A stretch of 64,000 bases of DNA from Bacteroidales bacterium. GTDB lineage: Bacteria > Bacteroidota > Bacteroidia > Bacteroidales > GCA-2748055. Shown in pieces: positions 1 to 64,000 of the stretch. The position numbers and the translations under genes were made by a program. The notes under the pieces were generated by a model that searched no databases, was not told where the DNA came from, and was given only the letters and a program-made list of their open reading frames with translations. The DNA lies in NCBI GenBank assembly GCA_029931975.1, contig JAOZQY010000011.1, positions 1 to 64,000 of the forward strand, read 5' to 3'. Every line of letters begins with the position of its first letter. The stretch's first letter is position 1.

Positions 1-247
1 GAGCATAAAGTGCCCTCTTCTTCCTTGGCAATACTATTAACACTTTGGCCCGTATCAACCTTCCGGCATGTACCCTGGTGAATAAAGTTGCTGGTAATAA
101 ACCTGAAGGCGTTTATATCATCCTAGCATGGGAATAGACCGGAGCGCCATTGACAATATACTGAACAAGATCATCTTTCTCATAGACACCAAGGTTGTCG
201 TTGACCAGCCGTGCTTCTCTGGGGAATATTGGTAAGTTTAGTTGCAT
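1..247 (-). pseudogene. Edge fragment of a frameshifted HTH/transposase-like gene
   Basis: Read on the minus strand, an ATG at 247 opens a coding-looking frame of 44 codons (it contains VNDNLGVYEKDD and IVNGAPVYSHA) that ends in TAA at 113-115. Shifting one base just before that stop continues a plausible protein (NAFRFITSNFIHQGTCRKVD) out of the window. The pattern resembles the N-terminus of helix-turn-helix transposase-like proteins of Bacteroidota, but this is recalled similarity, not a search. A GGGAG stretch just before the ATG could be a ribosome binding site. The rest of the gene lies left of the window, so its state there is unknown. Function is not assigned. Confidence 0.4.
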
Positions 248-370
248 GCTCCCAAAGATACCGCATTTTCTCTTTGCGAACATTCTTATGGAAATGCCTA
301 TTTTTAGGCTACCAACTCAGGAGTTCTGAAGATAAGTGTGCGTAATGTCGGAATTACAAGATGACCTTGT

Positions 371-2713
371 TTAGAAATTCAGACGATAGAGGAAATTTAT
401 AGTAAAAGATGACTGGTAATTGAATTCGACTGATTCATTGTTTATATCATAGTACTGACTATAGATATTTTGATGGTTGGTCAGGTTTTGAAAGTCAATG
501 GCCCATTCATGTGACATTTTTTTCATAAACATCTTATAGCTTAGTCGAAGATCAGTTCTGAAGTATGGATCAGCCCTCTGCTCGTATGCCAATGTAGGCT
601 CATACACTGTATAGCCATTTTCCTTTGTGGATTCTATGTCGATAGCCTGAAACCGCTTGCCGCCTGCATAGACGGTTCTGACATCAATCCCCATTAAGCT
701 CTTTCCAATATTAAACTCGTAACCCGCCAGAAGGTTAGTGATAAAATTCCCGTTAAACTGCGAGTTTCGCCATTGCTTGTCAAGTGTTAGATATTTTGAT
801 TGGTACAATGTGCCAGTGGCAAGGAAATAGAAGCCCTCGGAGAGATAGTGTTCAAGGGTTAATTCCAATCCATAATTTTTCCCAAGTCCTTCATTTACAA
901 GTGAGTCAACGCGTTGCTGATGAAAGCTTGAACCATAGTTTGCCATACTGAATGTTGAGCCAGCAATTTCAACCGGAATATCAAATAAGTACTGATAATA
1001 TCCTTCAAGCTTCAAGCGAAAGTTCTTGGTGACCATTCGATTATAGCTGGCAGCCAGTTGATGGCTTTTTGTCATTCCAAGGTCTAGATTTGTGGTGAGA
1101 CTAGTTCCGTCTTCCAAATAGCTCTGAGTAAAGTATACCAGGAGAGGTTGGATCTGACTATGAAATCCATAGCCAAAGCCAAAACTATTTTTATTATTTG
1201 GCTCCCATTTCAAACTGGCTCGGGGTTCAAGAGCTATGGTATTGTTTAGGCCCATATGCTGAAGATGAAGACCACCTGAAGAGGAGACCTGTTCAGACAG
1301 ATAATGATTGATCTGTACAAATCCCTCAGTAAACAGCCATGGCTTGTCCTTCCATTCAGTTACCACTTCATATTGATCTCTGCTCCGTTCCACACTATCT
1401 ATATAGTTTGCCTTTGTTACCAGGCTTCTAAAGCCGGCTTCAGCATAAGTTCGTTTATTGAAGCGATGCTTGAGTGTTGATTTGATCTGGTAATGCGTTT
1501 CCTGATTATCTTCGCCGTAATAAATCCACTCTTCGTTAGTGTCGAAATTTAATGAATCAATTTTTGTTTGTACCTGATGGCCACTAATACCTATCTGGGT
1601 TCTAATCCTTGTATCATCGGAGAAGAAATAGGTATGGTTTACTCCCACCGTTGCCATTTTTGATCCATTACGTGTATTAAAACCTGCGGCATTATCGAAG
1701 TTGTTTTTATTGTCTTCTTGTTGCTCGAACTGAATGTCGCTGAAACCACCTAAACCGAAGAGTTGGAATCTTCCTGCTTTCTCGGTAGGTAGATCAAATT
1801 TAAAAGAAAGATCCTGGTAATTGGGAACAGCTCCACCGGCAACATCAAATCCCAACTTATCCATCAAGGCCATTGTGCTATACCTGTAGTTCAGAATATA
1901 GCTTCCATTTCCACCTTTCTTAAAAGGACCTTCAGTACCCAGTTCAAAACCATTAAATCCTACCTGAAACACACTTTGTCTCTTCTGTTTGCTCCCCGAG
2001 CGCATACGAAGGTCAAAAACCCCTGAAGTGGCATTTCCAAATTCAGCAGGAAAAGCACCGGAGTAGAAATCACTATTTGTAAGAAGGTTATTATTAAGCA
2101 TGCTTACGGGTCCCCCGGTGCTTCCGGCAGCACCGAAGTGGTTCGGATTTGGAATAGGGAGGCCGTCAAGACGCCATAAGAGACCTGAAGGAGCGTTACC
2201 CCGAATAACAATATCATTTCGCTGATCACCTGCGATTATTACGCCAGCGTAATTTTGAGCCATTCGTGCCGGATCACCCAGACTCCCTGCATATCTTTCT
2301 GTTTGTTCCACTGAAAATGAACGGACACTTACAGAAGCCATCTGGTTTCGAGGTGCATCCTGTCTGGTGCCTGATTTAATTACTACCTCTCCAAAATCAA
2401 TTCTGCTTTCTTTAAGTTGAAGATTTACTGTGGCATCTTTCCCTGCCTTTACCAAAATATTAGGTATAAGCTGAGGCTTATACCCGATGAAGCTTATCTG
2501 GATTGTATATCTACCCGGCTTCAGTACATCCAGTACGAAAGCACCATTTTCATCACTGATTGTCCCTAGAATGAGATCGCCCGAAACCACCACGACATTT
2601 GCACCTGGAAGAGGAATTTCCATCTCTTCATCTGTAACTGTACCGGTAATGGCTTGTCCAAGGCAGGAAAGAGGAAATAACAGAAAAGCAAGGAATAGAT
2701 TGGTGAAGTTCAT
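371..2713 (-). CDS. TonB-dependent outer membrane receptor with carboxypeptidase-regulatory-like domain
   Basis: The 780-residue protein has a signal peptide (about residues 1-19, ending SCLGQA), a carboxypeptidase-regulatory-like beta-sandwich (about 22-105, ITGTVTDEE to the PGRYTIQISFIGYKP strand), a plug domain (about 130-235, with DIVIRGNAPSG and LDGLPIPNPNHFG) and a long aromatic-rich beta-barrel ending in phenylalanine, as outer membrane barrels do. Such receptors import a substrate too large or scarce for porins using TonB energy. No SusD partner lies next to it, so a glycan-uptake SusC role is not supported; metal chelate or another small ligand is possible. It sits just downstream of a LytTR-domain gene in the same direction, with 20-bp tandem repeats between them that are probably its operator. 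Confidence 0.9.
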   Translation of the reverse strand: MNFTNLFLAFLLFPLSCLGQAITGTVTDEEMEIPLPGANVVVVSGDLILGTISDENGAFVLDVLKPGRYTIQISFIGYKPQLIPNILVKAGKDATVNLQLKESRIDFGEVVIKSGTRQDAPRNQMASVSVRSFSVEQTERYAGSLGDPARMAQNYAGVIIAGDQRNDIVIRGNAPSGLLWRLDGLPIPNPNHFGAAGSTGGPVSMLNNNLLTNSDFYSGAFPAEFGNATSGVFDLRMRSGSKQKRQSVFQVGFNGFELGTEGPFKKGGNGSYILNYRYSTMALMDKLGFDVAGGAVPNYQDLSFKFDLPTEKAGRFQLFGLGGFSDIQFEQQEDNKNNFDNAAGFNTRNGSKMATVGVNHTYFFSDDTRIRTQIGISGHQVQTKIDSLNFDTNEEWIYYGEDNQETHYQIKSTLKHRFNKRTYAEAGFRSLVTKANYIDSVERSRDQYEVVTEWKDKPWLFTEGFVQINHYLSEQVSSSGGLHLQHMGLNNTIALEPRASLKWEPNNKNSFGFGYGFHSQIQPLLVYFTQSYLEDGTSLTTNLDLGMTKSHQLAASYNRMVTKNFRLKLEGYYQYLFDIPVEIAGSTFSMANYGSSFHQQRVDSLVNEGLGKNYGLELTLEHYLSEGFYFLATGTLYQSKYLTLDKQWRNSQFNGNFITNLLAGYEFNIGKSLMGIDVRTVYAGGKRFQAIDIESTKENGYTVYEPTLAYEQRADPYFRTDLRLSYKMFMKKMSHEWAIDFQNLTNHQNIYSQYYDINNESVEFNYQSSFTINFLYRLNF

Positions 2714-2774
2714 AAGTCTAATTCTTTCATTGTTCAGACGAAACTATACAATGAAAAGCGCAGAAATAAACTTA

Positions 2775-2843
2775 TGTGATATAGGGGACTTGTTTGTGAT
2801 ATATCGGACTCGACTGTGATGCCCGGGCTAGGTTTGTGACAAA
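2775..2843. repeat. Four tandem TGTGAY repeats at exact 20-bp spacing (putative LytTR operator)
   Basis: On the plus strand TGTGAT begins at 2775, 2795 and 2815 and TGTGAC at 2835, so the period is exactly 20 bp. The first two copies share nine bases (TGTGATATA; TATATCACA on the coding strand of the receptor gene). The array lies upstream of the TonB receptor start and runs into the last codons of the LytTR gene. LytTR regulators are known to bind pairs of about 9-bp direct repeats roughly two helical turns apart, so this is a likely binding site of the neighbouring regulator. The role is inference; the repeats themselves are directly visible. Confidence 0.7.
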
Positions 2844-3685
2844 CGGGAAACATCGAATTGGCGGCTGACGAGAGCTTTCATATCCGTATATTTCAGGTGT
2901 AGTACATAGCCTCGGGCATTTCCCGAGATACTATCGATGAATTGTTTGTTGATGATATAAGACTGGTGGCAACGTATAAACTGAGGATAGTTACTAAATT
3001 GATCTTCAATTCTCTTCAGAGAGGCCCGAATTATTTCTCTTTTTGTTGTCTCTCCTGTCCAGCGATAAACAGACACATAGTTACCTTCGCTTTTAACACA
3101 GATAAGGTTTGAGGTGCGCAGCTTCAACTTGTCCTTCTTGCCCATGCCAAAAAGAATAATCTCGGTATCACAAAGCTTTTGTGGAAGCGAATTTATCCTT
3201 TCAGAGATGCTAGTAGCAATCTTTGTATGTCGCATGAAATAGATTCTTTCAAACCAGAATAGGAGTACAACCACAGGAAATATTCCTACTGCAAGTGTCA
3301 CTCCAAGAAAGTATAATAGACTCCGTGATCCATCAACATGAAAGGACCCGAAACGAAAGAATAACCAGTTGGCGAAAGCAATTGTAATTATGTTCCATAT
3401 ACTGGCGAACAAGGCAGTGCCAACGGTGTATTCATCTGAATTGAAAACTTTGGCAAACAGAATGGCAATGAGTGCAAAATTCATGATCATCACCACCGTA
3501 GTGATCAGACCGTATCCCAATGAAATTAGCCAAGCAGACTCATAGGTATCCATGCTGGAAAATGGATTAAATAAAGCGAGGAATCCGAAGATAAACAGGC
3601 CAAACAGAAGTGAAATCAAGGAGTTCTTCCATAGATTAGTACCAATGGGAAAAGGACGTCTTAGCCAGTTTAGTAGTCCATTCAT
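2828..3685 (-). CDS. Membrane-anchored LytTR-family DNA-binding regulator
   Basis: The 285-residue protein has four hydrophobic segments (about 22-40, 53-78, 90-112 and 122-146) and a C-terminal LytTR DNA-binding domain (about 185-283). The domain shows the family pattern VKSEGNYVSVY, the IRASLKRIEDQF helix and FIRCHQSYIIN. There is no receiver domain or kinase, so signal input would be through the membrane part, or the protein acts with an unlinked kinase. It is followed 114 bp downstream by the TonB receptor gene, and the gap carries the 20-bp repeats described separately. It most likely controls that receptor, but this is inference from position. Confidence 0.88.
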   Translation of the reverse strand: MNGLLNWLRRPFPIGTNLWKNSLISLLFGLFIFGFLALFNPFSSMDTYESAWLISLGYGLITTVVMIMNFALIAILFAKVFNSDEYTVGTALFASIWNIITIAFANWLFFRFGSFHVDGSRSLLYFLGVTLAVGIFPVVVLLFWFERIYFMRHTKIATSISERINSLPQKLCDTEIILFGMGKKDKLKLRTSNLICVKSEGNYVSVYRWTGETTKREIIRASLKRIEDQFSNYPQFIRCHQSYIINKQFIDSISGNARGYVLHLKYTDMKALVSRQFDVSRLSQT

Positions 3686-3823
3686 ATTTAGTGCTCAGCA
3701 ATACTATTATAATTCCAGGCAACAGGAGCTTAAATATAGAGAATATTTCGTCTGGTGTCATCCATTTTCCAGCAGAGGCTGACTTGCCGAATTCTTTTTT
3801 GCTTGCAGGCCAGGCTCGTATAA

Positions 3824-3938
3824 AAGGATATACGCAAGGAGCTCGAGGCCATTGTATATGAATCCGGATGAATCCGGCATACAGACCGGACTTGTGAATG
3901 TCTATGTGTAGGGAGCAACTGCAGGAATTATGATTCAA
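3824..3938 (+). pseudogene. Decayed YjbQ-family (UPF0047) gene, copy 1
   Basis: The plus strand reads KDIRKELEAIVYESG in one frame, then after a frame change GIQTGLVNVYV, stop, GATAGIMIQ. This matches the conserved core of the YjbQ/UPF0047 family. The frame change is explained by a 10-bp tandem duplication (GAATCCGG at 3860 and again at 3870). The stop at 3909-3911 is TAG where the family has glutamine, so a CAG to TAG change is likely. Neither end of the gene is recognisable. It occupies the 288-bp gap between the ABC permease and the LytTR gene, on the opposite strand to both; apart from this relic I see nothing in that gap. Confidence 0.65.
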
Positions 3939-3973
3939 TTCCATATGATGGCCCCTCTTCAAGAGCAAAGCAG

Positions 3974-4711
3974 TTAAAGAATCCATTTTTTTCGAACATT
4001 TCTGAGGCTCAGAAAAAACAGTAATGTGCAGAAGAATAGAAGAACTATAATATTGATCCCTACAGATATGCTGTTTTTGCCAAGTATCGCTCCATGTAAC
4101 ATATCTGCTCCATAGGTTAGAGGAAGAAGGTAGGAGATAGGTTTTAAAAAAAAAGGTAATGAGCTAATCGGGAAGAAGAGGCCACAGAGAAAAATCATAG
4201 GAAAACGGAAAAAATTTGAAAAGGTCTGAGCTTCAAAGACTTCATTTACAGCTACTGCAATAAATAATCCCAGGAATGTAGAAACTACAGCAATCAGGAT
4301 TACAGCTGGAATAAAAACAAACCATGCCACATGTGACATATCAATAAAAAAGGCTGCCATTATTATTGGAACAAAGGAGTTGATTATTCCGAAAATAATA
4401 GCCCCGGAGGTCTTTGCAAGCATCAGCACTTCCAGGGGGATTGGAGCCAGCAAAAGCCTGTCAAAAGACCGGTTTTTTTTCTCAAAAGTAACAGTCACGG
4501 ACAAGAGTGAAGTCGTTCCAAATAAAATGGATAATGCGACCACACCAGGGAGGATAGACTGAACACTCTCAATATTATTCCCGGATTTAATGAAAAACAT
4601 ACCTGTCCAGGCCAGGGGAAAAATAATTCCCCAACTGATGTTAGGTGGTTTGAGATAATAGGTCTTGAAGTCCTTCTTCAGGATATTCCAGAATGCGGTA
4701 AATGTTTTCAT
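3974..4711 (-). CDS. ABC-2 type transporter permease
   Basis: The 245-residue protein is hydrophobic with six predicted membrane segments and the typical ABC-2 fold: an amphipathic N-terminus, paired helices, and a final helix before the basic tail RKKWIL. It would form the membrane channel of an exporter with the ATPase encoded upstream. Its ATG overlaps the stop of that gene by four bases, so the two are translationally coupled. Substrate cannot be read from sequence; related DrrAB-like pairs export antibiotics or lipids. Copy 1 of the broken YjbQ gene lies just past its 3' end. Confidence 0.88.
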   Translation of the reverse strand: MKTFTAFWNILKKDFKTYYLKPPNISWGIIFPLAWTGMFFIKSGNNIESVQSILPGVVALSILFGTTSLLSVTVTFEKKNRSFDRLLLAPIPLEVLMLAKTSGAIIFGIINSFVPIIMAAFFIDMSHVAWFVFIPAVILIAVVSTFLGLFIAVAVNEVFEAQTFSNFFRFPMIFLCGLFFPISSLPFFLKPISYLLPLTYGADMLHGAILGKNSISVGINIIVLLFFCTLLFFLSLRNVRKKWIL

Positions 4712-5694
4712 GATGTTCCTCCTGATTTTTCTTTCTCATTTTTCATGGAATCAATTTTGATTCCTGTAATATCGACGAATACCTCCTCGAGACTTGGCTT
4801 GATTCTTAATGCTTCGAAAACATCAATATGCCTGTCTTCAAGAAAACGGATAAGTGGCCCAACAGGTATAGGTTTACTAGCTTCAATTCGCAAGACTCCT
4901 TCTTCCTGAATTATAATTTTCATTGATGGAAAATTATCTTCCATAGCTTTCTTAAGCTTTGTGATTCCCGGAGCACAGATGATTTTCAAGGTATGTCTAC
5001 TTTTAATGGGCTGAATAAGATTAGGTACGGAATCTATACGGATTATCTTTCCGGAAACAATGAAAGCTATACGATCACAGAGACGTTCAGCTTCTTCAAT
5101 GTAATGGGTGGTTAAAAATATTGTCGTACCCTTTTTATGCAACTCGCTTATAATTAGTCGCAATTGTCTTGCACTCATAACATCAATCCCTGTAGTTGGT
5201 TCATCAAGAAAAAGAATAGAAGGATGATGAATAATCCCTGCCGCAATGGTTAGTTTTCTTTTCATTCCTTTGGAATATCCGCCAAATTTTCTGTCGGCAG
5301 CTTTCACAAGATCAAATATCTCGAGAAGTTCCCTGGCTCTTACTTCTCTTTCGATCTTTTTTATACCATAAAGGGAAGCACAAAAGCACAGATTTTGAAA
5401 CCCGGATAGCTCGGGATATAAATTGCTGTCATCGGGGACAATCCCTATCAGGTGTTGGACTGTTTTCGGATTCCTGATACAATCTATATCATTCACATAT
5501 ATGTTTCCTGAATCAGGTCGTGCAAGACCTGTCAGCATATTAATTGTGGTGGTTTTCCCTGCACCATTTGGTCCGAGAAAACCGAAAAGTTCACCTGTGT
5601 AAACGTCGAAATCAATACCATTGACTGCCTTAACCTGGTCAAAGCTCTTGGTAATCTTCCGGACTTTAATTGCCGTATGCTTTCCGTTCTTCAT
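4708..5694 (-). CDS. ABC transporter ATP-binding protein (DrrA/CcmA-like)
   Basis: The 328-residue ATPase shows Walker A GPNGAGKTT (41-49), an ABC signature variant YSKGMKRKL, Walker B ILFLDEPTTGID and the switch histidine in TTHYIEEAE. About 110 residues follow the nucleotide-binding domain, matching the C-terminal extension of DrrA-type exporters. It pairs with the overlapping downstream permease. A ruined ArsR-type regulator gene sits 40 bp upstream in the same direction, so the pair was probably once repressed by it and may now be unregulated. Substrate is unknown. Confidence 0.9.
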   Translation of the reverse strand: MKNGKHTAIKVRKITKSFDQVKAVNGIDFDVYTGELFGFLGPNGAGKTTTINMLTGLARPDSGNIYVNDIDCIRNPKTVQHLIGIVPDDSNLYPELSGFQNLCFCASLYGIKKIEREVRARELLEIFDLVKAADRKFGGYSKGMKRKLTIAAGIIHHPSILFLDEPTTGIDVMSARQLRLIISELHKKGTTIFLTTHYIEEAERLCDRIAFIVSGKIIRIDSVPNLIQPIKSRHTLKIICAPGITKLKKAMEDNFPSMKIIIQEEGVLRIEASKPIPVGPLIRFLEDRHIDVFEALRIKPSLEEVFVDITGIKIDSMKNEKEKSGGTS

Positions 5695-5734
5695 ATTTTC
5701 TTTTTTATGCGAAAAGGTCTTTCTTTATTGAATG

Positions 5735-5969
5735 TTAATCAGATAATGTATCCTCATTAATCCTGTAGTGAACGTAATAGCCTTCCTTCTCAGTAGCAAC
5801 AATTTTCGCGTCACGAAGTATACGAAGATGTTATGAAATCACAGCTGAAGTTAAACCTGGTTTTCTGGACAGTGCATTCACGCACATAGGTTGTTTCTTA
5901 AGCAGCTCTATAACTTGAATACGCGTTTTTACTGACAGGACTTTGAATATCCGGGCTTTTAGTCGACAT
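5735..5969 (-). pseudogene. Inactivated ArsR/SmtB-family transcriptional regulator
   Basis: On the minus strand an ATG at 5967-5969 starts MSTK, and the frame then shifts at a run of four A's; one A fewer gives MSTKARIFKVLSVKTRIQVI. The remainder reads as a winged helix: IELLKKQPMCVNALSRKPG, LTSAVIS, stop, HLRILRDAKIVATEKEGYY, ending at TAA 5735-5737. The internal TAA at 5831-5833 stands where the recognition helix normally has glutamine (SQHLRIL), so a CAA to TAA change is likely. The length is 78 codons plus one base. It is the first gene of the exporter operon. The two lesions together make expression of a full protein very unlikely unless the assembly is wrong. Confidence 0.75.
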
Positions 5970-6157
5970 CATTTGTAAATATTTCTTTTATTTAAGCGTG
6001 TGCGCAAATACTATACAATATTGGAATTATATTTTTAATCATTGATCGGGTTGCTTATAAAAACTTCAAACACTTTTCAAGTTAAGCTTTTAATGAAAAC
6101 CTGCTCATGATGTAGCTTTTCAGTGGAGAAAAAAATGAGATTTCTGAGTGGATTGCA

Positions 6158-6165
6158 TACTTTTG
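6158..6165 (+). promoter_or_regulatory. Candidate -7 element (TACTTTTG) before YjbQ copy 2
   Basis: TACTTTTG matches the Bacteroidota -7 consensus TAnnTTTG exactly and lies 22 bases before the ATG at 6188. No good -33 TTTG is seen at the expected distance. The rest of the 218-bp gap between the arsR relic and this site is AT-rich with no recognisable gene. Confidence 0.4.
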
Positions 6166-6187
6166 TTCTGAGGGATAGATTTAAGAA

Positions 6188-6361
6188 ATGCAACGAATCA
6201 TTAAGATCGCTACACTGGTACAAAACGGATTGTATGATATCACTCGACAGGTAGAGGCTATTGTATCAGAAAGCGGCGTGCAATCCGGCATGGTCACTGT
6301 CTACGCCCAAGGAGCAACTGCGGGAATGATCCCAGAGCAAGTGTTTAGAGTTGTGCGGTAA
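6188..6361 (+). pseudogene. Truncated YjbQ-family (UPF0047) gene, copy 2
   Basis: This 57-residue frame starts MQRIIKIATLVQNGLYDIT and runs through VQSGMVTVYAQGATAGM, the N-terminal part of the YjbQ/UPF0047 fold. Family members are about 130-140 residues, so over half is missing. After AGM the expected IQEN is replaced by IPEQVF and a stop; removing one C near 6330 restores only the next residue or two before the sequence becomes that of the convergent DUF4252 gene, which it overlaps by 17 bases. It has a plausible promoter and start codon but lacks the conserved C-terminal histidine region, so it is unlikely to work. Confidence 0.65.
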
Positions 6362-6848
6362 AACTGAGCTCGTCCACCCCTGCCACATCGGCCAGGTTTT
6401 CCAGCAGGTTGCTGTCCATTCGTCCCCGCACGTGGACAAGCACATTGTTATCGCCCCCGACAATAACGATCAGGTCCCGGAGCTTGCCGTTTTTCTCACG
6501 GGCTGCGATGATCACGTCCTCGTCATCCTCATGCACCTCCAGCAACATTCTGTAGCCCTTGTTCATGTTGGAAAGATTGACCTCCTCGGTAAAGTTCACA
6601 CCCGGATAGAGTGCACTCTCTTCAATGGTGAGTACGGTTACTGAGCGCAGGGACTTTAGAAGCTCCTTCTCTTCCCGGTCGAGGTCCGCAATGGAGCCTG
6701 CCAGTTTCATTACAAATCCAGGGACCTTCAGGGCTACCACACCCTCTTCGCCTTTATACTGGTAGTAGAGCCTGTCAAAACCGGCAGGTTGAGCAAATAA
6801 GGTAATGCCGAAGGCAAGTATCAGTGTGGAAAGAATTAACTTTTTCAT
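6345..6848 (-). CDS. DUF4252 domain-containing secreted protein
   Basis: From the ATG at 6848 (chosen over 6875 because it begins the signal peptide MKKLILSTLILAFGITLFAQ) the protein has 167 residues. The mature part (FDRLYYQYKGEEGVVALKVP, then an alternating alpha/beta pattern ending VDELSFTAQL) fits the DUF4252 family, small exported proteins of Bacteroidota with no established function. It is the last gene of the minus-strand run that begins with sufB, though the 71-bp gap from queG allows separate transcription. Confidence 0.75.
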   Translation of the reverse strand: MKKLILSTLILAFGITLFAQPAGFDRLYYQYKGEEGVVALKVPGFVMKLAGSIADLDREEKELLKSLRSVTVLTIEESALYPGVNFTEEVNLSNMNKGYRMLLEVHEDDEDVIIAAREKNGKLRDLIVIVGGDNNVLVHVRGRMDSNLLENLADVAGVDELSFTAQL

Positions 6849-6919
6849 TTGGATCGTCTTAAGGTGTTCGATCATAAGACGAAGAAGCCTCCAGCTTGTT
6901 ACACGATTTCGGCTTTGGA

Positions 6920-7864
6920 TTAGGGATTTTTTTGCAGGGAGTCCAGATTGCTCTTTAGTTTTCTGTAGCCAGTCCGCTGAACGGGAGATTGATTAAACAG
7001 CAAGCTGAACTTCTCCCGGTCCAGGTTTTGCCAGTCCTCTCTCGACATTTCCATTAACTCCGGGTCCGGATTAAAACCGTGTTCCAGGTGGTTCAGGGCT
7101 TTGCGGTTCCAGGGACAAACATCCTGACAGATGTCGCAGCCAAAAACCCTGCCTGTCAACCTTACTTCAATGTCAGGAGAAATATCCCCTTTGTTTTCAA
7201 TGGTCTGGTAGGAGATGCACCGCTCCGAGTCGATGGTGCGATTATCCAGGATGGCCCCGGTGGGACAGGCTTCAATACAGCGGGTACAGCTACCACAGAA
7301 ATCACTCTCAGGGATGGTCTGATACTCCAGCCCCACGTTCAGGATAATTTCTCCTATAAAGACAAAAGATCCTGCGCTTCGGGAGATCAACATGGAGTTC
7401 TTCCCGATCCAGCCCAGTCCGGCCCGCTTTGCCCAGGCACGGTCGAGGACTGGGGCCGAATCCACAAATATCCTGCCCTCTGTTTCAGGATGCAGGGATT
7501 TGATGAATTCAAACAGCAGCTGCATTTTCTCCTTCATTACAAAGTGATAATCTCTTCCATAGGCGTATTTGGACAGAATGGGCGCTTTCAGGTCCCTTTG
7601 CTTCCTGTCCGTGTAGTAGTTGTATAGAAGTGAGATAACAGTTTTTGATCCTTCTACCAGCAGGGTGGGGTCAATGCGTTTCTCCTTATGATTGGCCATA
7701 TAGCTCATGCGGGCATGATAACCTTCCTTGAGCCATGCATTCAGTCTCTGAGCATCCTCGGACAAGGCTTCGGCTTTGGAGAAACCACATCCGGCAAATC
7801 CCAGTTCCAGGGCCTTTTTTTTAATGTGCTCTGACACTTTTTGTATGGATCTATCCTGATTCAC
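6920..7864 (-). CDS. queG: Epoxyqueuosine reductase QueG
   Basis: QueG reduces epoxyqueuosine to queuosine in tRNA using cobalamin and two [4Fe-4S] clusters. The 314-residue protein has cluster motif 1 at Cys190, 193, 196 and 200 (CGSCTRCIEAC) and cluster residues at Cys216, 243, 246 and 250 (CDICQDVC). The conserved catalytic region VDSAPVLDRAWAKRAGLGW holds Asp135, the proposed proton donor. Length is near the usual for the shorter QueG forms. The start is GTG at 7864, nine bases after the SufT-like gene. Its place at the end of the SUF operon fits its need for iron-sulfur clusters. Confidence 0.95.
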   Translation of the reverse strand: MNQDRSIQKVSEHIKKKALELGFAGCGFSKAEALSEDAQRLNAWLKEGYHARMSYMANHKEKRIDPTLLVEGSKTVISLLYNYYTDRKQRDLKAPILSKYAYGRDYHFVMKEKMQLLFEFIKSLHPETEGRIFVDSAPVLDRAWAKRAGLGWIGKNSMLISRSAGSFVFIGEIILNVGLEYQTIPESDFCGSCTRCIEACPTGAILDNRTIDSERCISYQTIENKGDISPDIEVRLTGRVFGCDICQDVCPWNRKALNHLEHGFNPDPELMEMSREDWQNLDREKFSLLFNQSPVQRTGYRKLKSNLDSLQKNP

Positions 7865-7873
7865 AACTAGGCA

Positions 7874-8197
7874 CTATAACAGGCCCAGTTCCAGCTTGGC
7901 CTCTTCTGTGAGCATGGATTTGTCCCACTGGGGTTCAAATACCAGGTTGATATTGGTTTTTTCCACCTCCTCAAGAGCATTTACTGCATTCTCTACATCC
8001 ATGATAAGGATATCTACCATGGGGCAGTTGGGTGCTGTGAGGGTCATGGTAATATTGGCTTCTTTCTGGTCGGTATAATCAATCTCATAGATCAATCCCA
8101 GGTCATATACATTCACAGGGATCTCAGGGTCGAACACTGTTTTCAGTGCTGCTACGATTTTTCCCTCTATCTCTAAAAAATCCAGTGATTCACTCAT
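7874..8197 (-). CDS. sufT: MIP18/DUF59 family iron-sulfur assembly protein (SufT-like)
   Basis: The 107-residue protein is a complete DUF59/MIP18 domain (DPEIPVNVYDLGLIYEI and MTLTAPNCPM, which contains the conserved cysteine). Relatives such as SufT and yeast Cia2 help mature iron-sulfur proteins. Its ATG overlaps the stop of sufE as ATGA, so it is translated as part of the SUF operon. The precise biochemical step is not known from sequence. Confidence 0.88.
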   Translation of the reverse strand: MSESLDFLEIEGKIVAALKTVFDPEIPVNVYDLGLIYEIDYTDQKEANITMTLTAPNCPMVDILIMDVENAVNALEEVEKTNINLVFEPQWDKSMLTEEAKLELGLL

Positions 8198-8634
8198 GAT
8201 TCCTTGTTTTGGTTCTCTTTGGCCTGGTATGCCATGGCATAAAGGCGCATTTTTTTCACCATGGCCAGTAATCCGTTGGAGCGCGTGGGAGATAAATTCT
8301 GGCGGAGCCCGATCCCGTCTATAAAGGTGAGTTCATTCTCCAGGATCTCTGAAGGTGTACGTTCATTCATCAGTTTGACAAGCAATGCCACAATCCCTTT
8401 TACAATGATGGCATCACTATCGGCATTAAAAATCAGCCTGCCATCCACCAGGTCAGCATGGAGCCATACCTTCGACTGGCAGCCATTAATCAGGTATTCA
8501 TTGCTGCGGTATTTGGGATCGATGCCCGGAAGATCGTTCCCCAGTTCGATCAGGTAATTATATCGGTCGAGCCAGTCCTCAAATACCGAAAACTCATCTA
8601 CAATATCCTGTTGTGCTTTGTTATATTCTGTCAT
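8194..8634 (-). CDS. sufE: Cysteine desulfuration protein SufE
   Basis: SufE accepts sulfur from SufS and passes it to the SufBCD scaffold. The ATG at 8634 gives 146 residues, the normal family length; a longer open frame runs back into sufS and was not used. Cys52 in YLINGCQSKVWL is the sulfur-accepting residue, matching Cys51 of E. coli SufE. The gene begins 13 bases after the sufS stop and overlaps the next gene by four bases. Confidence 0.94.
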   Translation of the reverse strand: MTEYNKAQQDIVDEFSVFEDWLDRYNYLIELGNDLPGIDPKYRSNEYLINGCQSKVWLHADLVDGRLIFNADSDAIIVKGIVALLVKLMNERTPSEILENELTFIDGIGLRQNLSPTRSNGLLAMVKKMRLYAMAYQAKENQNKES

Positions 8635-8647
8635 TGTCTGGGTTTTT

Positions 8648-9868
8648 TTAAGAAAGCATCTCCATGGTTTTTCGAATTCCTTCTGCCAGGACATCTATCT
8701 CTTCTCTGGTATTGTAAAACACCAGGGAGGCCCTTATAGTTCCATCAATGCCGAAATGATCCATGACCGGTTGGGTACAGTGGGTGCCAGTGCGCACCGC
8801 GATGCCCATTTTATCAAGGATCAAGCCCGCATCATAGGTATGAATATTTTGCAAAAGGAAGGAGAAGACTGAAATCCGGTTGGCCGCATTTCCGTAAATC
8901 TTTAATCTGTCGATTCTTGCCAGTTTTCCCAGTGTATAGCGGCTCAGTTCTTTTTCGTAGCTGGCGATTTTCTCCAATCCCACCGAATGAAGATACTCAA
9001 GTGCAACACCCAGGCCAATGGCCCCTGTATAGTTAGAGGTTCCGGCTTCAAACTTGAAAGGTAGGGTATTGTAGGTGGTCCGTTCAAAACTTACCTGATC
9101 AACCATATCGCCACCGCCCTGGTAGGGGGGAAGCTCCTCCAGCAGGGACTCCTTTCCATAGAGTACCCCCGAACCCGTGGGCCCGAAAATTTTATGGGAT
9201 GAGAAGACGTAAAAGTCGCAATCCAGCTCCTTGACATCAACCTCCCCGTGTTGCACCATCTGTGCCCCGTCGATCAATACAGCGATGTCCTTTGCATGTG
9301 CCTTCTCGATCACTTCCTTTACCGGGTTGATGGTTCCCATGGAATTGGAGGCATGGCTTAGGGCGACAATTTTTGTCCGTTTGGTCAGCAGCTCATCCAA
9401 AATTTCCAGTTTCAGCTCCCCATTCTCATTAAAGGGGATCACTTTCAGTTGGGCTCCTTTACGTTCACAAAGCATTTGCCAGGGGACAATATTGGAGTGG
9501 TGTTCCATTTCCGAAATTAGGATCTCATCTCCGGCACTCACGTATTTTTCACCAAAGGAAAAAGCTACTGTATTGATCGATCCGGTGGCTCCGCTGGTGA
9601 AAATAATCTCATTGGCGGAGTCCGCATTCAGAAAGGCACGGACGGTTTCCCGGGCTGCTTCATAACGACCGGTCATCTGTTCACTGAGGTAATGGATGCC
9701 ACGGTGGATGGAGCTGTTCTGACTCTCCTGCAATTCCCTGATGGTGTCGATCACCACCTGCGGTTTTTGCGTGGTGGCACCATTATCAAGATAGACCAGG
9801 GGCTTTTTATATACTTGCTGACTCAGGATAGGAAAATCGCTCCTGATCTGTTTTATATTGAGGCCCAT
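8648..9868 (-). CDS. sufS: Cysteine desulfurase SufS
   Basis: SufS is a PLP enzyme that removes sulfur from cysteine as a persulfide. The 406-residue protein has the PLP lysine Lys226 in SSHKIFGPTG, the cofactor-binding TSGATGSIN and ISEMEHHSN motifs, and the catalytic Cys364 in RTGTHCTQP, the same number as in E. coli SufS. This marks it as the group II, SufE-dependent class. It lies between sufD and sufE, separated from sufD by 15 bases. Confidence 0.96.
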   Translation of the reverse strand: MGLNIKQIRSDFPILSQQVYKKPLVYLDNGATTQKPQVVIDTIRELQESQNSSIHRGIHYLSEQMTGRYEAARETVRAFLNADSANEIIFTSGATGSINTVAFSFGEKYVSAGDEILISEMEHHSNIVPWQMLCERKGAQLKVIPFNENGELKLEILDELLTKRTKIVALSHASNSMGTINPVKEVIEKAHAKDIAVLIDGAQMVQHGEVDVKELDCDFYVFSSHKIFGPTGSGVLYGKESLLEELPPYQGGGDMVDQVSFERTTYNTLPFKFEAGTSNYTGAIGLGVALEYLHSVGLEKIASYEKELSRYTLGKLARIDRLKIYGNAANRISVFSFLLQNIHTYDAGLILDKMGIAVRTGTHCTQPVMDHFGIDGTIRASLVFYNTREEIDVLAEGIRKTMEMLS

Positions 9869-9883
9869 TGTTTTCTGCTTTAT

Positions 9884-11233
9884 TTAATCGCAATGCATCG
9901 CGCAGTTGTTACACCTTGAGAGTTCGCCACGAAGCCGCTTGCCCACCAGTTCGGTGATCCGCCCCCGGAGGGAGGGCTGCTTGATCTTTGAAATCACATC
10001 CCAGGTAAAGGCATCCATCAGCATCAACCGGCTTTCATCTTTGGCTATTCCTCGGGACTGTAAATAAAAGAGACCCTCTTCATCCAGTTGTCCGACCGTT
10101 GCACCGTGACTGCATTTTACATCGTCGGCGTAGATCTCCAGTCTCGGCTTGGTGTACATCCTGGCCGCATCAGAAAGCAATATGTTATTATTGGATTGGA
10201 ATGCTTTGGTCATCTGAGCGTCGGGATGTACATGAATTTTTCCGTTGAAGGCACCTGTTGAAGCATCGTCCAGCACCCCTTTGTAATACTGGTTACTGGT
10301 ACAATGTGGTTTGCTGTGCTCTATCACTGTATAGCTGTCCACATGTTGCATTTTATCAGTAAGAAAGAGCCCCAGGGTACTGGTTTCGGCTCCCTCTCCC
10401 TCCATGTTGATCCGCAGGTTGTTCCTGACGATGCCCCCGTGCAGGGTAATGGTACCGTGCTGACAGTTAGAGTTGCGGTCCTGGTTGATCCAGGTATTAG
10501 TCACCTGGCAGGAGTTATTGTGTTCGTTCTGGAGCCTCAGCAGGTCCAGGTTGGCATTTTCCCCGGTATATACTTCGCTTACCGAATTGGTCAAAAACAT
10601 TTGAGGGGAGAGGGTGTGATCGCAGACAATGACCTGTGCCTCAGCGTTTTTCTCTAATACAAACAGGTTCCGGTGTTGTACTATCTGGTTCTTATCTGAA
10701 AGCAGCAGGTTGATAATCTGGATCGGTCTCTCCATCCTGACCCCTTCCGGGATATAGAGAAAAATCCCATCCTGGGAAAAAGCAGTGTTCAGGGCTACAA
10801 AGGGCTCATCGTTGCTGGAAGCAATTTTCCCCAGGTACTTTTTCACCAGATCGGGGTATTGCGTGCTTGCCTCTTTCAGGCTGCCGTAAATAATACCATT
10901 ATTCAGACTGATAAGTGCCTCTGTTTCCGGATGGTGAAAAAAACCATTCAGCACAGTCAGCACATTGGAGTCTAGCATGGGAACATCGCAACTGAAGATT
11001 TCGGCCTCGTCATAATCGATCTTCCTGGGCTGGAAATCAAAGGAGAGCTCTCCGTCAAAAACCGGTTCCAGGTGGGTATACTTATATCGTTCCTCTTTTC
11101 TGCCGGGGAACCCGGATTGTTGGAAGGATAAAATAGCTGCATCACGCATCTCCTTCACATATGGCAGATCATCCCTGCCAATTTGCTTCCTGTACTTATG
11201 AAACAGCTCCAGATATTTATCAAGTGTCTGCAT
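9884..11233 (-). CDS. sufD: Fe-S cluster assembly protein SufD
   Basis: SufD pairs with SufB and SufC in the scaffold where the cluster is built. The 449-residue protein has a helical N-terminal part and the parallel beta-helix core typical of SufB/SufD (conserved stretch GATVGQLDEEGLFYLQSRGI near residue 385). Its ATG lies inside the 3' end of sufC, a 14-base overlap, which indicates translational coupling. Confidence 0.95.
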   Translation of the reverse strand: MQTLDKYLELFHKYRKQIGRDDLPYVKEMRDAAILSFQQSGFPGRKEERYKYTHLEPVFDGELSFDFQPRKIDYDEAEIFSCDVPMLDSNVLTVLNGFFHHPETEALISLNNGIIYGSLKEASTQYPDLVKKYLGKIASSNDEPFVALNTAFSQDGIFLYIPEGVRMERPIQIINLLLSDKNQIVQHRNLFVLEKNAEAQVIVCDHTLSPQMFLTNSVSEVYTGENANLDLLRLQNEHNNSCQVTNTWINQDRNSNCQHGTITLHGGIVRNNLRINMEGEGAETSTLGLFLTDKMQHVDSYTVIEHSKPHCTSNQYYKGVLDDASTGAFNGKIHVHPDAQMTKAFQSNNNILLSDAARMYTKPRLEIYADDVKCSHGATVGQLDEEGLFYLQSRGIAKDESRLMLMDAFTWDVISKIKQPSLRGRITELVGKRLRGELSRCNNCAMHCD

Positions 11234-11978
11234 CTACTTCCTGTTTGATCCAGTCATACCCATGTTCCTCCAGCTCTTTGGCCAGTGATTTATCGCCCGA
11301 TTTTACGATACGCCCCTTGTAGAGCACATGTACCACATCGGGAACAATATAGTCCAGTAGTCGCTGGTAGTGTGTAATGACTATGGTGGCGTTTTGGGGC
11401 GAACGAAGTTTGTTAACGCCGTTGGCTACAATACGCAGGGCATCAATATCAAGCCCGGAATCGGTCTCATCCAGTATGGCCAGTTTGGGTTCCAGGAGGG
11501 CCATCTGGAATATTTCATTCTTCTTCTTTTCACCCCCTGAGAATCCTTCGTTTACAGAGCGGTTGGTCAGGTCGGAATTGATCTCAACAACCTTTTTTTT
11601 CTCCCGCATCAGCTTCAGGAAATCTCCTGCCGGCAGTGCATCCTGCCCTCTGTATTTCCGCATGGAGTTGATGGCGGTGCGAAGGAAATTGACCATGCTA
11701 ACCCCCGGAATCTCCACGGGATACTGGAATCCAAGGAAAATCCCTTCACGGGCCCGGTCCTCCGGAGCTAGTTCTGTCAGATCTTTTCCCTCATAAATGA
11801 TCTTCCCATGAGTAATATGAAAATAATCACGTCCGGCCAGTGCCGATGCCAGTGTACTTTTACCCGAACCATTGGGTCCCATGATGGCATGTACCTCACC
11901 GGCCTTTACCGACAGGTTGATCCCTTTCAGGATCTCCTTACCTTCGATACTAACTCTTAAATCTTTTATCTCTAACAT
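11220..11978 (-). CDS. sufC: Fe-S cluster assembly ATPase SufC
   Basis: SufC is the ABC-type ATPase of the SufBCD complex. Walker A is GPNGSGKST, the signature is FSGGEKKKNEI, and Walker B is LAILDETDSGLDID, with the SufC-type aspartate. The ATG at 11978 gives MLEIKDLRVSI, the usual SufC N-terminus, in 252 residues; a TTG six codons earlier is less likely. It overlaps sufD by 14 bases. A predicted stem-loop lies just upstream, between sufB and sufC. Confidence 0.95.
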   Translation of the reverse strand: MLEIKDLRVSIEGKEILKGINLSVKAGEVHAIMGPNGSGKSTLASALAGRDYFHITHGKIIYEGKDLTELAPEDRAREGIFLGFQYPVEIPGVSMVNFLRTAINSMRKYRGQDALPAGDFLKLMREKKKVVEINSDLTNRSVNEGFSGGEKKKNEIFQMALLEPKLAILDETDSGLDIDALRIVANGVNKLRSPQNATIVITHYQRLLDYIVPDVVHVLYKGRIVKSGDKSLAKELEEHGYDWIKQEVDADT

Positions 11979-11996
11979 AATTTTCGCTTCGCTCAA

Positions 11997-12041
11997 GTTA
12001 GTTTGTTAGTGTATTATTATGTTAATCACTAATTTACTAAC
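11997..12041. other. Inverted repeat between sufB and sufC
   Basis: GTTAGTTTGTTAGTG (11997-12011) and CACTAATTTACTAAC (12027-12041) are complementary at 12 of 15 positions with a 15-base AT-rich loop. A further TTACTAAC lies at 12050-12057. It fills the only real gap inside the suf operon. It could be an RNA processing or stability element that sets sufB against sufCDSE levels, or simply an AT-rich repeat. No poly-T tract follows on the minus strand, so a terminator is unlikely. Confidence 0.45.
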
Positions 12042-12060
12042 GGATTAACTTACTAACTTT

Positions 12061-13506
12061 TTAGCCAACACTCCCTTCCAGGGTAATGGCCAGTAGTTTT
12101 TGTGCCTCTACGGCGAATTCCATGGGCAACTTGTTCAGCACCTCTTTGGCATATCCGTTAACGATCAGACTGATGGCATTTTCGGTGTCGATGCCCCGCT
12201 GGTTGCAATAAAAGATCTGGTCCTCCCCGATCTTGGAGGTGGTGGCCTCATGCTCCACAACGGCACTCCGGTTATCCACTTCCAGGTAGGGAAAGGTATG
12301 TGCTCCACATTTGTCCCCCAGCAGCAGGCTGTCGCACTGACTGTAGTTTCTTGCATTCTCGGCACTCTTCAAGACCTTTACCAGGCCGCGGTAGGAGTTT
12401 TCACTTTTCCCGGCACTGATCCCTTTGGAGATAATGGTGGACCGTGTGTTTTTTCCTATGTGGATCATCTTGGTACCGGTATCTGCCTGCTGGTAGTTGT
12501 TGGTAACCGCCACCGAATAGAATTCACCCACTGAATTGTTTCCTTTCAGGATGCAACTGGGATATTTCCAGGTAACTGCAGAGCCAGTTTCCACCTGTGT
12601 CCAGGAGATTTTGGAATTATCGCCCCTGCAGATTCCCCGCTTGGTGACAAAGTTGTAGATGCCTCCCTTTCCCTCCTTATTGCCGGGGTACCAGTTCTGA
12701 ACTGTTGAATACTTGACTTCGGTATTTTCCCCGGCCACTATCTCTACGATGGCTGCATGCAGCTGGTTCTCGTCTCGCATGGGTGCGGTACACCCTTCCA
12801 GGTAGCTTACAAAGGAGTCGTCCTCAGCTACTATCAGGGTGCGTTCGAACTGACCTGTATTGGCGGCATTAATCCGAAAATATGTAGAGAGTTCCATGGG
12901 ACAGTGGACTCCCTTGGGGATATAACAAAAGGAACCATCGCTGAAAACAGCCGAGTTGAGGGCTGCAAAATAGTTATCGGTATAGGGCACTACCGAACCC
13001 ATATATTTTTTAATAAGGTCGGGGTGGTTCTTGACCGCATCACTGAATGAGCAAAAGATGATTCCTTTATCTGCAAGGGTGTCCTGGAAGGTGGTTTTCA
13101 CTGATACACTGTCCATCACTGCATCCACGGCCACTCCGGCCAGTTGCTTCTGCTCCTCCAGGGGGATTCCCAGCCTGTTAAAGGTATCGATCAATTCCGG
13201 ATCCACCTCGTCCATATTTTCATATTTGGCCTCCTGTTTGGGAGCCGCATAGAAAATAATATCCTGGTAATTGATTTCAGGGATCCTCAGATGTGCCCAT
13301 TGGGGCATCTTCATGGTTTGCCAGTGCCTGAATGCCTTCAGCCTTGATTCGGTAAGCCATTTGGGTTCTTCTTTTTTGGCAGAGATGATCCGGACCACCT
13401 CTTCGTTCAAGCCCTTGGGAATGGTTTCAGTATCTATATTGGTTTGAAATCCAAACTTATAATCGCTATCTGTTACCTCATTTAATATCTTCTCCTGATC
13501 TGTCAC
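12061..13506 (-). CDS. sufB: Fe-S cluster assembly protein SufB
   Basis: SufB is the main scaffold subunit on which the nascent Fe-S cluster forms. The 481-residue length and the conserved C-terminal [20 protein letters not shown] segment, which includes the functionally important cysteine, are typical. The start is GTG at 13506, preceded by GAGG as a good ribosome binding site. It is the first gene of the suf run, which has no sufA and no visible iscR-like regulator. A -7-like TATATTTG lies upstream on this strand. Confidence 0.96.
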
Positions 13507-13574
13507 TTTTCCTCATGTTTTGGGTAATATCTGGCCCGAACTAATTGTAAATAAGATTGATTTTAGATAGAGCC

Positions 13575-13604
13575 CAAATATACAAAAACTTGTTCTTACA
13601 TTTG
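13575..13604. promoter_or_regulatory. Divergent -7-like elements for sufB and thiL
   Basis: In the 145-bp gap between the divergent genes, the minus strand has TATATTTG (plus-strand positions 13575-13582) and the plus strand has TACATTTG (13597-13604). Both fit the Bacteroidota -7 consensus TAnnTTTG. Neither has a convincing -33 TTTG at 19-20 bases, so these calls rest on the -7 motif and placement only. Confidence 0.4.
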
Positions 13605-13651
13605 TATTACAACAGGCTAATTGAATTGTTCATCTTTTAACTTTTCCATCC

Positions 13652-14695
13652 ATGAGCACTGAAAAAACACGCACTATCGATGAGCTGGGAGAATTTGGGC
13701 TCATCGATCACCTTACTTCCGGATTCATCAAGCGACAGGAAAGCACCAGTGTTGGTGTTGGTGATGATGCTGCAGTTGTCGATCACGGCGCTTATGTCCA
13801 GGTAATTACCACCGACATGCTGCTTGAAGGGGTCCATTTCGACCTGGTCTATACTCCCCTGAAGCATCTGGGATACAAAGCAGTTGTGGTAAACCTTTCG
13901 GATGTATATGCCATGAATGCGGCTCCCCGCCAGATTACGGTCTCCATCGGTATTTCAGGTAAGTTTTCGGTGGAGGCGCTGGAGGAATTTTATGAGGGAG
14001 TGAAACTGGCCTGTGAAAAATTTAATGTGGACCTGGTAGGAGGCGATACAACAGGATCCATGACCGGACTGGTTATTTCGGTGACGGCTATTGGAACCGC
14101 CCTGAAAAAGGAGTTGACTTTACGCAGTACGGCCCTTAACAACCAGCTGATCTGTGTGACGGGCGATCTGGGAGCGGCCTACATGGGGTTGAAGATTCTG
14201 GAGCGGGAGAAGCAGCTGCATGCCGAGGATCCCGGTTTCCAACCCGAACTTACCGGGTATGATTACATCCTGGAACGCTATCTGAAACCGGAGCCAAGGG
14301 TGGATGTGTTGCTGGCCCTGAAAGAGGCGGGGATTGTACCAGGAGCTATGATTGATATTTCGGACGGTCTCTCTTCTGAATTACTGCATATTTGTAAAGC
14401 TTCGGAGTGTGGATGCCAGGTCTATGATGAACGGATTCCGCTTGCCGAAGAGACCAAAGAGGCCGCTGCGGAATTTCAGATGGAGCCCTTGGTGGCTGCA
14501 CTGCATGGGGGGGAGGACTATGAATTGCTGTTTACTGTTCCGCTTTCCGGCTTCGACAAGGTTTCTTCTATCGAGGGAGTAAGCGTGATTGGGAATATCA
14601 CCGATAAGAAAGGTTCAGCCCTGCTGGTGGGCAACGATGGTGGTACCATTCAGTTGCAAGCCCAGGGCTGGAAGGCCTTGGCAAAGGATGAATAG
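13652..14695 (+). CDS. thiL: Thiamine-monophosphate kinase ThiL
   Basis: ThiL phosphorylates thiamine monophosphate to the active diphosphate. The 347-residue protein has the PurM-like ATP-binding fold with the family motifs GVGDDAAVVD (near residue 38), ADLVGGDTTGS-like VDLVGGDTTGS (near 130), and DISDGLSS (near 233), which supply magnesium and nucleotide ligands. It is transcribed divergently from sufB and is not next to other thiamine genes. Confidence 0.94.
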   Translation: MSTEKTRTIDELGEFGLIDHLTSGFIKRQESTSVGVGDDAAVVDHGAYVQVITTDMLLEGVHFDLVYTPLKHLGYKAVVVNLSDVYAMNAAPRQITVSIGISGKFSVEALEEFYEGVKLACEKFNVDLVGGDTTGSMTGLVISVTAIGTALKKELTLRSTALNNQLICVTGDLGAAYMGLKILEREKQLHAEDPGFQPELTGYDYILERYLKPEPRVDVLLALKEAGIVPGAMIDISDGLSSELLHICKASECGCQVYDERIPLAEETKEAAAEFQMEPLVAALHGGEDYELLFTVPLSGFDKVSSIEGVSVIGNITDKKGSALLVGNDGGTIQLQAQGWKALAKDE

Positions 14696-14731
14696 AAGAC
14701 TTTTATCAGGATACAGGATTTTTAGCGGGCA

Positions 14732-16303
14732 TCAGATACGAATAATTCGTCTCTGTTCTTTATCCCATTTTGTCCGACAGCCTTCACGGTAGGAGATGTC
14801 GGCCATGGCGATAACCACTCCCTCTTCATAGGCCATTTCGATGTTGGCCGTAGGAGTACCCCCATTTCGAATGGCCTCCAGCCATTCCTTCAGGTGCAAG
14901 TGTGTGACATCCCACTCCTGTCCCCCAATGCTGGTGGAGGTCAGTCCCCGGGAAGCATAGTACTGGGCTGTGGCCGAACTGATTGCATCCACAGTCTTGG
15001 CAGTATTGGAACCTTTCAGCATTTCCAGCATTGGCGATCCTGAGGATACGAGACCACGCTCCAGCAGATCTGAGAATTGCTCTGAACTCCCGTCGGGAGT
15101 GAGCTCCAGGTTATTGCCCACGGTCATGGAGGCATCCCTCCCATATAGTGTCCTTCCCCTGGCCTTTGATGAGCTCAGGTTCGCACTGTAGGTTAGGGTC
15201 ATGTCCTTGTTTGGATATTCAAAGGTGGTATGCAGCACATCAGGCATATCGCCGAACTCCTTATAGGTGTATTGTCCCCCGGAGGAGTACACGGTTTCCG
15301 GAATTCCCATTTTGAGCAGCTGGTTTACAGCATCAAACTCGTGGGAAAAAAGCTGGCCAAATAATCCTGTATCATATTCGAAATAGCGGGCCCAGCTGTA
15401 ATAACGCCGGATGCTGAAGGGAACCTCAGGGGCTTTTCCCAGCCATTGTTTCCAGTCGATGCTCTGTGCATCTCCCGGCTTGGTCTTGCCCTCGTTGTCC
15501 ACATGGCGGATCCAGGCACCATTGGGGGAGTTCCGGTTGGTGGTGGTTTCCACATGAGAAATCTTCCCCAGCAAATCTCTGTGGAGGATTTCATTGGCGA
15601 CCTGGAAGGCTGCGGTCTGAGGATACTGGTGTCCCAGCTGGAAGACCAGCTTGCTGTTCTTCACTGCCTCATAGCTTGCGTAGATTTCCTCTTCCCTGTG
15701 GATAAGGCTCTTTTCACAATACACGTGTTTTCCGGCCTGTATGGCATCGATGGTCATCTGTGCATGGTGGTGGTCCGGGGTGGCAATAATGACTGCATCG
15801 ATGTTGGGGTCGGCCAGCATTTCATGGTAATGACTGAAGCGTTTTACCGGATGCTTCGAGGCAAATTCGCCCCCGGTATGGATGTCATGGGCAGCCGTGG
15901 CCAGCCCGTTTTCGGCATGGAGATCAAAGACATCGCAGATTCCGGTGATGGCCACATGCAGGTTCCCGTCCCTGATCTGTGCATCCAGAGATCCATTTTC
16001 CACAGTTTGCTCAAAGCTCGATTTTTCAAGGAAGCCAAGAGCCTTGGCAAGCTGGGGTCCACGGCCCCCGAACCCGACAATCCCGATGCGGATCAGGTCA
16101 CCTTTTTGATGGGTGACCGGTTTTACAACATCCATCAGGTCCTCCAGACCCAGTTCCCGGACAATCTCCTCCTGGATATTATGCTTATCATCGTAGGATG
16201 CTTTACGGAAGATCTGGATTCCAAGAGCACCCAGCACGGGGATCCCTGCCAGGGCCTTTAACATATCTCTTCTGTCTATTCCGGAGCTGTTTTCTGAAGT
16301 CAT
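14732..16303 (-). CDS. Exported Gfo/Idh/MocA-family oxidoreductase
   Basis: The 523-residue protein begins with a twin-arginine-type signal (DRRDMLKALAG, then a hydrophobic stretch PVLGALGIQ), so it is probably exported folded with its cofactor. The Rossmann part has GIVGFGGRGPQLAKALG near residue 73, followed by CDVFD, IIATPDHHHAQM and HVYCEKSL, the Gfo/Idh/MocA dinucleotide and sugar-binding signatures. Members of this exported group often act on sugars or glycosidic bonds as NAD-bound enzymes. The substrate is not deducible here. It follows the DoxX gene by ten bases, likely one operon. Confidence 0.88.
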   Translation of the reverse strand: MTSENSSGIDRRDMLKALAGIPVLGALGIQIFRKASYDDKHNIQEEIVRELGLEDLMDVVKPVTHQKGDLIRIGIVGFGGRGPQLAKALGFLEKSSFEQTVENGSLDAQIRDGNLHVAITGICDVFDLHAENGLATAAHDIHTGGEFASKHPVKRFSHYHEMLADPNIDAVIIATPDHHHAQMTIDAIQAGKHVYCEKSLIHREEEIYASYEAVKNSKLVFQLGHQYPQTAAFQVANEILHRDLLGKISHVETTTNRNSPNGAWIRHVDNEGKTKPGDAQSIDWKQWLGKAPEVPFSIRRYYSWARYFEYDTGLFGQLFSHEFDAVNQLLKMGIPETVYSSGGQYTYKEFGDMPDVLHTTFEYPNKDMTLTYSANLSSSKARGRTLYGRDASMTVGNNLELTPDGSSEQFSDLLERGLVSSGSPMLEMLKGSNTAKTVDAISSATAQYYASRGLTSTSIGGQEWDVTHLHLKEWLEAIRNGGTPTANIEMAYEEGVVIAMADISYREGCRTKWDKEQRRIIRI

Positions 16304-16313
16304 GTTGCCAAAG

Positions 16314-16796
16314 TTATGCGTTATACTTTTTCCGAAGTGTGTCCAGTCCCAGGCTCCTGGAAAGAGGAGTCACTGCAATATAAAGCAATGTGACTGCTTC
16401 AATAAGGGTTTTATTCACCATCAGGTAGTTTCCTTCCATGGGGCCTGTCAGCTCCATCCCGATAAAGGGTGGATTGAAAAGGTAATAGAGGAGGAGCAAG
16501 CAGGTTCCTGCAAGGGATGCTGCCCGGGTGAAGAGCCCCAGGATCAGTCCCAGGCCAATGGTAATCAGTCCCCAGGTGTTCAATGCATCTACTGTGTTTA
16601 GCACGGCGGTGTTTGAAATGAACCACTCCGCTACACCGGAAAAAATCCACTGTGAACTGGCCAGGAAGCCAAGTGACGACCATTCGGGATGGATCAGTTT
16701 ATATAGGCCTTCATACAAGAAGTGCCATCCAATGAGAAAACGTAGAACAACAAGCGTTCCCAGCTGCCATTTAAGGTCTTTGGTTCGGATCTCCAT
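16314..16796 (-). CDS. DoxX family membrane protein
   Basis: The 160-residue protein has four predicted membrane helices and the DoxX pattern (RFLIGWHFLYEGLYKLIHP near the N-terminus, GLGLILGLFTRAASLAGTCL in the third helix). DoxX proteins are small quinone-linked or redox-related membrane proteins of mostly unclear function. It is co-directional with the exported oxidoreductase ten bases downstream. A partner role in electron supply is possible but only inferred. Confidence 0.85.
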   Translation of the reverse strand: MEIRTKDLKWQLGTLVVLRFLIGWHFLYEGLYKLIHPEWSSLGFLASSQWIFSGVAEWFISNTAVLNTVDALNTWGLITIGLGLILGLFTRAASLAGTCLLLLYYLFNPPFIGMELTGPMEGNYLMVNKTLIEAVTLLYIAVTPLSRSLGLDTLRKKYNA

Positions 16797-16914
16797 TAGA
16801 GAATTTTCGCTTAGGGTGAATACCTGGATTATTTATTTATGACCGTAAATCTAGATATTCCATGGAGAGTTACAAAGACAGCCTTCAACAAATACCAAAA
16901 GTCCCGGAGTAAAG

Positions 16915-17706
16915 CTAATCAGATTTCCCGTCGAGGTAGCCCCTGATAATGCCGCGTTTGGAGTCGCGGATAAAGAGGATAATCTCGTCGCGTTCTTTGG
17001 AGGCTGGCAGGTTGGCTTCCACAAACTCCAAGGCATCGGAGATGTTTAAGCCCCGCTGGTAAATAATGCGGTAAACTTCCTGGATGGCATAGATGGTATC
17101 GTTGGCAAAACCCCTGCGGCGCAGACCAATGGAGTTAATCCCGGTAAAAGATATGGGTTCTCTTCCTGCCATGGCAAAGGGAGGCACATCCTTACTTACC
17201 TTGCTACCCCCCTGAATCATCACATGGGCACCGATGCGAACAAACTGGTGAACCAGGCTTCCCGCACTAACAATAGCCCAGTTATCTACCTTCACTTCTC
17301 CTGCCAGTCCGGCGTAGCTTCCCATGATAATCCGGTCCTGCAGGACACAATCGTGGGCTATATGTACATAGGACATAATCAGGCAATCTTTCCCCACCAC
17401 AGTGCTCATATTGGCCTTTGTCCCTTTGTTAATGGTAACATACTCCCTGATAATGGTATTGTCACCGATCACAACCGTGGTAGCTTCTCCTTCGTATTTC
17501 ATGTCCTGTGGATCGGCTGAAATTACCGCTCCCGGAAAGATTTGTACATTTTTACCGATTCTGGCGCCGTTCATGATCACAGCGTTGGGACCGATCCAGC
17601 TTCCTTCGCCGATCTCTACATCTTCATATATGGTGGCAAATGCCTCAACTTTTACACCTTTGGCGATCTTTGCCCCGGAGTGAACGTTTGCCTGCTTGCT
17701 AATCAT
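16915..17706 (-). CDS. lpxA: UDP-N-acetylglucosamine acyltransferase LpxA
   Basis: LpxA puts the first acyl chain on UDP-GlcNAc in lipid A synthesis. The 263-residue protein is a left-handed beta-helix of hexapeptide repeats over the first 190 residues, with the catalytic histidine region SYVHIAHDCVLQDR, and a helical C-terminal domain. Its start overlaps the lpxC-fabZ stop by eight bases, so it is the last gene of an lpxD, lpxC-fabZ, lpxA operon. Confidence 0.95.
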   Translation of the reverse strand: MISKQANVHSGAKIAKGVKVEAFATIYEDVEIGEGSWIGPNAVIMNGARIGKNVQIFPGAVISADPQDMKYEGEATTVVIGDNTIIREYVTINKGTKANMSTVVGKDCLIMSYVHIAHDCVLQDRIIMGSYAGLAGEVKVDNWAIVSAGSLVHQFVRIGAHVMIQGGSKVSKDVPPFAMAGREPISFTGINSIGLRRRGFANDTIYAIQEVYRIIYQRGLNISDALEFVEANLPASKERDEIILFIRDSKRGIIRGYLDGKSD

Positions 17707-19102
17707 TGTCTGTGTTTTTTACAATCTGTGCCATCAGTTCACCCTCCATCGCCAGCTTGTTGCCAACGAAAACCTCCGCAAATACCAGCGCAATGCCACG
17801 TCTGATTGGTTCCAGGAGGTCTACCTTGATGATGAGAGTATCACCCGGTATTACTTTTCTTTTGAATTTCACCTTATCAATTTTCAGGAAATAGGTGGCG
17901 TAGTTTTCAGGATCGGGTACGGTTCCCAGTACCAGGATTCCACCCACCTGGGCTGCAGCTTCAATCTGCAGCACTCCCGGCATTACAGGTTCTTCGGGAA
18001 AATGTCCTGTAAAGAAGGGCTCGTTGGTGGTGACATTCTTGATACCTACCACCGATTTTTCATCCAGGTGGATCACCTTGTCAACCATCAGAAAGGGGTA
18101 GCGGTGGGGTAGTCTTCTTTTTATTTCATTGATATCGATCAGGGGTTCCAGGTTGGGATTGTAGACTGGCACCATTTTCTGCAGGGCTGCCTTTTTCATC
18201 ACCTGACGAAGGGCCCTGGCAAATTCGTTATTGCTCTGGTGTCCGGGCCGCGTGGCAATAATCTTGGCCTTGAACCATCTTCCAACCAGGGCCAGGTCGC
18301 CCATCAGATCCAGTAGCTTGTGCCTGGCAGGTTCGTTGGAGAAACGCAGATCCACATTATTCAGAATTCCTTCCGGTTGGACGGTGATATGGGGTTGGTT
18401 GAAGAGGTCTGCCAGACGGTCCAGCTCTTTTTGCTCCCATTTCCGGTCCACAATCACAATGGCATTGTCCATATCTCCCCCCTTGATCAGGTTATTTTTG
18501 GCCAGAAATTCCAGTTCATGAAGGAAAACAAAGGTCCGGCAGGGGGCAATCTCCTCTTTGAAGTTCTGAAGTTCTTCAAGCGAAGCGTACTGATTTCCCA
18601 GTACCTGGGAGTTATAGTCGATCAGTACATTAATACTCTGAATTTTATCCGGGTAGGCAATGATGTGGATCCCATGCTCTTCATCATAATACTCCAGTTT
18701 CTCTTTCAAAATGAAGTACTTGCGGTCGGTAGCCTGGTCCACGGCACCCGTTTGTTCAATGGCTTCAGCATATTTCAGGGCACTGCCATCCAGAATTGGA
18801 GCCTCCGGACCATCTATCTCTATCAGCACATTGTCGATTCTCATGCCTACAAAGGAGGCCAGCACATGTTCGATGGTTGAGATCCGTGCGCCGTTCTCTT
18901 CCAGAACAGTTCCCCGTGAAGTTTCCACCACGTTTTCAGCCAGGGCATTGATAATGGGTTGTCCGGGCAAGTCTATTCTTTTGAAAATGTATCCGTGACT
19001 GTCCGGGGCAGGATGAAAGGTCATATTGACCTCTACTCCGGTATGCAGGCCCTTGCCTTTAAATGATATGGGCGCCTTAAGTGTGCGCTGTTTTTCCGCC
19101 AT
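17699..19102 (-). CDS. lpxC-fabZ: Bifunctional UDP-3-O-acyl-N-acetylglucosamine deacetylase / 3-hydroxyacyl-ACP dehydratase (LpxC-FabZ)
   Basis: One 467-residue chain joins two enzymes. Residues 1 to about 300 are LpxC, the zinc deacetylase of lipid A synthesis, with the metal ligands in IEHVLASFVGM and ARHKLLDLMGDL. Residues from about 318 are FabZ, with the catalytic histidine in LPHRYPFLMVDKV and glutamate in QIEAAAQVG, preceded by HFPEEPVMPG. The fusion is known in Bacteroidota and joins the two branches that compete for 3-hydroxyacyl-ACP. It lies between lpxD and lpxA. Confidence 0.96.
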   Translation of the reverse strand: MAEKQRTLKAPISFKGKGLHTGVEVNMTFHPAPDSHGYIFKRIDLPGQPIINALAENVVETSRGTVLEENGARISTIEHVLASFVGMRIDNVLIEIDGPEAPILDGSALKYAEAIEQTGAVDQATDRKYFILKEKLEYYDEEHGIHIIAYPDKIQSINVLIDYNSQVLGNQYASLEELQNFKEEIAPCRTFVFLHELEFLAKNNLIKGGDMDNAIVIVDRKWEQKELDRLADLFNQPHITVQPEGILNNVDLRFSNEPARHKLLDLMGDLALVGRWFKAKIIATRPGHQSNNEFARALRQVMKKAALQKMVPVYNPNLEPLIDINEIKRRLPHRYPFLMVDKVIHLDEKSVVGIKNVTTNEPFFTGHFPEEPVMPGVLQIEAAAQVGGILVLGTVPDPENYATYFLKIDKVKFKRKVIPGDTLIIKVDLLEPIRRGIALVFAEVFVGNKLAMEGELMAQIVKNTDND

Positions 19103-19147
19103 AAATCGTTGACAAATATATAAAATAAAGACGAATCAGATTTTTCC

Positions 19148-20182
19148 TTATTGTGTGAGCTCATTTACCTTTTGTTCAAGATCGAAAAGTTCCTTGCTGA
19201 GCTTCGGCAGGTTTCTGAAAACCGCGATGCAGCGTTGCCATGATCCTAGATCAAATGCGGGCGATCCCATGATCACACTATTTTCCTTCCTCATACTTTT
19301 TGAAATCCCTGACTGGGCGCCAATTTTCACACCATCGGCTATGTTGAGGTGTCCGGCCAGTCCTACCTGTCCTCCGAACATACAATTCTTTCCTATCTTG
19401 GTCGATCCGGATACACCGCACTGTCCCGCCATAACCGTGTTCTCTCCCACCTCAACATTGTGGCCGATCATTATCAGGTTATCGAGTTTTACTCCCTTTC
19501 TTATAATGGTTGCACCCATGGTGGCGCGGTCTACCGTGGTGTTTGCACCGATTTCCACGTAATCTTCAATGATCACTTTACCCACCTGTGGAACCTTCTC
19601 GTAATTGTTCTGCTGGTTGGGGGCAAATCCAAACCCATCTCCGCCAATAACAGCACCCGCATGGATTACGCAGTTCGCTCCTATCTCGCAGTCGTCATAA
19701 ACTCTCACGCCGGGATAGAGAATGGTGTTCTTACCGATCTTCACATTCTCTCCCACATAGACCTGCGGGTAGAGCTGAACCCCATTGCCCACAGAGGCCT
19801 TATCAGAGATAACAGTAAAATCGCCCACATAGAGATCATCTCCCATGCTGGCTGTCTCAGCAATACTTGACATCTTGCTAACACCTGATTTTTTTGGCTT
19901 GCTCTGTTCGTAAAGCCTCAACAATGCAGCAAAGGATTCATAGGCTTTTTCTACCCTGACAAGTGTGGCGCTTATCTCTTTTTGAGGCTGAAAATCGGAG
20001 TTTACAATAACGATGGTAGATTGCGTATCATAAATATATTTTTCATACTTCGGATTGGCAAGAAAGGAAAGCGTTCCGGGTTTTCCTTCCTCAATTTTCG
20101 AAATATCATTTACCTCGGCGTGGGGATCTCCCTCCACCGACCCTTTCAGAAATTCTGCAATAAGCGCTGCAGTAAAGTTCAT
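19148..20182 (-). CDS. lpxD: UDP-3-O-(3-hydroxyacyl)glucosamine N-acyltransferase LpxD
   Basis: LpxD adds the second acyl chain in lipid A synthesis. The 344-residue protein has the N-terminal uridine-binding domain (about 1-100) and a hexapeptide-repeat beta-helix, including the catalytic histidine region [16 protein letters not shown], and ends in a short coiled helix. It is 12 bases downstream of the HD-domain gene and 45 bases before lpxC-fabZ, so all are probably co-transcribed. Confidence 0.95.
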
Positions 20183-20194
20183 ATAGCTTGATTT

Positions 20195-21439
20195 TTAGAT
20201 GGATTTATCTCTTTTTTCTTCAGTTATTAATCGAGGATAGCACAGGAAATATTTGCGCACCGTAAGTGAAAGCACTGATATGTTCAGAATATCGGAGGCT
20301 TCAGCAATATCATGTGTATCGCCTCTTTTATCCATGATGGTGATCCGGTCGTCCATATCACTATATGCATAATTACTTATGCTATCCGAAACCACCAGGT
20401 ACTCAGCTTCTTTTTCAGGAATGGATAAAGAACTGGCTGTCCTTTTCCTGAGTTCATGTACGCGTTCAGCTCTAAACTGATTGTTATTCAGTTCCACTGA
20501 AAACAGTTTCCGGTTGACCAGTCCGTCCGCTAACATAGACAAAACTAAATCTGAATTGTTGCACCAGACTTTTGCAGATGTGAGAATGTCGTTGTCATCC
20601 AACAGGGCAAACTGATCCAGGAAGACCTGGCTGTTTTCCTGAAGAAAGTAGTTCAGAGCCGGAGTGGCAAAGAGTTTCTCTCCCTCTGCCGTAAGAGCCT
20701 GTGCCCTTTTTAACATCATCACCAGGAGTTGTTCGGAGGCTACCACTGTACGGTGCAGATAGACTTGCCAGTACATTAGCCTTCTGGCAATTAGGAAGTT
20801 TTCGATGGAGTAGATTCCCTTTTCTTCCACTACCAGTTGATCGTTCAGCACATTCAACATTTTTATGATCCGATCCGATCCAATGACCCCTTCAGTGACC
20901 CCGGTAAAAAAGCTGTCCCGCTTCAAGTAATCCAGCCGGTCCATGTCGAGCTGACTGGAGACAAGCTGGTGCAGAAATTTTTTGGGATAACGATTCCTGA
21001 AGATTTCAATTGCCAGGGAAAGCTTGCCCTGGAACTGCTCATTGAGCTGTTCCATAAACATCAGGCTGATAGCCTCATGGGAGGTATCCCTGATCAGGCT
21101 GTGTTCGAGGGAATGGGAGAAAGGGCCATGGCCGATATCATGCAGCAGGATGGCAATGGTCACCGCTCTGGCCTCCTTTTCGCTAATGGCATGGCCTTTG
21201 GACCTGATCACATCGATGGCCAGTCCCATCAGGTGCATAGCTCCCACGGCATGTTGAAAACGGGTATGGTTGGCACCCGGATATACAAAATGGGTAAGTC
21301 CCAGTTGCCTGATTCTTCTCAGGCGCTGGAATAGGGGGTGCTCAATCAGATCAAAGACAATATCGTATGGAATTTTTATAAATCCATAGACCGGATCATT
21401 GATGATTTTCAGCTTATTAGTGGAATAATCTTTCCCCAT
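20195..21439 (-). CDS. HD-domain phosphohydrolase
   Basis: The 414-residue protein opens with KIINDPVYGFIKIP and has the HD metal-binding signature: His in RFQHAVGAMHL, HD in LLHDIGHGPFSHSLEH, and a distal aspartate in LDMDRLDYLKRD. This is the architecture of dGTPase/SAMHD1-like nucleotidohydrolases widespread in Bacteroidota, often found upstream of lpxD. Substrate (a dNTP or related nucleotide) is inferred from the family. A -7 element TAATTTTG on the minus strand (positions 21457-21464) lies just before the start. Confidence 0.88.
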   Translation of the reverse strand: MGKDYSTNKLKIINDPVYGFIKIPYDIVFDLIEHPLFQRLRRIRQLGLTHFVYPGANHTRFQHAVGAMHLMGLAIDVIRSKGHAISEKEARAVTIAILLHDIGHGPFSHSLEHSLIRDTSHEAISLMFMEQLNEQFQGKLSLAIEIFRNRYPKKFLHQLVSSQLDMDRLDYLKRDSFFTGVTEGVIGSDRIIKMLNVLNDQLVVEEKGIYSIENFLIARRLMYWQVYLHRTVVASEQLLVMMLKRAQALTAEGEKLFATPALNYFLQENSQVFLDQFALLDDNDILTSAKVWCNNSDLVLSMLADGLVNRKLFSVELNNNQFRAERVHELRKRTASSLSIPEKEAEYLVVSDSISNYAYSDMDDRITIMDKRGDTHDIAEASDILNISVLSLTVRKYFLCYPRLITEEKRDKSI

Positions 21440-21456
21440 CTGGGTTCTTTGTGGCG

Positions 21457-21464
21457 CAAAATTA
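21457..21464 (-). promoter_or_regulatory. Candidate -7 element for the HD-hydrolase/lpx operon
   Basis: The minus strand reads TAATTTTG, an exact match to TAnnTTTG, 18 bases before the ATG of the HD-domain gene. No -33 TTTG is visible at the usual spacing. Confidence 0.4.
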
Positions 21465-21514
21465 TGTTTTTATTATCATAATCGGGTTTGTATCAGTGAA
21501 AAAACCAACTGTTT

Positions 21515-21545
21515 TTTGCAGATTTCACGATTTTTAGTACTTTTG
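21515..21545 (+). promoter_or_regulatory. Full Bacteroidota-type promoter of the rimP-nusA-infB operon
   Basis: TTTG at 21515-21518 is followed by exactly 19 bases and TACTTTTG at 21538-21545, the textbook Bacteroidota sigma-ABfr arrangement (TTTG, 19 bases, TAnnTTTG). Transcription should begin near 21551, leaving a leader of about 55 bases before rimP. Confidence 0.75.
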
Positions 21546-21571
21546 CGCTGTCGTTAGGAGGGATTTGTTCT

Positions 21572-21595
21572 GGGGGGCTTTTGTCCCCTATTTTA
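21572..21595 (+). other. Leader hairpin with T-rich tail before rimP
   Basis: GGGG and CCCC (within 21572-21588) can pair around a GCTTTTG-type loop and are followed by TATTTTATT. In the short leader of an operon that encodes the termination factor NusA this could act as a weak attenuator or pause site. The pairing is only four or five base pairs, so this is a suggestion. Confidence 0.35.
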
Positions 21596-21606
21596 TTACC
21601 TAAAAA

Positions 21607-22032
21607 ATGATTACGGCTGAAAGCATAACAGAATTGATTGCGCAACACCTTGAGGGAAGTGATATTTTTCTTGTGGAAGTTGCTGTGAGGCCCGGGAATG
21701 CTATCAGGGTCCATGTGGACAAGCCTGAAGGTATCTCCATAGATGAGTGTGTAAAGATCAGCCGGTTTTTAAATGAAAGGCTGGACCGCGATGTGGAGGA
21801 TTATTCTCTGGAAGTTTCATCGCCGGGACTAAGTGGTACGTTTAAGGTTAAGCAGCAGTATGAGAAGAACCTGGGTCGTAATATCGAAGTGCTTTATAGC
21901 GATGGAATTAAGGTAAAAGGCAAGCTTGAATCGGTTTCTGATAATGGAATCACCCTGAAGGTAAATGGAGACGATGAAGAGATTCGTTTCGACGAGATAA
22001 AGACAGCAAAAGCAATAATATCATTTAATTGA
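21607..22032 (+). CDS. rimP: Ribosome maturation factor RimP
   Basis: RimP helps assemble the 30S subunit. The 141-residue protein has the two family domains: an N-terminal alpha/beta part ending in DYSLEVSSPGL (near residue 67-77), which is the signature motif, and a C-terminal SH3-like barrel. It begins the conserved rimP-nusA-infB operon and stops 14 bases before the nusA start. Confidence 0.95.
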   Translation: MITAESITELIAQHLEGSDIFLVEVAVRPGNAIRVHVDKPEGISIDECVKISRFLNERLDRDVEDYSLEVSSPGLSGTFKVKQQYEKNLGRNIEVLYSDGIKVKGKLESVSDNGITLKVNGDDEEIRFDEIKTAKAIISFN

Positions 22033-22046
22033 TCAATAGTGTAACA

Positions 22047-23282
22047 ATGGAAAATCTTAATTTGATAGAGACATTTTCCGAATTTAAGGAATTAAAGAAC
22101 ATCGACCGGGTAACTATGATGAGTGTCCTTGAGGATGTATTCAGGGGCATGCTTCTGAAGAAGTATGGGACCGATGAGAATTTTGACATCATTATCAATA
22201 TAGATAAGGGGGACTTCGAGATCTGGAGAAACCGTGAGGTGGTGGAAGATGATGCAGTGGAAGATGCAGCAGTACAGATTACTCTGACCAGGGCCAAGGA
22301 GATAGATGATGACTATGAGGTTGGTGAAGAGGTAACCGACGAGGTTAAGCTGGGGGACTTTGGACGACGTGCCATTCTGGCCCTTCGCCAGAACCTCTCT
22401 GCCAGAATTATGGAACTGGAGAAGAATCATCTTTATAACAAATACAAGGACCGGATTGGCGATGTAGTTACCGGAGAGGTATACCAGGTCTGGAAAAGAG
22501 AGATACTTATACTTGATGATGAAGGAAATGAGCTCATTCTGCCAAAAACAGAACAGATTCCTTCCGATTATTTCCGCAAGGGCGATACCATCCGTGCCGT
22601 AGTGGTGAAGGTGGATATGCGCAATGCAAATCCCCTGATCATCCTTTCAAGAACTTCTCCCATATTCCTGGAGCGTCTCTTTGAATTGGAAGTCCCTGAG
22701 ATTTTCGACGGACTGATTACTATCAAAAAGATTGTAAGGGTGCCGGGTGAAAGAGCCAAGGTAGCCGTAGAGTCTTATGATGAGCGAATCGACCCGGTAG
22801 GTGCTTGTGTGGGGATGAAAGGTTCCCGTATTCATGGTATTGTCAGGGAACTCAAGAATGAAAACATCGATGTAATCAACTATACAACCAATCTTCAGTT
22901 GTTTATCACCAGGGCACTGAGCCCCGCCAAGATAACCTCCATCAAACTTGATGATGAAGAAAAGCGGGCAGAGGTTTACCTGCAGCCCAAGGAGGTAAGC
23001 CTGGCCATCGGAAAAGGTGGATTGAATATCAAGCTGGCCAGTCAGCTTTCTGGTTATGAGATTGATGTATATCGCGAATCCAATGAGGACGACGAAGATG
23101 TCAATCTCGAAGAATTCGCCGATGAAATTGAAAGCTGGGTTCTGGATGAGTTAAAGGCTATCGGATGTGATACGGCCAAATCTGTGCTGAATTTGAGTGT
23201 GGCAGACCTGGTTAAACGTACAGACCTGGAAGAGGAGACCATTACAGAACTGGTCAATGTGCTTAAAGCAGAATTTGAATAG
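22047..23282 (+). CDS. nusA: Transcription termination/antitermination protein NusA
   Basis: NusA binds RNA polymerase and controls pausing, termination and antitermination. The ATG at 22047 (MENLNLIETFSEFK) gives 411 residues; an upstream TTG is less likely. Domains in order are the NTD (1 to about 125), S1 (about 130-200), two KH domains with GMKGSRIHGIV and the GKGGLNIKLA loop, and a short acidic C-terminal part (ESNEDDEDVNLEEF) ending in a helix-hairpin-helix-like AR segment. Eight bases separate it from infB. Confidence 0.96.
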   Translation: MENLNLIETFSEFKELKNIDRVTMMSVLEDVFRGMLLKKYGTDENFDIIINIDKGDFEIWRNREVVEDDAVEDAAVQITLTRAKEIDDDYEVGEEVTDEVKLGDFGRRAILALRQNLSARIMELEKNHLYNKYKDRIGDVVTGEVYQVWKREILILDDEGNELILPKTEQIPSDYFRKGDTIRAVVVKVDMRNANPLIILSRTSPIFLERLFELEVPEIFDGLITIKKIVRVPGERAKVAVESYDERIDPVGACVGMKGSRIHGIVRELKNENIDVINYTTNLQLFITRALSPAKITSIKLDDEEKRAEVYLQPKEVSLAIGKGGLNIKLASQLSGYEIDVYRESNEDDEDVNLEEFADEIESWVLDELKAIGCDTAKSVLNLSVADLVKRTDLEEETITELVNVLKAEFE

Positions 23283-23288
23283 AATTAT

Positions 23289-26288
23289 ATGGCTGAAAGA
23301 AAGGCAACAAGACTTAGTAAGGCTGCCCGGGAGTTTAACGTGGGAATTTCTACCATCGTTGATTTTCTTGGAAAGAAAGGACATGAGATTGATTCGAATC
23401 CAAACAGCAAATTGGCTCCGGATGTGTATGATCTTCTGCATGAGGAGTATAGTACCGATTTGAATGTAAAAAAGGAATCGGAGAAACTGACCCTTAAGAA
23501 TCTCAGGGAGAGGCAGGAATCGCTCTCATTGGATGATGTTTCTGAAGTAAGTGAACAGGAGGAATCCGAAGAATTAATCATTACCGACCACACCTCCGCT
23601 ACTTCCGAAGTTGCAAGCCCTGTAATTAAGGAAGAAGTTCCAGCTCCCAAGGAAGGCCCTGTTGCAAAAGAGGAGCCAAAGCCTGAAAAGATTGAACCAC
23701 CTGTTGAAACTCCGGTGAAACCGCCTATAGAGAAGGAAAAACCTGCGGAAAAGAAGAGCAAAGAGATTTTGGAAAAAGATCCGGAACCCGAAGTTGTCGG
23801 GAGCGGTCCCAGGGTGGTTGGGAAGATTGACCTGGACTCCATGAATCAGAAAACACGTCCCGGGAAGAAGTCAAAGTCCAAAATTATAGACGCTGATATT
23901 AAAGACGCTGAAAGTAAAGAAAAGGAAGGAAAAGCGGTCGAATTAGGTAAGGAAGAAGCAGCAAACAAGGCTAAAGTCTCGAAGAAAGCTTCAGAGTCGT
24001 TTGAAAAACCAGAAGCCAAAGATGTTGCTGAAGCCAAACCGGAGAAGGTGAAGGCCGAAGAGTCTGAAAAGACAGCGGAGCTTAGTTCGGAAGAAAAGAA
24101 AGTAGCCGCCAGGAAAAAAGCTGAAGAGTCGAACCATATTCCCACAAGGGTTGAAAGACTTGCCGGTCCAACTGTGGTAGGAAAGATAGAGCTTCCAAAG
24201 AAGAAGGTGCCTAAGAAAAGTCCGGTGGCATCCAGTAAGGATGATCTGCATCTCGATCAGAAGAAAAAAAGAAAGCGAATTCAGAAGGATGGACCTGTCG
24301 ATATTGCCAGGCAGAACAAACCAGGGTTTGGAAGATCAGATAATAAAGGAGGAAAGAAGAGGAAGCGCCCCCTCAGGCCTGAGGTCAAGGAGGAGGATGT
24401 ACAGAAGCAGATTAAGGATACCCTCGCCAAATTGACTAACAAGGGATCAAAGTCAAGGACATCAAAATACCGCCGTGAGAAGCGCGATGCTGTACACGCC
24501 AAAATGCAGGAGGAGAGCGATCAGCTTGAGAAGCGGATGAATGTGTTACAGGTGACCGAATTTGTCTCTGTAAATGAGCTGGCCAACATGATGGATGTGC
24601 CACCCACACAGGTGATACAGACATGTATGAACCTTGGTTTGTTTGTTTCCATTAACCAGCGTCTCGACGCCGAGACCATGGCACTGGTGGCTGATGAGTT
24701 TGATTTCAAGGTAGAGTTTGTAAGTGTGGATCTGATTGAATCGATCCGTGATGATGAGGATGCTCCTGAAGATTTGATCCCAAGGCCACCTATTGTGACT
24801 GTTATGGGACATGTGGACCATGGGAAAACAAAATTGCTTGATATGGTCCGTCATGCAAATGTGGTAGCGGGTGAAGCCGGAGGAATTACACAGCATATTG
24901 GTGCCTATGGAGTGATGCTGGAAGATGGACGAAAGATCACCTTCCTGGATACTCCCGGTCACGAAGCTTTTACTGCCATGCGTGCCAGGGGTGCACAGAT
25001 TACCGATGTGGCCATTATTGTTGTTGCAGCCGATGACGGGGTAAAGCCCCAGACCGTGGAGGCCATTAATCACGCAGCAGCTGCAGGCGTCCCTATCGTG
25101 TTTGCTATCAACAAGATAGACCTGCCGGCGGCTAACCCTGAGAAGATAAAGGATGAGCTGGCCCAGATGAACTACATGGTTGAGGACTGGGGTGGAAAAT
25201 ACCAGTCGCAGGAAATTTCAGCCAAGGGGGGAATCAATATTGAAGAGTTACTGGAGAAAGTTTTGCTGGAGGCCGAGTTACTGGATCTGAAAGCCAATCC
25301 AAACAAGGGTGGCCGTGGTACCATTGTTGAATCGACCCTCGACAAAGGACGTGGTAACGTTGCCACCATACTGGTGGAGTCGGGAACTCTCAGAATTGGA
25401 GATGTCTTACTGGCAGGTCAGCATTATGGACACATCAAAGCCATGTTCAACGAACGGGGCAAGAAAATCAAGGAGGCAGGTCCTTCCACTCCGGCCCTGG
25501 TATTGGGACTGAATGGTGCACCACAGGCCGGGGAGAGCTTTAATGTGATGGATACCGATAAGGAGGCCAAGGAGATTGCCAATAAGCGTGAGCAGTTACA
25601 GCGTGAGCAGGAGCTGAGGACCACCAAGCATATCACCCTGGATGAAATTGGACGCCGGATTGCCATTGGAAACTTCCAGGAGCTGAATGTGATTGTGAAA
25701 GGAGATGTGGACGGATCCATTGAGGCACTTTCCGATTCTCTGATAAAGCTGAGTACAGAGGAAATCCAGGTCAATATCAAACATAAGGCCGTGGGCCAGA
25801 TCTCGGAGTCGGATATCCTGCTGGCAGCCGCATCCAATGCCATTGTAATTGGCTTTCAGGTTAGGCCCTCACTCAGCGCCAGGAAACTGGCCGAGAAGGA
25901 GCAGATCGACATCCGCCTTTACTCAATTATATACGATGCCATCGAAGAGGTGAAATCAGCCATGGAGGGGATGTTGGCTCCCGAAATCAAGGAGGATATC
26001 ATTGGAACCCTGGAAATCCAGGAGGTTTTCAAGATTACCAAGGTGGGTACCATTGCCGGATGTTTGGTGCGGGAAGGCAAGATCAAGCGCAACTCAAAAG
26101 CACGGCTGATTCGCGACGGTATTGTGATCTATAGCGGCGAGCTGGGATCCCTGAAGCGTTTCAAGGACGATGCCAAGGAGGTAGTTACAGGCCTGGAATG
26201 CGGACTTAACATCGAGAATTTCAGCGATTATAAGGTGGGTGATATGATCGAGGCCTACGAAGAGACTGAGATGAAAAAGACCCTCTGA
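23289..26288 (+). CDS. infB: Translation initiation factor IF-2
   Basis: IF-2 places the initiator tRNA on the 30S subunit and is a GTPase. The 999-residue form has an N-terminal IF2_N helix ([17 protein letters not shown]), then a long low-complexity Glu/Lys/Ala-rich linker to about residue 400, then the GTP-binding domain with G1 GHVDHGKT (near 507), G3 DTPGHEAF and G4 NKID, followed by the beta-barrel and C-terminal domains. The long charged linker is usual in Bacteroidota and is poorly conserved. Confidence 0.97.
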
Positions 26289-26334
26289 TAGTCTCTACCC
26301 TTTTTACTATATTAGCATACCAAAACCAAAGGGT

Positions 26335-26916
26335 ATGTATGAGTTTATTGAGGGGGAGTTCGTTGAAAAATCACCAGCACACCTGATTGTTCAGGGCGGC
26401 CATCTGGCCTACCATATTCACATTTCCGTTTTTACCTACAGTCAGATTAGCAGTCTGTTGTCTGGAAGGATCTATCTTCATTTTGTGGTCAGGGAGGATG
26501 CCCAGATTCTATACGGTTTTGCTGGCCGGGAGGAGCGTGAGATTTTCAGAATGCTGATTTCAGTTTCAGGAGTGGGCGCCAATACTGCACGTCTGATTCT
26601 TTCTTCTCTATCTCCTGATGAGATTACCCAGGCCATCCTGGCCGGTAATGTTTCCCTCTTGCAGGGAATTAAAGGGATTGGGGCCAAATCGGCCCAACGT
26701 ATTATCATTGACCTGAAAGACAAGCTTGGGAAAGGTGCCGGAATTGACGAATTATTCTTTTCGCAGGACAATACCAACCGTGATGAAGCGTTATCTGCTT
26801 TAGTAGCATTGGGCTTTCCAAAGAAAACTGTTGAAAAGAAAGTGACTCGTATCTTATCAGAGCAGCCCGAACTTTCAGTTGAGGAGATAGTCAGGGTTGC
26901 CTTGAAGTTTATGTAG
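26335..26916 (+). CDS. ruvA: Holliday junction branch migration protein RuvA
   Basis: RuvA binds Holliday junctions and loads RuvB. The 193-residue protein has the N-terminal OB fold (YEFIEGEFVEKSPAHLIVQ), two helix-hairpin-helix motifs (LISVSGVGANTARLIL and LLQGIKGIGAKSAQRIIIDL) and the C-terminal RuvB-binding helices. Its TAG stop shares its last G with the GTG start of sprA, so translation of the two is coupled. Confidence 0.95.
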   Translation: MYEFIEGEFVEKSPAHLIVQGGHLAYHIHISVFTYSQISSLLSGRIYLHFVVREDAQILYGFAGREEREIFRMLISVSGVGANTARLILSSLSPDEITQAILAGNVSLLQGIKGIGAKSAQRIIIDLKDKLGKGAGIDELFFSQDNTNRDEALSALVALGFPKKTVEKKVTRILSEQPELSVEEIVRVALKFM

Positions 26917-29900
26917 TGAACCATCAGTATAAACACATATTCTTGATTGTCATTGGATTCCTGCTGGCCATTGGAGCCAGGGCCCAGGATTCAACGCTCC
27001 ATTTTCCTTTCTCTGACAGGGGAACATATCCCTTTTCCACCTCGGGATTAAATTCACCGCTATATTTGCAAAATCCCTCCAATATCAATTCGCAGGTCGT
27101 TTATGATCCGCTGACAAAAAAATATGTATTTAGCGAAACCATCGGGAGCTGGAACTACAGGAACCCAACTCAGATGACAATGGATGAGTTTCAGCGCTAT
27201 GAGTTCAGGCAGCAGGTGGATGATTACTGGCGAATGAAAGCTAGCGGATCCTCGCTGGAGCAACAACTCTCATTTATTCCGCCTATCCAGGTGGGAGGCG
27301 AAGCGTTTGATAAACTGTTTGGATCCAACGTAATCAACATTGTTCCAACCGGTTCAGCTGAGCTGATCTTCGGGTTTAACTTAAGCAAACAGGAAAACCC
27401 CATGATCAGCGAAAGGCTGAGATCTGTGCCTTCCTTTACCTTCGATGAAAAAATTATCATGAATGTGGCTGGTTCCATTGGAGATAAGATGGCCATGGAT
27501 ATCAGTTATAACACGGAAGCCACTTTCGATTTTGAGAATCAGACCAAGCTGGAGTATAATGGGAAAGAGGATGAGATTATCAAGAAAATTGAGGGTGGAA
27601 ACGTGAACTTTTCACTGCCTGGTTCGCTGATCACCGGAAGCCAGAGTCTGTTTGGCCTAAAGACCGAGCTGCAATTTGGGAAGCTTGGGGTAACCAGTGT
27701 TTTTTCCCAGCAACGTGGCGAGTCTTCTGTGATCAATGTCCAGGGGGGATCCCAACTCAGTGAATACTCAGTAACTGTTGACGATTATGATGCCAACAAG
27801 CACTTCTTTCTGTCGGAGTATTTTCGGGAAAATTATAACAAGGCCCTTGCACGTTTGCCAGTAATTACCTCTGATGTCTCAATTACACGCATGGAGGTAT
27901 GGGTAACCAATAAGACAACAAACTTTGAACAGTCCAGGAACATTGTTGCTGTCAATGACCTGGCCGAGCCCTATCCCAGGTCCGATCTTTTTTCCAGCAG
28001 TGCTACTCCAACGGACTATGCACCAAGAAATGAGCTGAACACTGCCTATGATTTACTCACTAATACCTGGTCGGCCATCAGGGATATCACGAATGTGACC
28101 AGTGAGCTGGAAGGGGCCGGACTGGTGCTGGGTACCGATTTTGAAAAAATTGAAAATGCCCGGCTACTCTCCACAAGGGAGTACACCTATAACTCAAAGC
28201 TGGGGTATATATCCCTGAATACGGCCCTGAATACGGATGAGATTCTGGCCGTGGCTTATGAGTATACTTACAGGGGACGGACTTACAAGGTGGGGGAACT
28301 CTCCCAGTCAAGCGGAATCAGTGCTCCTTCCTCCCTGATGTTGAAACTGCTGAAGCCCAGTAATTTCACACCCCGGAGTTACACCTGGAACCTGATGATG
28401 AAGAATGTATATGCACTGGGGGCCTATCAGGTGAATCAGGATGAGTTTAGCCTGGATGTATTGTATCGGGACGATGAAACGGGGAACTCTGTGAACTATC
28501 TGCCCGGGGGCGATTTGAATAAAACTATCCTGATCAGCTTGCTAAACCTAGATAATATAAACTCTCAACAGGATCCTTATCCGGATGGTGTATTTGACTA
28601 TTTAGAAGGCATTACTATCAATCCTTCCAACGGCAGGGTGTATTTCCCCCTGCTGGAGCCTTTTGGATCGGACCTGGCCAAGATTCTGAGCGACAGTCTG
28701 GACGGTGAGGCGGAGATAGCGGCCATTGAAAAATATGTGTTTCAGGAGCTTTATGACTCTACTCAAACAAAGGCTCAACAGATTGCCGAGAAGAACAAAT
28801 TTCTGATTGCCGGGGAATATTCCTCTTCCAACAGTTCGGAGATTATGCTTAATGCAATGAATGTCCCTCAGGGATCGGTGACGGTAACTGCCGGGGGCCG
28901 GGAGCTTAGTGAGGGTTCCGATTACACGGTCGATTATATGCTAGGAAGAGTTACCATTATTAATCAGGGAATTCTGGAGTCGGGTACCCCCATACGCATT
29001 TCACTGGAGAACCAGAGTCTGTTTAATTTTCAGACGAAAACCCTTGTGGGTACTCACTTGGATTACAGTATCTCGGATAAATTTAATCTGGGAGCCACGG
29101 TCATGCATCTTACGGAAAGGCCGCTGACCCAGAAGGTGAATATCGGTGATGAACCTATCTCCAACACCATCTGGGGGCTCAACGGGAATTATAGTACAGA
29201 GTCGCAATTGCTGACCACACTTGTGGATAAGCTCCCCTTCCTTGAGACCAAGGTCCCTTCCAGTCTGACTGTGGTGGGAGAGTTTGCTCAATTGATCCCT
29301 GGACACTCACGGGCCATTGAAAAGGAGGGCAACGCCTATATTGACGATTTTGAAGGAAGTGAAACCTCCATCGACCTGAAACAGTTCTCTTCCTGGAAAC
29401 TGGCCAGTACGCCCAAGGGATTTTTCCCGGAAGCCGAACTTAACAATAACAGGGCTTATGGCTATAACCGCGCGAGACTGGCCTGGTTTCACATTGACCC
29501 GCTTTTTGTGAATCCGGATTCACGTACACCCGACTATATCAAGGCCAATCCCGATTACATGTCCAGTGCCTATATCTATGAGGTATACGAACAGGACATT
29601 TTTCCCAATAAGGAGAATCCCAATGGAATACCTACCAGGATATCGGTGCTGAATCTGGCCTATTATCCGGAAGAACGCGGACCCTATAATTATGATTATC
29701 AGAGGATCGGAGAGGAAGGAAATCTGCTGGAACCTGAAGAACGGTGGGGAGGGATCATGAGAGAAATTTACTCCAGCGATTTTGAACAGTCCAACGTAGA
29801 GTTTATTGAGTTCTGGCTGATGGATCCCTTTGCTGAAATGCCCGACCACGAAGGCGGGGAGCTCTTTTTTAATTTGGGTAATATATCAGAAGATGTACTG

Positions 29901-32900
29901 AAAGATTCCAGGAAGGTTTTTGAACACGGGTTGCCCACCACCGAATTGGTCGATAAGGTCGATACTACAGTCTGGGGCCGGGTGCCGCTCACACAATCGC
30001 TGGTCACCGGATTCACTGCCGGTGATGAGACCAGGAAGTTTCAGGATGTGGGACTGGATGGTCTCTCCTCTATCTATTCCAATGATGAGGTATCCTTCTT
30101 CTCTCAGCAGCCCGACGACTACCTGAACCAGATCGAAGAACGCTATAATTCAGGAGCACTGAGCCAGCAGGCCAGGGACAATATATTCCTGGATCCATCA
30201 TCGGACGACTTTATGTATTACCGAAGCAGCTTTTACGATGGAGCCAAGACAGATATCCTTACCAGGTATAAAAAATACAATAACCACGAAGGGAACTCCC
30301 CCAGCGATCTGGATAACCAGGAATCTTATCCCACCTCCGGATCTTCTCTGCCCGATTTAGAGGATATCAACCGTGACAACACCCTGAGTGAAGGAGAGAG
30401 CTACTATTTCTACCGGGTCGATATTAATAAAAACGATCTGGAGGTGGGCCGAAACAACATTGTGGATAAGGTGATCGACAGGGTGACCTATGAGAATGGG
30501 GAGAAGGCCGATGTTACCTGGTACCAGTTCAGGATCCCTATCTACGATTATGAAGGCACAGAAGGGGATATTTCTGATTTTAAAACCATCCGGTTTATGC
30601 GGATGTTTATGACCGGATTCAAGGATTCTACTTTTCTCCGCTTTGCCAAGCTGGACCTTGTTCGAGGCGAGTGGAGGCGCTACCAGTTGCCTTTCACCCA
30701 GGGAGGGGAGGACTGGACAGGCGTGGAACCACCCCTTGGAGCACTGTCCATTTCAGCGGTTAATATTGAGGAGAATGCAGGTAAAGAGCCGGTGAACTAT
30801 GTACTTCCACCGGGATTTACACGGCAGATCGATCCCATGCAGCCCCAACTCCGTCAGTTGAATGAACAATCCATTGTACTGAAAGTGGAGGAATTGGCAG
30901 AAGGGGATGCCAGGGCCGCATATAAAACAACAGAACTGGACATCAGGCAGTATAAAAGGATCAAGATGGTGGCACATGCCGAGGCTATTACGGGGGATGT
31001 GCTGGAAAATAATGAACTGGTGGCTTTTATCAGGTTGGGGACCGATTATAAGGATAACTACTACGAATATGAAGTTCCTATGGAACTGACACCTCCGGGG
31101 CTATATGATAATGATAGTGAGAGTGATCGTCTGATTGTTTGGCCAGAAGGCAATCAGTTTGATCTGGAACTGGATCAATTCACAGAAGTGAAACAGGCCA
31201 GGAACAGGGCCATGAATGATCCGGAGAGCCAGGTGACCATAAGTTCAGTATATTCTGAGATGGACGAGAAAGGAAACCGGATATCGGTAAGCGGAAATCC
31301 TAATTTGAGCAGTGTCCGAACCATTATGATTGGGGTGCGTAATCCCAAGGCCGGTGACAACCCCTATGGTCAGGATGATGGTTTGCCCAAATCGGGTGAG
31401 ATATGGCTCAATGAGCTTCGGCTGACCGATTTTAATGAGAGCGGGGGCTGGGCTGCCCAGGGCAGGGCCACTTTAAAGCTGGCCGATTTTGGAAATGTAA
31501 CCGTTGCCGGAAACACAAGTCAGCCCGGATTTGGTAGCATTGAACAGAAGGTTCAGGAGAGGCAACAGGAGCAAATTATCCAATACGACGTCTCCTCCAA
31601 TTTGCAAATGGGGAAATTCTTTAAACAGGAGGCCGGGGTGAATATCCCTGTGTTTGCCAGCTATTCCAAGGCCATTGTAAATCCGGAATATAATCCGCTT
31701 GATCCTGACATTCTTTTGGCAGAGGCCATTGAGGAGGCTGATACAAAGGCAGAACGCGATTCAATTATCCGTAATGCCCGGGATCTGGTGGAGCGAAAAT
31801 CATTTGCGGTTACTAATATGCGGATGCAGAAGGTGGGGGCCAAGAAGCGAATATACAGCCTTTCTAACTGGTCCTCCAGTTTCTCATTGAACGAAATGGT
31901 AAGCATGAATCCCTACCTGGATTACTACAACACAAGGAAGGTGAGGGGGAATATCTCTTATAATTTCAATACCAGGCCCAAGAATGTTCAACCATTTAAG
32001 TCGGTTAAATGGATGGGTTCAGAGTGGCTCCGTCTTATCAAGGATTTCAATTTTAACTATACTCCCTCCAGGATCTCTTTCCGGACAGATATGGATCGCT
32101 ACTACCTGGAGAAGAAAATTCGTAATATCAATAACCCGGATTATTATGTGGAACCTACATTTAGCAAAGATTTTAACTGGAACCGCTATTTCGACCTGAA
32201 GTTTGATATTACCCGAAACCTGCGCTTCGACTTCTCTTCCACCAATATTGCGCGGATCGATGAGCCTGAGGGTCGCTGGAACAGGGAAATGGATAACTAC
32301 GAGTATTACAGGGATTCATTGTGGACAGCCATAAAGACAGGGGGACGAACCACCAGTTATTTCCACCAGTTCAATGCCTCCTATACCATTCCAATCAATA
32401 AGATTCCACTGCTCGACTGGACCTCTGCCAATGCCCGTTACGGAGGCACTTACGGGTGGGATGTGGGTCCCATAATTCCTGACGATCCGGATTATGGCCC
32501 AATCAACCTGGGGAACACCATCAAGAACTCCAATACCATCCAGTTGAACGGACAGCTGAACTTTGTAAACCTCTACAACAAATTCGCCTATCTGAAAGAT
32601 ATCAATGCTAAATATCGTAACGGACGCACACGGAAAAGAGAGGCGGAGACCAGGATAAAAACCAGGGTTTACACCAAGGGGAACCTCTACCTGCGTGAAG
32701 GGACGGGTCGTTATGTTGTTCATAATCTGAAGACTGAAAACGTCACCGTGGAGGTCCTGGATGAGAACGGTCAGCCTGTGGAGGTAAGCACAGAGATACT
32801 CAGTGCAACGCGGATCCGGATTACCTCTGGAAAGGCAGTACGCAGCGCCCAGGTGACAGTCACCGGGACCATTGAGAAAGGGGAGAGCCCTTTAATCTTT

Positions 32901-34307
32901 ATCGCAGAATCGACAGTGAGAATCCTGATGAGTGTCCGCAGCTTGAATCTGACCTATTCCAGGAGCGGAGGGACCCTGCTTCCCGGATATAATTACGGGG
33001 TCGATAACTTTGGTTTCGGAACACATATGCTTCAAGGACATATGGAACCCGGCTGGGGGTTTATAACAGGATGGCAGGACCAGAATTATGCCTATAATTC
33101 CTTTGGCCGGGACGCCCTTACCACTGATCAAACCCTCAATAATCCCTATGCCATGAACCATACGGAACGGTTCACCGCCAGGATGAATATTGAACCTTTC
33201 AACGGTTTGAAAATTGATCTGACCGCCAACCGGATGTACTCCACAAATATGTCAGAGTATTACACTGCCAATGCAGACGGTTCCCTTCCTGCCGATACAG
33301 CCAGGGGTCGAATTTTCACCGGGAACTTCTCCATGTCTTATATCTCTCTGGGAACGGCCTTTGAGAAGATCGATGATAAAGTGGAGTCGTCCGAATCCTT
33401 CGAACTGCTTAAGAATAGCTACCGGAGCACCATTTCTCAGCGATTGGGGAATGAGTATACTGATAATACTGGGATTGTACTCCCCCCCGACACTTCCAAT
33501 GCAGCGTATGTACGCGGTTATGGGCCCACTTCCCAGGAGGTGCTGATTCCCGCTTTCCTGGCGGCTTACGGTGGCAGGTCGCCAGATGATATAGCCATGA
33601 ATGCGGTGAAATCCATCCTGGAGATTATGCCCAACTGGCAGGTTCGTTTCGACGGACTTGGCAAGATTGAAGCACTGCAGAGATATGTGAATTCCATTGT
33701 AATGAATCATTCCTATCGCTCTACCTACAGTGTGGGCTCCTTTGTTAATAACCCTTTCTATATTGTTGATTCCATCAGCGGGGTTCCCATTATGACCGAT
33801 TTACAGGGAAACTTTATGGTAGAACAGAATATCAATACGGTTAGTATCAATGAGAATTTCAGTCCCCTGTTCGATATCAACATGGACTGGAAAAACAGTT
33901 TGACCACCCGGGTTGAGTACAGGCGGTCCCGGACTGTGGCCCTGAATCTGGCCAATACGCAGGTGAATGAGGTAAACAGTGCAGAAATTATTGTAGGAGC
34001 GGGTTACAGATTCAACGAGGTTCCCCTGATTATCAACCAGAAGGAGTTCTCCAGTGATTTAAATGTTCGAGTCGATTTTTCTACGCGAAACAACCGGACG
34101 GTAATTCGGAAACTGGAAGACCTTTCGGGCAGTGAGATCACGGCCGGACAAACCATCCTTAGCCTGAAGGCTTCGGCCGATTATATGCTGAGCGATAAGT
34201 TTACCATACGCGCTTTTTACGACCAGCGGCTTACAACGCCCTATATATCTAATAGTTATCCAAATGCTAACTACAATGTTGGCTTCAGTATGACCTTTAC
34301 CCTTTAA
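26916..34307 (+). CDS. sprA: SprA, translocon of the type IX secretion system
   Basis: SprA (Sov) is the giant outer membrane beta-barrel through which type IX cargo leaves the cell. The 2463-residue length is right for the family. It starts at a GTG overlapping the ruvA stop, with a signal sequence (YKHIFLIVIGFLLAIGARAQ), has the SprA N-terminal repeats (for example GSAELIFGFNLSKQENP and a later LIPGHSRAIEKEGNAYIDDFE segment), and ends in a beta-strand with NVGFSMTFTL. The ruvA-sprA pairing is common in Bacteroidota. No other type IX core genes are in this window, so they must be elsewhere. Confidence 0.96.
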   Translation: MNHQYKHIFLIVIGFLLAIGARAQDSTLHFPFSDRGTYPFSTSGLNSPLYLQNPSNINSQVVYDPLTKKYVFSETIGSWNYRNPTQMTMDEFQRYEFRQQVDDYWRMKASGSSLEQQLSFIPPIQVGGEAFDKLFGSNVINIVPTGSAELIFGFNLSKQENPMISERLRSVPSFTFDEKIIMNVAGSIGDKMAMDISYNTEATFDFENQTKLEYNGKEDEIIKKIEGGNVNFSLPGSLITGSQSLFGLKTELQFGKLGVTSVFSQQRGESSVINVQGGSQLSEYSVTVDDYDANKHFFLSEYFRENYNKALARLPVITSDVSITRMEVWVTNKTTNFEQSRNIVAVNDLAEPYPRSDLFSSSATPTDYAPRNELNTAYDLLTNTWSAIRDITNVTSELEGAGLVLGTDFEKIENARLLSTREYTYNSKLGYISLNTALNTDEILAVAYEYTYRGRTYKVGELSQSSGISAPSSLMLKLLKPSNFTPRSYTWNLMMKNVYALGAYQVNQDEFSLDVLYRDDETGNSVNYLPGGDLNKTILISLLNLDNINSQQDPYPDGVFDYLEGITINPSNGRVYFPLLEPFGSDLAKILSDSLDGEAEIAAIEKYVFQELYDSTQTKAQQIAEKNKFLIAGEYSSSNSSEIMLNAMNVPQGSVTVTAGGRELSEGSDYTVDYMLGRVTIINQGILESGTPIRISLENQSLFNFQTKTLVGTHLDYSISDKFNLGATVMHLTERPLTQKVNIGDEPISNTIWGLNGNYSTESQLLTTLVDKLPFLETKVPSSLTVVGEFAQLIPGHSRAIEKEGNAYIDDFEGSETSIDLKQFSSWKLASTPKGFFPEAELNNNRAYGYNRARLAWFHIDPLFVNPDSRTPDYIKANPDYMSSAYIYEVYEQDIFPNKENPNGIPTRISVLNLAYYPEERGPYNYDYQRIGEEGNLLEPEERWGGIMREIYSSDFEQSNVEFIEFWLMDPFAEMPDHEGGELFFNLGNISEDVLKDSRKVFEHGLPTTELVDKVDTTVWGRVPLTQSLVTGFTAGDETRKFQDVGLDGLSSIYSNDEVSFFSQQPDDYLNQIEERYNSGALSQQARDNIFLDPSSDDFMYYRSSFYDGAKTDILTRYKKYNNHEGNSPSDLDNQESYPTSGSSLPDLEDINRDNTLSEGESYYFYRVDINKNDLEVGRNNIVDKVIDRVTYENGEKADVTWYQFRIPIYDYEGTEGDISDFKTIRFMRMFMTGFKDSTFLRFAKLDLVRGEWRRYQLPFTQGGEDWTGVEPPLGALSISAVNIEENAGKEPVNYVLPPGFTRQIDPMQPQLRQLNEQSIVLKVEELAEGDARAAYKTTELDIRQYKRIKMVAHAEAITGDVLENNELVAFIRLGTDYKDNYYEYEVPMELTPPGLYDNDSESDRLIVWPEGNQFDLELDQFTEVKQARNRAMNDPESQVTISSVYSEMDEKGNRISVSGNPNLSSVRTIMIGVRNPKAGDNPYGQDDGLPKSGEIWLNELRLTDFNESGGWAAQGRATLKLADFGNVTVAGNTSQPGFGSIEQKVQERQQEQIIQYDVSSNLQMGKFFKQEAGVNIPVFASYSKAIVNPEYNPLDPDILLAEAIEEADTKAERDSIIRNARDLVERKSFAVTNMRMQKVGAKKRIYSLSNWSSSFSLNEMVSMNPYLDYYNTRKVRGNISYNFNTRPKNVQPFKSVKWMGSEWLRLIKDFNFNYTPSRISFRTDMDRYYLEKKIRNINNPDYYVEPTFSKDFNWNRYFDLKFDITRNLRFDFSSTNIARIDEPEGRWNREMDNYEYYRDSLWTAIKTGGRTTSYFHQFNASYTIPINKIPLLDWTSANARYGGTYGWDVGPIIPDDPDYGPINLGNTIKNSNTIQLNGQLNFVNLYNKFAYLKDINAKYRNGRTRKREAETRIKTRVYTKGNLYLREGTGRYVVHNLKTENVTVEVLDENGQPVEVSTEILSATRIRITSGKAVRSAQVTVTGTIEKGESPLIFIAESTVRILMSVRSLNLTYSRSGGTLLPGYNYGVDNFGFGTHMLQGHMEPGWGFITGWQDQNYAYNSFGRDALTTDQTLNNPYAMNHTERFTARMNIEPFNGLKIDLTANRMYSTNMSEYYTANADGSLPADTARGRIFTGNFSMSYISLGTAFEKIDDKVESSESFELLKNSYRSTISQRLGNEYTDNTGIVLPPDTSNAAYVRGYGPTSQEVLIPAFLAAYGGRSPDDIAMNAVKSILEIMPNWQVRFDGLGKIEALQRYVNSIVMNHSYRSTYSVGSFVNNPFYIVDSISGVPIMTDLQGNFMVEQNINTVSINENFSPLFDINMDWKNSLTTRVEYRRSRTVALNLANTQVNEVNSAEIIVGAGYRFNEVPLIINQKEFSSDLNVRVDFSTRNNRTVIRKLEDLSGSEITAGQTILSLKASADYMLSDKFTIRAFYDQRLTTPYISNSYPNANYNVGFSMTFTL

Positions 34308-34364
34308 GTGGGCACGGTGGATTTTTTATGATTTTAAGCAGTTAAAATATCTTCCGGAAAGTAT

Positions 34365-34372
34365 TAAATTTG
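34365..34372 (+). promoter_or_regulatory. Candidate -7 element (TAAATTTG) for gcvH
   Basis: TAAATTTG is an exact TAnnTTTG match 28 bases before the gcvH ATG, in the 93-bp gap after sprA. No -33 TTTG is seen 19 bases upstream. It suggests gcvH has its own transcript. Confidence 0.4.
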
Positions 34373-34400
34373 ACAAGAAGTTAACTAATAACTTATTTTT

Positions 34401-34778
34401 ATGAGCGTTCCTGCAGAACTTAAGTACACCGCTGAACACGAATGGGTTCGTGTGGAAGGTGATGAAATTGTGATTGGAGTTACCGATTTTGCCCAGGGCG
34501 AATTGGGGGATGTGGTATTCATCGAAATAGAGACCGAGGGAGAGACCCTTTCAAAGGGTGAAACTTTTGGGACCATTGAGGCAGTAAAGACTGTTTCAGA
34601 TCTCTACATGCCCGTGGACGGAGAAGTGATTCAAGTAAACCCGGCCCTTGAGGATGCTCCAGAACTGGTTAATAGTGAGCCATTTGAAGGCGGATGGATG
34701 ATCAGGGTGAAGCTATCTGATCCTTCACAATTGGATGAATTAATGCCGGCCGATAAATACGAAACCCTGATTGGCTGA
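34401..34778 (+). CDS. gcvH: Glycine cleavage system H protein
   Basis: GcvH carries the lipoyl arm between the P, T and L proteins of glycine cleavage. The 125-residue protein is one lipoyl domain; the modified lysine is in GTIEAVKTVSDLYMP (about residue 62). The other glycine-cleavage genes are not in the window. The next, broken, gene is in the same reading frame directly after its stop. Confidence 0.96.
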   Translation: MSVPAELKYTAEHEWVRVEGDEIVIGVTDFAQGELGDVVFIEIETEGETLSKGETFGTIEAVKTVSDLYMPVDGEVIQVNPALEDAPELVNSEPFEGGWMIRVKLSDPSQLDELMPADKYETLIG

Positions 34779-34808
34779 GGAAGACTGTTCAGATTTTCGG
34801 CACCAAGG

Positions 34809-35107
34809 ATGGTTACACAGATTACCCCGGAAGCTCCCGAGGGAAATTATGCCATGGGAAAAGAATATATCTCCCTTAGTAGTGATCATATAGATGTTGA
34901 ATTAGGCTATGACGGTATGCAGGGCGAAGACCTGGTATTCGATTTTGTAGTACACAATACTACCTCTGATACACTTACCATTCTGCCAGCGGTTATGTCT
35001 ATTTTCCTTCATATGACAATACTGCCTATTACATGTTCTGCTTTCCCATAGAAAGCCAGTTTTTCCAGTTTGTTTACAATCAACAAAAAGAGCTACAATA
35101 CTATTGA
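34809..35107 (+). pseudogene. Frameshifted hypothetical protein gene after gcvH
   Basis: The first frame reads MVTQITPEAPEGNYAMGKEY and continues through ELGYDGMQGEDLVFDFVV to TSDTLTILPA, where coding character is lost. A shift at about 34990 continues as GYVYFPSYDNTAYYMFCFPI, then FFQFVYNQQKELQYY and a TGA at 35105-35107. Together this is about 100 residues of a beta-rich, probably exported Bacteroidota protein of unknown function. It lacks a signal peptide, so the 5' end is also likely damaged; the frame opens right after the gcvH stop. It converges on pdxA. Confidence 0.6.
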
Positions 35108-35119
35108 TTCCAGCAGCTC

Positions 35120-36214
35120 TCAGGATCTGGATGCCGATTCCATATCCTCTGGCGATTCATCTTTTCCCCCGGTCCTGGTTTTTCTGGTAACAAGAGGGTC
35201 GGCTGACATCTCTTTGAAAAGTTTCCTGTTGCGTGCCACATCAATGGCCAGATACAGTGCATTTCTGAAGGAGTCGGCCGATGCTTCGTTCTTTCCGGCC
35301 AATTCATAAGCCGTTCCATGAGCCGGGCTGGTTCTGATCACCGGAAGGCCAGCGGTAAAATTCACGCCACTTTCCATGCTTAAGGATTTAAAAGGGGCCA
35401 GTCCCTGGTCATGGTACATGGCCAGTACAGCATCAAAACGACTGAAACGGCCAGCACCGAAAAAGCCATCGGCTGCATAGGGTCCGAATGCTGAAATACC
35501 GAGATCTTTTGCCTGCTTGATGGCAGGAGTAATTATTTTCTGCTCTTCGCTACCCAGAAGGCCGTCATCACCAGCATGAGGATTAAGTCCCAGTACAGCT
35601 ATGCGCGGATTCCGAATGCCAAAGTCCATCAGCAGAGAACGGGCAAGTATCTTTAGTTTTTCCACAATCAGCTCAATGGTGATCATCGAGCTTAATTCTG
35701 ATATGGGTACATGTCCGGTTACCAGTCCCACTTTCAAGAGCTCGCTGACCATTAGCATCATTACCTCGTCTGCCCTGAAACGGGCCTGGAGATATTCTGT
35801 ATGACCACTGTAGTTGAATTCGGAATGTTGAATATTTTGCTTGTTGATAGGCCCGGTTACAAGTGCATCAATCTTACCAGATTCAAGGGAATCGGTGGCA
35901 GCTTTCAGAGCCTTGAAAGAATCAATTCCTGCACTTTCGGTTGCCTTCCCCAGTTCCACGCGGACGTTCTCATCTACACAGTTGATAATATATGACTTGT
36001 TTTTCCGGGCTTCGTTGGGCGAAGAGATTCCTGTGAGAGATAAATTCTCAATATTCAGGGCCTTTTTGTGGTAGGAGGCTACTTTTGGTGATCCAAAAAT
36101 GATGGGCGTACAAATCTCACAGATACGGGTGTCCATCAGGGTTTTTATAATCACTTCATAACTAATCCCGTTAATGTCGCCTTGGGATATTCCTATTTTA
36201 ATAATGTCTTTCAT
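35120..36214 (-). CDS. pdxA: 4-hydroxythreonine-4-phosphate dehydrogenase PdxA
   Basis: PdxA oxidises 4-phosphohydroxy-L-threonine in pyridoxal phosphate synthesis. The 364-residue protein has the N-terminal GISQGDINGISYEV, the metal/substrate histidines in NYSGHTEYLQARF, GLNPHAGDDGLLGSEE and MYHDQGLAPFK, and NFTAGLPVIRTSPAHGTAY, all family signatures. It starts 11 bases after the M17 aminopeptidase gene. An acidic and basic C-terminal tail (GKDESPEDMESASRS) extends slightly past the usual end. Confidence 0.95.
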   Translation of the reverse strand: MKDIIKIGISQGDINGISYEVIIKTLMDTRICEICTPIIFGSPKVASYHKKALNIENLSLTGISSPNEARKNKSYIINCVDENVRVELGKATESAGIDSFKALKAATDSLESGKIDALVTGPINKQNIQHSEFNYSGHTEYLQARFRADEVMMLMVSELLKVGLVTGHVPISELSSMITIELIVEKLKILARSLLMDFGIRNPRIAVLGLNPHAGDDGLLGSEEQKIITPAIKQAKDLGISAFGPYAADGFFGAGRFSRFDAVLAMYHDQGLAPFKSLSMESGVNFTAGLPVIRTSPAHGTAYELAGKNEASADSFRNALYLAIDVARNRKLFKEMSADPLVTRKTRTGGKDESPEDMESASRS

Positions 36215-36225
36215 ACGTCTTTTAA

Positions 36226-37662
36226 TTAATGGGACCGGTCGAGGAGGTAATTGTAGAGGAGTCTTACACCTACGCCGCTACCTCCCTTCCCCCTGTAGTT
36301 GAATAGTACTTTGTTGTAGGCAGGCCCGGCAATATCCAGATGGATATATGGATAATCAGTAAAGTGCTCCAGAAATTTTCCTGCCGTAATGGCGCCGGCA
36401 AATCGCCCTCCAATATTTTTCAGATCTGCAATATCTGATTTTAGTTGTTCTTTATATTCTTCCCAGAATGGAAACTCCGCTATCCGCTCGGAGGAATATT
36501 CCCCGCTGGCCTTCAGGTAAGCCATGACTTCATGAGACGCATTTCCCATTCCCACCATGCCATATTTATCAATGGCCATCTGGGCTGAGCCGGTCAGTGT
36601 GGACAGTTCAATTACCAGTTCGGGATCATACTGTTTGGCATAACTAAGCGCATCTGCAAGAATCATACGGCCCTCTGCATCAGTATTCAGTACTTCTACA
36701 GTGGTGCCGTCATACATCGTGACAACATCGCCGGGAACATAGGCATTTCCATCGGGTCTGTTATCGGTAGCAGGAATCAGCCCCACTATCCAAACGGGGA
36801 GTTTATTTTTAGCAACTGCGTAAAGCGCGCCAGCCACAGCTGCCGCTCCACCCATATCACATTTCATATAATCCATGGAGTCATGGGTGGGTTTCAGGCT
36901 GAGTCCGCCCGTATCATAAACAACACCTTTCCCAACCAGGACAAGTGGATGGTCATTGACAGCATTCTCAGGTTTCCAGGTGAGGATGGAGAAGGTTGGC
37001 GGGTCTACGCTGCCTTTGTTGACGGCCAGAAGTCCACCCATTTTTAAGGACTCAATCTTTTTTTTATTGAACACTTCTACTGAAAAACCGGCAACTGAGC
37101 CCATCTCTTCGATCTCTGCAGAAAGCTGAACCGCTGTCAGGTATGAAAGCGGTTCATTTACCAGGTCCCGACTCAGGTAAACTGCATCTACAAGGTTTCC
37201 CAGCTTCTCCACATGGTCATCTCCAAGGCTCTCATCAAGCAGGGAAATTATCTTTAGGGAATATATGCTTGAATGTTTCGGACGCTGGTATTTCAGGAAT
37301 TGATAGTTGGTCAGTGCCAGTCCTTCAGCAAAGGCCACACATTCCTCCTGATCCACTCCTGAATTTACCACGGTAACCGATTCCAGCCCCTGGTCATTCA
37401 GTATGGGATGAATTTCAAATCCCGCTTTCCTGGCCTGTTCAAGTCGGGTGGGAAGGGATGTATCTTCTTTTTCCAGGATCCTGAAACAAACCAGGTGGTC
37501 CAGGCGATTCAGGATGGCCAGCTTTTTTTCTCCGGCCAGCCGCTTCTTCACATATGCTTTTTCACGGGGGTCTGTAATAAATGCATCAATCTTCTGGTTC
37601 TCTCTGACCAGTATGATCCGACTTCCTTCAAGCTTTTCTTTTTCTGCCTTAATAATTTTCAT
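36226..37662 (-). CDS. pepA: M17 family leucyl aminopeptidase
   Basis: This cytosolic zinc exopeptidase removes N-terminal residues from peptides. The 478-residue protein has the M17 catalytic core: LVGKGVVYDTGGLSLKP (metal-binding Lys and Asp), YMKCDMGGAAAVAGAL, and the family signature NTDAEGRMILADALSYA. The N-terminal 150 residues are the more variable regulatory domain. It lies between a sensor kinase and pdxA in a tight run, with no obvious functional link among the three. Confidence 0.93.
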   Translation of the reverse strand: MKIIKAEKEKLEGSRIILVRENQKIDAFITDPREKAYVKKRLAGEKKLAILNRLDHLVCFRILEKEDTSLPTRLEQARKAGFEIHPILNDQGLESVTVVNSGVDQEECVAFAEGLALTNYQFLKYQRPKHSSIYSLKIISLLDESLGDDHVEKLGNLVDAVYLSRDLVNEPLSYLTAVQLSAEIEEMGSVAGFSVEVFNKKKIESLKMGGLLAVNKGSVDPPTFSILTWKPENAVNDHPLVLVGKGVVYDTGGLSLKPTHDSMDYMKCDMGGAAAVAGALYAVAKNKLPVWIVGLIPATDNRPDGNAYVPGDVVTMYDGTTVEVLNTDAEGRMILADALSYAKQYDPELVIELSTLTGSAQMAIDKYGMVGMGNASHEVMAYLKASGEYSSERIAEFPFWEEYKEQLKSDIADLKNIGGRFAGAITAGKFLEHFTDYPYIHLDIAGPAYNKVLFNYRGKGGSGVGVRLLYNYLLDRSH

Positions 37663-37673
37663 CTTACCTTTTT

Positions 37674-39593
37674 TTAATCTATAGGAAGTGTAAAAGTAAA
37701 TGTGGAACCCACATTGGATTTACTCTCAATCTCAAGTGTTCCTTTATTTTTCTCAAGCAGGTCAGACACCAGTTGCAGTCCGAGTCCTGTCCCGATCTCC
37801 TGGTCGGTCCCCTCGGTGCTGCTCAGGTAGCCCTCTTTTTTAAACTGATCCAGGTATTCGGTTTTCAGGCCGATACCTGTGTCCCTGACCGAACAATAAA
37901 TTCTGTTTTGTTCCTGCCAGGCTTTAATCTGAACCGATCCATCCTTTTGTGTAAACTTAAGGGCATTTGCCACCAGATTTCTCAATACGATATGAATATG
38001 AACTGGATCGGCGAATGCTTTGATTCCCTGCTCCACATCAGTGGTATAAACAATCTCCTTTTGCAGGGCCGTATAGTGATAAAGCGCTCCAACCTCTTTC
38101 ACCAGTTCATTAATATCCAGTTTCACCGGAGTAATACTCAGACTGTCAGATTCGCTTCGTCCCCAGTAGAGCAGGTTATCGAGAAGTGTTACGGCCGCCT
38201 GTGAGGATTCACGAAGGGAATTAATAACATGTTTCGATGTAGCGCGTTCCGGTTTGCTTACCAGAAGATCGGAGAACTGAGCCACACTTGCAATGGGATT
38301 TTTCAAATCGTGTGCAATCACTGATAGCACCCTGTTTTTAAACCTGAGTGAGGATTCCAGTTGGAGCCGTGCTTTATAGTTGTTTACCCATTGCCTGATG
38401 ATTAATATGGCCATGGCAAAGATGAAGAGCTGGAAAGAGATTTGTGACAGGTAGTTGCCATAGGCAGAGCCGACTGAATTGGCCAGCAGAATATCATTTA
38501 TCAGGGAATAGAGCATAAAGGCGAGTGATACAAAAAAGATTGTATCAATAAATCTTCCTTTAAAGGTTCCGATCAGACTGACAGTTCCGTAATGGAGAAG
38601 GAATAGTATCAGGAGGGGTTGGTACACAAGCATTTCCCAGGAGAAAAGGTGCACCGGTAGTATGAACAAAGAAAGGCTGGCCAGGGCCATCAGGCCGGTG
38701 TTGATGGTGATGATCCGGTTCATATGGCGGTATGGAAACAGCTTATGAAGAAAGATTACGCCGAATAGCTGTGCCAGGTAGGAGCCCAGGTATTCCATCC
38801 TGATCTGCCACGACCAGCTGGTATCAATAAATATGTTGGAGAGATAGAGTCCCGTATTGACCGATCTTATCAGGATGCCCAGGATGGTCAGGGCAAAGAT
38901 CAACATGATAATCTCCCGTCTGGAAAAGAACCAGAAAATCAGGAAAAAGAGCATGAAGAAGAAAAGGACCCCAATGGTGGAGTAATTAAACATCCGTTGT
39001 TTTTCCATCCTGTTCAGGACCTTTTCGGGCTGCCCTACCACAATCGGTTTCCAGAATCCGCCTCTTCGATGATGAAAGTTGGATACCTGGATCAGAAGCT
39101 CTATGGTATCGGCATCTTCGATATAGCAGAAGTGCTCCGGTTCGTACCAGGGCTGTTCCTCCTCCCGGCTTGTTCCCACCACTCCGTTGCTACTTACCAA
39201 ACTATCGTTGAGGTAAAACTGATAGGCCACATCAAATACGGGAATATCAAAACAGATGGCAGTATGAAAATCCTCCGGGAGCAGGACCTTCAGATGGTAG
39301 GTGCCATATCCCTCTCCGGGGAGTGACTGGCCATCTACTTCGTAACCCTTCCAGTAAGAAGGAACTGTGACTGTGATACCTTCTGCCTCATGCTGCGTAA
39401 AAGTAGTTGGGTCCAGCAATTCTTCCCAGTGAAAAATCCACTCTCCGTTCAGATTGATGATAGTTTGATTGTCTAACAAAGACTCCCTGAGATCCAGCAC
39501 CCCATTTTTTGGTGTTGGAACTGTCGAATTGCCGAAGAGTGCTGAAACACCGAAAGTTAGTATCAGATATAGTAAAAAAACATATCTTTTCAT
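37674..39593 (-). CDS. 7TMR-DISM-like sensor histidine kinase
   Basis: The ATG at 39593 starts a signal peptide (MKRYVFLLYLILTFGVSALF) and gives 639 residues; a longer frame upstream has no such signal. A periplasmic jelly-roll-like domain (LNGEWIFHWEELLDP to about residue 190) precedes seven predicted helices, then HisKA with SVIAHDLKNPIASVAQFSDLL and HATPase with NALKFTQKDGS, DTGIGLKTE and GTGLGLQLV. This resembles the 7TMR-DISM extracellular-ligand kinases. There is no cognate response regulator next to it. A -7 motif TACATTTG sits seven bases before the ATG, which might give a very short leader. Confidence 0.9.
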   Translation of the reverse strand: MKRYVFLLYLILTFGVSALFGNSTVPTPKNGVLDLRESLLDNQTIINLNGEWIFHWEELLDPTTFTQHEAEGITVTVPSYWKGYEVDGQSLPGEGYGTYHLKVLLPEDFHTAICFDIPVFDVAYQFYLNDSLVSSNGVVGTSREEEQPWYEPEHFCYIEDADTIELLIQVSNFHHRRGGFWKPIVVGQPEKVLNRMEKQRMFNYSTIGVLFFFMLFFLIFWFFSRREIIMLIFALTILGILIRSVNTGLYLSNIFIDTSWSWQIRMEYLGSYLAQLFGVIFLHKLFPYRHMNRIITINTGLMALASLSLFILPVHLFSWEMLVYQPLLILFLLHYGTVSLIGTFKGRFIDTIFFVSLAFMLYSLINDILLANSVGSAYGNYLSQISFQLFIFAMAILIIRQWVNNYKARLQLESSLRFKNRVLSVIAHDLKNPIASVAQFSDLLVSKPERATSKHVINSLRESSQAAVTLLDNLLYWGRSESDSLSITPVKLDINELVKEVGALYHYTALQKEIVYTTDVEQGIKAFADPVHIHIVLRNLVANALKFTQKDGSVQIKAWQEQNRIYCSVRDTGIGLKTEYLDQFKKEGYLSSTEGTDQEIGTGLGLQLVSDLLEKNKGTLEIESKSNVGSTFTFTLPID

Positions 39594-39615
39594 TGCTAGC
39601 AAATGTAATAATAAA

Positions 39616-39645
39616 TTGACTTTAACGGTGCATTGTTGTATTTTG
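39616..39645 (+). promoter_or_regulatory. Candidate promoter of the SnoaL-like lipoprotein gene
   Basis: TTG at 39616-39618 is followed by 20 bases and TATTTTG at 39639-39645, close to the Bacteroidota consensus but one base short in the -7 element. It is 57 bases before the ATG and lies between two divergent genes. Confidence 0.4.
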
Positions 39646-39702
39646 CATGTATGGGATGGTAGCCATATGGCTATGCTAAAACTATAACCAAATAAAAAAA
39701 CC

Positions 39703-40215
39703 ATGAGATACACAATGCTATCCACTCTACTTATTGCTGCATTGGCAATTTCCGGCTGTGAGAAGGCCCTTGATGTTGAAAAGGAAAAAGCTGCAATTAT
39801 CGCGGTAATGGAAAAGGAAACTCAGACCTACATTGATCGGGATTTTGAAGGAATGTTTTCAACACATGTTCAGGATTCCACAAATCTACGTTTAACCGCA
39901 GGTGCCGATAATTATGTATTCGCAGAAGGTTGGGAGGAAGTTTCGAAACATATGACAGGAGATGAGACAGAGGACGATTTGGGTGAGGACCTGCACATAA
40001 CAGTTGAAAAATCGAACTACCGGTTTAAGATCTGTCCTAAGTCAGCATTTGTGGTTTGTAATCAAAAATGGACTTCCAGCTATGATGATGATGTTACTGA
40101 GATCGAGAGCATCCAGGTCCGATACCTGGAGAAAGTAGATGGGGAGTGGAAGATTTCATTTGTCTCCTTTATTGGGACCTCCGGATATATGGAAGAGGAG
40201 ACCGAAGAGCTATAA
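39703..40215 (+). CDS. NTF2/SnoaL-like lipoprotein
   Basis: The 170-residue protein has a lipoprotein signal with lipobox LAISGC (Cys at residue 19), then an NTF2-like cone fold pattern: AIIAVMEKETQTYIDRDFEG, GWEEVSKHMTG and the terminal strands VRYLEKVDGEWKISFVSFIG. Such proteins are often small ketosteroid-isomerase-like domains without a known reaction. It is acidic at the C-terminus (YMEEETEEL). Function is unknown. Confidence 0.8.
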   Translation: MRYTMLSTLLIAALAISGCEKALDVEKEKAAIIAVMEKETQTYIDRDFEGMFSTHVQDSTNLRLTAGADNYVFAEGWEEVSKHMTGDETEDDLGEDLHITVEKSNYRFKICPKSAFVVCNQKWTSSYDDDVTEIESIQVRYLEKVDGEWKISFVSFIGTSGYMEEETEEL

Positions 40216-40239
40216 GACCAGCTCTCTCTTATTACCGGG

Positions 40240-40629
40240 TTAAGCTTTCCTGATGGCCACCTCTCTGGATTCACTCTGCCACAGGCCATGCTTGGTACAG
40301 ACCGACATGGCTGAAAGGTTCATGGTCACAGCTCCGGGCACAATATAGAAATCTACTTCCACATGCTCCGGTTTATTACCCAGGGTTCCGGGAGCAAAGT
40401 GCGTCTCCGCAATGAAAGTCTCCCGGTTCCATAACTGCACATAATTAATAAAGTGATCGGGATCGTCGGGATGATTGTATTCGGTTCCCAGCCGGATCTT
40501 CACCTTGAATTTCTCGCCTTCTCTGGCATAGTTCTCACAAATGATATGCGGGGTATGGCGATCGAAATAGTCTTTTCGAATCTCCTTCTCTTCCTGTGAA
40601 ATGTCGACTGGATTAAAAATACGAGGCAT
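40240..40629 (-). CDS. Superoxide reductase (desulfoferrodoxin/neelaredoxin domain)
   Basis: Superoxide reductase reduces superoxide to peroxide at an Fe(His)4(Cys) centre. The 129-residue protein carries the ligands His25 (DRHTPHI), His53 and His59 (YNHPDDPDHF), Cys111 and His114 (SVCTKHGLW). It lacks the N-terminal desulforedoxin iron site, so it is the one-iron class. The usual EKH motif beside the first histidine is DRH here (Asp23-Arg24), replacing the glutamate that acts as sixth ligand and the catalytic lysine. Related sulfur-oxidation proteins (SoxYZ-like) share a general beta fold but not these ligands. Confidence 0.85.
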   Translation of the reverse strand: MPRIFNPVDISQEEKEIRKDYFDRHTPHIICENYAREGEKFKVKIRLGTEYNHPDDPDHFINYVQLWNRETFIAETHFAPGTLGNKPEHVEVDFYIVPGAVTMNLSAMSVCTKHGLWQSESREVAIRKA

Positions 40630-40729
40630 GGATTTCCTTTTTTATTTTATGTGTTAAAGATAGTAAAGTATAAAATGATCTAAAGATTCATTGATCAGGA
40701 GAGATTTATTTGCGAACTTAACATAGATT

Positions 40730-41695
40730 ATGGCCCGGGAATCAAATATTGAAGGCCTAGCAATTGAAGTGAAGGACCTTGTGAGAACTTATGGGGATCT
40801 AACTGCAGTGGACCACCTTTCGCTCAAGGTCAGGCAGGGGGAGGTGTTCGGACTCCTGGGTCCAAATGGAGCAGGTAAGACCACTGCCATCCGAATGATG
40901 TGTGGCCTGCTGAAACCCACATCTGGTGAAGTATATATTAAGGGACATCGGGTTCCTCCGGGGGGAAGCACCAAGGCCAGATCAATGGTGGGTATTTGTC
41001 CCCAGGAGAATATTCTCTGGAGTAAGCTCACCTGCTTTGAGCAGTTGGTATTCAGTGCAAGGATGTATGATGTTCCTCGCAGTTTGGCCCGTGCCAGGGC
41101 CGATCACCTGCTAAAGGAGATGGGGCTGAAGTCAAAGCGGAACAAACTGGCCGCTACACTTTCAGGGGGAATGAAACGTCGTATGAGTGTGATTATGGCC
41201 TTGATGCACGATCCCGAAATCATGGTGTTTGACGAGCCTGAAGCGGGACTTGACCCACAAAGCCGGGTGCTGGTGAGGGATTTTATCAGGGAAATAGCCA
41301 TTGATAAGACGGTGATCGTTACCACTCATAACATGGATGAAGCTGATAGAATCACACACAGGGTAGCCATCATTGATTCGGGCCGACTGCTTCAGCTGGG
41401 TAGCCCAGACAGCTTGAAAAGATCCATTGGAAAAGGAGATGTGATGGAAATGAAGCTCCACATCAGTGATCCCGCAGATCTGTCCGGTGCCATGAAAAAG
41501 CTGAAGGCTAAGGGCTATTCAGTGAAGATGAAGGAGGAAGGCATTGATATCCGTGCTATGCATCTGGTGTCCGGGATCCATGATATTTATCAGGTGCTGG
41601 AGAAGGAAAAAATCTCCATCCAGGAGATGAAGGTTCGTGAAAATACACTGGAAGATGTGTTTATACATCTTACCGGGAAAAGCCTGAGAGGATGA
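40730..41695 (+). CDS. ABC transporter ATP-binding protein
   Basis: The 321-residue ATPase has Walker A GPNGAGKTT (near residue 44), signature LSGGMKRRMSV, Walker B IMVFDEPEAGLDP and switch TTHNMDEADR, plus a C-terminal extension of about 90 residues like DrrA-type exporters. Its stop overlaps the start of the permease gene as ATGA. Note that the D-loop segment is EPEAGLD rather than the usual EPTxGLD. Substrate is unknown. Confidence 0.92.
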   Translation: MARESNIEGLAIEVKDLVRTYGDLTAVDHLSLKVRQGEVFGLLGPNGAGKTTAIRMMCGLLKPTSGEVYIKGHRVPPGGSTKARSMVGICPQENILWSKLTCFEQLVFSARMYDVPRSLARARADHLLKEMGLKSKRNKLAATLSGGMKRRMSVIMALMHDPEIMVFDEPEAGLDPQSRVLVRDFIREIAIDKTVIVTTHNMDEADRITHRVAIIDSGRLLQLGSPDSLKRSIGKGDVMEMKLHISDPADLSGAMKKLKAKGYSVKMKEEGIDIRAMHLVSGIHDIYQVLEKEKISIQEMKVRENTLEDVFIHLTGKSLRG

Positions 41696-42858
41696 AGTGG
41701 TTTGATGTATTTATAAAAGGGATTAAGGAGCAGATACGGGAGTACTGGATCCTTGTGCTTACCCTGTTGATGTCACCGCTTTTTATTGTAATCTATTTCC
41801 TGATGGGTGAAACTGAAGATCCTGTTTATGATGTGATCCTGGTGAATCAGGACAGGGGAAGTGAGTATAAGGGAAAGGCCTTTAATCTGGGCGATTCTAT
41901 TATAAGCTATGCAAAGCTTTTGTCCCTTCCCCTTGACATGGAAATGATGAAGGTTAATACGCTCGAAAGCAGGAAAGATGCTGTTGAAAGATTGCGCAAG
42001 CAAAAGGCAGATGTGGTGGTAGTTCTGCCGGAGGATCTCTCCCTGGCTATTTCCGATACCGCAGTCTCGCTCCATGTGAAGGCAGTAATTGAACTGGTGG
42101 GAGATATTACACATATGGAGTATGTAATTGCTGCAGTCTGGACGGAAGAACTTATTAATTCTTATATACTGGAGGTGGCTGATATCCGGATGCCGGTAGC
42201 ATGGTATGAGACCGCCCTGGGTTATTCGGGTAAGCGTACTTACTTTGAGATTTATGTGCCCGGACTCCTTGTTCTCTCCATAATCATGATTATTTTTTCT
42301 GCTTCTTCAGCCATTGTTCGTGAAGCTGAGATGCGTACGCTGGAACGGCTCAGCATCTCCAGGCTGTCGGCTCTGGAATTTCTTGTGGGTATTTCCCTGG
42401 TCCAGATCCTGGTAGCCATTCTCTCCTTGCTTCTTGCCCTGTTAACTGCCATGATATTGGGCTATACTCTGATCCAGGGAACATTCGGATTCATGCTGCT
42501 GATTTCTGTGCTCACTGCGCTTTCCATGATCAGTTTCAGCCTGCTGGTGGCAGCCATGTGCCGCTCCGTAAAGGAGGTCGCCATCATCGGAACATTCCCG
42601 CTGTTTCTGTTGATGTTTTTCACCGGGGCAGCCTTCCCCGTCAATGGGGGAAAGCTTTTTACCATAGGGGAAAATTCGCTTATGTTGAATGATTTTCTCT
42701 CCCCCAAATTTGCGATTGAAGCTCTGAACAAGGTGCTTATCAGGGGACTGGAAGTGAAGGATGCCATCCCTGAGATGATTGCGCTGATTGTCCTTACACT
42801 GTTCTATTTCCTGACAGGAACCTGGGCCTTCAAACGCAGGCATATGAAGGCACGGTGA
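41692..42858 (+). CDS. ABC-2 family transporter permease
   Basis: The 388-residue protein has one N-terminal helix (about 18-38), a soluble loop of about 140 residues (ILVNQDRGSEYKG and a coiled segment), and five C-terminal helices (about 190-385). This is the YhgE/Pip-like ABC-2 arrangement with a large external loop. It overlaps its ATPase gene by four bases. An exporter is likely; the substrate is not known. It converges on the 1029-residue transporter gene with only five bases between. Confidence 0.9.
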   Translation: MKWFDVFIKGIKEQIREYWILVLTLLMSPLFIVIYFLMGETEDPVYDVILVNQDRGSEYKGKAFNLGDSIISYAKLLSLPLDMEMMKVNTLESRKDAVERLRKQKADVVVVLPEDLSLAISDTAVSLHVKAVIELVGDITHMEYVIAAVWTEELINSYILEVADIRMPVAWYETALGYSGKRTYFEIYVPGLLVLSIIMIIFSASSAIVREAEMRTLERLSISRLSALEFLVGISLVQILVAILSLLLALLTAMILGYTLIQGTFGFMLLISVLTALSMISFSLLVAAMCRSVKEVAIIGTFPLFLLMFFTGAAFPVNGGKLFTIGENSLMLNDFLSPKFAIEALNKVLIRGLEVKDAIPEMIALIVLTLFYFLTGTWAFKRRHMKAR

Positions 42859-42863
42859 TCATT

Positions 42864-45800
42864 TCAGCCTCCTCGGGTAAGCTTCCGGGTTTCTGAGAAA
42901 GTGATCACCTTTCTCAGGAGGTCAGCACGTAGCATCAGGTACATCACCAGGGTATATAACCAGATTATTGAAATGTTGTACCACATGGTGTCAATCTCAA
43001 GATTTCCAAGCTGTTTTGTTGGTGCATAGAGATGAGCCCTTCCAATTCTGGAAGTAGGTTTTTGATAAATGGGTTGATACTTCCTGATCATACGACCATC
43101 TTTTTCAATGACCCTGTCAATCATATTCCGGTTGGTTACCAGGTCGAAGAGGCTCTTGTTGTCATACTTGTTTCGGAATGTAGTATAGGCCTGAATGCTT
43201 CCCAGTTGTTCGAGCAGGGCTTTATCGATCCGGTCCTTCTCACGTTTTGCTTGAATTGTCCTGCTGCGCGACAGGTCACTTACCTGGTTAAGATAGGTAT
43301 GAATCCTGGCAACTACTGAATCGCTGTTTTGCTCCATTTCCTGGCAACCAGCCTCGTATGCAGGGATCTGGGGAATCAGTTTACCCATAGCGGCCAGCTG
43401 CATGTTCAATGTATGCATGTCTTCCTGGATTGCTTCAGTTTCATTTTCCTTGCTTAATTCTTTCTTTAGTTCATCCAGGTTGATCTCCAGTTCAGGGACC
43501 AGGTAGGCCTGCAGGTAGTCTGAATTGCTGATCTCCTGATCAATATCAAAGAATATTTTCTGGTACCTGTTGTGTTTGAACTGCTCCACCGCCAGGGCCT
43601 CATAGGCCCATCGGGAGACCATCATATCGCCAATCACCGGCACCTGCTCGTAGTTAGTCAGGCTTTTATGGAGCTTGTCATATTTTACCAGTACACCGCA
43701 AAAAAGAATCTGTGGTATGAGCAGGAAGGGTACAAGTATGTAAATGGTAATCACAGAATTCAGTCCGGCCGAAATATTCAGTCCCAGCAGGTTGGCAAAA
43801 CAGGATGTGGTGAAAAGAATCAGCCAGTAAGAGAACAGCATTCCCTGGATCTCAAAGATCAGGTTGCCTACAAGCACGTAGGAAAGCGATTGGAAGGCAG
43901 AGATGGCGAACATGATCAGGATCTTGGAGTGCAGGTAAGATCCCCTGCTCAGATTCAGAAATGATTCCCGCTGAATAATCTTCCGGTCCTTAATAATTTC
44001 CTCCGAACTGATGGTCAGCCCCAGGAAGAGGAAAACTACCACACTCATTAGCAGATAGGCAGGGAGGTTTTCGTTGTTGCGAAAAACATAAGCTTCCGGA
44101 TTGTCGGCTGTACCACTGAAATATTTTGTAAAAAAGCCCATGATTACTGCCAGCAGGGGTGCTTCCAGCAGGGTGATCAGAATATACTGCTTGTTGGTGA
44201 GCTTAGAAAGTATGTCCCTGGTAAAAAAGATTTTAATCTGTTTCAGGAGACCTGGAATACTATACTCGTTCTCGGGAAGTTTTTCTTTTTTGGGTGGATC
44301 CCCAATTGATTGTTCAATGGTGCTGATATAGAGATCGGACCACTCCTTCGGACTGACCTTCCTGGTCCGGGAGAGTTTGCCGTACTCATTCACGATCTTC
44401 GCCTCGATGATCTGTAGAACCTGGTCAGGATTAATATTGCCACACCGGCTGCACTGATCCTCATTGGCATTTGCATGGTTGCTTTTGGTTTTAAAGTAAA
44501 CCACAGCTTCAGAGGGGTTCCCACAATAGATTTGATATCCCCCCTTATCCATAAAGATGATGCGATCGAACATCTTGTATAGATTGGATGAGGGTTGGTG
44601 TATATTCACAATTACCAGTTTCCCTTTGAAAACCTGTTCCCGCAGTAGGTTCATGACCATTTCGGAATCGACCGATGAAAGTCCCGATGTAGGTTCATCC
44701 ACAAAGAGGATAGATGGTTCCCTGATTAGTTCCAGGCCGATGTTCACTCTTTTACGCTGGCCTCCGCTGATTACTTTATTGAGGGGCTTTCCAACCTTGA
44801 GATCCCTGATCTCGTATAGATCCAGGTCATGCAATACCAGGTCGACCACTTCATTGAGCTGCCCTTCATCATAGTTGTCCAGGCAAAGCTTTGCATTGTA
44901 ATAGAGGTTCTGCCTGACGGTCAGATCTTCCAGTAAAAGATCGTCCTGGGGAATAAAACCGATGATGCCATTTAATTGTTCCCTCTCTTTTTCATGATAA
45001 AGATTATATCCGTTGATCAGGATTTCCCCCTGCTGAGGCTCAAGGTTTCCATTTAATACATTGAGCAGGGTGGATTTCCCCACACCGCTTCCACCCATGA
45101 TTCCGATCAGTCGGCCCGATTCTTCACTAAGGTTAAATCCATGGATTCCGTTGTTGCTGTTCTTAAAGCGAAACTCCACACTCCTGGCTTCAAAGGTGAT
45201 TCGTGAGCTGAAGTAGGCATCGGAGAATACTCCGGCAACATCTGTGAAGTAGATTGGATTAATCTTTTGTCCCCTGACCGAGGAACCGTGATCGAAAGTA
45301 TAGGTGATGCCAGCCTGTATCAACTGCCCGTTCAGGAACAGGTCTTCCTTCCCCTGGTAGCGCAAGACATAGGTATTAATACTTATAATGTTCAGAAAGT
45401 AGATATCGCCTTCAAGGTGATGATTATGAATATGATGCACCCCCTCAACACCAGCTTCCAGACCATTGTTAACTAGCAATACAGCCTCCTTTACAGGCAT
45501 GTCCTCCAGGGGGTAAACTACAAAGTGGAGAATCTGCTGGTACTCCTCCTCATCAAGGTTGAAAGCTGTTGCCACGGTCTGAAGAAACTCCAGTTCTGTT
45601 TCGCGAATCTCGATCCCGTAAGCAATGTATTCCACCAGCTGTATAATCACATAAATCTTTTGCCGCTGTTCCAGTTCCTCATTAATCTGTTCGCATATGG
45701 AGAGAATTCTCACAGCAGTAAGGGAGGTCCGCTTTTTCCGTTTAACACTCTGTTTATCTATGGGATCATGGTGATAATGTTGGAGGTAATTCTCAAAGAT

Positions 45801-45953
45801 GGCCATGTATTTCTCCGTTAGCTCGCTGTTCAGCTGGCGGGAGAGAAAGGCACGGATAATTTCACGCTCCTTCTCCGAAATCTCCTGTATCTCATCGATA
45901 TCCACAATTAATGCAAAAAGCTGCATCATTGCTTTTAGAATGGCTTCACTCAT
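42864..45953 (-). CDS. TerB-like/ABCG fused half-transporter
   Basis: The 1029-residue protein has a helical N-terminal part (about 1-150) resembling TerB-like domains, a small beta-rich part (about 180-270, possibly FHA-like), an ABCG-type ATPase with Walker A GGSGVGKS (287-294), signature ISGGQRKR (396-403), Walker B ILFVDEPTSGLSS, and a CSRC cysteine pair (Cys501, Cys504). A six-helix ABC2-type membrane part follows, interrupted by a long helical external loop (about 830-960). One more membrane segment lies near the C-terminus. It is divergent from siaB-siaC-like genes, with 83 bp between, suggesting that the switch regulates this transporter. Substrate is unknown. Confidence 0.82.
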   Translation of the reverse strand: MSEAILKAMMQLFALIVDIDEIQEISEKEREIIRAFLSRQLNSELTEKYMAIFENYLQHYHHDPIDKQSVKRKKRTSLTAVRILSICEQINEELEQRQKIYVIIQLVEYIAYGIEIRETELEFLQTVATAFNLDEEEYQQILHFVVYPLEDMPVKEAVLLVNNGLEAGVEGVHHIHNHHLEGDIYFLNIISINTYVLRYQGKEDLFLNGQLIQAGITYTFDHGSSVRGQKINPIYFTDVAGVFSDAYFSSRITFEARSVEFRFKNSNNGIHGFNLSEESGRLIGIMGGSGVGKSTLLNVLNGNLEPQQGEILINGYNLYHEKEREQLNGIIGFIPQDDLLLEDLTVRQNLYYNAKLCLDNYDEGQLNEVVDLVLHDLDLYEIRDLKVGKPLNKVISGGQRKRVNIGLELIREPSILFVDEPTSGLSSVDSEMVMNLLREQVFKGKLVIVNIHQPSSNLYKMFDRIIFMDKGGYQIYCGNPSEAVVYFKTKSNHANANEDQCSRCGNINPDQVLQIIEAKIVNEYGKLSRTRKVSPKEWSDLYISTIEQSIGDPPKKEKLPENEYSIPGLLKQIKIFFTRDILSKLTNKQYILITLLEAPLLAVIMGFFTKYFSGTADNPEAYVFRNNENLPAYLLMSVVVFLFLGLTISSEEIIKDRKIIQRESFLNLSRGSYLHSKILIMFAISAFQSLSYVLVGNLIFEIQGMLFSYWLILFTTSCFANLLGLNISAGLNSVITIYILVPFLLIPQILFCGVLVKYDKLHKSLTNYEQVPVIGDMMVSRWAYEALAVEQFKHNRYQKIFFDIDQEISNSDYLQAYLVPELEINLDELKKELSKENETEAIQEDMHTLNMQLAAMGKLIPQIPAYEAGCQEMEQNSDSVVARIHTYLNQVSDLSRSRTIQAKREKDRIDKALLEQLGSIQAYTTFRNKYDNKSLFDLVTNRNMIDRVIEKDGRMIRKYQPIYQKPTSRIGRAHLYAPTKQLGNLEIDTMWYNISIIWLYTLVMYLMLRADLLRKVITFSETRKLTRGG

Positions 45954-46036
45954 GTTTTATTGCTTCTATACGAATATATTCAATTTAAAGTGCTTCCTCT
46001 CTGAATGTGCTTTTTTTTTCTTATTTTGACTCTCTA

Positions 46037-46549
46037 ATGGCCGAAGGAAAGATTATAATCGATTTTGAGGGTGCTATATCTTTTGAGATCATGGAACAGC
46101 TACTTAACGAGTTGAAGTCGGCCAAGCAGTTTAATGAACTCAAAAAGTCTGTCAGGAAACGGGTATATGGTACCGTGGTTGAATCGATTGATAATATTTT
46201 CAAGTATGCTGCAATTGTTCATGGCAAGGTAAAAGTGCTGCAGAGACCCCCTATGATCATGGTCAAAGAAAATGAAGGGATATTTGTTGTAAGCGCAGGA
46301 AACCTTGTCCAGAACGAGCAGATAGACGATCTGAGGTTTAAGCTCAACCGCGTGAACCAGATGGACGATGAGGCACTGAAATCGCTTTATGAAGAGGTGA
46401 TCAATAAAGAAACTTCTGAAGAGGACCGGGGAGCCGGTCTCGGACTGATCACCATGGCTTTGCGAACGAACGAAAATATCCGCTTCACTTTTGATCCGGC
46501 TGGTCCGGCGCATTCCTATTTTACAATGCATATAACAATTAAAGATTGA
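46037..46549 (+). CDS. SiaB-family protein kinase (DUF6272)
   Basis: The ATG at 46037 gives 170 residues; a GTG ten codons earlier would add a phenylalanine-rich leader and is less likely. The protein has a GHKL-like layout: an N-box-like ESIDNIFKYA (residues 49-58) and a G-box DRGAGLGLITMAL (about 136-148). In Pseudomonas, SiaB phosphorylates SiaC in a SpoIIE-type partner switch. The next gene is the SiaC homologue three bases away, and the phosphatase is the convergent gene. An unlinked target in the switch is possible, or the divergent transporter. Confidence 0.82.
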   Translation: MAEGKIIIDFEGAISFEIMEQLLNELKSAKQFNELKKSVRKRVYGTVVESIDNIFKYAAIVHGKVKVLQRPPMIMVKENEGIFVVSAGNLVQNEQIDDLRFKLNRVNQMDDEALKSLYEEVINKETSEEDRGAGLGLITMALRTNENIRFTFDPAGPAHSYFTMHITIKD

Positions 46550-46552
46550 CCA

Positions 46553-46951
46553 ATGGAAAAGTTAATTATCGAACCAACGGCAAATTCACCACGAATTTTA
46601 CTGGATCCGGAAGAAAGGAATTTTGAATTCTCGGGCGAATCACGACCTGAGAATGTACGTAAGTTTTATTTGCCTGTATTGGAGTGGATGGAAGCTTATA
46701 CGGAGGGAGTGGCAGGTCTCAAGGAGGATCAGCGTCCATCCAGTCTGAAGTGCATGTTTAATTTCGAATACTTTAACTCGACCTCTGCCAAGTATATACT
46801 GGATATATTTAAATCATTAAATGCGATCCATGCCCTGGGTATTGGACTGGATATCAAGTGGCTTTATGAAGAGGATGATGAAGATATGCTGGAAGTGGGA
46901 CAGGAGATGTCACGGATGTCGAAGCTGGAATTTGAATATATTATATCCTGA
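46553..46951 (+). CDS. SiaC-family regulatory phosphoprotein (DUF1987)
   Basis: The 132-residue protein matches the SiaC/DUF1987 pattern: an N-terminal strand pair with SPRILLDPEERNFEFSGESR, a helix with PVLEWMEAY, and the conserved CMFNFEYFNSTSAKYIL (about 67-83), whose Ser76/Thr77/Ser78 cluster holds the likely phosphoacceptor. In Pseudomonas SiaC the unphosphorylated form activates a diguanylate cyclase. No such cyclase is in this window, so the target here is unknown. Its stop overlaps the convergent phosphatase gene by 11 bases. Confidence 0.85.
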   Translation: MEKLIIEPTANSPRILLDPEERNFEFSGESRPENVRKFYLPVLEWMEAYTEGVAGLKEDQRPSSLKCMFNFEYFNSTSAKYILDIFKSLNAIHALGIGLDIKWLYEEDDEDMLEVGQEMSRMSKLEFEYIIS

Positions 46952-49169
46952 GCCCCATTACCAGGACATCATCAATCTGCTCCACCTCACCCTGCCATGC
47001 TGCTAATTTCTCTATCAGGATTGCTTTTTGTTTTTCCATTGGCCGATCCTGAATTTCCAACAGCAGCTTCCTGAAGTTAAGGACCCTGAAAGTTTTCCTG
47101 AGTGGTCCTCCCAGCTGGTCCACATACCCATCCGAGAAAAGGTATATGGAATCGCCTTTTTCCAGCTTGAGGCTATGGCTTGTAAACGCAAGTGGTTCTT
47201 GCTCATAGATCCCAATGGGCATACGGTCGGGACGTATATGTATAACAATTCCGTCTCTGACCAGGTAGAGGGGCCGGTTTGCCCCTGCGTATTCCATGGA
47301 CTTATGTTTCAGGTCGATTACACAAAGAGCAATCTCAATACCATCCTGAGCCTCATCCCTGGTGCCGGTCTGGTGGAGTGATGTAATCACCACTTCTCTA
47401 AGTTGCTCAAGTATCTTCCCCGGATTCAGAACCTTGCTCCGGTTCACAATCTCATTCATGGAGGAGATCCCCAGCATGCTCAGGAAGCCTCCTGGAACTC
47501 CATGACCCGTGCAATCAGCCACGGCCACCAGGAGTTTATTATCCTTCTCTCTGGACCAGTAGTAATCTCCGCTTACAATATCCCTGGGTTTGAAGAGGAT
47601 GAAATGATCGGACAGATGCTCTTTTAACACCTGGGCCGGAGGGAGGATGGCTGCTTGTATCCTTTCGGCATAACGGATACTATCCAGAATAAGCTCTTTC
47701 TGGTTTGATATGGTGTCTCTTTGTAAGGTGGTCAGGTCGAGCTGAGCTTCAATCTCTTCTTTCTGGGTCTCAATTTCCTCCTTCTGTTCTACAACCTCCC
47801 GGGTTCTCTCTTCTACTTTCGTCTCAAGATCTCTGTTCATGGATGAGATGCTCGCCACATAATTGTGGATCTTTTGAGTCATCTCATTGTATCCCTCGGC
47901 CAGCTCCCCGATTTCGTCATCGGTACGTACAATGGTAAATTGTTCTTTCTCACCGCCCCTGGTATTCCGGATGTTGGCCAGCAGTTCCTTCACCGGACGG
48001 GTAATATCCTGGTTGGTCCATCGCACAAAGAGCAGCAGGTAAATAAAGGAGATTAAAATACCGTTTCCAATTCCCACCAGCATCACAATGGAATCGATGG
48101 CATTAACATAAAAGAGCTTTTCATATTCCTTCGCTTCAACAGTTTCCTGATCCTTATTTGCTATTTCGCTCCACTGTCCGATCAGAATCTCCCGGTGCTC
48201 TCTGGTAAAGTTCTCCTGTTTCAGGTCTTTGACAGCGGTCAGGCTCAGGAAGAGGTAGACCATCACAATCAGGAGGGGAAGGAAAGTGGTAATTCCACTG
48301 GCTACCATCAGGCGGTTACGGATCTTTCCTCCTTTTTTTCGGCTTACCTGTTTCCTTAGCTCCTCAGGAGAAAATATCTTATCGATATAGCGCATATGAA
48401 CCCTGTGCTTTTGCCAGTAATAGACGAAGAGGAACTCCAGGGCTGTTGCCACAATGGTCAGGTAGTGCAGCTGGATAAACATGCTTCGTTCAAGTTCCTT
48501 GTCAAAGCTTTCTTTTGTCACCAGGAAAATGAGGGAATAAATCAAGACCACAATATTGGGCATGGTTACAATCAGGCTGTTGATAATGGGAGTTTGAAAC
48601 AAGCCTTTTTTACAACGTCCATGCAATCTTTCCGGGATCTCCCTCCTTCTTCGTTTCAATTTGAAGTAGTGCTTGAACGGACGGTTGTAAATATAGCCAA
48701 GCACATCACTGACGATCAAGAGCAGGAAGAGTAGTGCAAAATAGCGGGCAAAAGGCCCTTTTTCCTGAAAAATTTTGAAAGGGTCTTCCTCGGGCGGTGG
48801 TGGAGTATCCCCATCCTTAAGGGCTATGCCAACTCTTCCATGATTATCAGGAGGAGGAGTTCCAATATCAATATCCTGCTCTGGTAAGGGGATGGAATCA
48901 GGAAAGTTCCCGCTCATCCGGATGGTCATGTTTACCAGGCTGTCGATTTCATCCTCACTGAATATCCGCGTAGAATCCATTGCAGCTGTTATGGAATCCC
49001 TGATGGCCATCGTCTGCTCCAGACGGGGCTGCGGATTATTTCTGATAAAAGTGGGTATGTTCTGGTAGACTATAAATCCGATAAAGGGAATGACCAGAAA
49101 AAAATAGAGCATCACCGAAGTCACATAGATTCGGAACCCGTAATATATAGGAGTAGTTTTTATTTCCAT
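46941..49169 (-). CDS. SpoIIE-type serine phosphatase with membrane sensor (SiaA-like)
   Basis: The 742-residue protein has an N-terminal helix (about 17-37), a periplasmic segment rich in Asp and Pro (DIDIGTPPPDNHG), several membrane helices, a HAMP domain (TRPVKELLANIRNTRGGEKE), a long coiled coil (QKEEIETQKEEIEAQLDLTTL) and a C-terminal PP2C/SpoIIE domain with metal ligands in VAVADCTGHGVPGG and LFSDGYVDQLGG. By the Sia model it would dephosphorylate the SiaC-like protein encoded opposite. The multi-helix sensor differs from the usual two-helix HAMP phosphatases. Confidence 0.9.
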   Translation of the reverse strand: MEIKTTPIYYGFRIYVTSVMLYFFLVIPFIGFIVYQNIPTFIRNNPQPRLEQTMAIRDSITAAMDSTRIFSEDEIDSLVNMTIRMSGNFPDSIPLPEQDIDIGTPPPDNHGRVGIALKDGDTPPPPEEDPFKIFQEKGPFARYFALLFLLLIVSDVLGYIYNRPFKHYFKLKRRRREIPERLHGRCKKGLFQTPIINSLIVTMPNIVVLIYSLIFLVTKESFDKELERSMFIQLHYLTIVATALEFLFVYYWQKHRVHMRYIDKIFSPEELRKQVSRKKGGKIRNRLMVASGITTFLPLLIVMVYLFLSLTAVKDLKQENFTREHREILIGQWSEIANKDQETVEAKEYEKLFYVNAIDSIVMLVGIGNGILISFIYLLLFVRWTNQDITRPVKELLANIRNTRGGEKEQFTIVRTDDEIGELAEGYNEMTQKIHNYVASISSMNRDLETKVEERTREVVEQKEEIETQKEEIEAQLDLTTLQRDTISNQKELILDSIRYAERIQAAILPPAQVLKEHLSDHFILFKPRDIVSGDYYWSREKDNKLLVAVADCTGHGVPGGFLSMLGISSMNEIVNRSKVLNPGKILEQLREVVITSLHQTGTRDEAQDGIEIALCVIDLKHKSMEYAGANRPLYLVRDGIVIHIRPDRMPIGIYEQEPLAFTSHSLKLEKGDSIYLFSDGYVDQLGGPLRKTFRVLNFRKLLLEIQDRPMEKQKAILIEKLAAWQGEVEQIDDVLVMGLRI

Positions 49170-49243
49170 CGGCTGTCAGTATACAGACAGTACTAAATGT
49201 AAGGGAGATATTTATGATTTCAAAGTTTGTGATTCCGAGCTTA

Positions 49244-49375
49244 TCAGACATTGTTGCCCGACCACTCTTCAGGCCAGTCGGAGAGACCTTTGTAAAATAT
49301 CAGGTGCTCGTAGTAGGGTTTCACCTTTTTCTCGATGGCTAGTAATAGGAGCAAGCTCCTCATTGGATGAACCAT
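49244..49375 (-). pseudogene. Short coding-like remnant, unidentified
   Basis: A 43-codon minus-strand frame begins MVHPMRSLLLLLAIEKKVKP and ends PEEWSGNNV. Its composition (tryptophans, tyrosine pair, defined end) looks like the C-terminus of a larger protein, but I do not recognise it. It lies between the phosphatase gene and the deleted GH9 gene, so it is probably part of the same degraded area. It could also be a chance frame. Confidence 0.25.
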
Positions 49376-49390
49376 TAGATATATTTGTTA

Positions 49391-50080
49391 TTAATACACC
49401 TGCTCCAGATAACCCAGCACAAAGACTGCCGGAGCATTCCAGTTGAGGCATACCTCGTTGGAGAGAGCCAGGTGTTTTTTAGTCAGTTCCCCGTTCTGTT
49501 TGTCATTAATGAGCAGGGTATGAAAGCCCATATTAGAAATGAAAAACTTCCAGCTGTTGGTAATCTGGTGTTGATAGGGCTCTTCATTATTTGCCAGATA
49601 TTCCTCGTATTCTTCTTTTTCCGTGGAGATGTAGAGTTCGGCTGCGGCCCAGTGGAAATCATCACTGAACAGCTCATCTCCGTACTCCCCTGTGACCACA
49701 TCTTCCGGATTTCTGAACGGTACCTCACTGTTTGCAAGGGCCCAATCCCAGGCGCGTTCAGCCGCTATCAGGGCTTCGGATGAGAAATTGGAATCCACCT
49801 CAGCATAGACCCTGGAGGCCTGGGCCATTACTGCTGCAAAGTTAAGACTGGCTGCAGTTCCTTTTCCAATGATATAACGATCCAGGTGATCAGTAGGCCT
49901 TTGAAAGCTTCCTTTCCCTTTTCATCCAGGATCAGGAAAGAGGTGGCCTCATGGTTCACCACCACAAATTCCTTGATGGCAGATGTGTTGATGTGCATCG
50001 GTCTCTCCGGCAGGAAAAGGTGGGCTGTAACTCGTAATTATTAATGCAAAAAGCGACAGAAGCAGGGCAAAATTCTTCAT
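49391..50080 (-). pseudogene. GH9 family cellulase, internally deleted and frameshifted
   Basis: The ATG at 50080 starts a signal peptide (MKNFALLLSLFALIITS), then a shift gives MHINTSAIKEFVVVNHEATS, an N-terminal Ig-like start. Near 49900 it jumps to DHLDRYIIGKGTAASLNFA, then AQASRVYAEVD and AAERAWDWALAN, the later part of a glycoside hydrolase family 9 domain, ending VCLNWNAPAVFVLGYLEQVY at TAA 49391-49393. Intact Bacteroidota GH9 enzymes are several hundred residues longer, so a large central block, including the catalytic aspartates, is missing. It follows the PqaA-like gene by eight bases. Confidence 0.7.
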
Positions 50081-50088
50081 GTACTAAT

Positions 50089-51486
50089 TTAGTTAGGGGT
50101 AAAAGGATCAAAGGGGTAGCTGTCAGGAGTGACCAGGGTTCCCGTTGTCAGTGTCAGTGGAAAATCGGAATCCGGATTGAATACGACCTCCACCAATGCT
50201 CCTTTGTAGCCGCTTTCAGGTACAGAAACCGGGATGGCATAGCTGCCGTCCTCGCTGATTTCCAGTGCATCCATCTGCCAGGCTTCGTCCCCAACCACAT
50301 AGCTTTTAAAGTCCCGGGAGCTCTTATTGATGGCTTCCCAGATCCGGATCTGATATTCACTTTCAGGATCGATTTCCGCATAGATGGTATCCTTGCTGAT
50401 GTGCCAGCTGAAATCCGGAATTTCCTTGTCAGAAATGGTGGCATAATAGAAGGATACAAGGTTTTCGGGCAGGTAAGAGCCATCAAGTCCGTGACCCACA
50501 TTGGGAACATATTGAAGGTACTTTTCTCCCTGCAAATCGTCCCAGTAAAATTTCCAGGAATCCGTTACAAAAAACTCATCACAGGTGGCATTGATCAGGA
50601 GTTTGGGCATGGTCAGCCGCTCCAGAAACTGGTAAGGTTCTACCAGTTTAAGCAGGGCAAAAAATTCATCCGAATCTAAATAGTTCATAACTCCCAGGTT
50701 CGCATAAGGATCGATGGCAGGGGCCCATTCTCCATAACACTGCCAGTGATGTTGAAAAGAAGGAATAATGTTGAGCAGGTCGATCACCACAGGAGCTATG
50801 CCTGTGACCCGTTCATCCACAGCAGCCACGTCCCATGTGGTCCATCCTCTTTTGGAAGCTCCGGCAACAAAAAATTCTTCCACCTGGGACTGATTGAATT
50901 CACAGATCTCCTGAACCACATCCATGGCTTTTACCACAGCGCGTGTCATGGGAAACCTGGGGAGCCATTTTTGTAAATCCTCGGAGGCTCCTCCTTCAAT
51001 AAATTGCATCCAGGCAAAGGCAATCAGATCATCCTCATACACCCCTTTCGCAGTATCATTTTTAAAATCGATGGGTTGAAAGGGAATATTGCTGATATGA
51101 GATACAACGGATCCGGTGACCAGGGCTGCTCTGATCATTTCTTCGTTGGCAGGAATGGGTTCGGTTTCTCCTCTCGAGCCTCCACCGATAAGCATCAGGG
51201 ATTCTGTTTCCCGGACCTTATCGGGCACCACTATGGTGAGCCAGTGCCACCATTGGGGTTCATCCACTTCCTTTTCAGTGAGCCAGGTTCCAGAGACCAG
51301 GTATACCCTGTATTCGGTCCATGATTCGCCACGTATAGTTTCTTTTATTTCGTATCGGAAAGCCGGGTCTGCAGTCTCCACATAGGTTTTTAGCGGGAAG
51401 GAGGATTCAGGAATAAGTGCTGGTTCCGGATTATTGCATGCAGAAAGTATTGTGGCAGTGACGATCACAAGGAGGGCATGTTTCAT
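50089..51486 (-). CDS. PhoPQ-activated pathogenicity-related (PqaA-type) lipoprotein
   Basis: The 465-residue protein has a lipoprotein signal with lipobox ILSAC (Cys near residue 17) and an alpha/beta-hydrolase fold: oxyanion-side LMLIGGGSRGETE, nucleophile elbow VAGASKRGWTTWD (Ser near 208) and the histidine in NVGHGLDG, with a C-terminal beta-sandwich. This is the PhoPQ-activated PqaA family, probably a surface hydrolase or peptidase of unknown substrate. It is upstream of the broken GH9 gene in the same run, so they may once have been co-expressed. Confidence 0.85.
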   Translation of the reverse strand: MKHALLVIVTATILSACNNPEPALIPESSFPLKTYVETADPAFRYEIKETIRGESWTEYRVYLVSGTWLTEKEVDEPQWWHWLTIVVPDKVRETESLMLIGGGSRGETEPIPANEEMIRAALVTGSVVSHISNIPFQPIDFKNDTAKGVYEDDLIAFAWMQFIEGGASEDLQKWLPRFPMTRAVVKAMDVVQEICEFNQSQVEEFFVAGASKRGWTTWDVAAVDERVTGIAPVVIDLLNIIPSFQHHWQCYGEWAPAIDPYANLGVMNYLDSDEFFALLKLVEPYQFLERLTMPKLLINATCDEFFVTDSWKFYWDDLQGEKYLQYVPNVGHGLDGSYLPENLVSFYYATISDKEIPDFSWHISKDTIYAEIDPESEYQIRIWEAINKSSRDFKSYVVGDEAWQMDALEISEDGSYAIPVSVPESGYKGALVEVVFNPDSDFPLTLTTGTLVTPDSYPFDPFTPN

Positions 51487-51534
51487 GGGTCTGCTTTTAT
51501 GGGTTTTGAATATACAAGTTATAAAATATTACCC

Positions 51535-51565
51535 TTTGATTGACAGGGAATAATTCATAGTTTTA
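51535..51565 (+). promoter_or_regulatory. Promoter of the PLDc_N/permease pair
   Basis: TTTG at 51535-51538, a 19-base spacer, and TAGTTTTA at 51558-51565 (one mismatch to TAnnTTTG) fit the Bacteroidota promoter. It is 23 bases before the ATG at 51589. Confidence 0.6.
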
Positions 51566-51588
51566 TGTGAAATACAAAAACCAACATA

Positions 51589-51804
51589 ATGACATTTTTA
51601 TTTCTTTTCGGTGGCGGAATACTTATTACTCTGTTTGTGATCCTTTTTATCTTCCTGCTACCTCTACTGGCACTGATTAGCGCATTGATGAATGATTTCT
51701 CCGGAAACGAAAAGATCCTCTGGGTATTGATCATTCTCTTCCTGCCCTTTTTGGGATCGGTCCTTTATTTTCTGATCGGGCGGGATAAGAGGATCTCCAA
51801 ATAA
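51589..51804 (+). CDS. Small PLDc_N-domain membrane protein
   Basis: The 71-residue protein has two predicted helices separated by the short SGNEKILW turn, the pattern of the PLDc_N domain found at the start of cardiolipin synthases: NEKILWVLIILFLPFLGSV followed by LYFLIGRDKR. Alone, it is a common standalone membrane protein of unknown role. It ends four bases before the amino acid permease gene. Confidence 0.78.
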   Translation: MTFLFLFGGGILITLFVILFIFLLPLLALISALMNDFSGNEKILWVLIILFLPFLGSVLYFLIGRDKRISK

Positions 51805-51808
51805 TCCC

Positions 51809-53152
51809 TTGGCGCCCGAGCCCTCATACGACCTGAAAGAATCGCTGGGATATTTCTCGCTCACCAATATTGTGGTGGGTGATATGATTGGGGCTGGGAT
51901 TTTTACCACCTCAGGTTTATTGCTGGCAGAACTTCATGATCCAAGACTTCTACTAATTCTCTGGGGAATTGGAGGTGTTATTGCACTATGTGGAGCGCTG
52001 AGTTACAGCGAGCTGGGAGCCAGCTTTCCCAGGGCCGGGGGTGAATACGCCTTTCTTTCCGAACTCTTCTCTCCCCTTTCCGGTTTTTTAAGTGGCTGGA
52101 TCTCTTTTTTTGTGGGTTTTTCAGCTCCCCTTGCTGCCTCCTCCCTGGCCTTCAGCGAATATCTTGTACGGACTCTTCCCTATGGCAATGACATGGAGCA
52201 AGTGATGCTTATCAAGAAGGCCATTGCCATCGGGATTATCCTCGTCTTTGCCCTGATTCATTATTCTGGTCTTCGTTCGGGATCGAAGGTGCAGAACCTG
52301 CTTACCATGCTGAAGGTTGGCCTGATCCTGGTACTGGTACTTGTCGGCTTTGCTTTTGGTGAGGGCAGTTTTCAACATTTCACGGTTCAGATGGAAGTAG
52401 CAAAAGGATGGGCCGGAATGAAGACCATGGGACTTGCCCTGATGTGGATCATGTTCGCTTACAGCGGCTGGAACGCATCCACCTATTTGGGTTCCGAGAT
52501 CATCAATCCGTTAAAAAATATTCCGCGTTCACTGATTTCCGGCACCCTCTTTGTAATGCTGATTTATTTGGCTTTGAACATCCTTTATGTATATGCTGTT
52601 CCGGCAGGGGATATGAAGGGGGTGATCTCTATCGGGGGACTGGCTGCCAATAAGCTCTTTAACCTCACCATGGACCGGGTATTCTCCCTATTTATTGTGG
52701 TGATATTGCTTTCGGCCATCTCTGTACTGACCATCATTGGTCCCCGGGTTTATTATGCCATGGCAGAGTCGGGACACTTTTTTGGGATCGCAAAGAAAAT
52801 CAACCGCTCCAATGTTCCGGGGATCTCCATTTTGCTGCAGAGTGGCCTGGCCATTGTTTTTGTGCTTTCAGGAACTTTTGATCAGATCATTACCCTGCTC
52901 AGCTTTTCACTGGGAATCTTTCCCATACTGGCTGTGATTGGAGTATTTAAGATCAGGGCAAAAGGTCAATCCAAACTGAAGTCACCCTGGTACCCTGCTC
53001 CACAAATCCTGTTTATCATCTTTTCGGTGGTGATCCTGGTACTGGCTTTTCTGGAACGACCCATTGAGTCTTCCATAGCCCTGGGAGTGATTCTGGTGGG
53101 AATCCCGGCCTATTATCTGTTGAAGCACTATAACAGGATTCAGACTGTTTAA
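51809..53152 (+). CDS. APC-family amino acid permease
   Basis: The 447-residue protein has the 12-helix APC fold, with the helix-1 motif VGDMIGAGIFTTSG and the helix-2 segment SYSELGASFPRAGGEYAFL, both typical of amino acid or polyamine transporters. The start is a TTG at 51809, only four bases after the PLDc_N gene stop; no ATG lies before the first helix. Transport substrate is not deducible. Confidence 0.88.
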   Translation: MAPEPSYDLKESLGYFSLTNIVVGDMIGAGIFTTSGLLLAELHDPRLLLILWGIGGVIALCGALSYSELGASFPRAGGEYAFLSELFSPLSGFLSGWISFFVGFSAPLAASSLAFSEYLVRTLPYGNDMEQVMLIKKAIAIGIILVFALIHYSGLRSGSKVQNLLTMLKVGLILVLVLVGFAFGEGSFQHFTVQMEVAKGWAGMKTMGLALMWIMFAYSGWNASTYLGSEIINPLKNIPRSLISGTLFVMLIYLALNILYVYAVPAGDMKGVISIGGLAANKLFNLTMDRVFSLFIVVILLSAISVLTIIGPRVYYAMAESGHFFGIAKKINRSNVPGISILLQSGLAIVFVLSGTFDQIITLLSFSLGIFPILAVIGVFKIRAKGQSKLKSPWYPAPQILFIIFSVVILVLAFLERPIESSIALGVILVGIPAYYLLKHYNRIQTV

Positions 53153-53153
53153 G

Positions 53154-53693
53154 CTAGAAAGCAATACCGATGGCGATCCCCACTCTGATGCCAAAACCAT
53201 CAACATCGTTAATCCCTGTATCTACTTCACCAGAAGGATCGTCCACAGATCTGAAGGCATATACGGGTCCCACCCAGGCATCAATCACAACGATATCCTT
53301 CAGTACCACCTGTTTGCCCAGGTTGATGGCAAAACCAAGGGAGGTAAGTGTAGCCTGCTCTGCGGCTATTGGATCTTCTACTGTGAGACTCATATATCGA
53401 AAGTTGGGAGCCAGGTAGGTGCCATTGGGGGCCGGAGTGTCGGAAAGGTAGAACCTGAATTCGGGGGTCAAACCGATGCCACTCAGGCTAGTCTCACTGC
53501 TGCCCGGACTGTAGCCGGTATAGAAAAAGCCCAGCTGAGCGCTGATATCTTCAGTAAAGGCCCGTTCATATTTGATTACTCCTGTTCTGATAAAAGCACT
53601 GAACAGGTCGGTTTTGATGTTATTCATCTTTTGGGCATGCAATCCCGTAGCGATGATGAGCATGCTTAATCCCAGTATTGCTATTTTTTTCAT
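53154..53693 (-). CDS. DUF3575-like outer membrane beta-barrel protein
   Basis: The ATG at 53693 (MKKIAILGLSMLIIATGLHAQ) gives a signal peptide and 179 residues; a start 12 codons earlier is less likely. The mature part is a small beta-barrel: FSAFIRTGVIKYERAF, LGFFYTGYSPG, LTPEFRFYLSD, and a C-terminal phenylalanine (IAIGIAF). It fits DUF3575-like outer membrane proteins of unknown function. It converges on the permease gene with one base between. Confidence 0.78.
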   Translation of the reverse strand: MKKIAILGLSMLIIATGLHAQKMNNIKTDLFSAFIRTGVIKYERAFTEDISAQLGFFYTGYSPGSSETSLSGIGLTPEFRFYLSDTPAPNGTYLAPNFRYMSLTVEDPIAAEQATLTSLGFAINLGKQVVLKDIVVIDAWVGPVYAFRSVDDPSGEVDTGINDVDGFGIRVGIAIGIAF

Positions 53694-53834
53694 AGTCGTG
53701 AAATTAGTCCTGTTTCTAAAATTATTCATTTATACGGAAGTAGAGCTTGATTAGTTACTTACAATAACAATGCCATGAAAATAGTATAGAAAAATGAAAG
53801 AGTTCTATATTTAAAAATCTTTAGATGTAAGCGC

Positions 53835-55217
53835 ATGATGAATTCTCGAAGCAAGACTTCACGGAGCCTGATCCTTTTTGTTGTTATCCTGACCTCCTTT
53901 ATCAATCCATTCCTGGGGGCGTCCATTAATATTGCATTGCCGTCCATCAGTGAGGATTTTTCCCTGGGTGCTGTGGGGATGAGCTGGGTGGCCATGGCTT
54001 TTCTGCTCTCTTCAGCAGTATTCCTGGTTCCCCTGGGCAAGCTGGCAGATATCAAAGGCAGGAAGAGGATATTCTTTATTGGCAATATAATAATAGCGCT
54101 GAGCTCCATTTTTTGCGCCCTGTCACCATCCGGGGGCATGCTTATTATATTTCGTGCCTTTCAGGGCATTGGCAGCGCCATGGTTTTTGGAACAGGAGTT
54201 GCCATCATTTCTTCTGTATATCCGCCAAAGGAGCGGGGTAAGGCTATTGGTATTACTGTAACATCGGTCTATATAGGTCTCTCCCTGGCTCCATTTCTGG
54301 GTGGAATACTTACCCAGTACCTGGGGTGGCGAAGTATTTTTTATGCCACTGTTCCGTTCGAACTGCTGGTGATCTGGATTACCTGGAGATATATTAAGGA
54401 GGAGTGGGCCGATGCAAAGGGAGAGAAGTTCGACCTGTGGGGATCCATTATCTACCTCTTCTCCATGTCGGCATTTATGTTTGGCTTTTCAAGACTTCCT
54501 GAACTATCTGCCATCGTTCTTGCTGCGCTTGGCCTCCTTGGTTTATTTGGCTTCGTCATTCATGAGATGAAGCTCCTATCCCCCATATTCAATATCCGGC
54601 TTCTTACCTCCAACAGGCTCTTTGCCTTTTCGAACCTGGCAGCCCTGATCAATTATGCCACCACCTTTGCGATCACCTTCCTGCTGAGTCTTTATCTTCA
54701 ATATGTATTGGGCCTGTCTCCCAGAGATGCTGGGATGATACTGATTGCCCAGCCTGTTATGATGGCTGTAGTTGCTTCCATTTCGGGCAAACTTTCAGAC
54801 AGGCATGATCCAAGAATCCTCTCTTCAATAGGTATGGGAATTATTGTCGGGGGGCTCATCATGCTAAGCTTTCTTTCGGAACAATCGAGTATCACCTATC
54901 TGGTAGTGATCCTGGCTGTTGTTGGATTTGGATTCGGTATGTTTTCCTCGCCCAATACCAATGCCATCATGGGATCGGTGGACAGGAAATACCTGGGGGT
55001 TGCCTCGGCCACGGTAGGGACCATGCGTCTGACGGGCCAGATGATGAGCATGGGGATCGCCACTTTGATCCTGCGGGTATTTATCGGGAACAATCCTATT
55101 TCTCAATATGCTGCAGGATTTTTGACCAGTATGAGAACCACTTTTATGGTTTTCGTAGGTCTCTGTATCCTGGGAGTTTTTGCCTCTCTGGCCAGGGGGA
55201 AATCTTCCCCTGACTAA
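53835..55217 (+). CDS. MFS transporter, DHA2-like
   Basis: The 460-residue protein has about 14 predicted helices and the MFS motif GKLADIKGRKRIFFIG in loop 2-3, with GIGSAMVFGTGVAII and the motif-C-like ITVTSVYIGLSLAPFLGG typical of drug/proton antiporters (DHA2 family). It probably exports a drug or metabolite. The 105-bp gap upstream holds no clear promoter; the 150-bp gap after it, before the convergent helicase, shows no recognisable gene. Confidence 0.88.
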   Translation: MMNSRSKTSRSLILFVVILTSFINPFLGASINIALPSISEDFSLGAVGMSWVAMAFLLSSAVFLVPLGKLADIKGRKRIFFIGNIIIALSSIFCALSPSGGMLIIFRAFQGIGSAMVFGTGVAIISSVYPPKERGKAIGITVTSVYIGLSLAPFLGGILTQYLGWRSIFYATVPFELLVIWITWRYIKEEWADAKGEKFDLWGSIIYLFSMSAFMFGFSRLPELSAIVLAALGLLGLFGFVIHEMKLLSPIFNIRLLTSNRLFAFSNLAALINYATTFAITFLLSLYLQYVLGLSPRDAGMILIAQPVMMAVVASISGKLSDRHDPRILSSIGMGIIVGGLIMLSFLSEQSSITYLVVILAVVGFGFGMFSSPNTNAIMGSVDRKYLGVASATVGTMRLTGQMMSMGIATLILRVFIGNNPISQYAAGFLTSMRTTFMVFVGLCILGVFASLARGKSSPD

Positions 55218-55367
55218 ATATATTCCACCTGCGGTTCCTGCCTCTATGTCAATGGCATTCGAGGGGCAATCATTATCCCTTACCAGAGTTGCTTATGCTT
55301 TGCGGATCAGATACAGCAATTTACGATCCAGTTGCTGGCCACACCAGGAAGATGTCCTGTGGTGGTT

Positions 55368-56714
55368 TTAGTTTCTATTTCGCTTGTTGAAGTGCTTGTC
55401 TCCTCTTGTTTGAGGCTTCTTATATTTCTTCTTCTTCCTCAGGTAGGAACCTCCCTGGTTGGTTTTCGTGTTTTTTTCCTTCTTTTCATGGAAGGCGCCT
55501 CCTTTGACTTTATTGTCAGAATCGGGCTTTAGTTTGATCTCAACTTTTCTTGGACTCTCTTCGGGTGTTAACTCATTAGAAATTTCCACTTCCGGAGGAA
55601 ATTCAACCATCGGAATTTTATAATTCATCAAGGCTTCGATGGCCTCTTTTTCAGCCCTCTCCTTTTCTGTATAAAAAAGGATGGAATGGCCTTGCTCCTC
55701 CGCTCTGCCTGTTCGCCCGATACGGTGCATATAATTCTCCGGGTAGATGGGAGTATCAAAATTGATAACATGTGAAATAAGCTCCAGGTCCAGACCACGG
55801 GCCATTACATCGGTGGTAACCAGTATTCTGTTCTCACCTTCATCAAATTGTTTGATCGACCGAATGCGATAATTTTGTGATTTGTTGGAATGGATAATGC
55901 AGGTCTCTGTTCCATAGAGTTCCTCAAGCGCTTCAAACAGCCTGTCAGCATTTCTTTTCCCGGTCACAAACACCAGCACTTTGCTGTAATTATCCCGGTC
56001 TTGAAGGAGGTGGATGAGTAAATTGACCTTGGTATAGAAATTTTTTACAGCATAGCATTCCTGGGCAATATTATCCAGGGGGGTTCCGCTAACGGCAATA
56101 GAGATTTTTGCAGGAGCAATGAAAAAGTCATCGATGAGTGCATCAACTTCTTCTGTCATGGTAGCCGAGAACATCAAATTTTGTCTGCGTTCGGGCAGAA
56201 GGTCAAAGATATTTTTCAGTTGATAGCGAAAGCCCAGGTCCAGCATCACATCCACCTCGTCGATCACCAGTTTCTTAACTGTTTTTATCTTCAGAGCTCC
56301 GTTGAGGACCAGGTCATATAATCGCCCCGGTGTGGCTGCCAGTATATCCATTCCTTCAGCAACAGCCAGGGCCTGAGTATTCATATTGGTTCCCCCATAC
56401 ACCCCCAAAACACGAGTATTTGTGTATGTGGTAAGGCTTTTTACCTGCTCAACCACCTGCAGAACCAGTTCCCGGGTGGGAACCAGTATCAATATCCGGG
56501 GGTGAATCTCCTTTGAAAATTTCAGATCCTTCAACAGAGGCAGCAGATAGGCAAATGTTTTACCTGTACCGGTTTGTGCGATCCCCACCAGATCTTTTCC
56601 CGACAGGATCACAGGATAGGCCTCTACTTGAATAGGGGTAGGGTTGTCAATTCCCAAATCTTCAATGGCCCTGTTCAGCTGCTTTGACAGCTTCAGATCT
56701 TCAAAGGTTTTCAT
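55368..56714 (-). CDS. DEAD-box family ATP-dependent RNA helicase (DEVD variant)
   Basis: The 448-residue protein has all helicase motifs: Q motif NPTPIQVEAYP, motif I AQTGTGKT, Ia PTREL, Ib TPGRLYD, motif III SATMTEE, and motif VI HRIGRTGRAEEQG. Motif II reads DEVD (VIDEVDVMLDLGF) instead of DEAD. The C-terminal tail is lysine-rich (RKKKKYKKPQTRGDKHFNKR), as in cold-shock or ribosome-assembly helicases. It follows exonuclease III by 25 bases in the same direction. Confidence 0.93.
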   Translation of the reverse strand: MKTFEDLKLSKQLNRAIEDLGIDNPTPIQVEAYPVILSGKDLVGIAQTGTGKTFAYLLPLLKDLKFSKEIHPRILILVPTRELVLQVVEQVKSLTTYTNTRVLGVYGGTNMNTQALAVAEGMDILAATPGRLYDLVLNGALKIKTVKKLVIDEVDVMLDLGFRYQLKNIFDLLPERRQNLMFSATMTEEVDALIDDFFIAPAKISIAVSGTPLDNIAQECYAVKNFYTKVNLLIHLLQDRDNYSKVLVFVTGKRNADRLFEALEELYGTETCIIHSNKSQNYRIRSIKQFDEGENRILVTTDVMARGLDLELISHVINFDTPIYPENYMHRIGRTGRAEEQGHSILFYTEKERAEKEAIEALMNYKIPMVEFPPEVEISNELTPEESPRKVEIKLKPDSDNKVKGGAFHEKKEKNTKTNQGGSYLRKKKKYKKPQTRGDKHFNKRNRN

Positions 56715-56739
56715 ATCCGCGAAATTACTCTTTTTTCAC

Positions 56740-57507
56740 TTATACTACCAGATCAATTTCTACAGGGCAATGATCCGATCCTAATACATCATTTAAAATA
56801 CTGGCACTGGAGACCAAGGGCAGAAGAGCTTCACTGACCAGGAAGTAATCGATTCTCCAGCCCACATTATTTCCTCTGGCTCCTGCCCGGTAACTCCACC
56901 AGGAATATGCCCCATGGGCATCCGGATGATAATGTCGGAATGTGTCCGTAAAGCCTCCTTGTGTCAAGCGGTCCATTCCGTCAATTTCTTCCTGCATGAA
57001 TCCGGCCGACTTATTATAATTGGGTTTGGGGCGTGCCAGGTCAATATCCCTGTGGGCTACGTTAAAATCTCCGCAGGTGATCACCGGCTTTGCTTTCTCC
57101 AGTTTCTTCAGGTAGTTGAAAAAGGCCAGGTCCCAATCCTGACGATACTCAAGACGTTTTAGCTCATTTCCGGAATTGGGGACATAAACATTAACCAGGT
57201 AAAATTCCGGAAACTCCAGGCAAAGAACACGTCCCTCCGAATCGTGTTCAGGGCATCCAATTCCTCTGGAAACTGCCAGGGGAGGAGTTTTGGTCAGGAT
57301 GGCTGTCCCGGAGTAACCTTTCTTTTCGGCCGAAGTGGAATAAACCTCGTAGTTCATTACAGGGGCGAGTGTCTCTGCAACCTGATCATCCTGAGCCTTA
57401 GTCTCCTGCAGGCACAGGATATCGGGGTTCATCTTTTGCAGGTCTATGAAAAAATCTTTTTTAGCCACGGCCCGAATGCCGTTTACGTTCCAGGAGATAA
57501 TCTTCAT
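56740..57507 (-). CDS. xth: Exodeoxyribonuclease III
   Basis: This AP endonuclease/exonuclease acts in base excision repair. The 255-residue protein has the family motifs KIISWNVNGIRA (residues 2-13), CLQETKAQDDQVAE, LVNVYVPNSG, CGDFNVAHRDIDLARP and SDHCPVEIDL, which supply the metal and catalytic residues. Length and motif order are standard. It is upstream of the helicase gene. Confidence 0.95.
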   Translation of the reverse strand: MKIISWNVNGIRAVAKKDFFIDLQKMNPDILCLQETKAQDDQVAETLAPVMNYEVYSTSAEKKGYSGTAILTKTPPLAVSRGIGCPEHDSEGRVLCLEFPEFYLVNVYVPNSGNELKRLEYRQDWDLAFFNYLKKLEKAKPVITCGDFNVAHRDIDLARPKPNYNKSAGFMQEEIDGMDRLTQGGFTDTFRHYHPDAHGAYSWWSYRAGARGNNVGWRIDYFLVSEALLPLVSSASILNDVLGSDHCPVEIDLVV

Positions 57508-57572
57508 TGCATTGTTTTTTACAAGATAGGAAGATTTACATGTTGAAATACTTAAGCTCGCGCCCTAATTAG

Positions 57573-57580
57573 TAACTTTG
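57573..57580 (+). promoter_or_regulatory. Candidate -7 element (TAACTTTG) for the TSUP transporter
   Basis: TAACTTTG matches TAnnTTTG exactly, 20 bases before the ATG at 57601. No -33 TTTG is seen at 19 bases. Confidence 0.4.
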
Positions 57581-57600
57581 TTAAATAGGATACTTAATAG

Positions 57601-58353
57601 ATGAATTTTTTTTTACTGTCTCTGATCATTCTGGTGATCGCGTTACTGATGACCATGACAGGGCGCGGGGGAGGAAACTTTTATGTGCTGGCGCTTGCTT
57701 TTTCAGGGATTAGCATGCATGAGGCTGCTACAACGGGTCAGTTTATATTGATTATTTCATCTCTGGCAGCCACTATTTCATTTGGAAAAAGGAAAGTCAC
57801 CGACTGGAAACTGGTCCTCTTCATTGGCAGCCTTTGTTTGCTTTCTGCTTTCTTTGGCGGGATGTTTTCGGGGATGTTCCAGGATAAATGGCTGAAGATT
57901 ATTTTTGCCGTCTTTATATTTTTGGCATCCCTGCTGATGCTGCGGCCAGGAAGTAAGGAGAAGGACTCCCTCGGTGCACCAAAAATGAATTATTTCCTTG
58001 TGGTTCCTGTGGTGCTTCTTACCGGTTTCGTTTCGGGAATGGTTGGAATATCTGGTGGCTCCTTCCTGGTGCCCCTGTTGATCCTGGTTCTGCGGGTCCC
58101 TGTCCATGTGGCCGTGGGAACTTCTACCACCCTGGTATTGATTACTGCTTCCTCGGGCTTCCTCGGGCATCTCAGTTCAGGACATTTTGATTTTCGAATG
58201 GCTTTGCCCCTGGCTGTCGCCGGACTGGTAGGGGGAATTCTCGGAGCTCGCATGACATTCAATTTCAAAGCAAACAGAATTAAGCTGCTATTTGCTGTGA
58301 CCTCTTTTATAGCTGCTATTCTGATGATGATGAACGCCCTTCAGATCAAATAA
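57601..58353 (+). CDS. TauE/SafE (TSUP) family sulfite/anion exporter
   Basis: The 250-residue protein has about eight helices with the inverted-repeat halves typical of TSUP permeases (GRGGGNFYVLALAFSGIS in the first, GMVGISGGSFLVPLLILVL in the second). These move sulfite, sulfonates or other small anions, direction varying. No sulfur genes are adjacent to suggest a substrate. The 123-bp gap to the dihydrouridine synthase gene is empty as far as I can see. Confidence 0.86.
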   Translation: MNFFLLSLIILVIALLMTMTGRGGGNFYVLALAFSGISMHEAATTGQFILIISSLAATISFGKRKVTDWKLVLFIGSLCLLSAFFGGMFSGMFQDKWLKIIFAVFIFLASLLMLRPGSKEKDSLGAPKMNYFLVVPVVLLTGFVSGMVGISGGSFLVPLLILVLRVPVHVAVGTSTTLVLITASSGFLGHLSSGHFDFRMALPLAVAGLVGGILGARMTFNFKANRIKLLFAVTSFIAAILMMMNALQIK

Positions 58354-58476
58354 ACCCAGATCAAAAAAGTACTCCCCGGCTTCTCATAGCTCAGGTATTG
58401 TTTTAATGCGCATCAACTATATGAAACACATCATATCTGGTATAGCCTATTTTTGGGATGCTTTATTCCTGGTATT

Positions 58477-59427
58477 TCATTCTGCTGCTTCCGTACTACA
58501 TAGCAGTTGAACTGCTTTATGGTAGGACTGATAATTCTTTGCTTTTTTTATCATTTTAAGGCCCTTGGGAGAAGAAGGAAATGAGCGTATAAAGTACTCC
58601 CAGAACTGGAGCATCCTGAGCAGAACATGTTTAGTACCTGACAGAGCCTCCTCGTATTGAGCAAACAGGGAATCATGAAATTCCTTAAAGCTCTCATATC
58701 TGTCTTCAGGATAAATCAGGCTATCGGTTTTTATCATTGATGGCAAATAGGGATCTGCAATTAATCCCCTGCCTATCATCCAATGATCAATTGAGTTGAA
58801 GCGCTCCTTCAGCTTCCTGAAAGCCTGGACCGATGTAATATCTCCATTATAGATCAGCGTATGTCGGCTTTGTTTAAGGCAGCTTTCAAAGCTATTTAAA
58901 TCCACTTCCCCTTTATACAGCTGCTTTCCTATCCGGGGATGAATACTAATATTTGCAAGCTCGTATTTTTCCAGTACAGGCAATACTTCATAAATCTCAT
59001 CTGCTGACTCGTAACCCAGGCGCATCTTCACAGATACCTTAATATCCGATTCCTCCGAAACAATATGCAAAACTTCGTCAATGATCCCGGGCTTACCCAA
59101 TAATCCTGAGCCCATACCGCGCTTGGCGACCATCGGATAGGGACAACCAAGATTCCAGTTCAGCTCTTTATATCCAAGCTTTTGAACAGCTTCAGCAACA
59201 AACAAAAACTCAAGCGCATCTTTTGTAATTACCTGGGGAATAAGATCAGGAGTGTGATTATTTTCCGGTAATAGATCCCGTTGCCTGGAGGCTTTGATTT
59301 CCATTTTCCCATTCAAGCGAATATAGGGTGCCATGTACTGATCAATGCCGCCGAAGTGCTCATAAAAAGCATTTCTGAACCGATAATCAGTAAATCCCTG
59401 TAGAGGTGATGAGTATAGCCTGGTCAT
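58477..59427 (-). CDS. dus: tRNA-dihydrouridine synthase
   Basis: Dus reduces uridine in tRNA D-loops with FMN and NADPH. The 316-residue protein has SPLQGFTDYRFRNAF at the start, the catalytic cysteine in NWNLGCPYPMVAKRGMGSGLLG, the FMN-phosphate region IYNGDITSVQ and IGRGLIADPYLP, and a helical C-terminal domain. It is closest in layout to the DusC-like group; the modified position cannot be deduced. A terminator-like hairpin lies just upstream. Confidence 0.92.
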   Translation of the reverse strand: MTRLYSSPLQGFTDYRFRNAFYEHFGGIDQYMAPYIRLNGKMEIKASRQRDLLPENNHTPDLIPQVITKDALEFLFVAEAVQKLGYKELNWNLGCPYPMVAKRGMGSGLLGKPGIIDEVLHIVSEESDIKVSVKMRLGYESADEIYEVLPVLEKYELANISIHPRIGKQLYKGEVDLNSFESCLKQSRHTLIYNGDITSVQAFRKLKERFNSIDHWMIGRGLIADPYLPSMIKTDSLIYPEDRYESFKEFHDSLFAQYEEALSGTKHVLLRMLQFWEYFIRSFPSSPKGLKMIKKAKNYQSYHKAVQLLCSTEAAE

Positions 59428-59455
59428 GATAATTTCAAAGTTAAGGATAGAAATG

Positions 59456-59489
59456 AAAAAAGCCCCCTGATCTCAAATCGGAAGGCTTT
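59456..59489 (-). terminator. Probable rho-independent terminator (minus strand)
   Basis: On the minus strand AAAGCC...GGCTTT pair around an inner GAT...ATC helix and a TTGAG loop, and the 3' arm runs into TTTTTT at 59461-59456. It stands just downstream of the MDR fragment and before dus, so it probably ended the former transcript of that gene. Confidence 0.6.
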
Positions 59490-59516
59490 AGTAGCGGAAG
59501 TTGTGATTTGATATTA

Positions 59517-59800
59517 TTATTCACTAATTCTGATTAATGGCGATGACAACATTACCTTTACATATTCTGCGTGGGCACCAAAGCTCATACCGCTTGACCC
59601 AAAAACCTGATTTCCCATTTTACAGTTAGATACAAATTCTTCACTACTCTCAATTTCACCTGCGACAACAACTCCCAGAATGGATTTTCTAGGTCTCTTG
59701 AACCCGAATATCAGCCGAATGATAAAAGGATCGGCTCTTCGCATCCTTGCATCACCAGAGCTTACAGATGTTGCGTGGATTTTAATCAGTACGTCATTGT
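59517..59800 (-). pseudogene. Fragment of a zinc-independent MDR-family oxidoreductase
   Basis: The minus strand reads NNDVLIKIHATSVSSGDARM, then GVVVAGEIESS, GNQVFGSSGMSFGAHAEYV and stops at 59517. This is roughly residues 25 to 115 of a medium-chain dehydrogenase/quinone oxidoreductase, with the GVDVAG-type and GAHAEY segments; the N-terminus and the whole nucleotide-binding domain are absent. It has no start of its own in the right place. It abuts an unrelated fragment at its upstream side. Confidence 0.6.
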
Positions 59801-59893
59801 TTAGGCACTCATATTTACAAAAGGGAGCACCGCAATGGTAAGATCTCTCAGGTTTACCTCTACTTTGGATCCACTATTAGGTTTAGCATACAT
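59801..59893 (-). pseudogene. Fragment resembling a TolB/adenylate-cyclase-type AVLPF motif
   Basis: A 30-codon minus-strand frame reads MYAKPNSGSKVEVNLRDL, then TIAVLPFVNMSA and TAA at 59801-59803. IAVLPFxNMS is the start of TolB-like segments in cyclase-type and TPR signalling proteins, which normally continue with DPE-rich sequence. Here the match ends abruptly at the MDR fragment. The identification rests on one short motif. Confidence 0.35.
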
Positions 59894-59942
59894 TCAGTCG
59901 CATTCTATCTGGGAAACAATATTATACGGCAATTGTTTTAAT

Positions 59943-62321
59943 CTAAGAGTATTCAGTTCGCAAAGTATCTGCCGGATTCCGATTGGCAAATCGCCAGCTC
60001 TGCACACTTACAATGGTAATGGCGATTATTGAGACAATCACACCTGAGCCAATAAAGATCCAAGGGCTGATATTAGTTTTATAGGCAAAATTATCAAGCC
60101 ATTTGCGTATAATGAACCAGGCTACCGGACAAGATATAATAAATGCGATCAATAAATTAAAAACAAAACCCTTGTTCAGGCCCAGTATGACTTCCCATAC
60201 TTTTGCACCATTAATCTTGCGAATACCGATCTCTTTAATCCTGCTTTCACATAAAAATAGCGAAAGACTCAGCACGCCGAGAACCGCAATTAAAATGGCA
60301 ATCATAGAAACAAAGGAAATGGCTTTCCCCATCTGTTCATCGCTCTTATAGAGCTTATCGAAACTTGCATCCAGATAGTGATAAGAAAAAGGAAACCCCG
60401 GGGCAAGCTCTCTCCATATCTCTTCAATTTCATCAATGGTTTGCTGGGTATTGTTACCAGACATTTTTATATTCGCAAAGGCACCCTGACTGGGGAAGTA
60501 AACGATGGCCAGTGGTTCAATAGGATTGTGAAGGGATTTAAAATTAAAATCCTTCACTATTCCAACCACCTTTGCATTTCCACTGGGTACCCTTATTTCT
60601 ATTTCAAAAGGATCTTTCACATCAAATGCTCTCACTGCGGCCTCATTTAACAAGGCAGTGACATTCCTGTCGCTCTTCAAACCTTCCGTGAAAAACCTGC
60701 CCTTCACCAATTGCAAATCATACATATTAATAAACTCAGCATCAACCCATATGTTGGTGAAATTGACGGTTTGCCCTTCCAGTTCCAGGTTGTTATAGCC
60801 ATCAATCTCCCCAAATACCCTGCTGGAGTATGCTACTTTTTCAATATCCGGAAGGTGCTGTAAGCGTTCAGTAAACACCTCTTTTCCCTGGTACATTAAT
60901 TGACGTGGCAGTTTTGCATACACCACAGCCTCCTTCGGAATCCCTATGTCTTTCTCTTTAAGGAAGGTAAGCTGTTGAATGATTAAAAAAGTGACCGCGA
61001 TCAGTGTAATGGAGGCAACAAACTGAAAGACCAAAAGGAAATACCGTAGATTTCTTCCTTTGTTACGGGGTCCTGAATCCTTTTTCAGAACACTGATTTC
61101 TCTCAATGAAGAGAGGTAGAGCGCAGGATAGAATCCGGCGATAATTCCCAGCATAAAGATTCCGGGTACCAATAAAACAAGAAAAGAAAAGGAAAAACTT
61201 AAACTTTGATTGAAACTCATCAACTGGCTGAATCCTGGTAATAATAGCAAGGTGATGATCACACCAATGATTGTAGCAATAAAACTGACCATTGTTGTTT
61301 CCGTTATATACTGGAAAACAAGGGTCCTTTTGTTTGAACCAAAAACTTTCTGGACACCAATCTCCTTTTTTCTGAGCGATGCCCGAGCAGTAGAAAGGTT
61401 CACATAATTTATAATCGACAATATCATAATGATAATGCCTATTGCAATTAATACCCTGATAAGAAACAGATTGCCACGATTTGTAGTATCATGCGTAAGC
61501 GACTTATTAAAATAGACCTCCCTGATTGGATGTAAATCCAGAGGAGTGGCCCGGGCTTCATCATGCCATTGAGAGGAAGACAGGTTTGATTCATAATACT
61601 CGATCAGGAAGCTTCTTAACTTATGCGCAAACTGCTCGGGATCAGTGTTGGGACGCAAAAGGAGATAGGTTTCATACACTCCGAATCCCCAGTTATCGGG
61701 ATAATATGGGCTCATCTTTCTTGTGGAAGCTTCTGAAATTAGTCCATGAAATTGTATGGAAGAATTTTGTGGTATATCGCTGACAATGGCACGTACGGTA
61801 AAGGGAAAGTCCTCCCTGGCTCTCCAAATGATTGTTTCTCCAATGGGATTTTTATCCTTAAATATTCGCATAGCTTCACTTTCAGTCAGGATCATTGAGA
61901 ATGGTGAATTTAACGCATCGTCAATATCACCCTGCAGCACCTGAAAGTCAAACACAGCGAAGAAATCAGCATTGGTAGCATAATATTTTTCGATCTCAAT
62001 GAGCTCAGTGTTGTAACTTAAGAGGGGTGATAAACCAAACAGCTGGTGGGTCTCCATATGGGTGGCATGCTGAATTTCAGAAAAGTTAGTTTCGAGCAAT
62101 TCAGAAAGCGGACCGGGAGTCCCACTGGAGTTCCCATAGGAGACTTTAAAAATCCTGGAGGAATTCACATGAAAGTTATCGACACTTAATTCATTTTTTG
62201 AAAAAATCGATATGACCAACAGGATGGCAATACCAAGCGACAAGGATAAAACACTAATAAGTGTGTTGCTTTTATTCTTATTAAGATTTCTGAATCCCAG
62301 TTTGAAGAAATGACGGACCAT
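59943..62321 (-). CDS. MacB/FtsX-type ABC transporter permease
   Basis: The 792-residue protein has two MacB-like periplasmic domains, each followed by an FtsX-type three-helix set, plus a helix before each periplasmic domain (NTLISVLSLSLGIAILLVISI near the start, FLLVFQFVASITLIAVTFLII near residue 435). It is the double-size FtsX permease common in Bacteroidota and needs a separate ATPase, which is not in the window. Such permeases perform mechanotransmission or peptide/lipid export. It is downstream of a LytTR two-component pair, and its promoter carries a 20-bp-period repeat. Confidence 0.9.
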   Translation of the reverse strand: MVRHFFKLGFRNLNKNKSNTLISVLSLSLGIAILLVISIFSKNELSVDNFHVNSSRIFKVSYGNSSGTPGPLSELLETNFSEIQHATHMETHQLFGLSPLLSYNTELIEIEKYYATNADFFAVFDFQVLQGDIDDALNSPFSMILTESEAMRIFKDKNPIGETIIWRAREDFPFTVRAIVSDIPQNSSIQFHGLISEASTRKMSPYYPDNWGFGVYETYLLLRPNTDPEQFAHKLRSFLIEYYESNLSSSQWHDEARATPLDLHPIREVYFNKSLTHDTTNRGNLFLIRVLIAIGIIIMILSIINYVNLSTARASLRKKEIGVQKVFGSNKRTLVFQYITETTMVSFIATIIGVIITLLLLPGFSQLMSFNQSLSFSFSFLVLLVPGIFMLGIIAGFYPALYLSSLREISVLKKDSGPRNKGRNLRYFLLVFQFVASITLIAVTFLIIQQLTFLKEKDIGIPKEAVVYAKLPRQLMYQGKEVFTERLQHLPDIEKVAYSSRVFGEIDGYNNLELEGQTVNFTNIWVDAEFINMYDLQLVKGRFFTEGLKSDRNVTALLNEAAVRAFDVKDPFEIEIRVPSGNAKVVGIVKDFNFKSLHNPIEPLAIVYFPSQGAFANIKMSGNNTQQTIDEIEEIWRELAPGFPFSYHYLDASFDKLYKSDEQMGKAISFVSMIAILIAVLGVLSLSLFLCESRIKEIGIRKINGAKVWEVILGLNKGFVFNLLIAFIISCPVAWFIIRKWLDNFAYKTNISPWIFIGSGVIVSIIAITIVSVQSWRFANRNPADTLRTEYS

Positions 62322-62361
62322 GATTTAACATATGATGTTCAACTATAGAATAGATCTCTCC

Positions 62362-62391
62362 CAAAGATAAACTAAAAAATTAGTTAAACAA
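62362..62391 (-). promoter_or_regulatory. Promoter of the FtsX-type permease gene
   Basis: On the minus strand TTG (plus-strand 62389-62391) is followed by 19 bases and TATCTTTG (62362-62369), matching the Bacteroidota consensus. The ATG at 62321 is 40 bases further. The elements are embedded in the repeat described separately. Confidence 0.65.
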
Positions 62392-62405
62392 CTAAATAAT
62401 TAGTT
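62366..62405 (-). repeat. Two 16-bp direct repeats of 20-bp period in the permease promoter (putative LytTR operator)
   Basis: The minus strand reads AACTAATTATTTAGTT and 20 bases later AACTAATTTTTTAGTT, 15 of 16 identical. Each copy is itself an inverted repeat (AACTAA, four bases, TTAGTT). The copies overlap the -33 element and the spacer of the promoter. The LytTR regulator encoded immediately upstream is the natural candidate to bind them. Confidence 0.65.
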
Positions 62406-62425
62406 ATGCGTGCTAATTACTAAAA

Positions 62426-63193
62426 TCACTTCTCCAGCCACTCTTTAAAATCACTGATTTTTCTACGGCTTACAAGGATGTTTTCATCGTCCGATCCCTT
62501 GATGATCAGCTTGAAGCGGCTGCTGGAGTAGGTGATGATCTCCTGGATGGCTTCAATATTTACTATATGCTTTCGGCTGATCCTGAAAAATTGTCCGGGA
62601 TCGAGCTGCGCTTCCAACTGGTCAAGAGAGTAAGAGATGTCGTAGGTTTTTCCTGTATCCGTGCACAGGAAGGTAGATTTTTCCAGGCTGAAAAAACAGC
62701 TGATATGAGTGCTTTCGATGGCCTTGATTCTGGGTCCGATGTTCACAATATATCTGGACTTATACTGTTTGGCCATCTTCTGCATTAACACCTCAAGGTT
62801 TTTGCCCAACATCCTGTTGGAGGAGGACTGTAAGTTTTGTCCCCTGAATTTGTCCAGGGCAAAATTGAGCTCATCCAGGCCCACAGGCTTGAGTAAATAG
62901 TCGACGCTGTTGATCTTAAATGCCTTGATGGCGTACTCCCCAAATGCAGTGGTAAAAATGACCGGGCAGAGGATATCCACCTGCCTGAAGATTTCAAAAC
63001 TTAGTCCGTCGGCCAGCTGAATGTCCAGGAACATGATGTCGGGAGCAGGATTGTTTTTGAACCATCTGACAGTCTGGCTTACCGAGTCTGTAATATGAAG
63101 AACGCTTAACTCGTGGTCGCTTTCGTGCAGGAGCCTGACCAGGTGTTCGGCAGCCGGTTTCTCATCTTCAACAATCAGGGCTTTTATGGTCAT
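62426..63193 (-). CDS. LytTR-family response regulator
   Basis: The 255-residue protein has a receiver domain (1 to about 120) with the phosphorylated Asp57 in DIMFLDIQLADG and the Lys in LLKPVGLDEL, then a LytTR DNA-binding domain (about 155-253) with FRISRKHIVNIEAIQEI. Its ATG overlaps the stop of the kinase gene by four bases (63190-63193), so they are a coupled pair. The promoter of the next gene downstream, an FtsX-type permease, has a 20-bp-period repeat that is a likely target. Confidence 0.93.
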   Translation of the reverse strand: MTIKALIVEDEKPAAEHLVRLLHESDHELSVLHITDSVSQTVRWFKNNPAPDIMFLDIQLADGLSFEIFRQVDILCPVIFTTAFGEYAIKAFKINSVDYLLKPVGLDELNFALDKFRGQNLQSSSNRMLGKNLEVLMQKMAKQYKSRYIVNIGPRIKAIESTHISCFFSLEKSTFLCTDTGKTYDISYSLDQLEAQLDPGQFFRISRKHIVNIEAIQEIITYSSSRFKLIIKGSDDENILVSRRKISDFKEWLEK

Positions 63194-64000
63194 GTCTGTT
63201 CTAATATGGGGATCTTTACCTGGAAAAATTGATCTGTTTTTTCTATGAAAACCGGCTTTTCACATAGATAGCTGTAACGAAGACGGATATTGTCCAGACC
63301 TACTTTATTGGAATCGGGCATCACATTTTTCAACTGCAGATTGTTCCACGCCACCACATAATCTCCTTCCTCAAAGATCCTGACTTTTAACGGTTTTTCC
63401 TCAGAAATAACGTTGTGCTTTAATGCATTTTCCAAAAGCATCTGCAGGGCCATGGGAAGAATATACTTTTCGTCTGAGGGGTCTAGCTCAAGTACAATTT
63501 TCAGATTATCTCCATGCCTATAATGGTAGAGATAGGCCATATTTCTGATTAGAAGAAGTTCCTGCCGAAGGCTGACTATTTCCTGGGCCCGGTTTTCCAG
63601 GATATAGCGGTATACATCTGAAAACTTGCGGATGAAGGCCTCGGCTTTGTCAGCATCCTGGTGCACCAGGGAGGTAAGGGCAGTGAGGCTGTTAAAGAGG
63701 AAATGCGGATTAACCTGGTTACGCAGGACCTCGTATTCGATGGCCAGTTTTTCTCTTTTTAAAATTTCTTCATTGAGTGCAGACTGTTTCCAGTTTTTAA
63801 AAAAGAGAAATCCATTGGCAACAGCAATGCCAAATATGGTAATACTTATCGCCCAAATGAATCCTACTGAAAATTGTTTAAACAAGTGGTCAAGGTCATT
63901 CTTGTTGACTAACAGAAAAACAATTTGTACCATCATGAAGATGAACAATACAATCAGTAACTGCAGGATCACAGTAAGTACCAGTTTCTTAAACGGACTT
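63190..64000 (-). CDS. LytS-type sensor histidine kinase (5' end outside the window)
   Basis: The frame is open to the window edge (SPFKKLVLTVILQLLIVLFI), so a GTG at 63972 is probably not the real start and further membrane segments lie beyond 64000. The visible part has two helices, a His_kinase domain with the phosphorylated histidine in NQVNPHFLFNSLTALTSLV, and a HATPase with ALQMLLENALKHNVI and a partly degenerate G-box (KVGLDNIRLRY). It is the partner of the LytTR regulator. Confidence 0.92.
   Translation of the reverse strand, partial: SPFKKLVLTVILQLLIVLFIFMMVQIVFLLVNKNDLDHLFKQFSVGFIWAISITIFGIAVANGFLFFKNWKQSALNEEILKREKLAIEYEVLRNQVNPHFLFNSLTALTSLVHQDADKAEAFIRKFSDVYRYILENRAQEIVSLRQELLLIRNMAYLYHYRHGDNLKIVLELDPSDEKYILPMALQMLLENALKHNVISEEKPLKVRIFEEGDYVVAWNNLQLKNVMPDSNKVGLDNIRLRYSYLCEKPVFIEKTDQFFQVKIPILEQT

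Follow-up and report, generated by a model that had tools for sequence, protein, structure and literature searches.

What does a SiaABC-type phosphorylation switch control when its neighbour is a transporter gene? In the sections of PMC7647112 and PMC8457831 cited here, the one described target of SiaC is a diguanylate cyclase, and the authors of the latter propose that modulating a neighbouring protein is common among DUF1987 proteins. The question arises from a 64,000-nucleotide stretch of Bacteroidales DNA (the window, meaning the whole stretch analysed), for which an initial annotation had listed four genes and proposed that the switch may control the transporter directly. The open reading frame list and Pfam matches put all four genes where that annotation had them. 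On the minus strand lies a TerB-FHA-ABCG half-transporter of 1029 aa (42864..45953). Across a divergent intergenic region of 83 bp (45954..46036, if SiaB starts at 46037), the plus strand encodes a SiaB-like kinase of 170 aa (46037..46549) and, three bases past it as annotated, a SiaC-like phosphoprotein of 132 aa (46553..46951). A SiaA-like membrane HAMP-SpoIIE phosphatase of 742 aa (46941..49169, minus strand) is convergent with the SiaC gene, the two sharing 11 bases at the 3' end of SiaC. The longest SiaB frame begins at GTG 46007, and relatives of 170 aa (L159-L163) suggest that the true start is ATG 46037. In L003, the locus spanning the intergenic region, TANNTTTG had 0 matches against a chance expectation of 2.25. 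A lipoprotein neighbouring the locus is predicted to be helical (pLDDT 86), its best VIA row (Z 7.4) giving no convincing match.

The SiaB-like frame matched DUF6272 (E 9.7e-32), passed the NCBIfam model "SiaB family protein kinase" (NF038262; 131.3 bits, cut-off 85), and aligned with the solved SiaB 6kko_A (E 3.8e-13). The N-box E and N and the G-box glycines are kept in this kinase, which we take to be of the GHKL type. The SiaC-like frame belongs to the SiaC family, with PF09345 over its cut-off (E 3e-31; 108 bits against 24.5) and Ser76 in the Thr68 column, and it matched the solved SiaC 6kko_C (E 1.7e-8). The phosphatase, annotated as a SpoIIE protein with a multi-helix sensor, indeed has six hydrophobic stretches along with Pfam matches over cut-off to HAMP (E 8.4e-6) and SpoIIE (E 7.4e-24), and the motifs DIVSGD, ADCTGHG, FSDGYVD, and DDVLVMG were all found. 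Against the Pseudomonas equivalogs NF038263, NF038264, and NF038265, the window genes scored 224.6 bits (SiaA, cut-off 700), 75.4 bits (SiaB, cut-off 225), and 66.6 bits (SiaC, cut-off 150). Since these fall below all three cut-offs, the window SiaA, SiaB, and SiaC belong to the same wider families and are not the same proteins. From the catalytic motifs, we predict SiaABC-type switch activity at this locus, with a kinase and a phosphatase acting on SiaC.

The transporter had been described as a 1029-residue divergent neighbour with an ABCG core, a TerB-like N-terminus, a possible beta-sandwich domain, and a cysteine pair, and the support differs from part to part. All domains lie on the minus strand. 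The nucleotide-binding domain (aa 271-423, 44685..45143; ABC_tran E 4.5e-30), with Walker A at aa 287, the signature at aa 396, and Walker B at aa 418, precedes an ABCG-type membrane domain (aa 572-763, 43665..44240; ABC2_membrane E 9.8e-21) with TM-like stretches at aa 589-758. Both matches exceed the Pfam cut-offs, and this order within a single chain is that of an ABCG-type transporter. The cysteine pair typifies the family: of 161 distinct full-length relatives, 157 carry the CxxCGN motif (aa 501-506, 44436..44453 in the window). The N-terminal helical domain (aa 1-146, 45516..45953) matched Pfam TerB over aa 8-141 below the cut-off (PF05099; 20.5 bits against 24.4, E 6e-4). Its AF2 model (mean pLDDT 85) found P. 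gingivalis PG1108 as the top VIA match (2h5n_D; Z 8.4, 119 residues, rmsd 3.5) and the tellurite resistance protein 2ou3 at Z 6.4. Residues 84-94 (L.IC..IN..L) slightly resemble the stalk motif ISDR.Q..L. The beta-sandwich (aa 155-245, 45219..45491) models well and as an FHA-like fold, with middling match scores: the leading Foldseek rows are mostly FHA domains (E 0.02-0.06), and most VIA rows at Z 6-7.4, below 8, are FHA chains. No Pfam FHA family matched the 1029-aa protein at E<=1, the canonical FHA phosphothreonine-binding residues were not evident on visual inspection of alignment A1, and a PDB sequence search with the transporter-head profile returned nothing at E<=5.

The link between switch and transporter had been described as one of position only. 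It is not confined to the window, as the two also co-occur elsewhere. Of the 295 genomes covered from the order, 114 (in 50 families) had both SiaC and the transporter N-terminus, 8 had SiaC only, 9 the transporter N-terminus only, and 164 neither, in counts that, like the tree-distance tests, are uncorrected for shared ancestry. A second draw covered 247 genomes of the phylum; five of them, the window's own genome included, have the transporter, and all five have SiaC and an adjacent pair. Copy numbers are unequal: SiaC outnumbers the transporter in many genomes, with listed SiaC matches reaching at least 14. Of the 114 genomes with both, at least 51 have SiaC within 3 kb of a transporter.

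The genome neighbourhood survey that the initial annotation had called for found transporter and switch adjoining in many genomes and in three layouts, so the refuting condition set there (no adjacency in other genomes) did not hold. The 79 distinct linked pairs, deduplicated by sequence, divide into 49 convergent, 16 divergent, and 14 operon layouts; SiaB is absent within 1.5 kb in five of them, and L096, linked through SiaB only, was left out. The window's own genome has one linked pair of each layout, accounting for three of its five transporter copies and three of its six SiaC copies. At the 15 loci nearest to the window (L159-L173; 46-77% identity, among 80 listed), SiaC or SiaB was always within 255 bp; L174, ranked right after them, had neither within 3 kb. 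Of 81 transporter-centred loci, 37 had no SiaB or SiaC inside 3 kb, and the linked share of 44/81 is biased upward by locus selection, as 80 of the loci were drawn from high-scoring rows rather than from all, and among the final 20 are some with a SiaC neighbour already known. In a second set of 80 transporter loci, which overlaps the first (e.g., L041 and L162), 53 had neither gene inside 3 kb, many of them on short contigs. Nine loci chosen as transporter-distant SiaC proved to have a transporter within a few genes.

Linked genes pass on together, and adjacency could thus reflect chance or an old neighbourhood inherited without function. Against this, the three layouts fall in separate transporter lineages, all three occur in one genome, co-occurrence holds also for unlinked genes, and about eight SiaC per 4-Mb genome would by our estimate put SiaC by chance within 3 kb of ~2% of transporters. 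On these grounds we rejected chance adjacency at the level of gene association, and the reading as a whole is extremely improbable. Taken together, these data are strong evidence for a functional link between switch and transporter.

In the SiaC tree, which has few columns and carries a long-branch warning, 18/18 window-lineage SiaC fall in one clade (99/93) and 14/14 operon SiaC in another (80/89). Nine genomes hold two or three linked pairs, and the SiaC clades nonetheless separate. SiaC lineages thus match transporter lineages. According to the part of PMC8457831 cited here, the phospho-site loop of SiaC (Y65, N67, T/S68) inserts between SiaD stalks. This loop is conserved in 79/79 linked SiaC (the 142 SiaC frames used for motif and site reading were not deduplicated). 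At SiaD-contact residue 103, the linked SiaC have Asp (79/79) where Pseudomonas has Arg, and at residue 79 they have Lys (65/79) where Pseudomonas has Asp. Stalk-linked Bacteroidota SiaC also differ at contact positions, so these differences do not clearly separate receivers.

We then considered the place of the receiver. The operon layout runs phosphatase-SiaB-SiaC-transporter, and its last slot is held by a GGDEF protein in L239 and L242 of another class. More widely, the gene after SiaC in other classes encodes a GGDEF protein, a stalk-histidine kinase, or another stalk protein, while L244 has no stalk-like gene there. The stalk profile matched in seven of eight SiaC-only genomes vs 4 of 114 with the transporter (Fisher p 4e-8, kinship ignored), and the stalk gene was directly 3' of SiaC in all five SiaC-only genomes inspected. 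The underlying alignment A3 includes rows from 9 of 10 SiaC loci of other classes (not L244) and from five of the seven stalk-positive SiaC-only genomes, G099 and G134 being independent of it. The absence of a diguanylate cyclase, noted initially, extends from the window's contig, which has no GGDEF domain, to 117 of the 122 SiaC genomes of the order; GGDEF domains occur in the other 5/122 and in 13/295 genomes of the order overall. The window's genome has a single weak GGDEF match (27.5 bits, on a different contig) and no match to a SiaD-like stalk at E<=1e-4, and it does not encode SiaABCD as defined by a SiaD with SiaC-binding stalk and GGDEF. This scarcity of GGDEF, with a stalk protein in the transporter's slot elsewhere, supports a switch wired to the transporter.

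Wiring need not mean contact. Switch and transporter could serve one response as neighbours for co-expression or co-inheritance, with the SiaC target unlinked. What adjacency and co-occurrence establish is a functional link, not contact; many SiaC copies are far from any transporter, and profile comparison found no stalk-like docking helix in the transporter head. We had considered the head as a disguised SiaD stalk and rejected this (comparison probability 0.4%, with a different region aligned). The convergent layout, though, is the commonest (49/79) and has no common promoter or transcript, and the distribution of stalk proteins is as expected of a transporter that is the receiver. We therefore consider a response without contact unlikely. 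Quite improbable, in our view, is a reverse flow, with load or substrate detected by the transporter's TerB-FHA head and passed on to adjust SiaB or the phosphatase. The phosphatase sensor does differ by locus (in the window, HAMP and hydrophobic stretches; in L107, PAS and GAF; in L168, RyR) while the head remains alignable, and in L206 phosphatase and transporter adjoin on one strand. Yet the scanned phosphatases carry sensor parts of their own, and the genes after SiaC in other classes are output-like. SiaC might also be an anti-anti-sigma-like factor, with the switch controlling transcription, the transporter's included; the sections of PMC7647112 cited here describe its structure as closest to anti-sigma-factor antagonists. 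That none of eight window proteins scanned belongs to a sigma or anti-sigma family, the recurrent neighbours of the 81 loci being identified in part, argues weakly against this reading, which we hold to be very unlikely.

We favor, as somewhat probable, a reading in which the TerB-FHA-ABCG transporter replaces the diguanylate cyclase SiaD as dedicated receiver of a SiaABC-type phosphorylation switch. In this reading, the membrane HAMP-SpoIIE protein would sense a signal and dephosphorylate SiaC, and SiaB would phosphorylate SiaC at Ser76, the Pseudomonas Thr68 site. By analogy with SiaC-SiaD, unphosphorylated SiaC may bind the cytoplasmic TerB-FHA head of the transporter, with contact close to the SiaC phospho-site, and set transporter activity or assembly, whether by activation or inhibition; phosphorylation would release it. 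The initial proposal of direct control is thus upheld for the wiring (adjacency, co-occurrence, and receiver slot), while its directness is something we infer, given nil profile likeness between head and stalk and 37/81 unlinked loci. The controlled process would be transport. That the switch adjoins an ABCG-type pump in many related bacteria suggests control of a pump instead of a biofilm signalling enzyme.

More broadly, SiaABC could be a general switch core that takes interchangeable receivers, a proposal to which we give even chances. The main receiver in Bacteroidia would be this transporter, gated directly by SiaC, and other classes would have SiaD-like cyclases, a stalk-histidine kinase, or other stalk proteins in the slot. 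We know of no phospho-partner switch that has been demonstrated to gate an ABC transporter through protein contact, and the open-access literature searched held no description of a SiaABC-type switch paired with such a transporter. Found together with SiaC in 114/295 genomes of the order, the transporter is a widespread candidate second SiaC target. If this is true, its family gains a role, and Ser/Thr phospho-switching is tied to membrane transport in Bacteroidota.

Among known systems, SiaABCD of Pseudomonas aeruginosa, as described in the sections of PMC7647112 and PMC8457831 cited here, is alike in its kinase SiaB, a SiaC whose helix alpha2 has the Thr/Ser site at its start, and a SpoIIE/PP2C-type phosphatase. 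The operon-form relatives L107 and L253 also share its A-B-C-receiver order. In contrast, the putative receiver here is an ABC transporter and not SiaD, the window's SiaA, SiaB, and SiaC fall under the equivalog cut-offs, its gene order is divergent, and its phospho-site is Ser. A second comparison is Rv1747/PknF of Mycobacterium tuberculosis, in which PknF is a Hanks-type kinase and Rv1747, to our knowledge, is without TerB. That system, in the portions of PMC3908365 and PMC5549992 cited here, also joins FHA domains to an ABC exporter, whose gene shares an operon with one for a Ser/Thr protein kinase. It has two FHA domains, whereas here TerB precedes one FHA-like fold without a Pfam FHA match, and the genes alongside encode a SiaB kinase, SiaC, and a phosphatase. 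Eukaryotic ABCG half-transporters share the NBD-TMD order, and ABCG2 matches aa 282-763 in a single stretch (E 2.4e-38). Unlike them, the window protein has a TerB-FHA head, a CxxCGN motif separating NBD from TMD, and, ahead of its C-terminus, a long region (~aa 764-990).

The region comprises four genes: an ABC transporter of 1029 aa that joins an ABC ATPase to an ABC-2 membrane domain (42864-45953, minus strand), a predicted SiaB-like kinase, a SiaC-like protein encoded three bases beyond it (both plus strand), and a predicted HAMP-SpoIIE phosphatase (46941-49169, minus strand) that overlaps the 3′ end of the SiaC gene by 11 bases. If the SiaB-like gene starts at the ATG at 46037, 83 bases separate it from the transporter. 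Open reading frames, profile matches, and motifs thus bear out the initial annotation, which had proposed a SiaB-like/SiaC-like pair, a SpoIIE phosphatase, and a divergent 1029-aa transporter. The ABCG2 match spans transporter residues 282 to 763 as a single stretch, with Walker A, signature, and Walker B motifs intact. The putative kinase has the N-box Glu and Asn and the G-box glycines, and the putative phosphatase has the motifs DIVSGD, ADCTGHG, FSDGYVD, and DDVLVMG. Thr68 of Pseudomonas SiaC was fixed by the peptide LLYLNTSSIK (PMC7647112). Ser76 occupies this column in the window SiaC; among 142 SiaC frames (duplicates included), the column holds Thr in 108, Ser in 34, and nothing else. 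A separate two-gene ABC-2 exporter (40730-42858) converges on the transporter gene and stops 5 bases short of its 3′ end.

We modeled the transporter head (residues 1 to 260) with AlphaFold2 from an alignment of 37 relatives over these residues (mean pLDDT, 85; pTM, 0.79). Residues 1 to 146 are helical, and their best VIA match was PG1108 (2h5n_D; Z 8.4 over 119 residues, rmsd 3.5), which we take to be TerB-like. Residues 155 to 245 form a beta-sandwich, for which most other VIA rows were FHA domains (Z 6 to 7.4), as were the Foldseek top rows for the most part (E, 0.02 to 0.06). Since these scores are middling and a Pfam scan of the transporter gave no FHA match, we call the sandwich “FHA-like”; it is probably a degenerate fold of this kind. 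By eye, canonical phosphothreonine-binding residues were not apparent in it. The model covers both the TerB-like N-terminus and the beta-sandwich suggested earlier, the FHA likeness of the latter being middling. The cysteine pair that had also been pointed out is a CxxCGN motif between the NBD and the membrane domain, common to 157 of 161 distinct full-length relatives.

Across 295 Bacteroidales genomes, SiaC (PF09345) was found in 122 and the transporter N-terminus in 123. Both were present in 114 genomes (50 families), SiaC only in 8, the transporter only in 9, and neither in 164 (Fisher P = 6e-60, ignoring genome kinship). Their copy numbers correlated across the 114 genomes (Spearman, 0.67, with SiaC counted up to 14 per genome), and SiaC copies often outnumbered transporter copies. 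The SiaC family has expanded strongly here, many genomes of the order having at least 14 scored matches. All nine transporter-only genomes were refound with a profile, with open frames of 636 to 1062 aa. A separate draw of 247 Bacteroidota genomes had SiaC in 14 and the transporter in 5; all five transporter genomes (the window's own and four of its class) had SiaC in an adjacent pair. The other nine SiaC genomes, all of other classes, gave no transporter match at an E of ≤1e-10.

A neighborhood survey showed that transporter and switch genes adjoin in many other genomes. With the window, 80 fetched transporter-centered loci made a set of 81, in which SiaB or SiaC lay within 3 kb of the transporter in 44, a set biased upward. 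A named-genome scan, whose titles were nearly all Bacteroidota groups plus one Chlorobiota, yielded at least 570 loci; this held for 27 of the best 80 of them, many on short contigs. The 15 loci closest to the window among those best 80 (46 to 77% head identity) all had SiaC or SiaB within 255 bp, and five of them (L159 to L163) kept the entire arrangement, phosphatase included; the locus next in rank had neither within 3 kb. Of the 114 order genomes with both, at least 51 place a SiaC no more than 3 kb from a transporter. Fetched loci account for 43 of these and listed match positions for 8, a lower bound from copies examined in part. Many transporter copies lie away from SiaB and SiaC.

The 79 distinct linked pairs were convergent (49), divergent (16), or in operon order (14), with SiaB within 1.5 kb in 74. 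Their transporters fell into three groups, which the transporter tree likewise separated: a convergent group of 47, an operon group of 14, and the window's group of 18, with 16 divergent and 2 convergent members. Although nine genomes each carry two or three linked pairs, the window-lineage SiaC grouped as one clade (18/18; support, 99/93; 200 of 200 bootstrap trees), as did the operon-form SiaC (14/14; support, 80/89; 79% of bootstrap trees); convergent SiaC intermixed with unlinked SiaC. SiaC and transporter distances correlated at an r of 0.83, against 0.20 at best in 2,000 permutations, although linkage alone could suffice for this. The window's genome contains every layout: the divergent pair of the window, a convergent pair at L039, and an operon pair at L253. 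It also has unlinked transporter copies (L257 and L258) and unlinked SiaC (L254 to L256). The L257 copy (8610-9990, contig C312) is split into short separate frames and looks broken; that of L258 lies, by eye, behind a receiver-plus-kinase gene.

Variants of the switch were also seen. In four loci (L168 to L170 and L172), a SpoIIE phosphatase gene comes after SiaC, and SiaB was not found near SiaC. The phosphatase scanned, beside SiaC and the transporter at L168:7570-9402, has a RyR domain; the other three are alike by length and place. A single 303-aa frame at L171:814-1725 is a natural SiaB-SiaC fusion, and a 385-aa protein at L202:17766-18923 has two DUF6272 stretches. Apparent CheR and CheB genes stand, by eye, upstream of the phosphatase in three operon-form loci (L250 to L252). 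A helical lipoprotein (about 300 aa) is encoded no more than 4 kb from the transporter in 36 of the 81 loci (L058:8101-9054, L093:10935-11945, and 34 others; also L253:420-1319), often with a small secreted protein. The copies scanned matched no known family, and the model had no convincing fold match; the lipoprotein is possibly hardware of the transporter.

We then considered the gene that follows SiaC. Two loci of another class (L239 and L242) have the order phosphatase-SiaB-SiaC-GGDEF; the L239 protein scored about equally with PleD (173.9 bits) and SiaD (172.9 bits; equivalog cutoff, 290), and that of L242 was recognized by its GGDEF motif alone. In operon-form loci, the transporter occupies this place. 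Genes after SiaC with a SiaD-like stalk start (L240:2022-3065, fused to a histidine kinase, and L241:8090-9154) encode other possible SiaC receivers. In all five SiaC-only order genomes read (of eight), a stalk-plus-hydrophobic protein lies directly 3′ of SiaC (L135:5208-5774, L136:8478-9002, L137:7916-8467, L138:5609-6139, and L154:2079-2564). The stalk alignment (A3) has the motif ISDRxQxKL. SiaD contacts SiaC through R80, S82, D83, R84, Y85, Q86, and M88, with S82 and Q86 bonding Thr68 of SiaC (PMC8457831); by our own pairing of motif and numbering, the motif appears to fit these residues. Searching the 295 genomes with A3 (E ≤ 1e-4) gave matches in 7 of the 8 SiaC-only genomes, in 4 of the 114 with both (weaker; in G170 and G263, beside a SiaC), and in none of the 173 without SiaC. 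Therefore, a transporter head or stalk occurs in 121 of 122 SiaC genomes. Of the 295 genomes, 13 have GGDEF domains. In keeping with the proposed absence of a diguanylate cyclase, just 5 of the 122 SiaC genomes are among them, the window's genome counting as one of the five through a single weak match.

In Pseudomonas, unphosphorylated SiaC binds and activates the SiaD stalk, and phosphorylation by SiaB blocks this (PMC8457831). By analogy, SiaC would dock on the transporter and may open, close, or assemble it. All 79 transporter-linked SiaC keep the phospho-site loop (Y65, N67, and T/S68) and carry Asp or Glu at position 110. Other contact positions depart from Pseudomonas: 103 has Asp for Arg (79/79), 79 has Lys for Asp (65/79), and 107 has Ala, Val, or Thr for Leu. 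At 103 and 107, the five SiaC linked to stalks in this order carry Glu and Thr, respectively. A docking face common to SiaC of stalks and transporters is plausible from these alignments. The head was not a detectable stalk homologue when the two were compared, so the docking site on the transporter must differ from the SiaD stalk. Given the unlinked transporters, the nine transporter genomes that lack SiaC, and the SiaC surplus, the switch may act on additional targets, and other controls may govern some transporters, such as that of L258 behind its apparent receiver-plus-kinase gene.

Among the papers listed by searches of the open-access PMC literature, none described, by title or start of abstract, a SiaC switch paired with a TerB-FHA-ABCG transporter. 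The closest precedent is the Rv1747/PknF pair, in which an ABC exporter bearing FHA domains shares an operon with its kinase (PMC3908365, PMC5549992). The likeness lies in an ABC exporter with a kinase gene alongside; the window transporter has a fold of middling FHA likeness where Rv1747 has FHA domains. The difference from Pseudomonas SiaABCD lies in the receiver slot, which holds the GGDEF protein SiaD there and the transporter in operon-form loci here.
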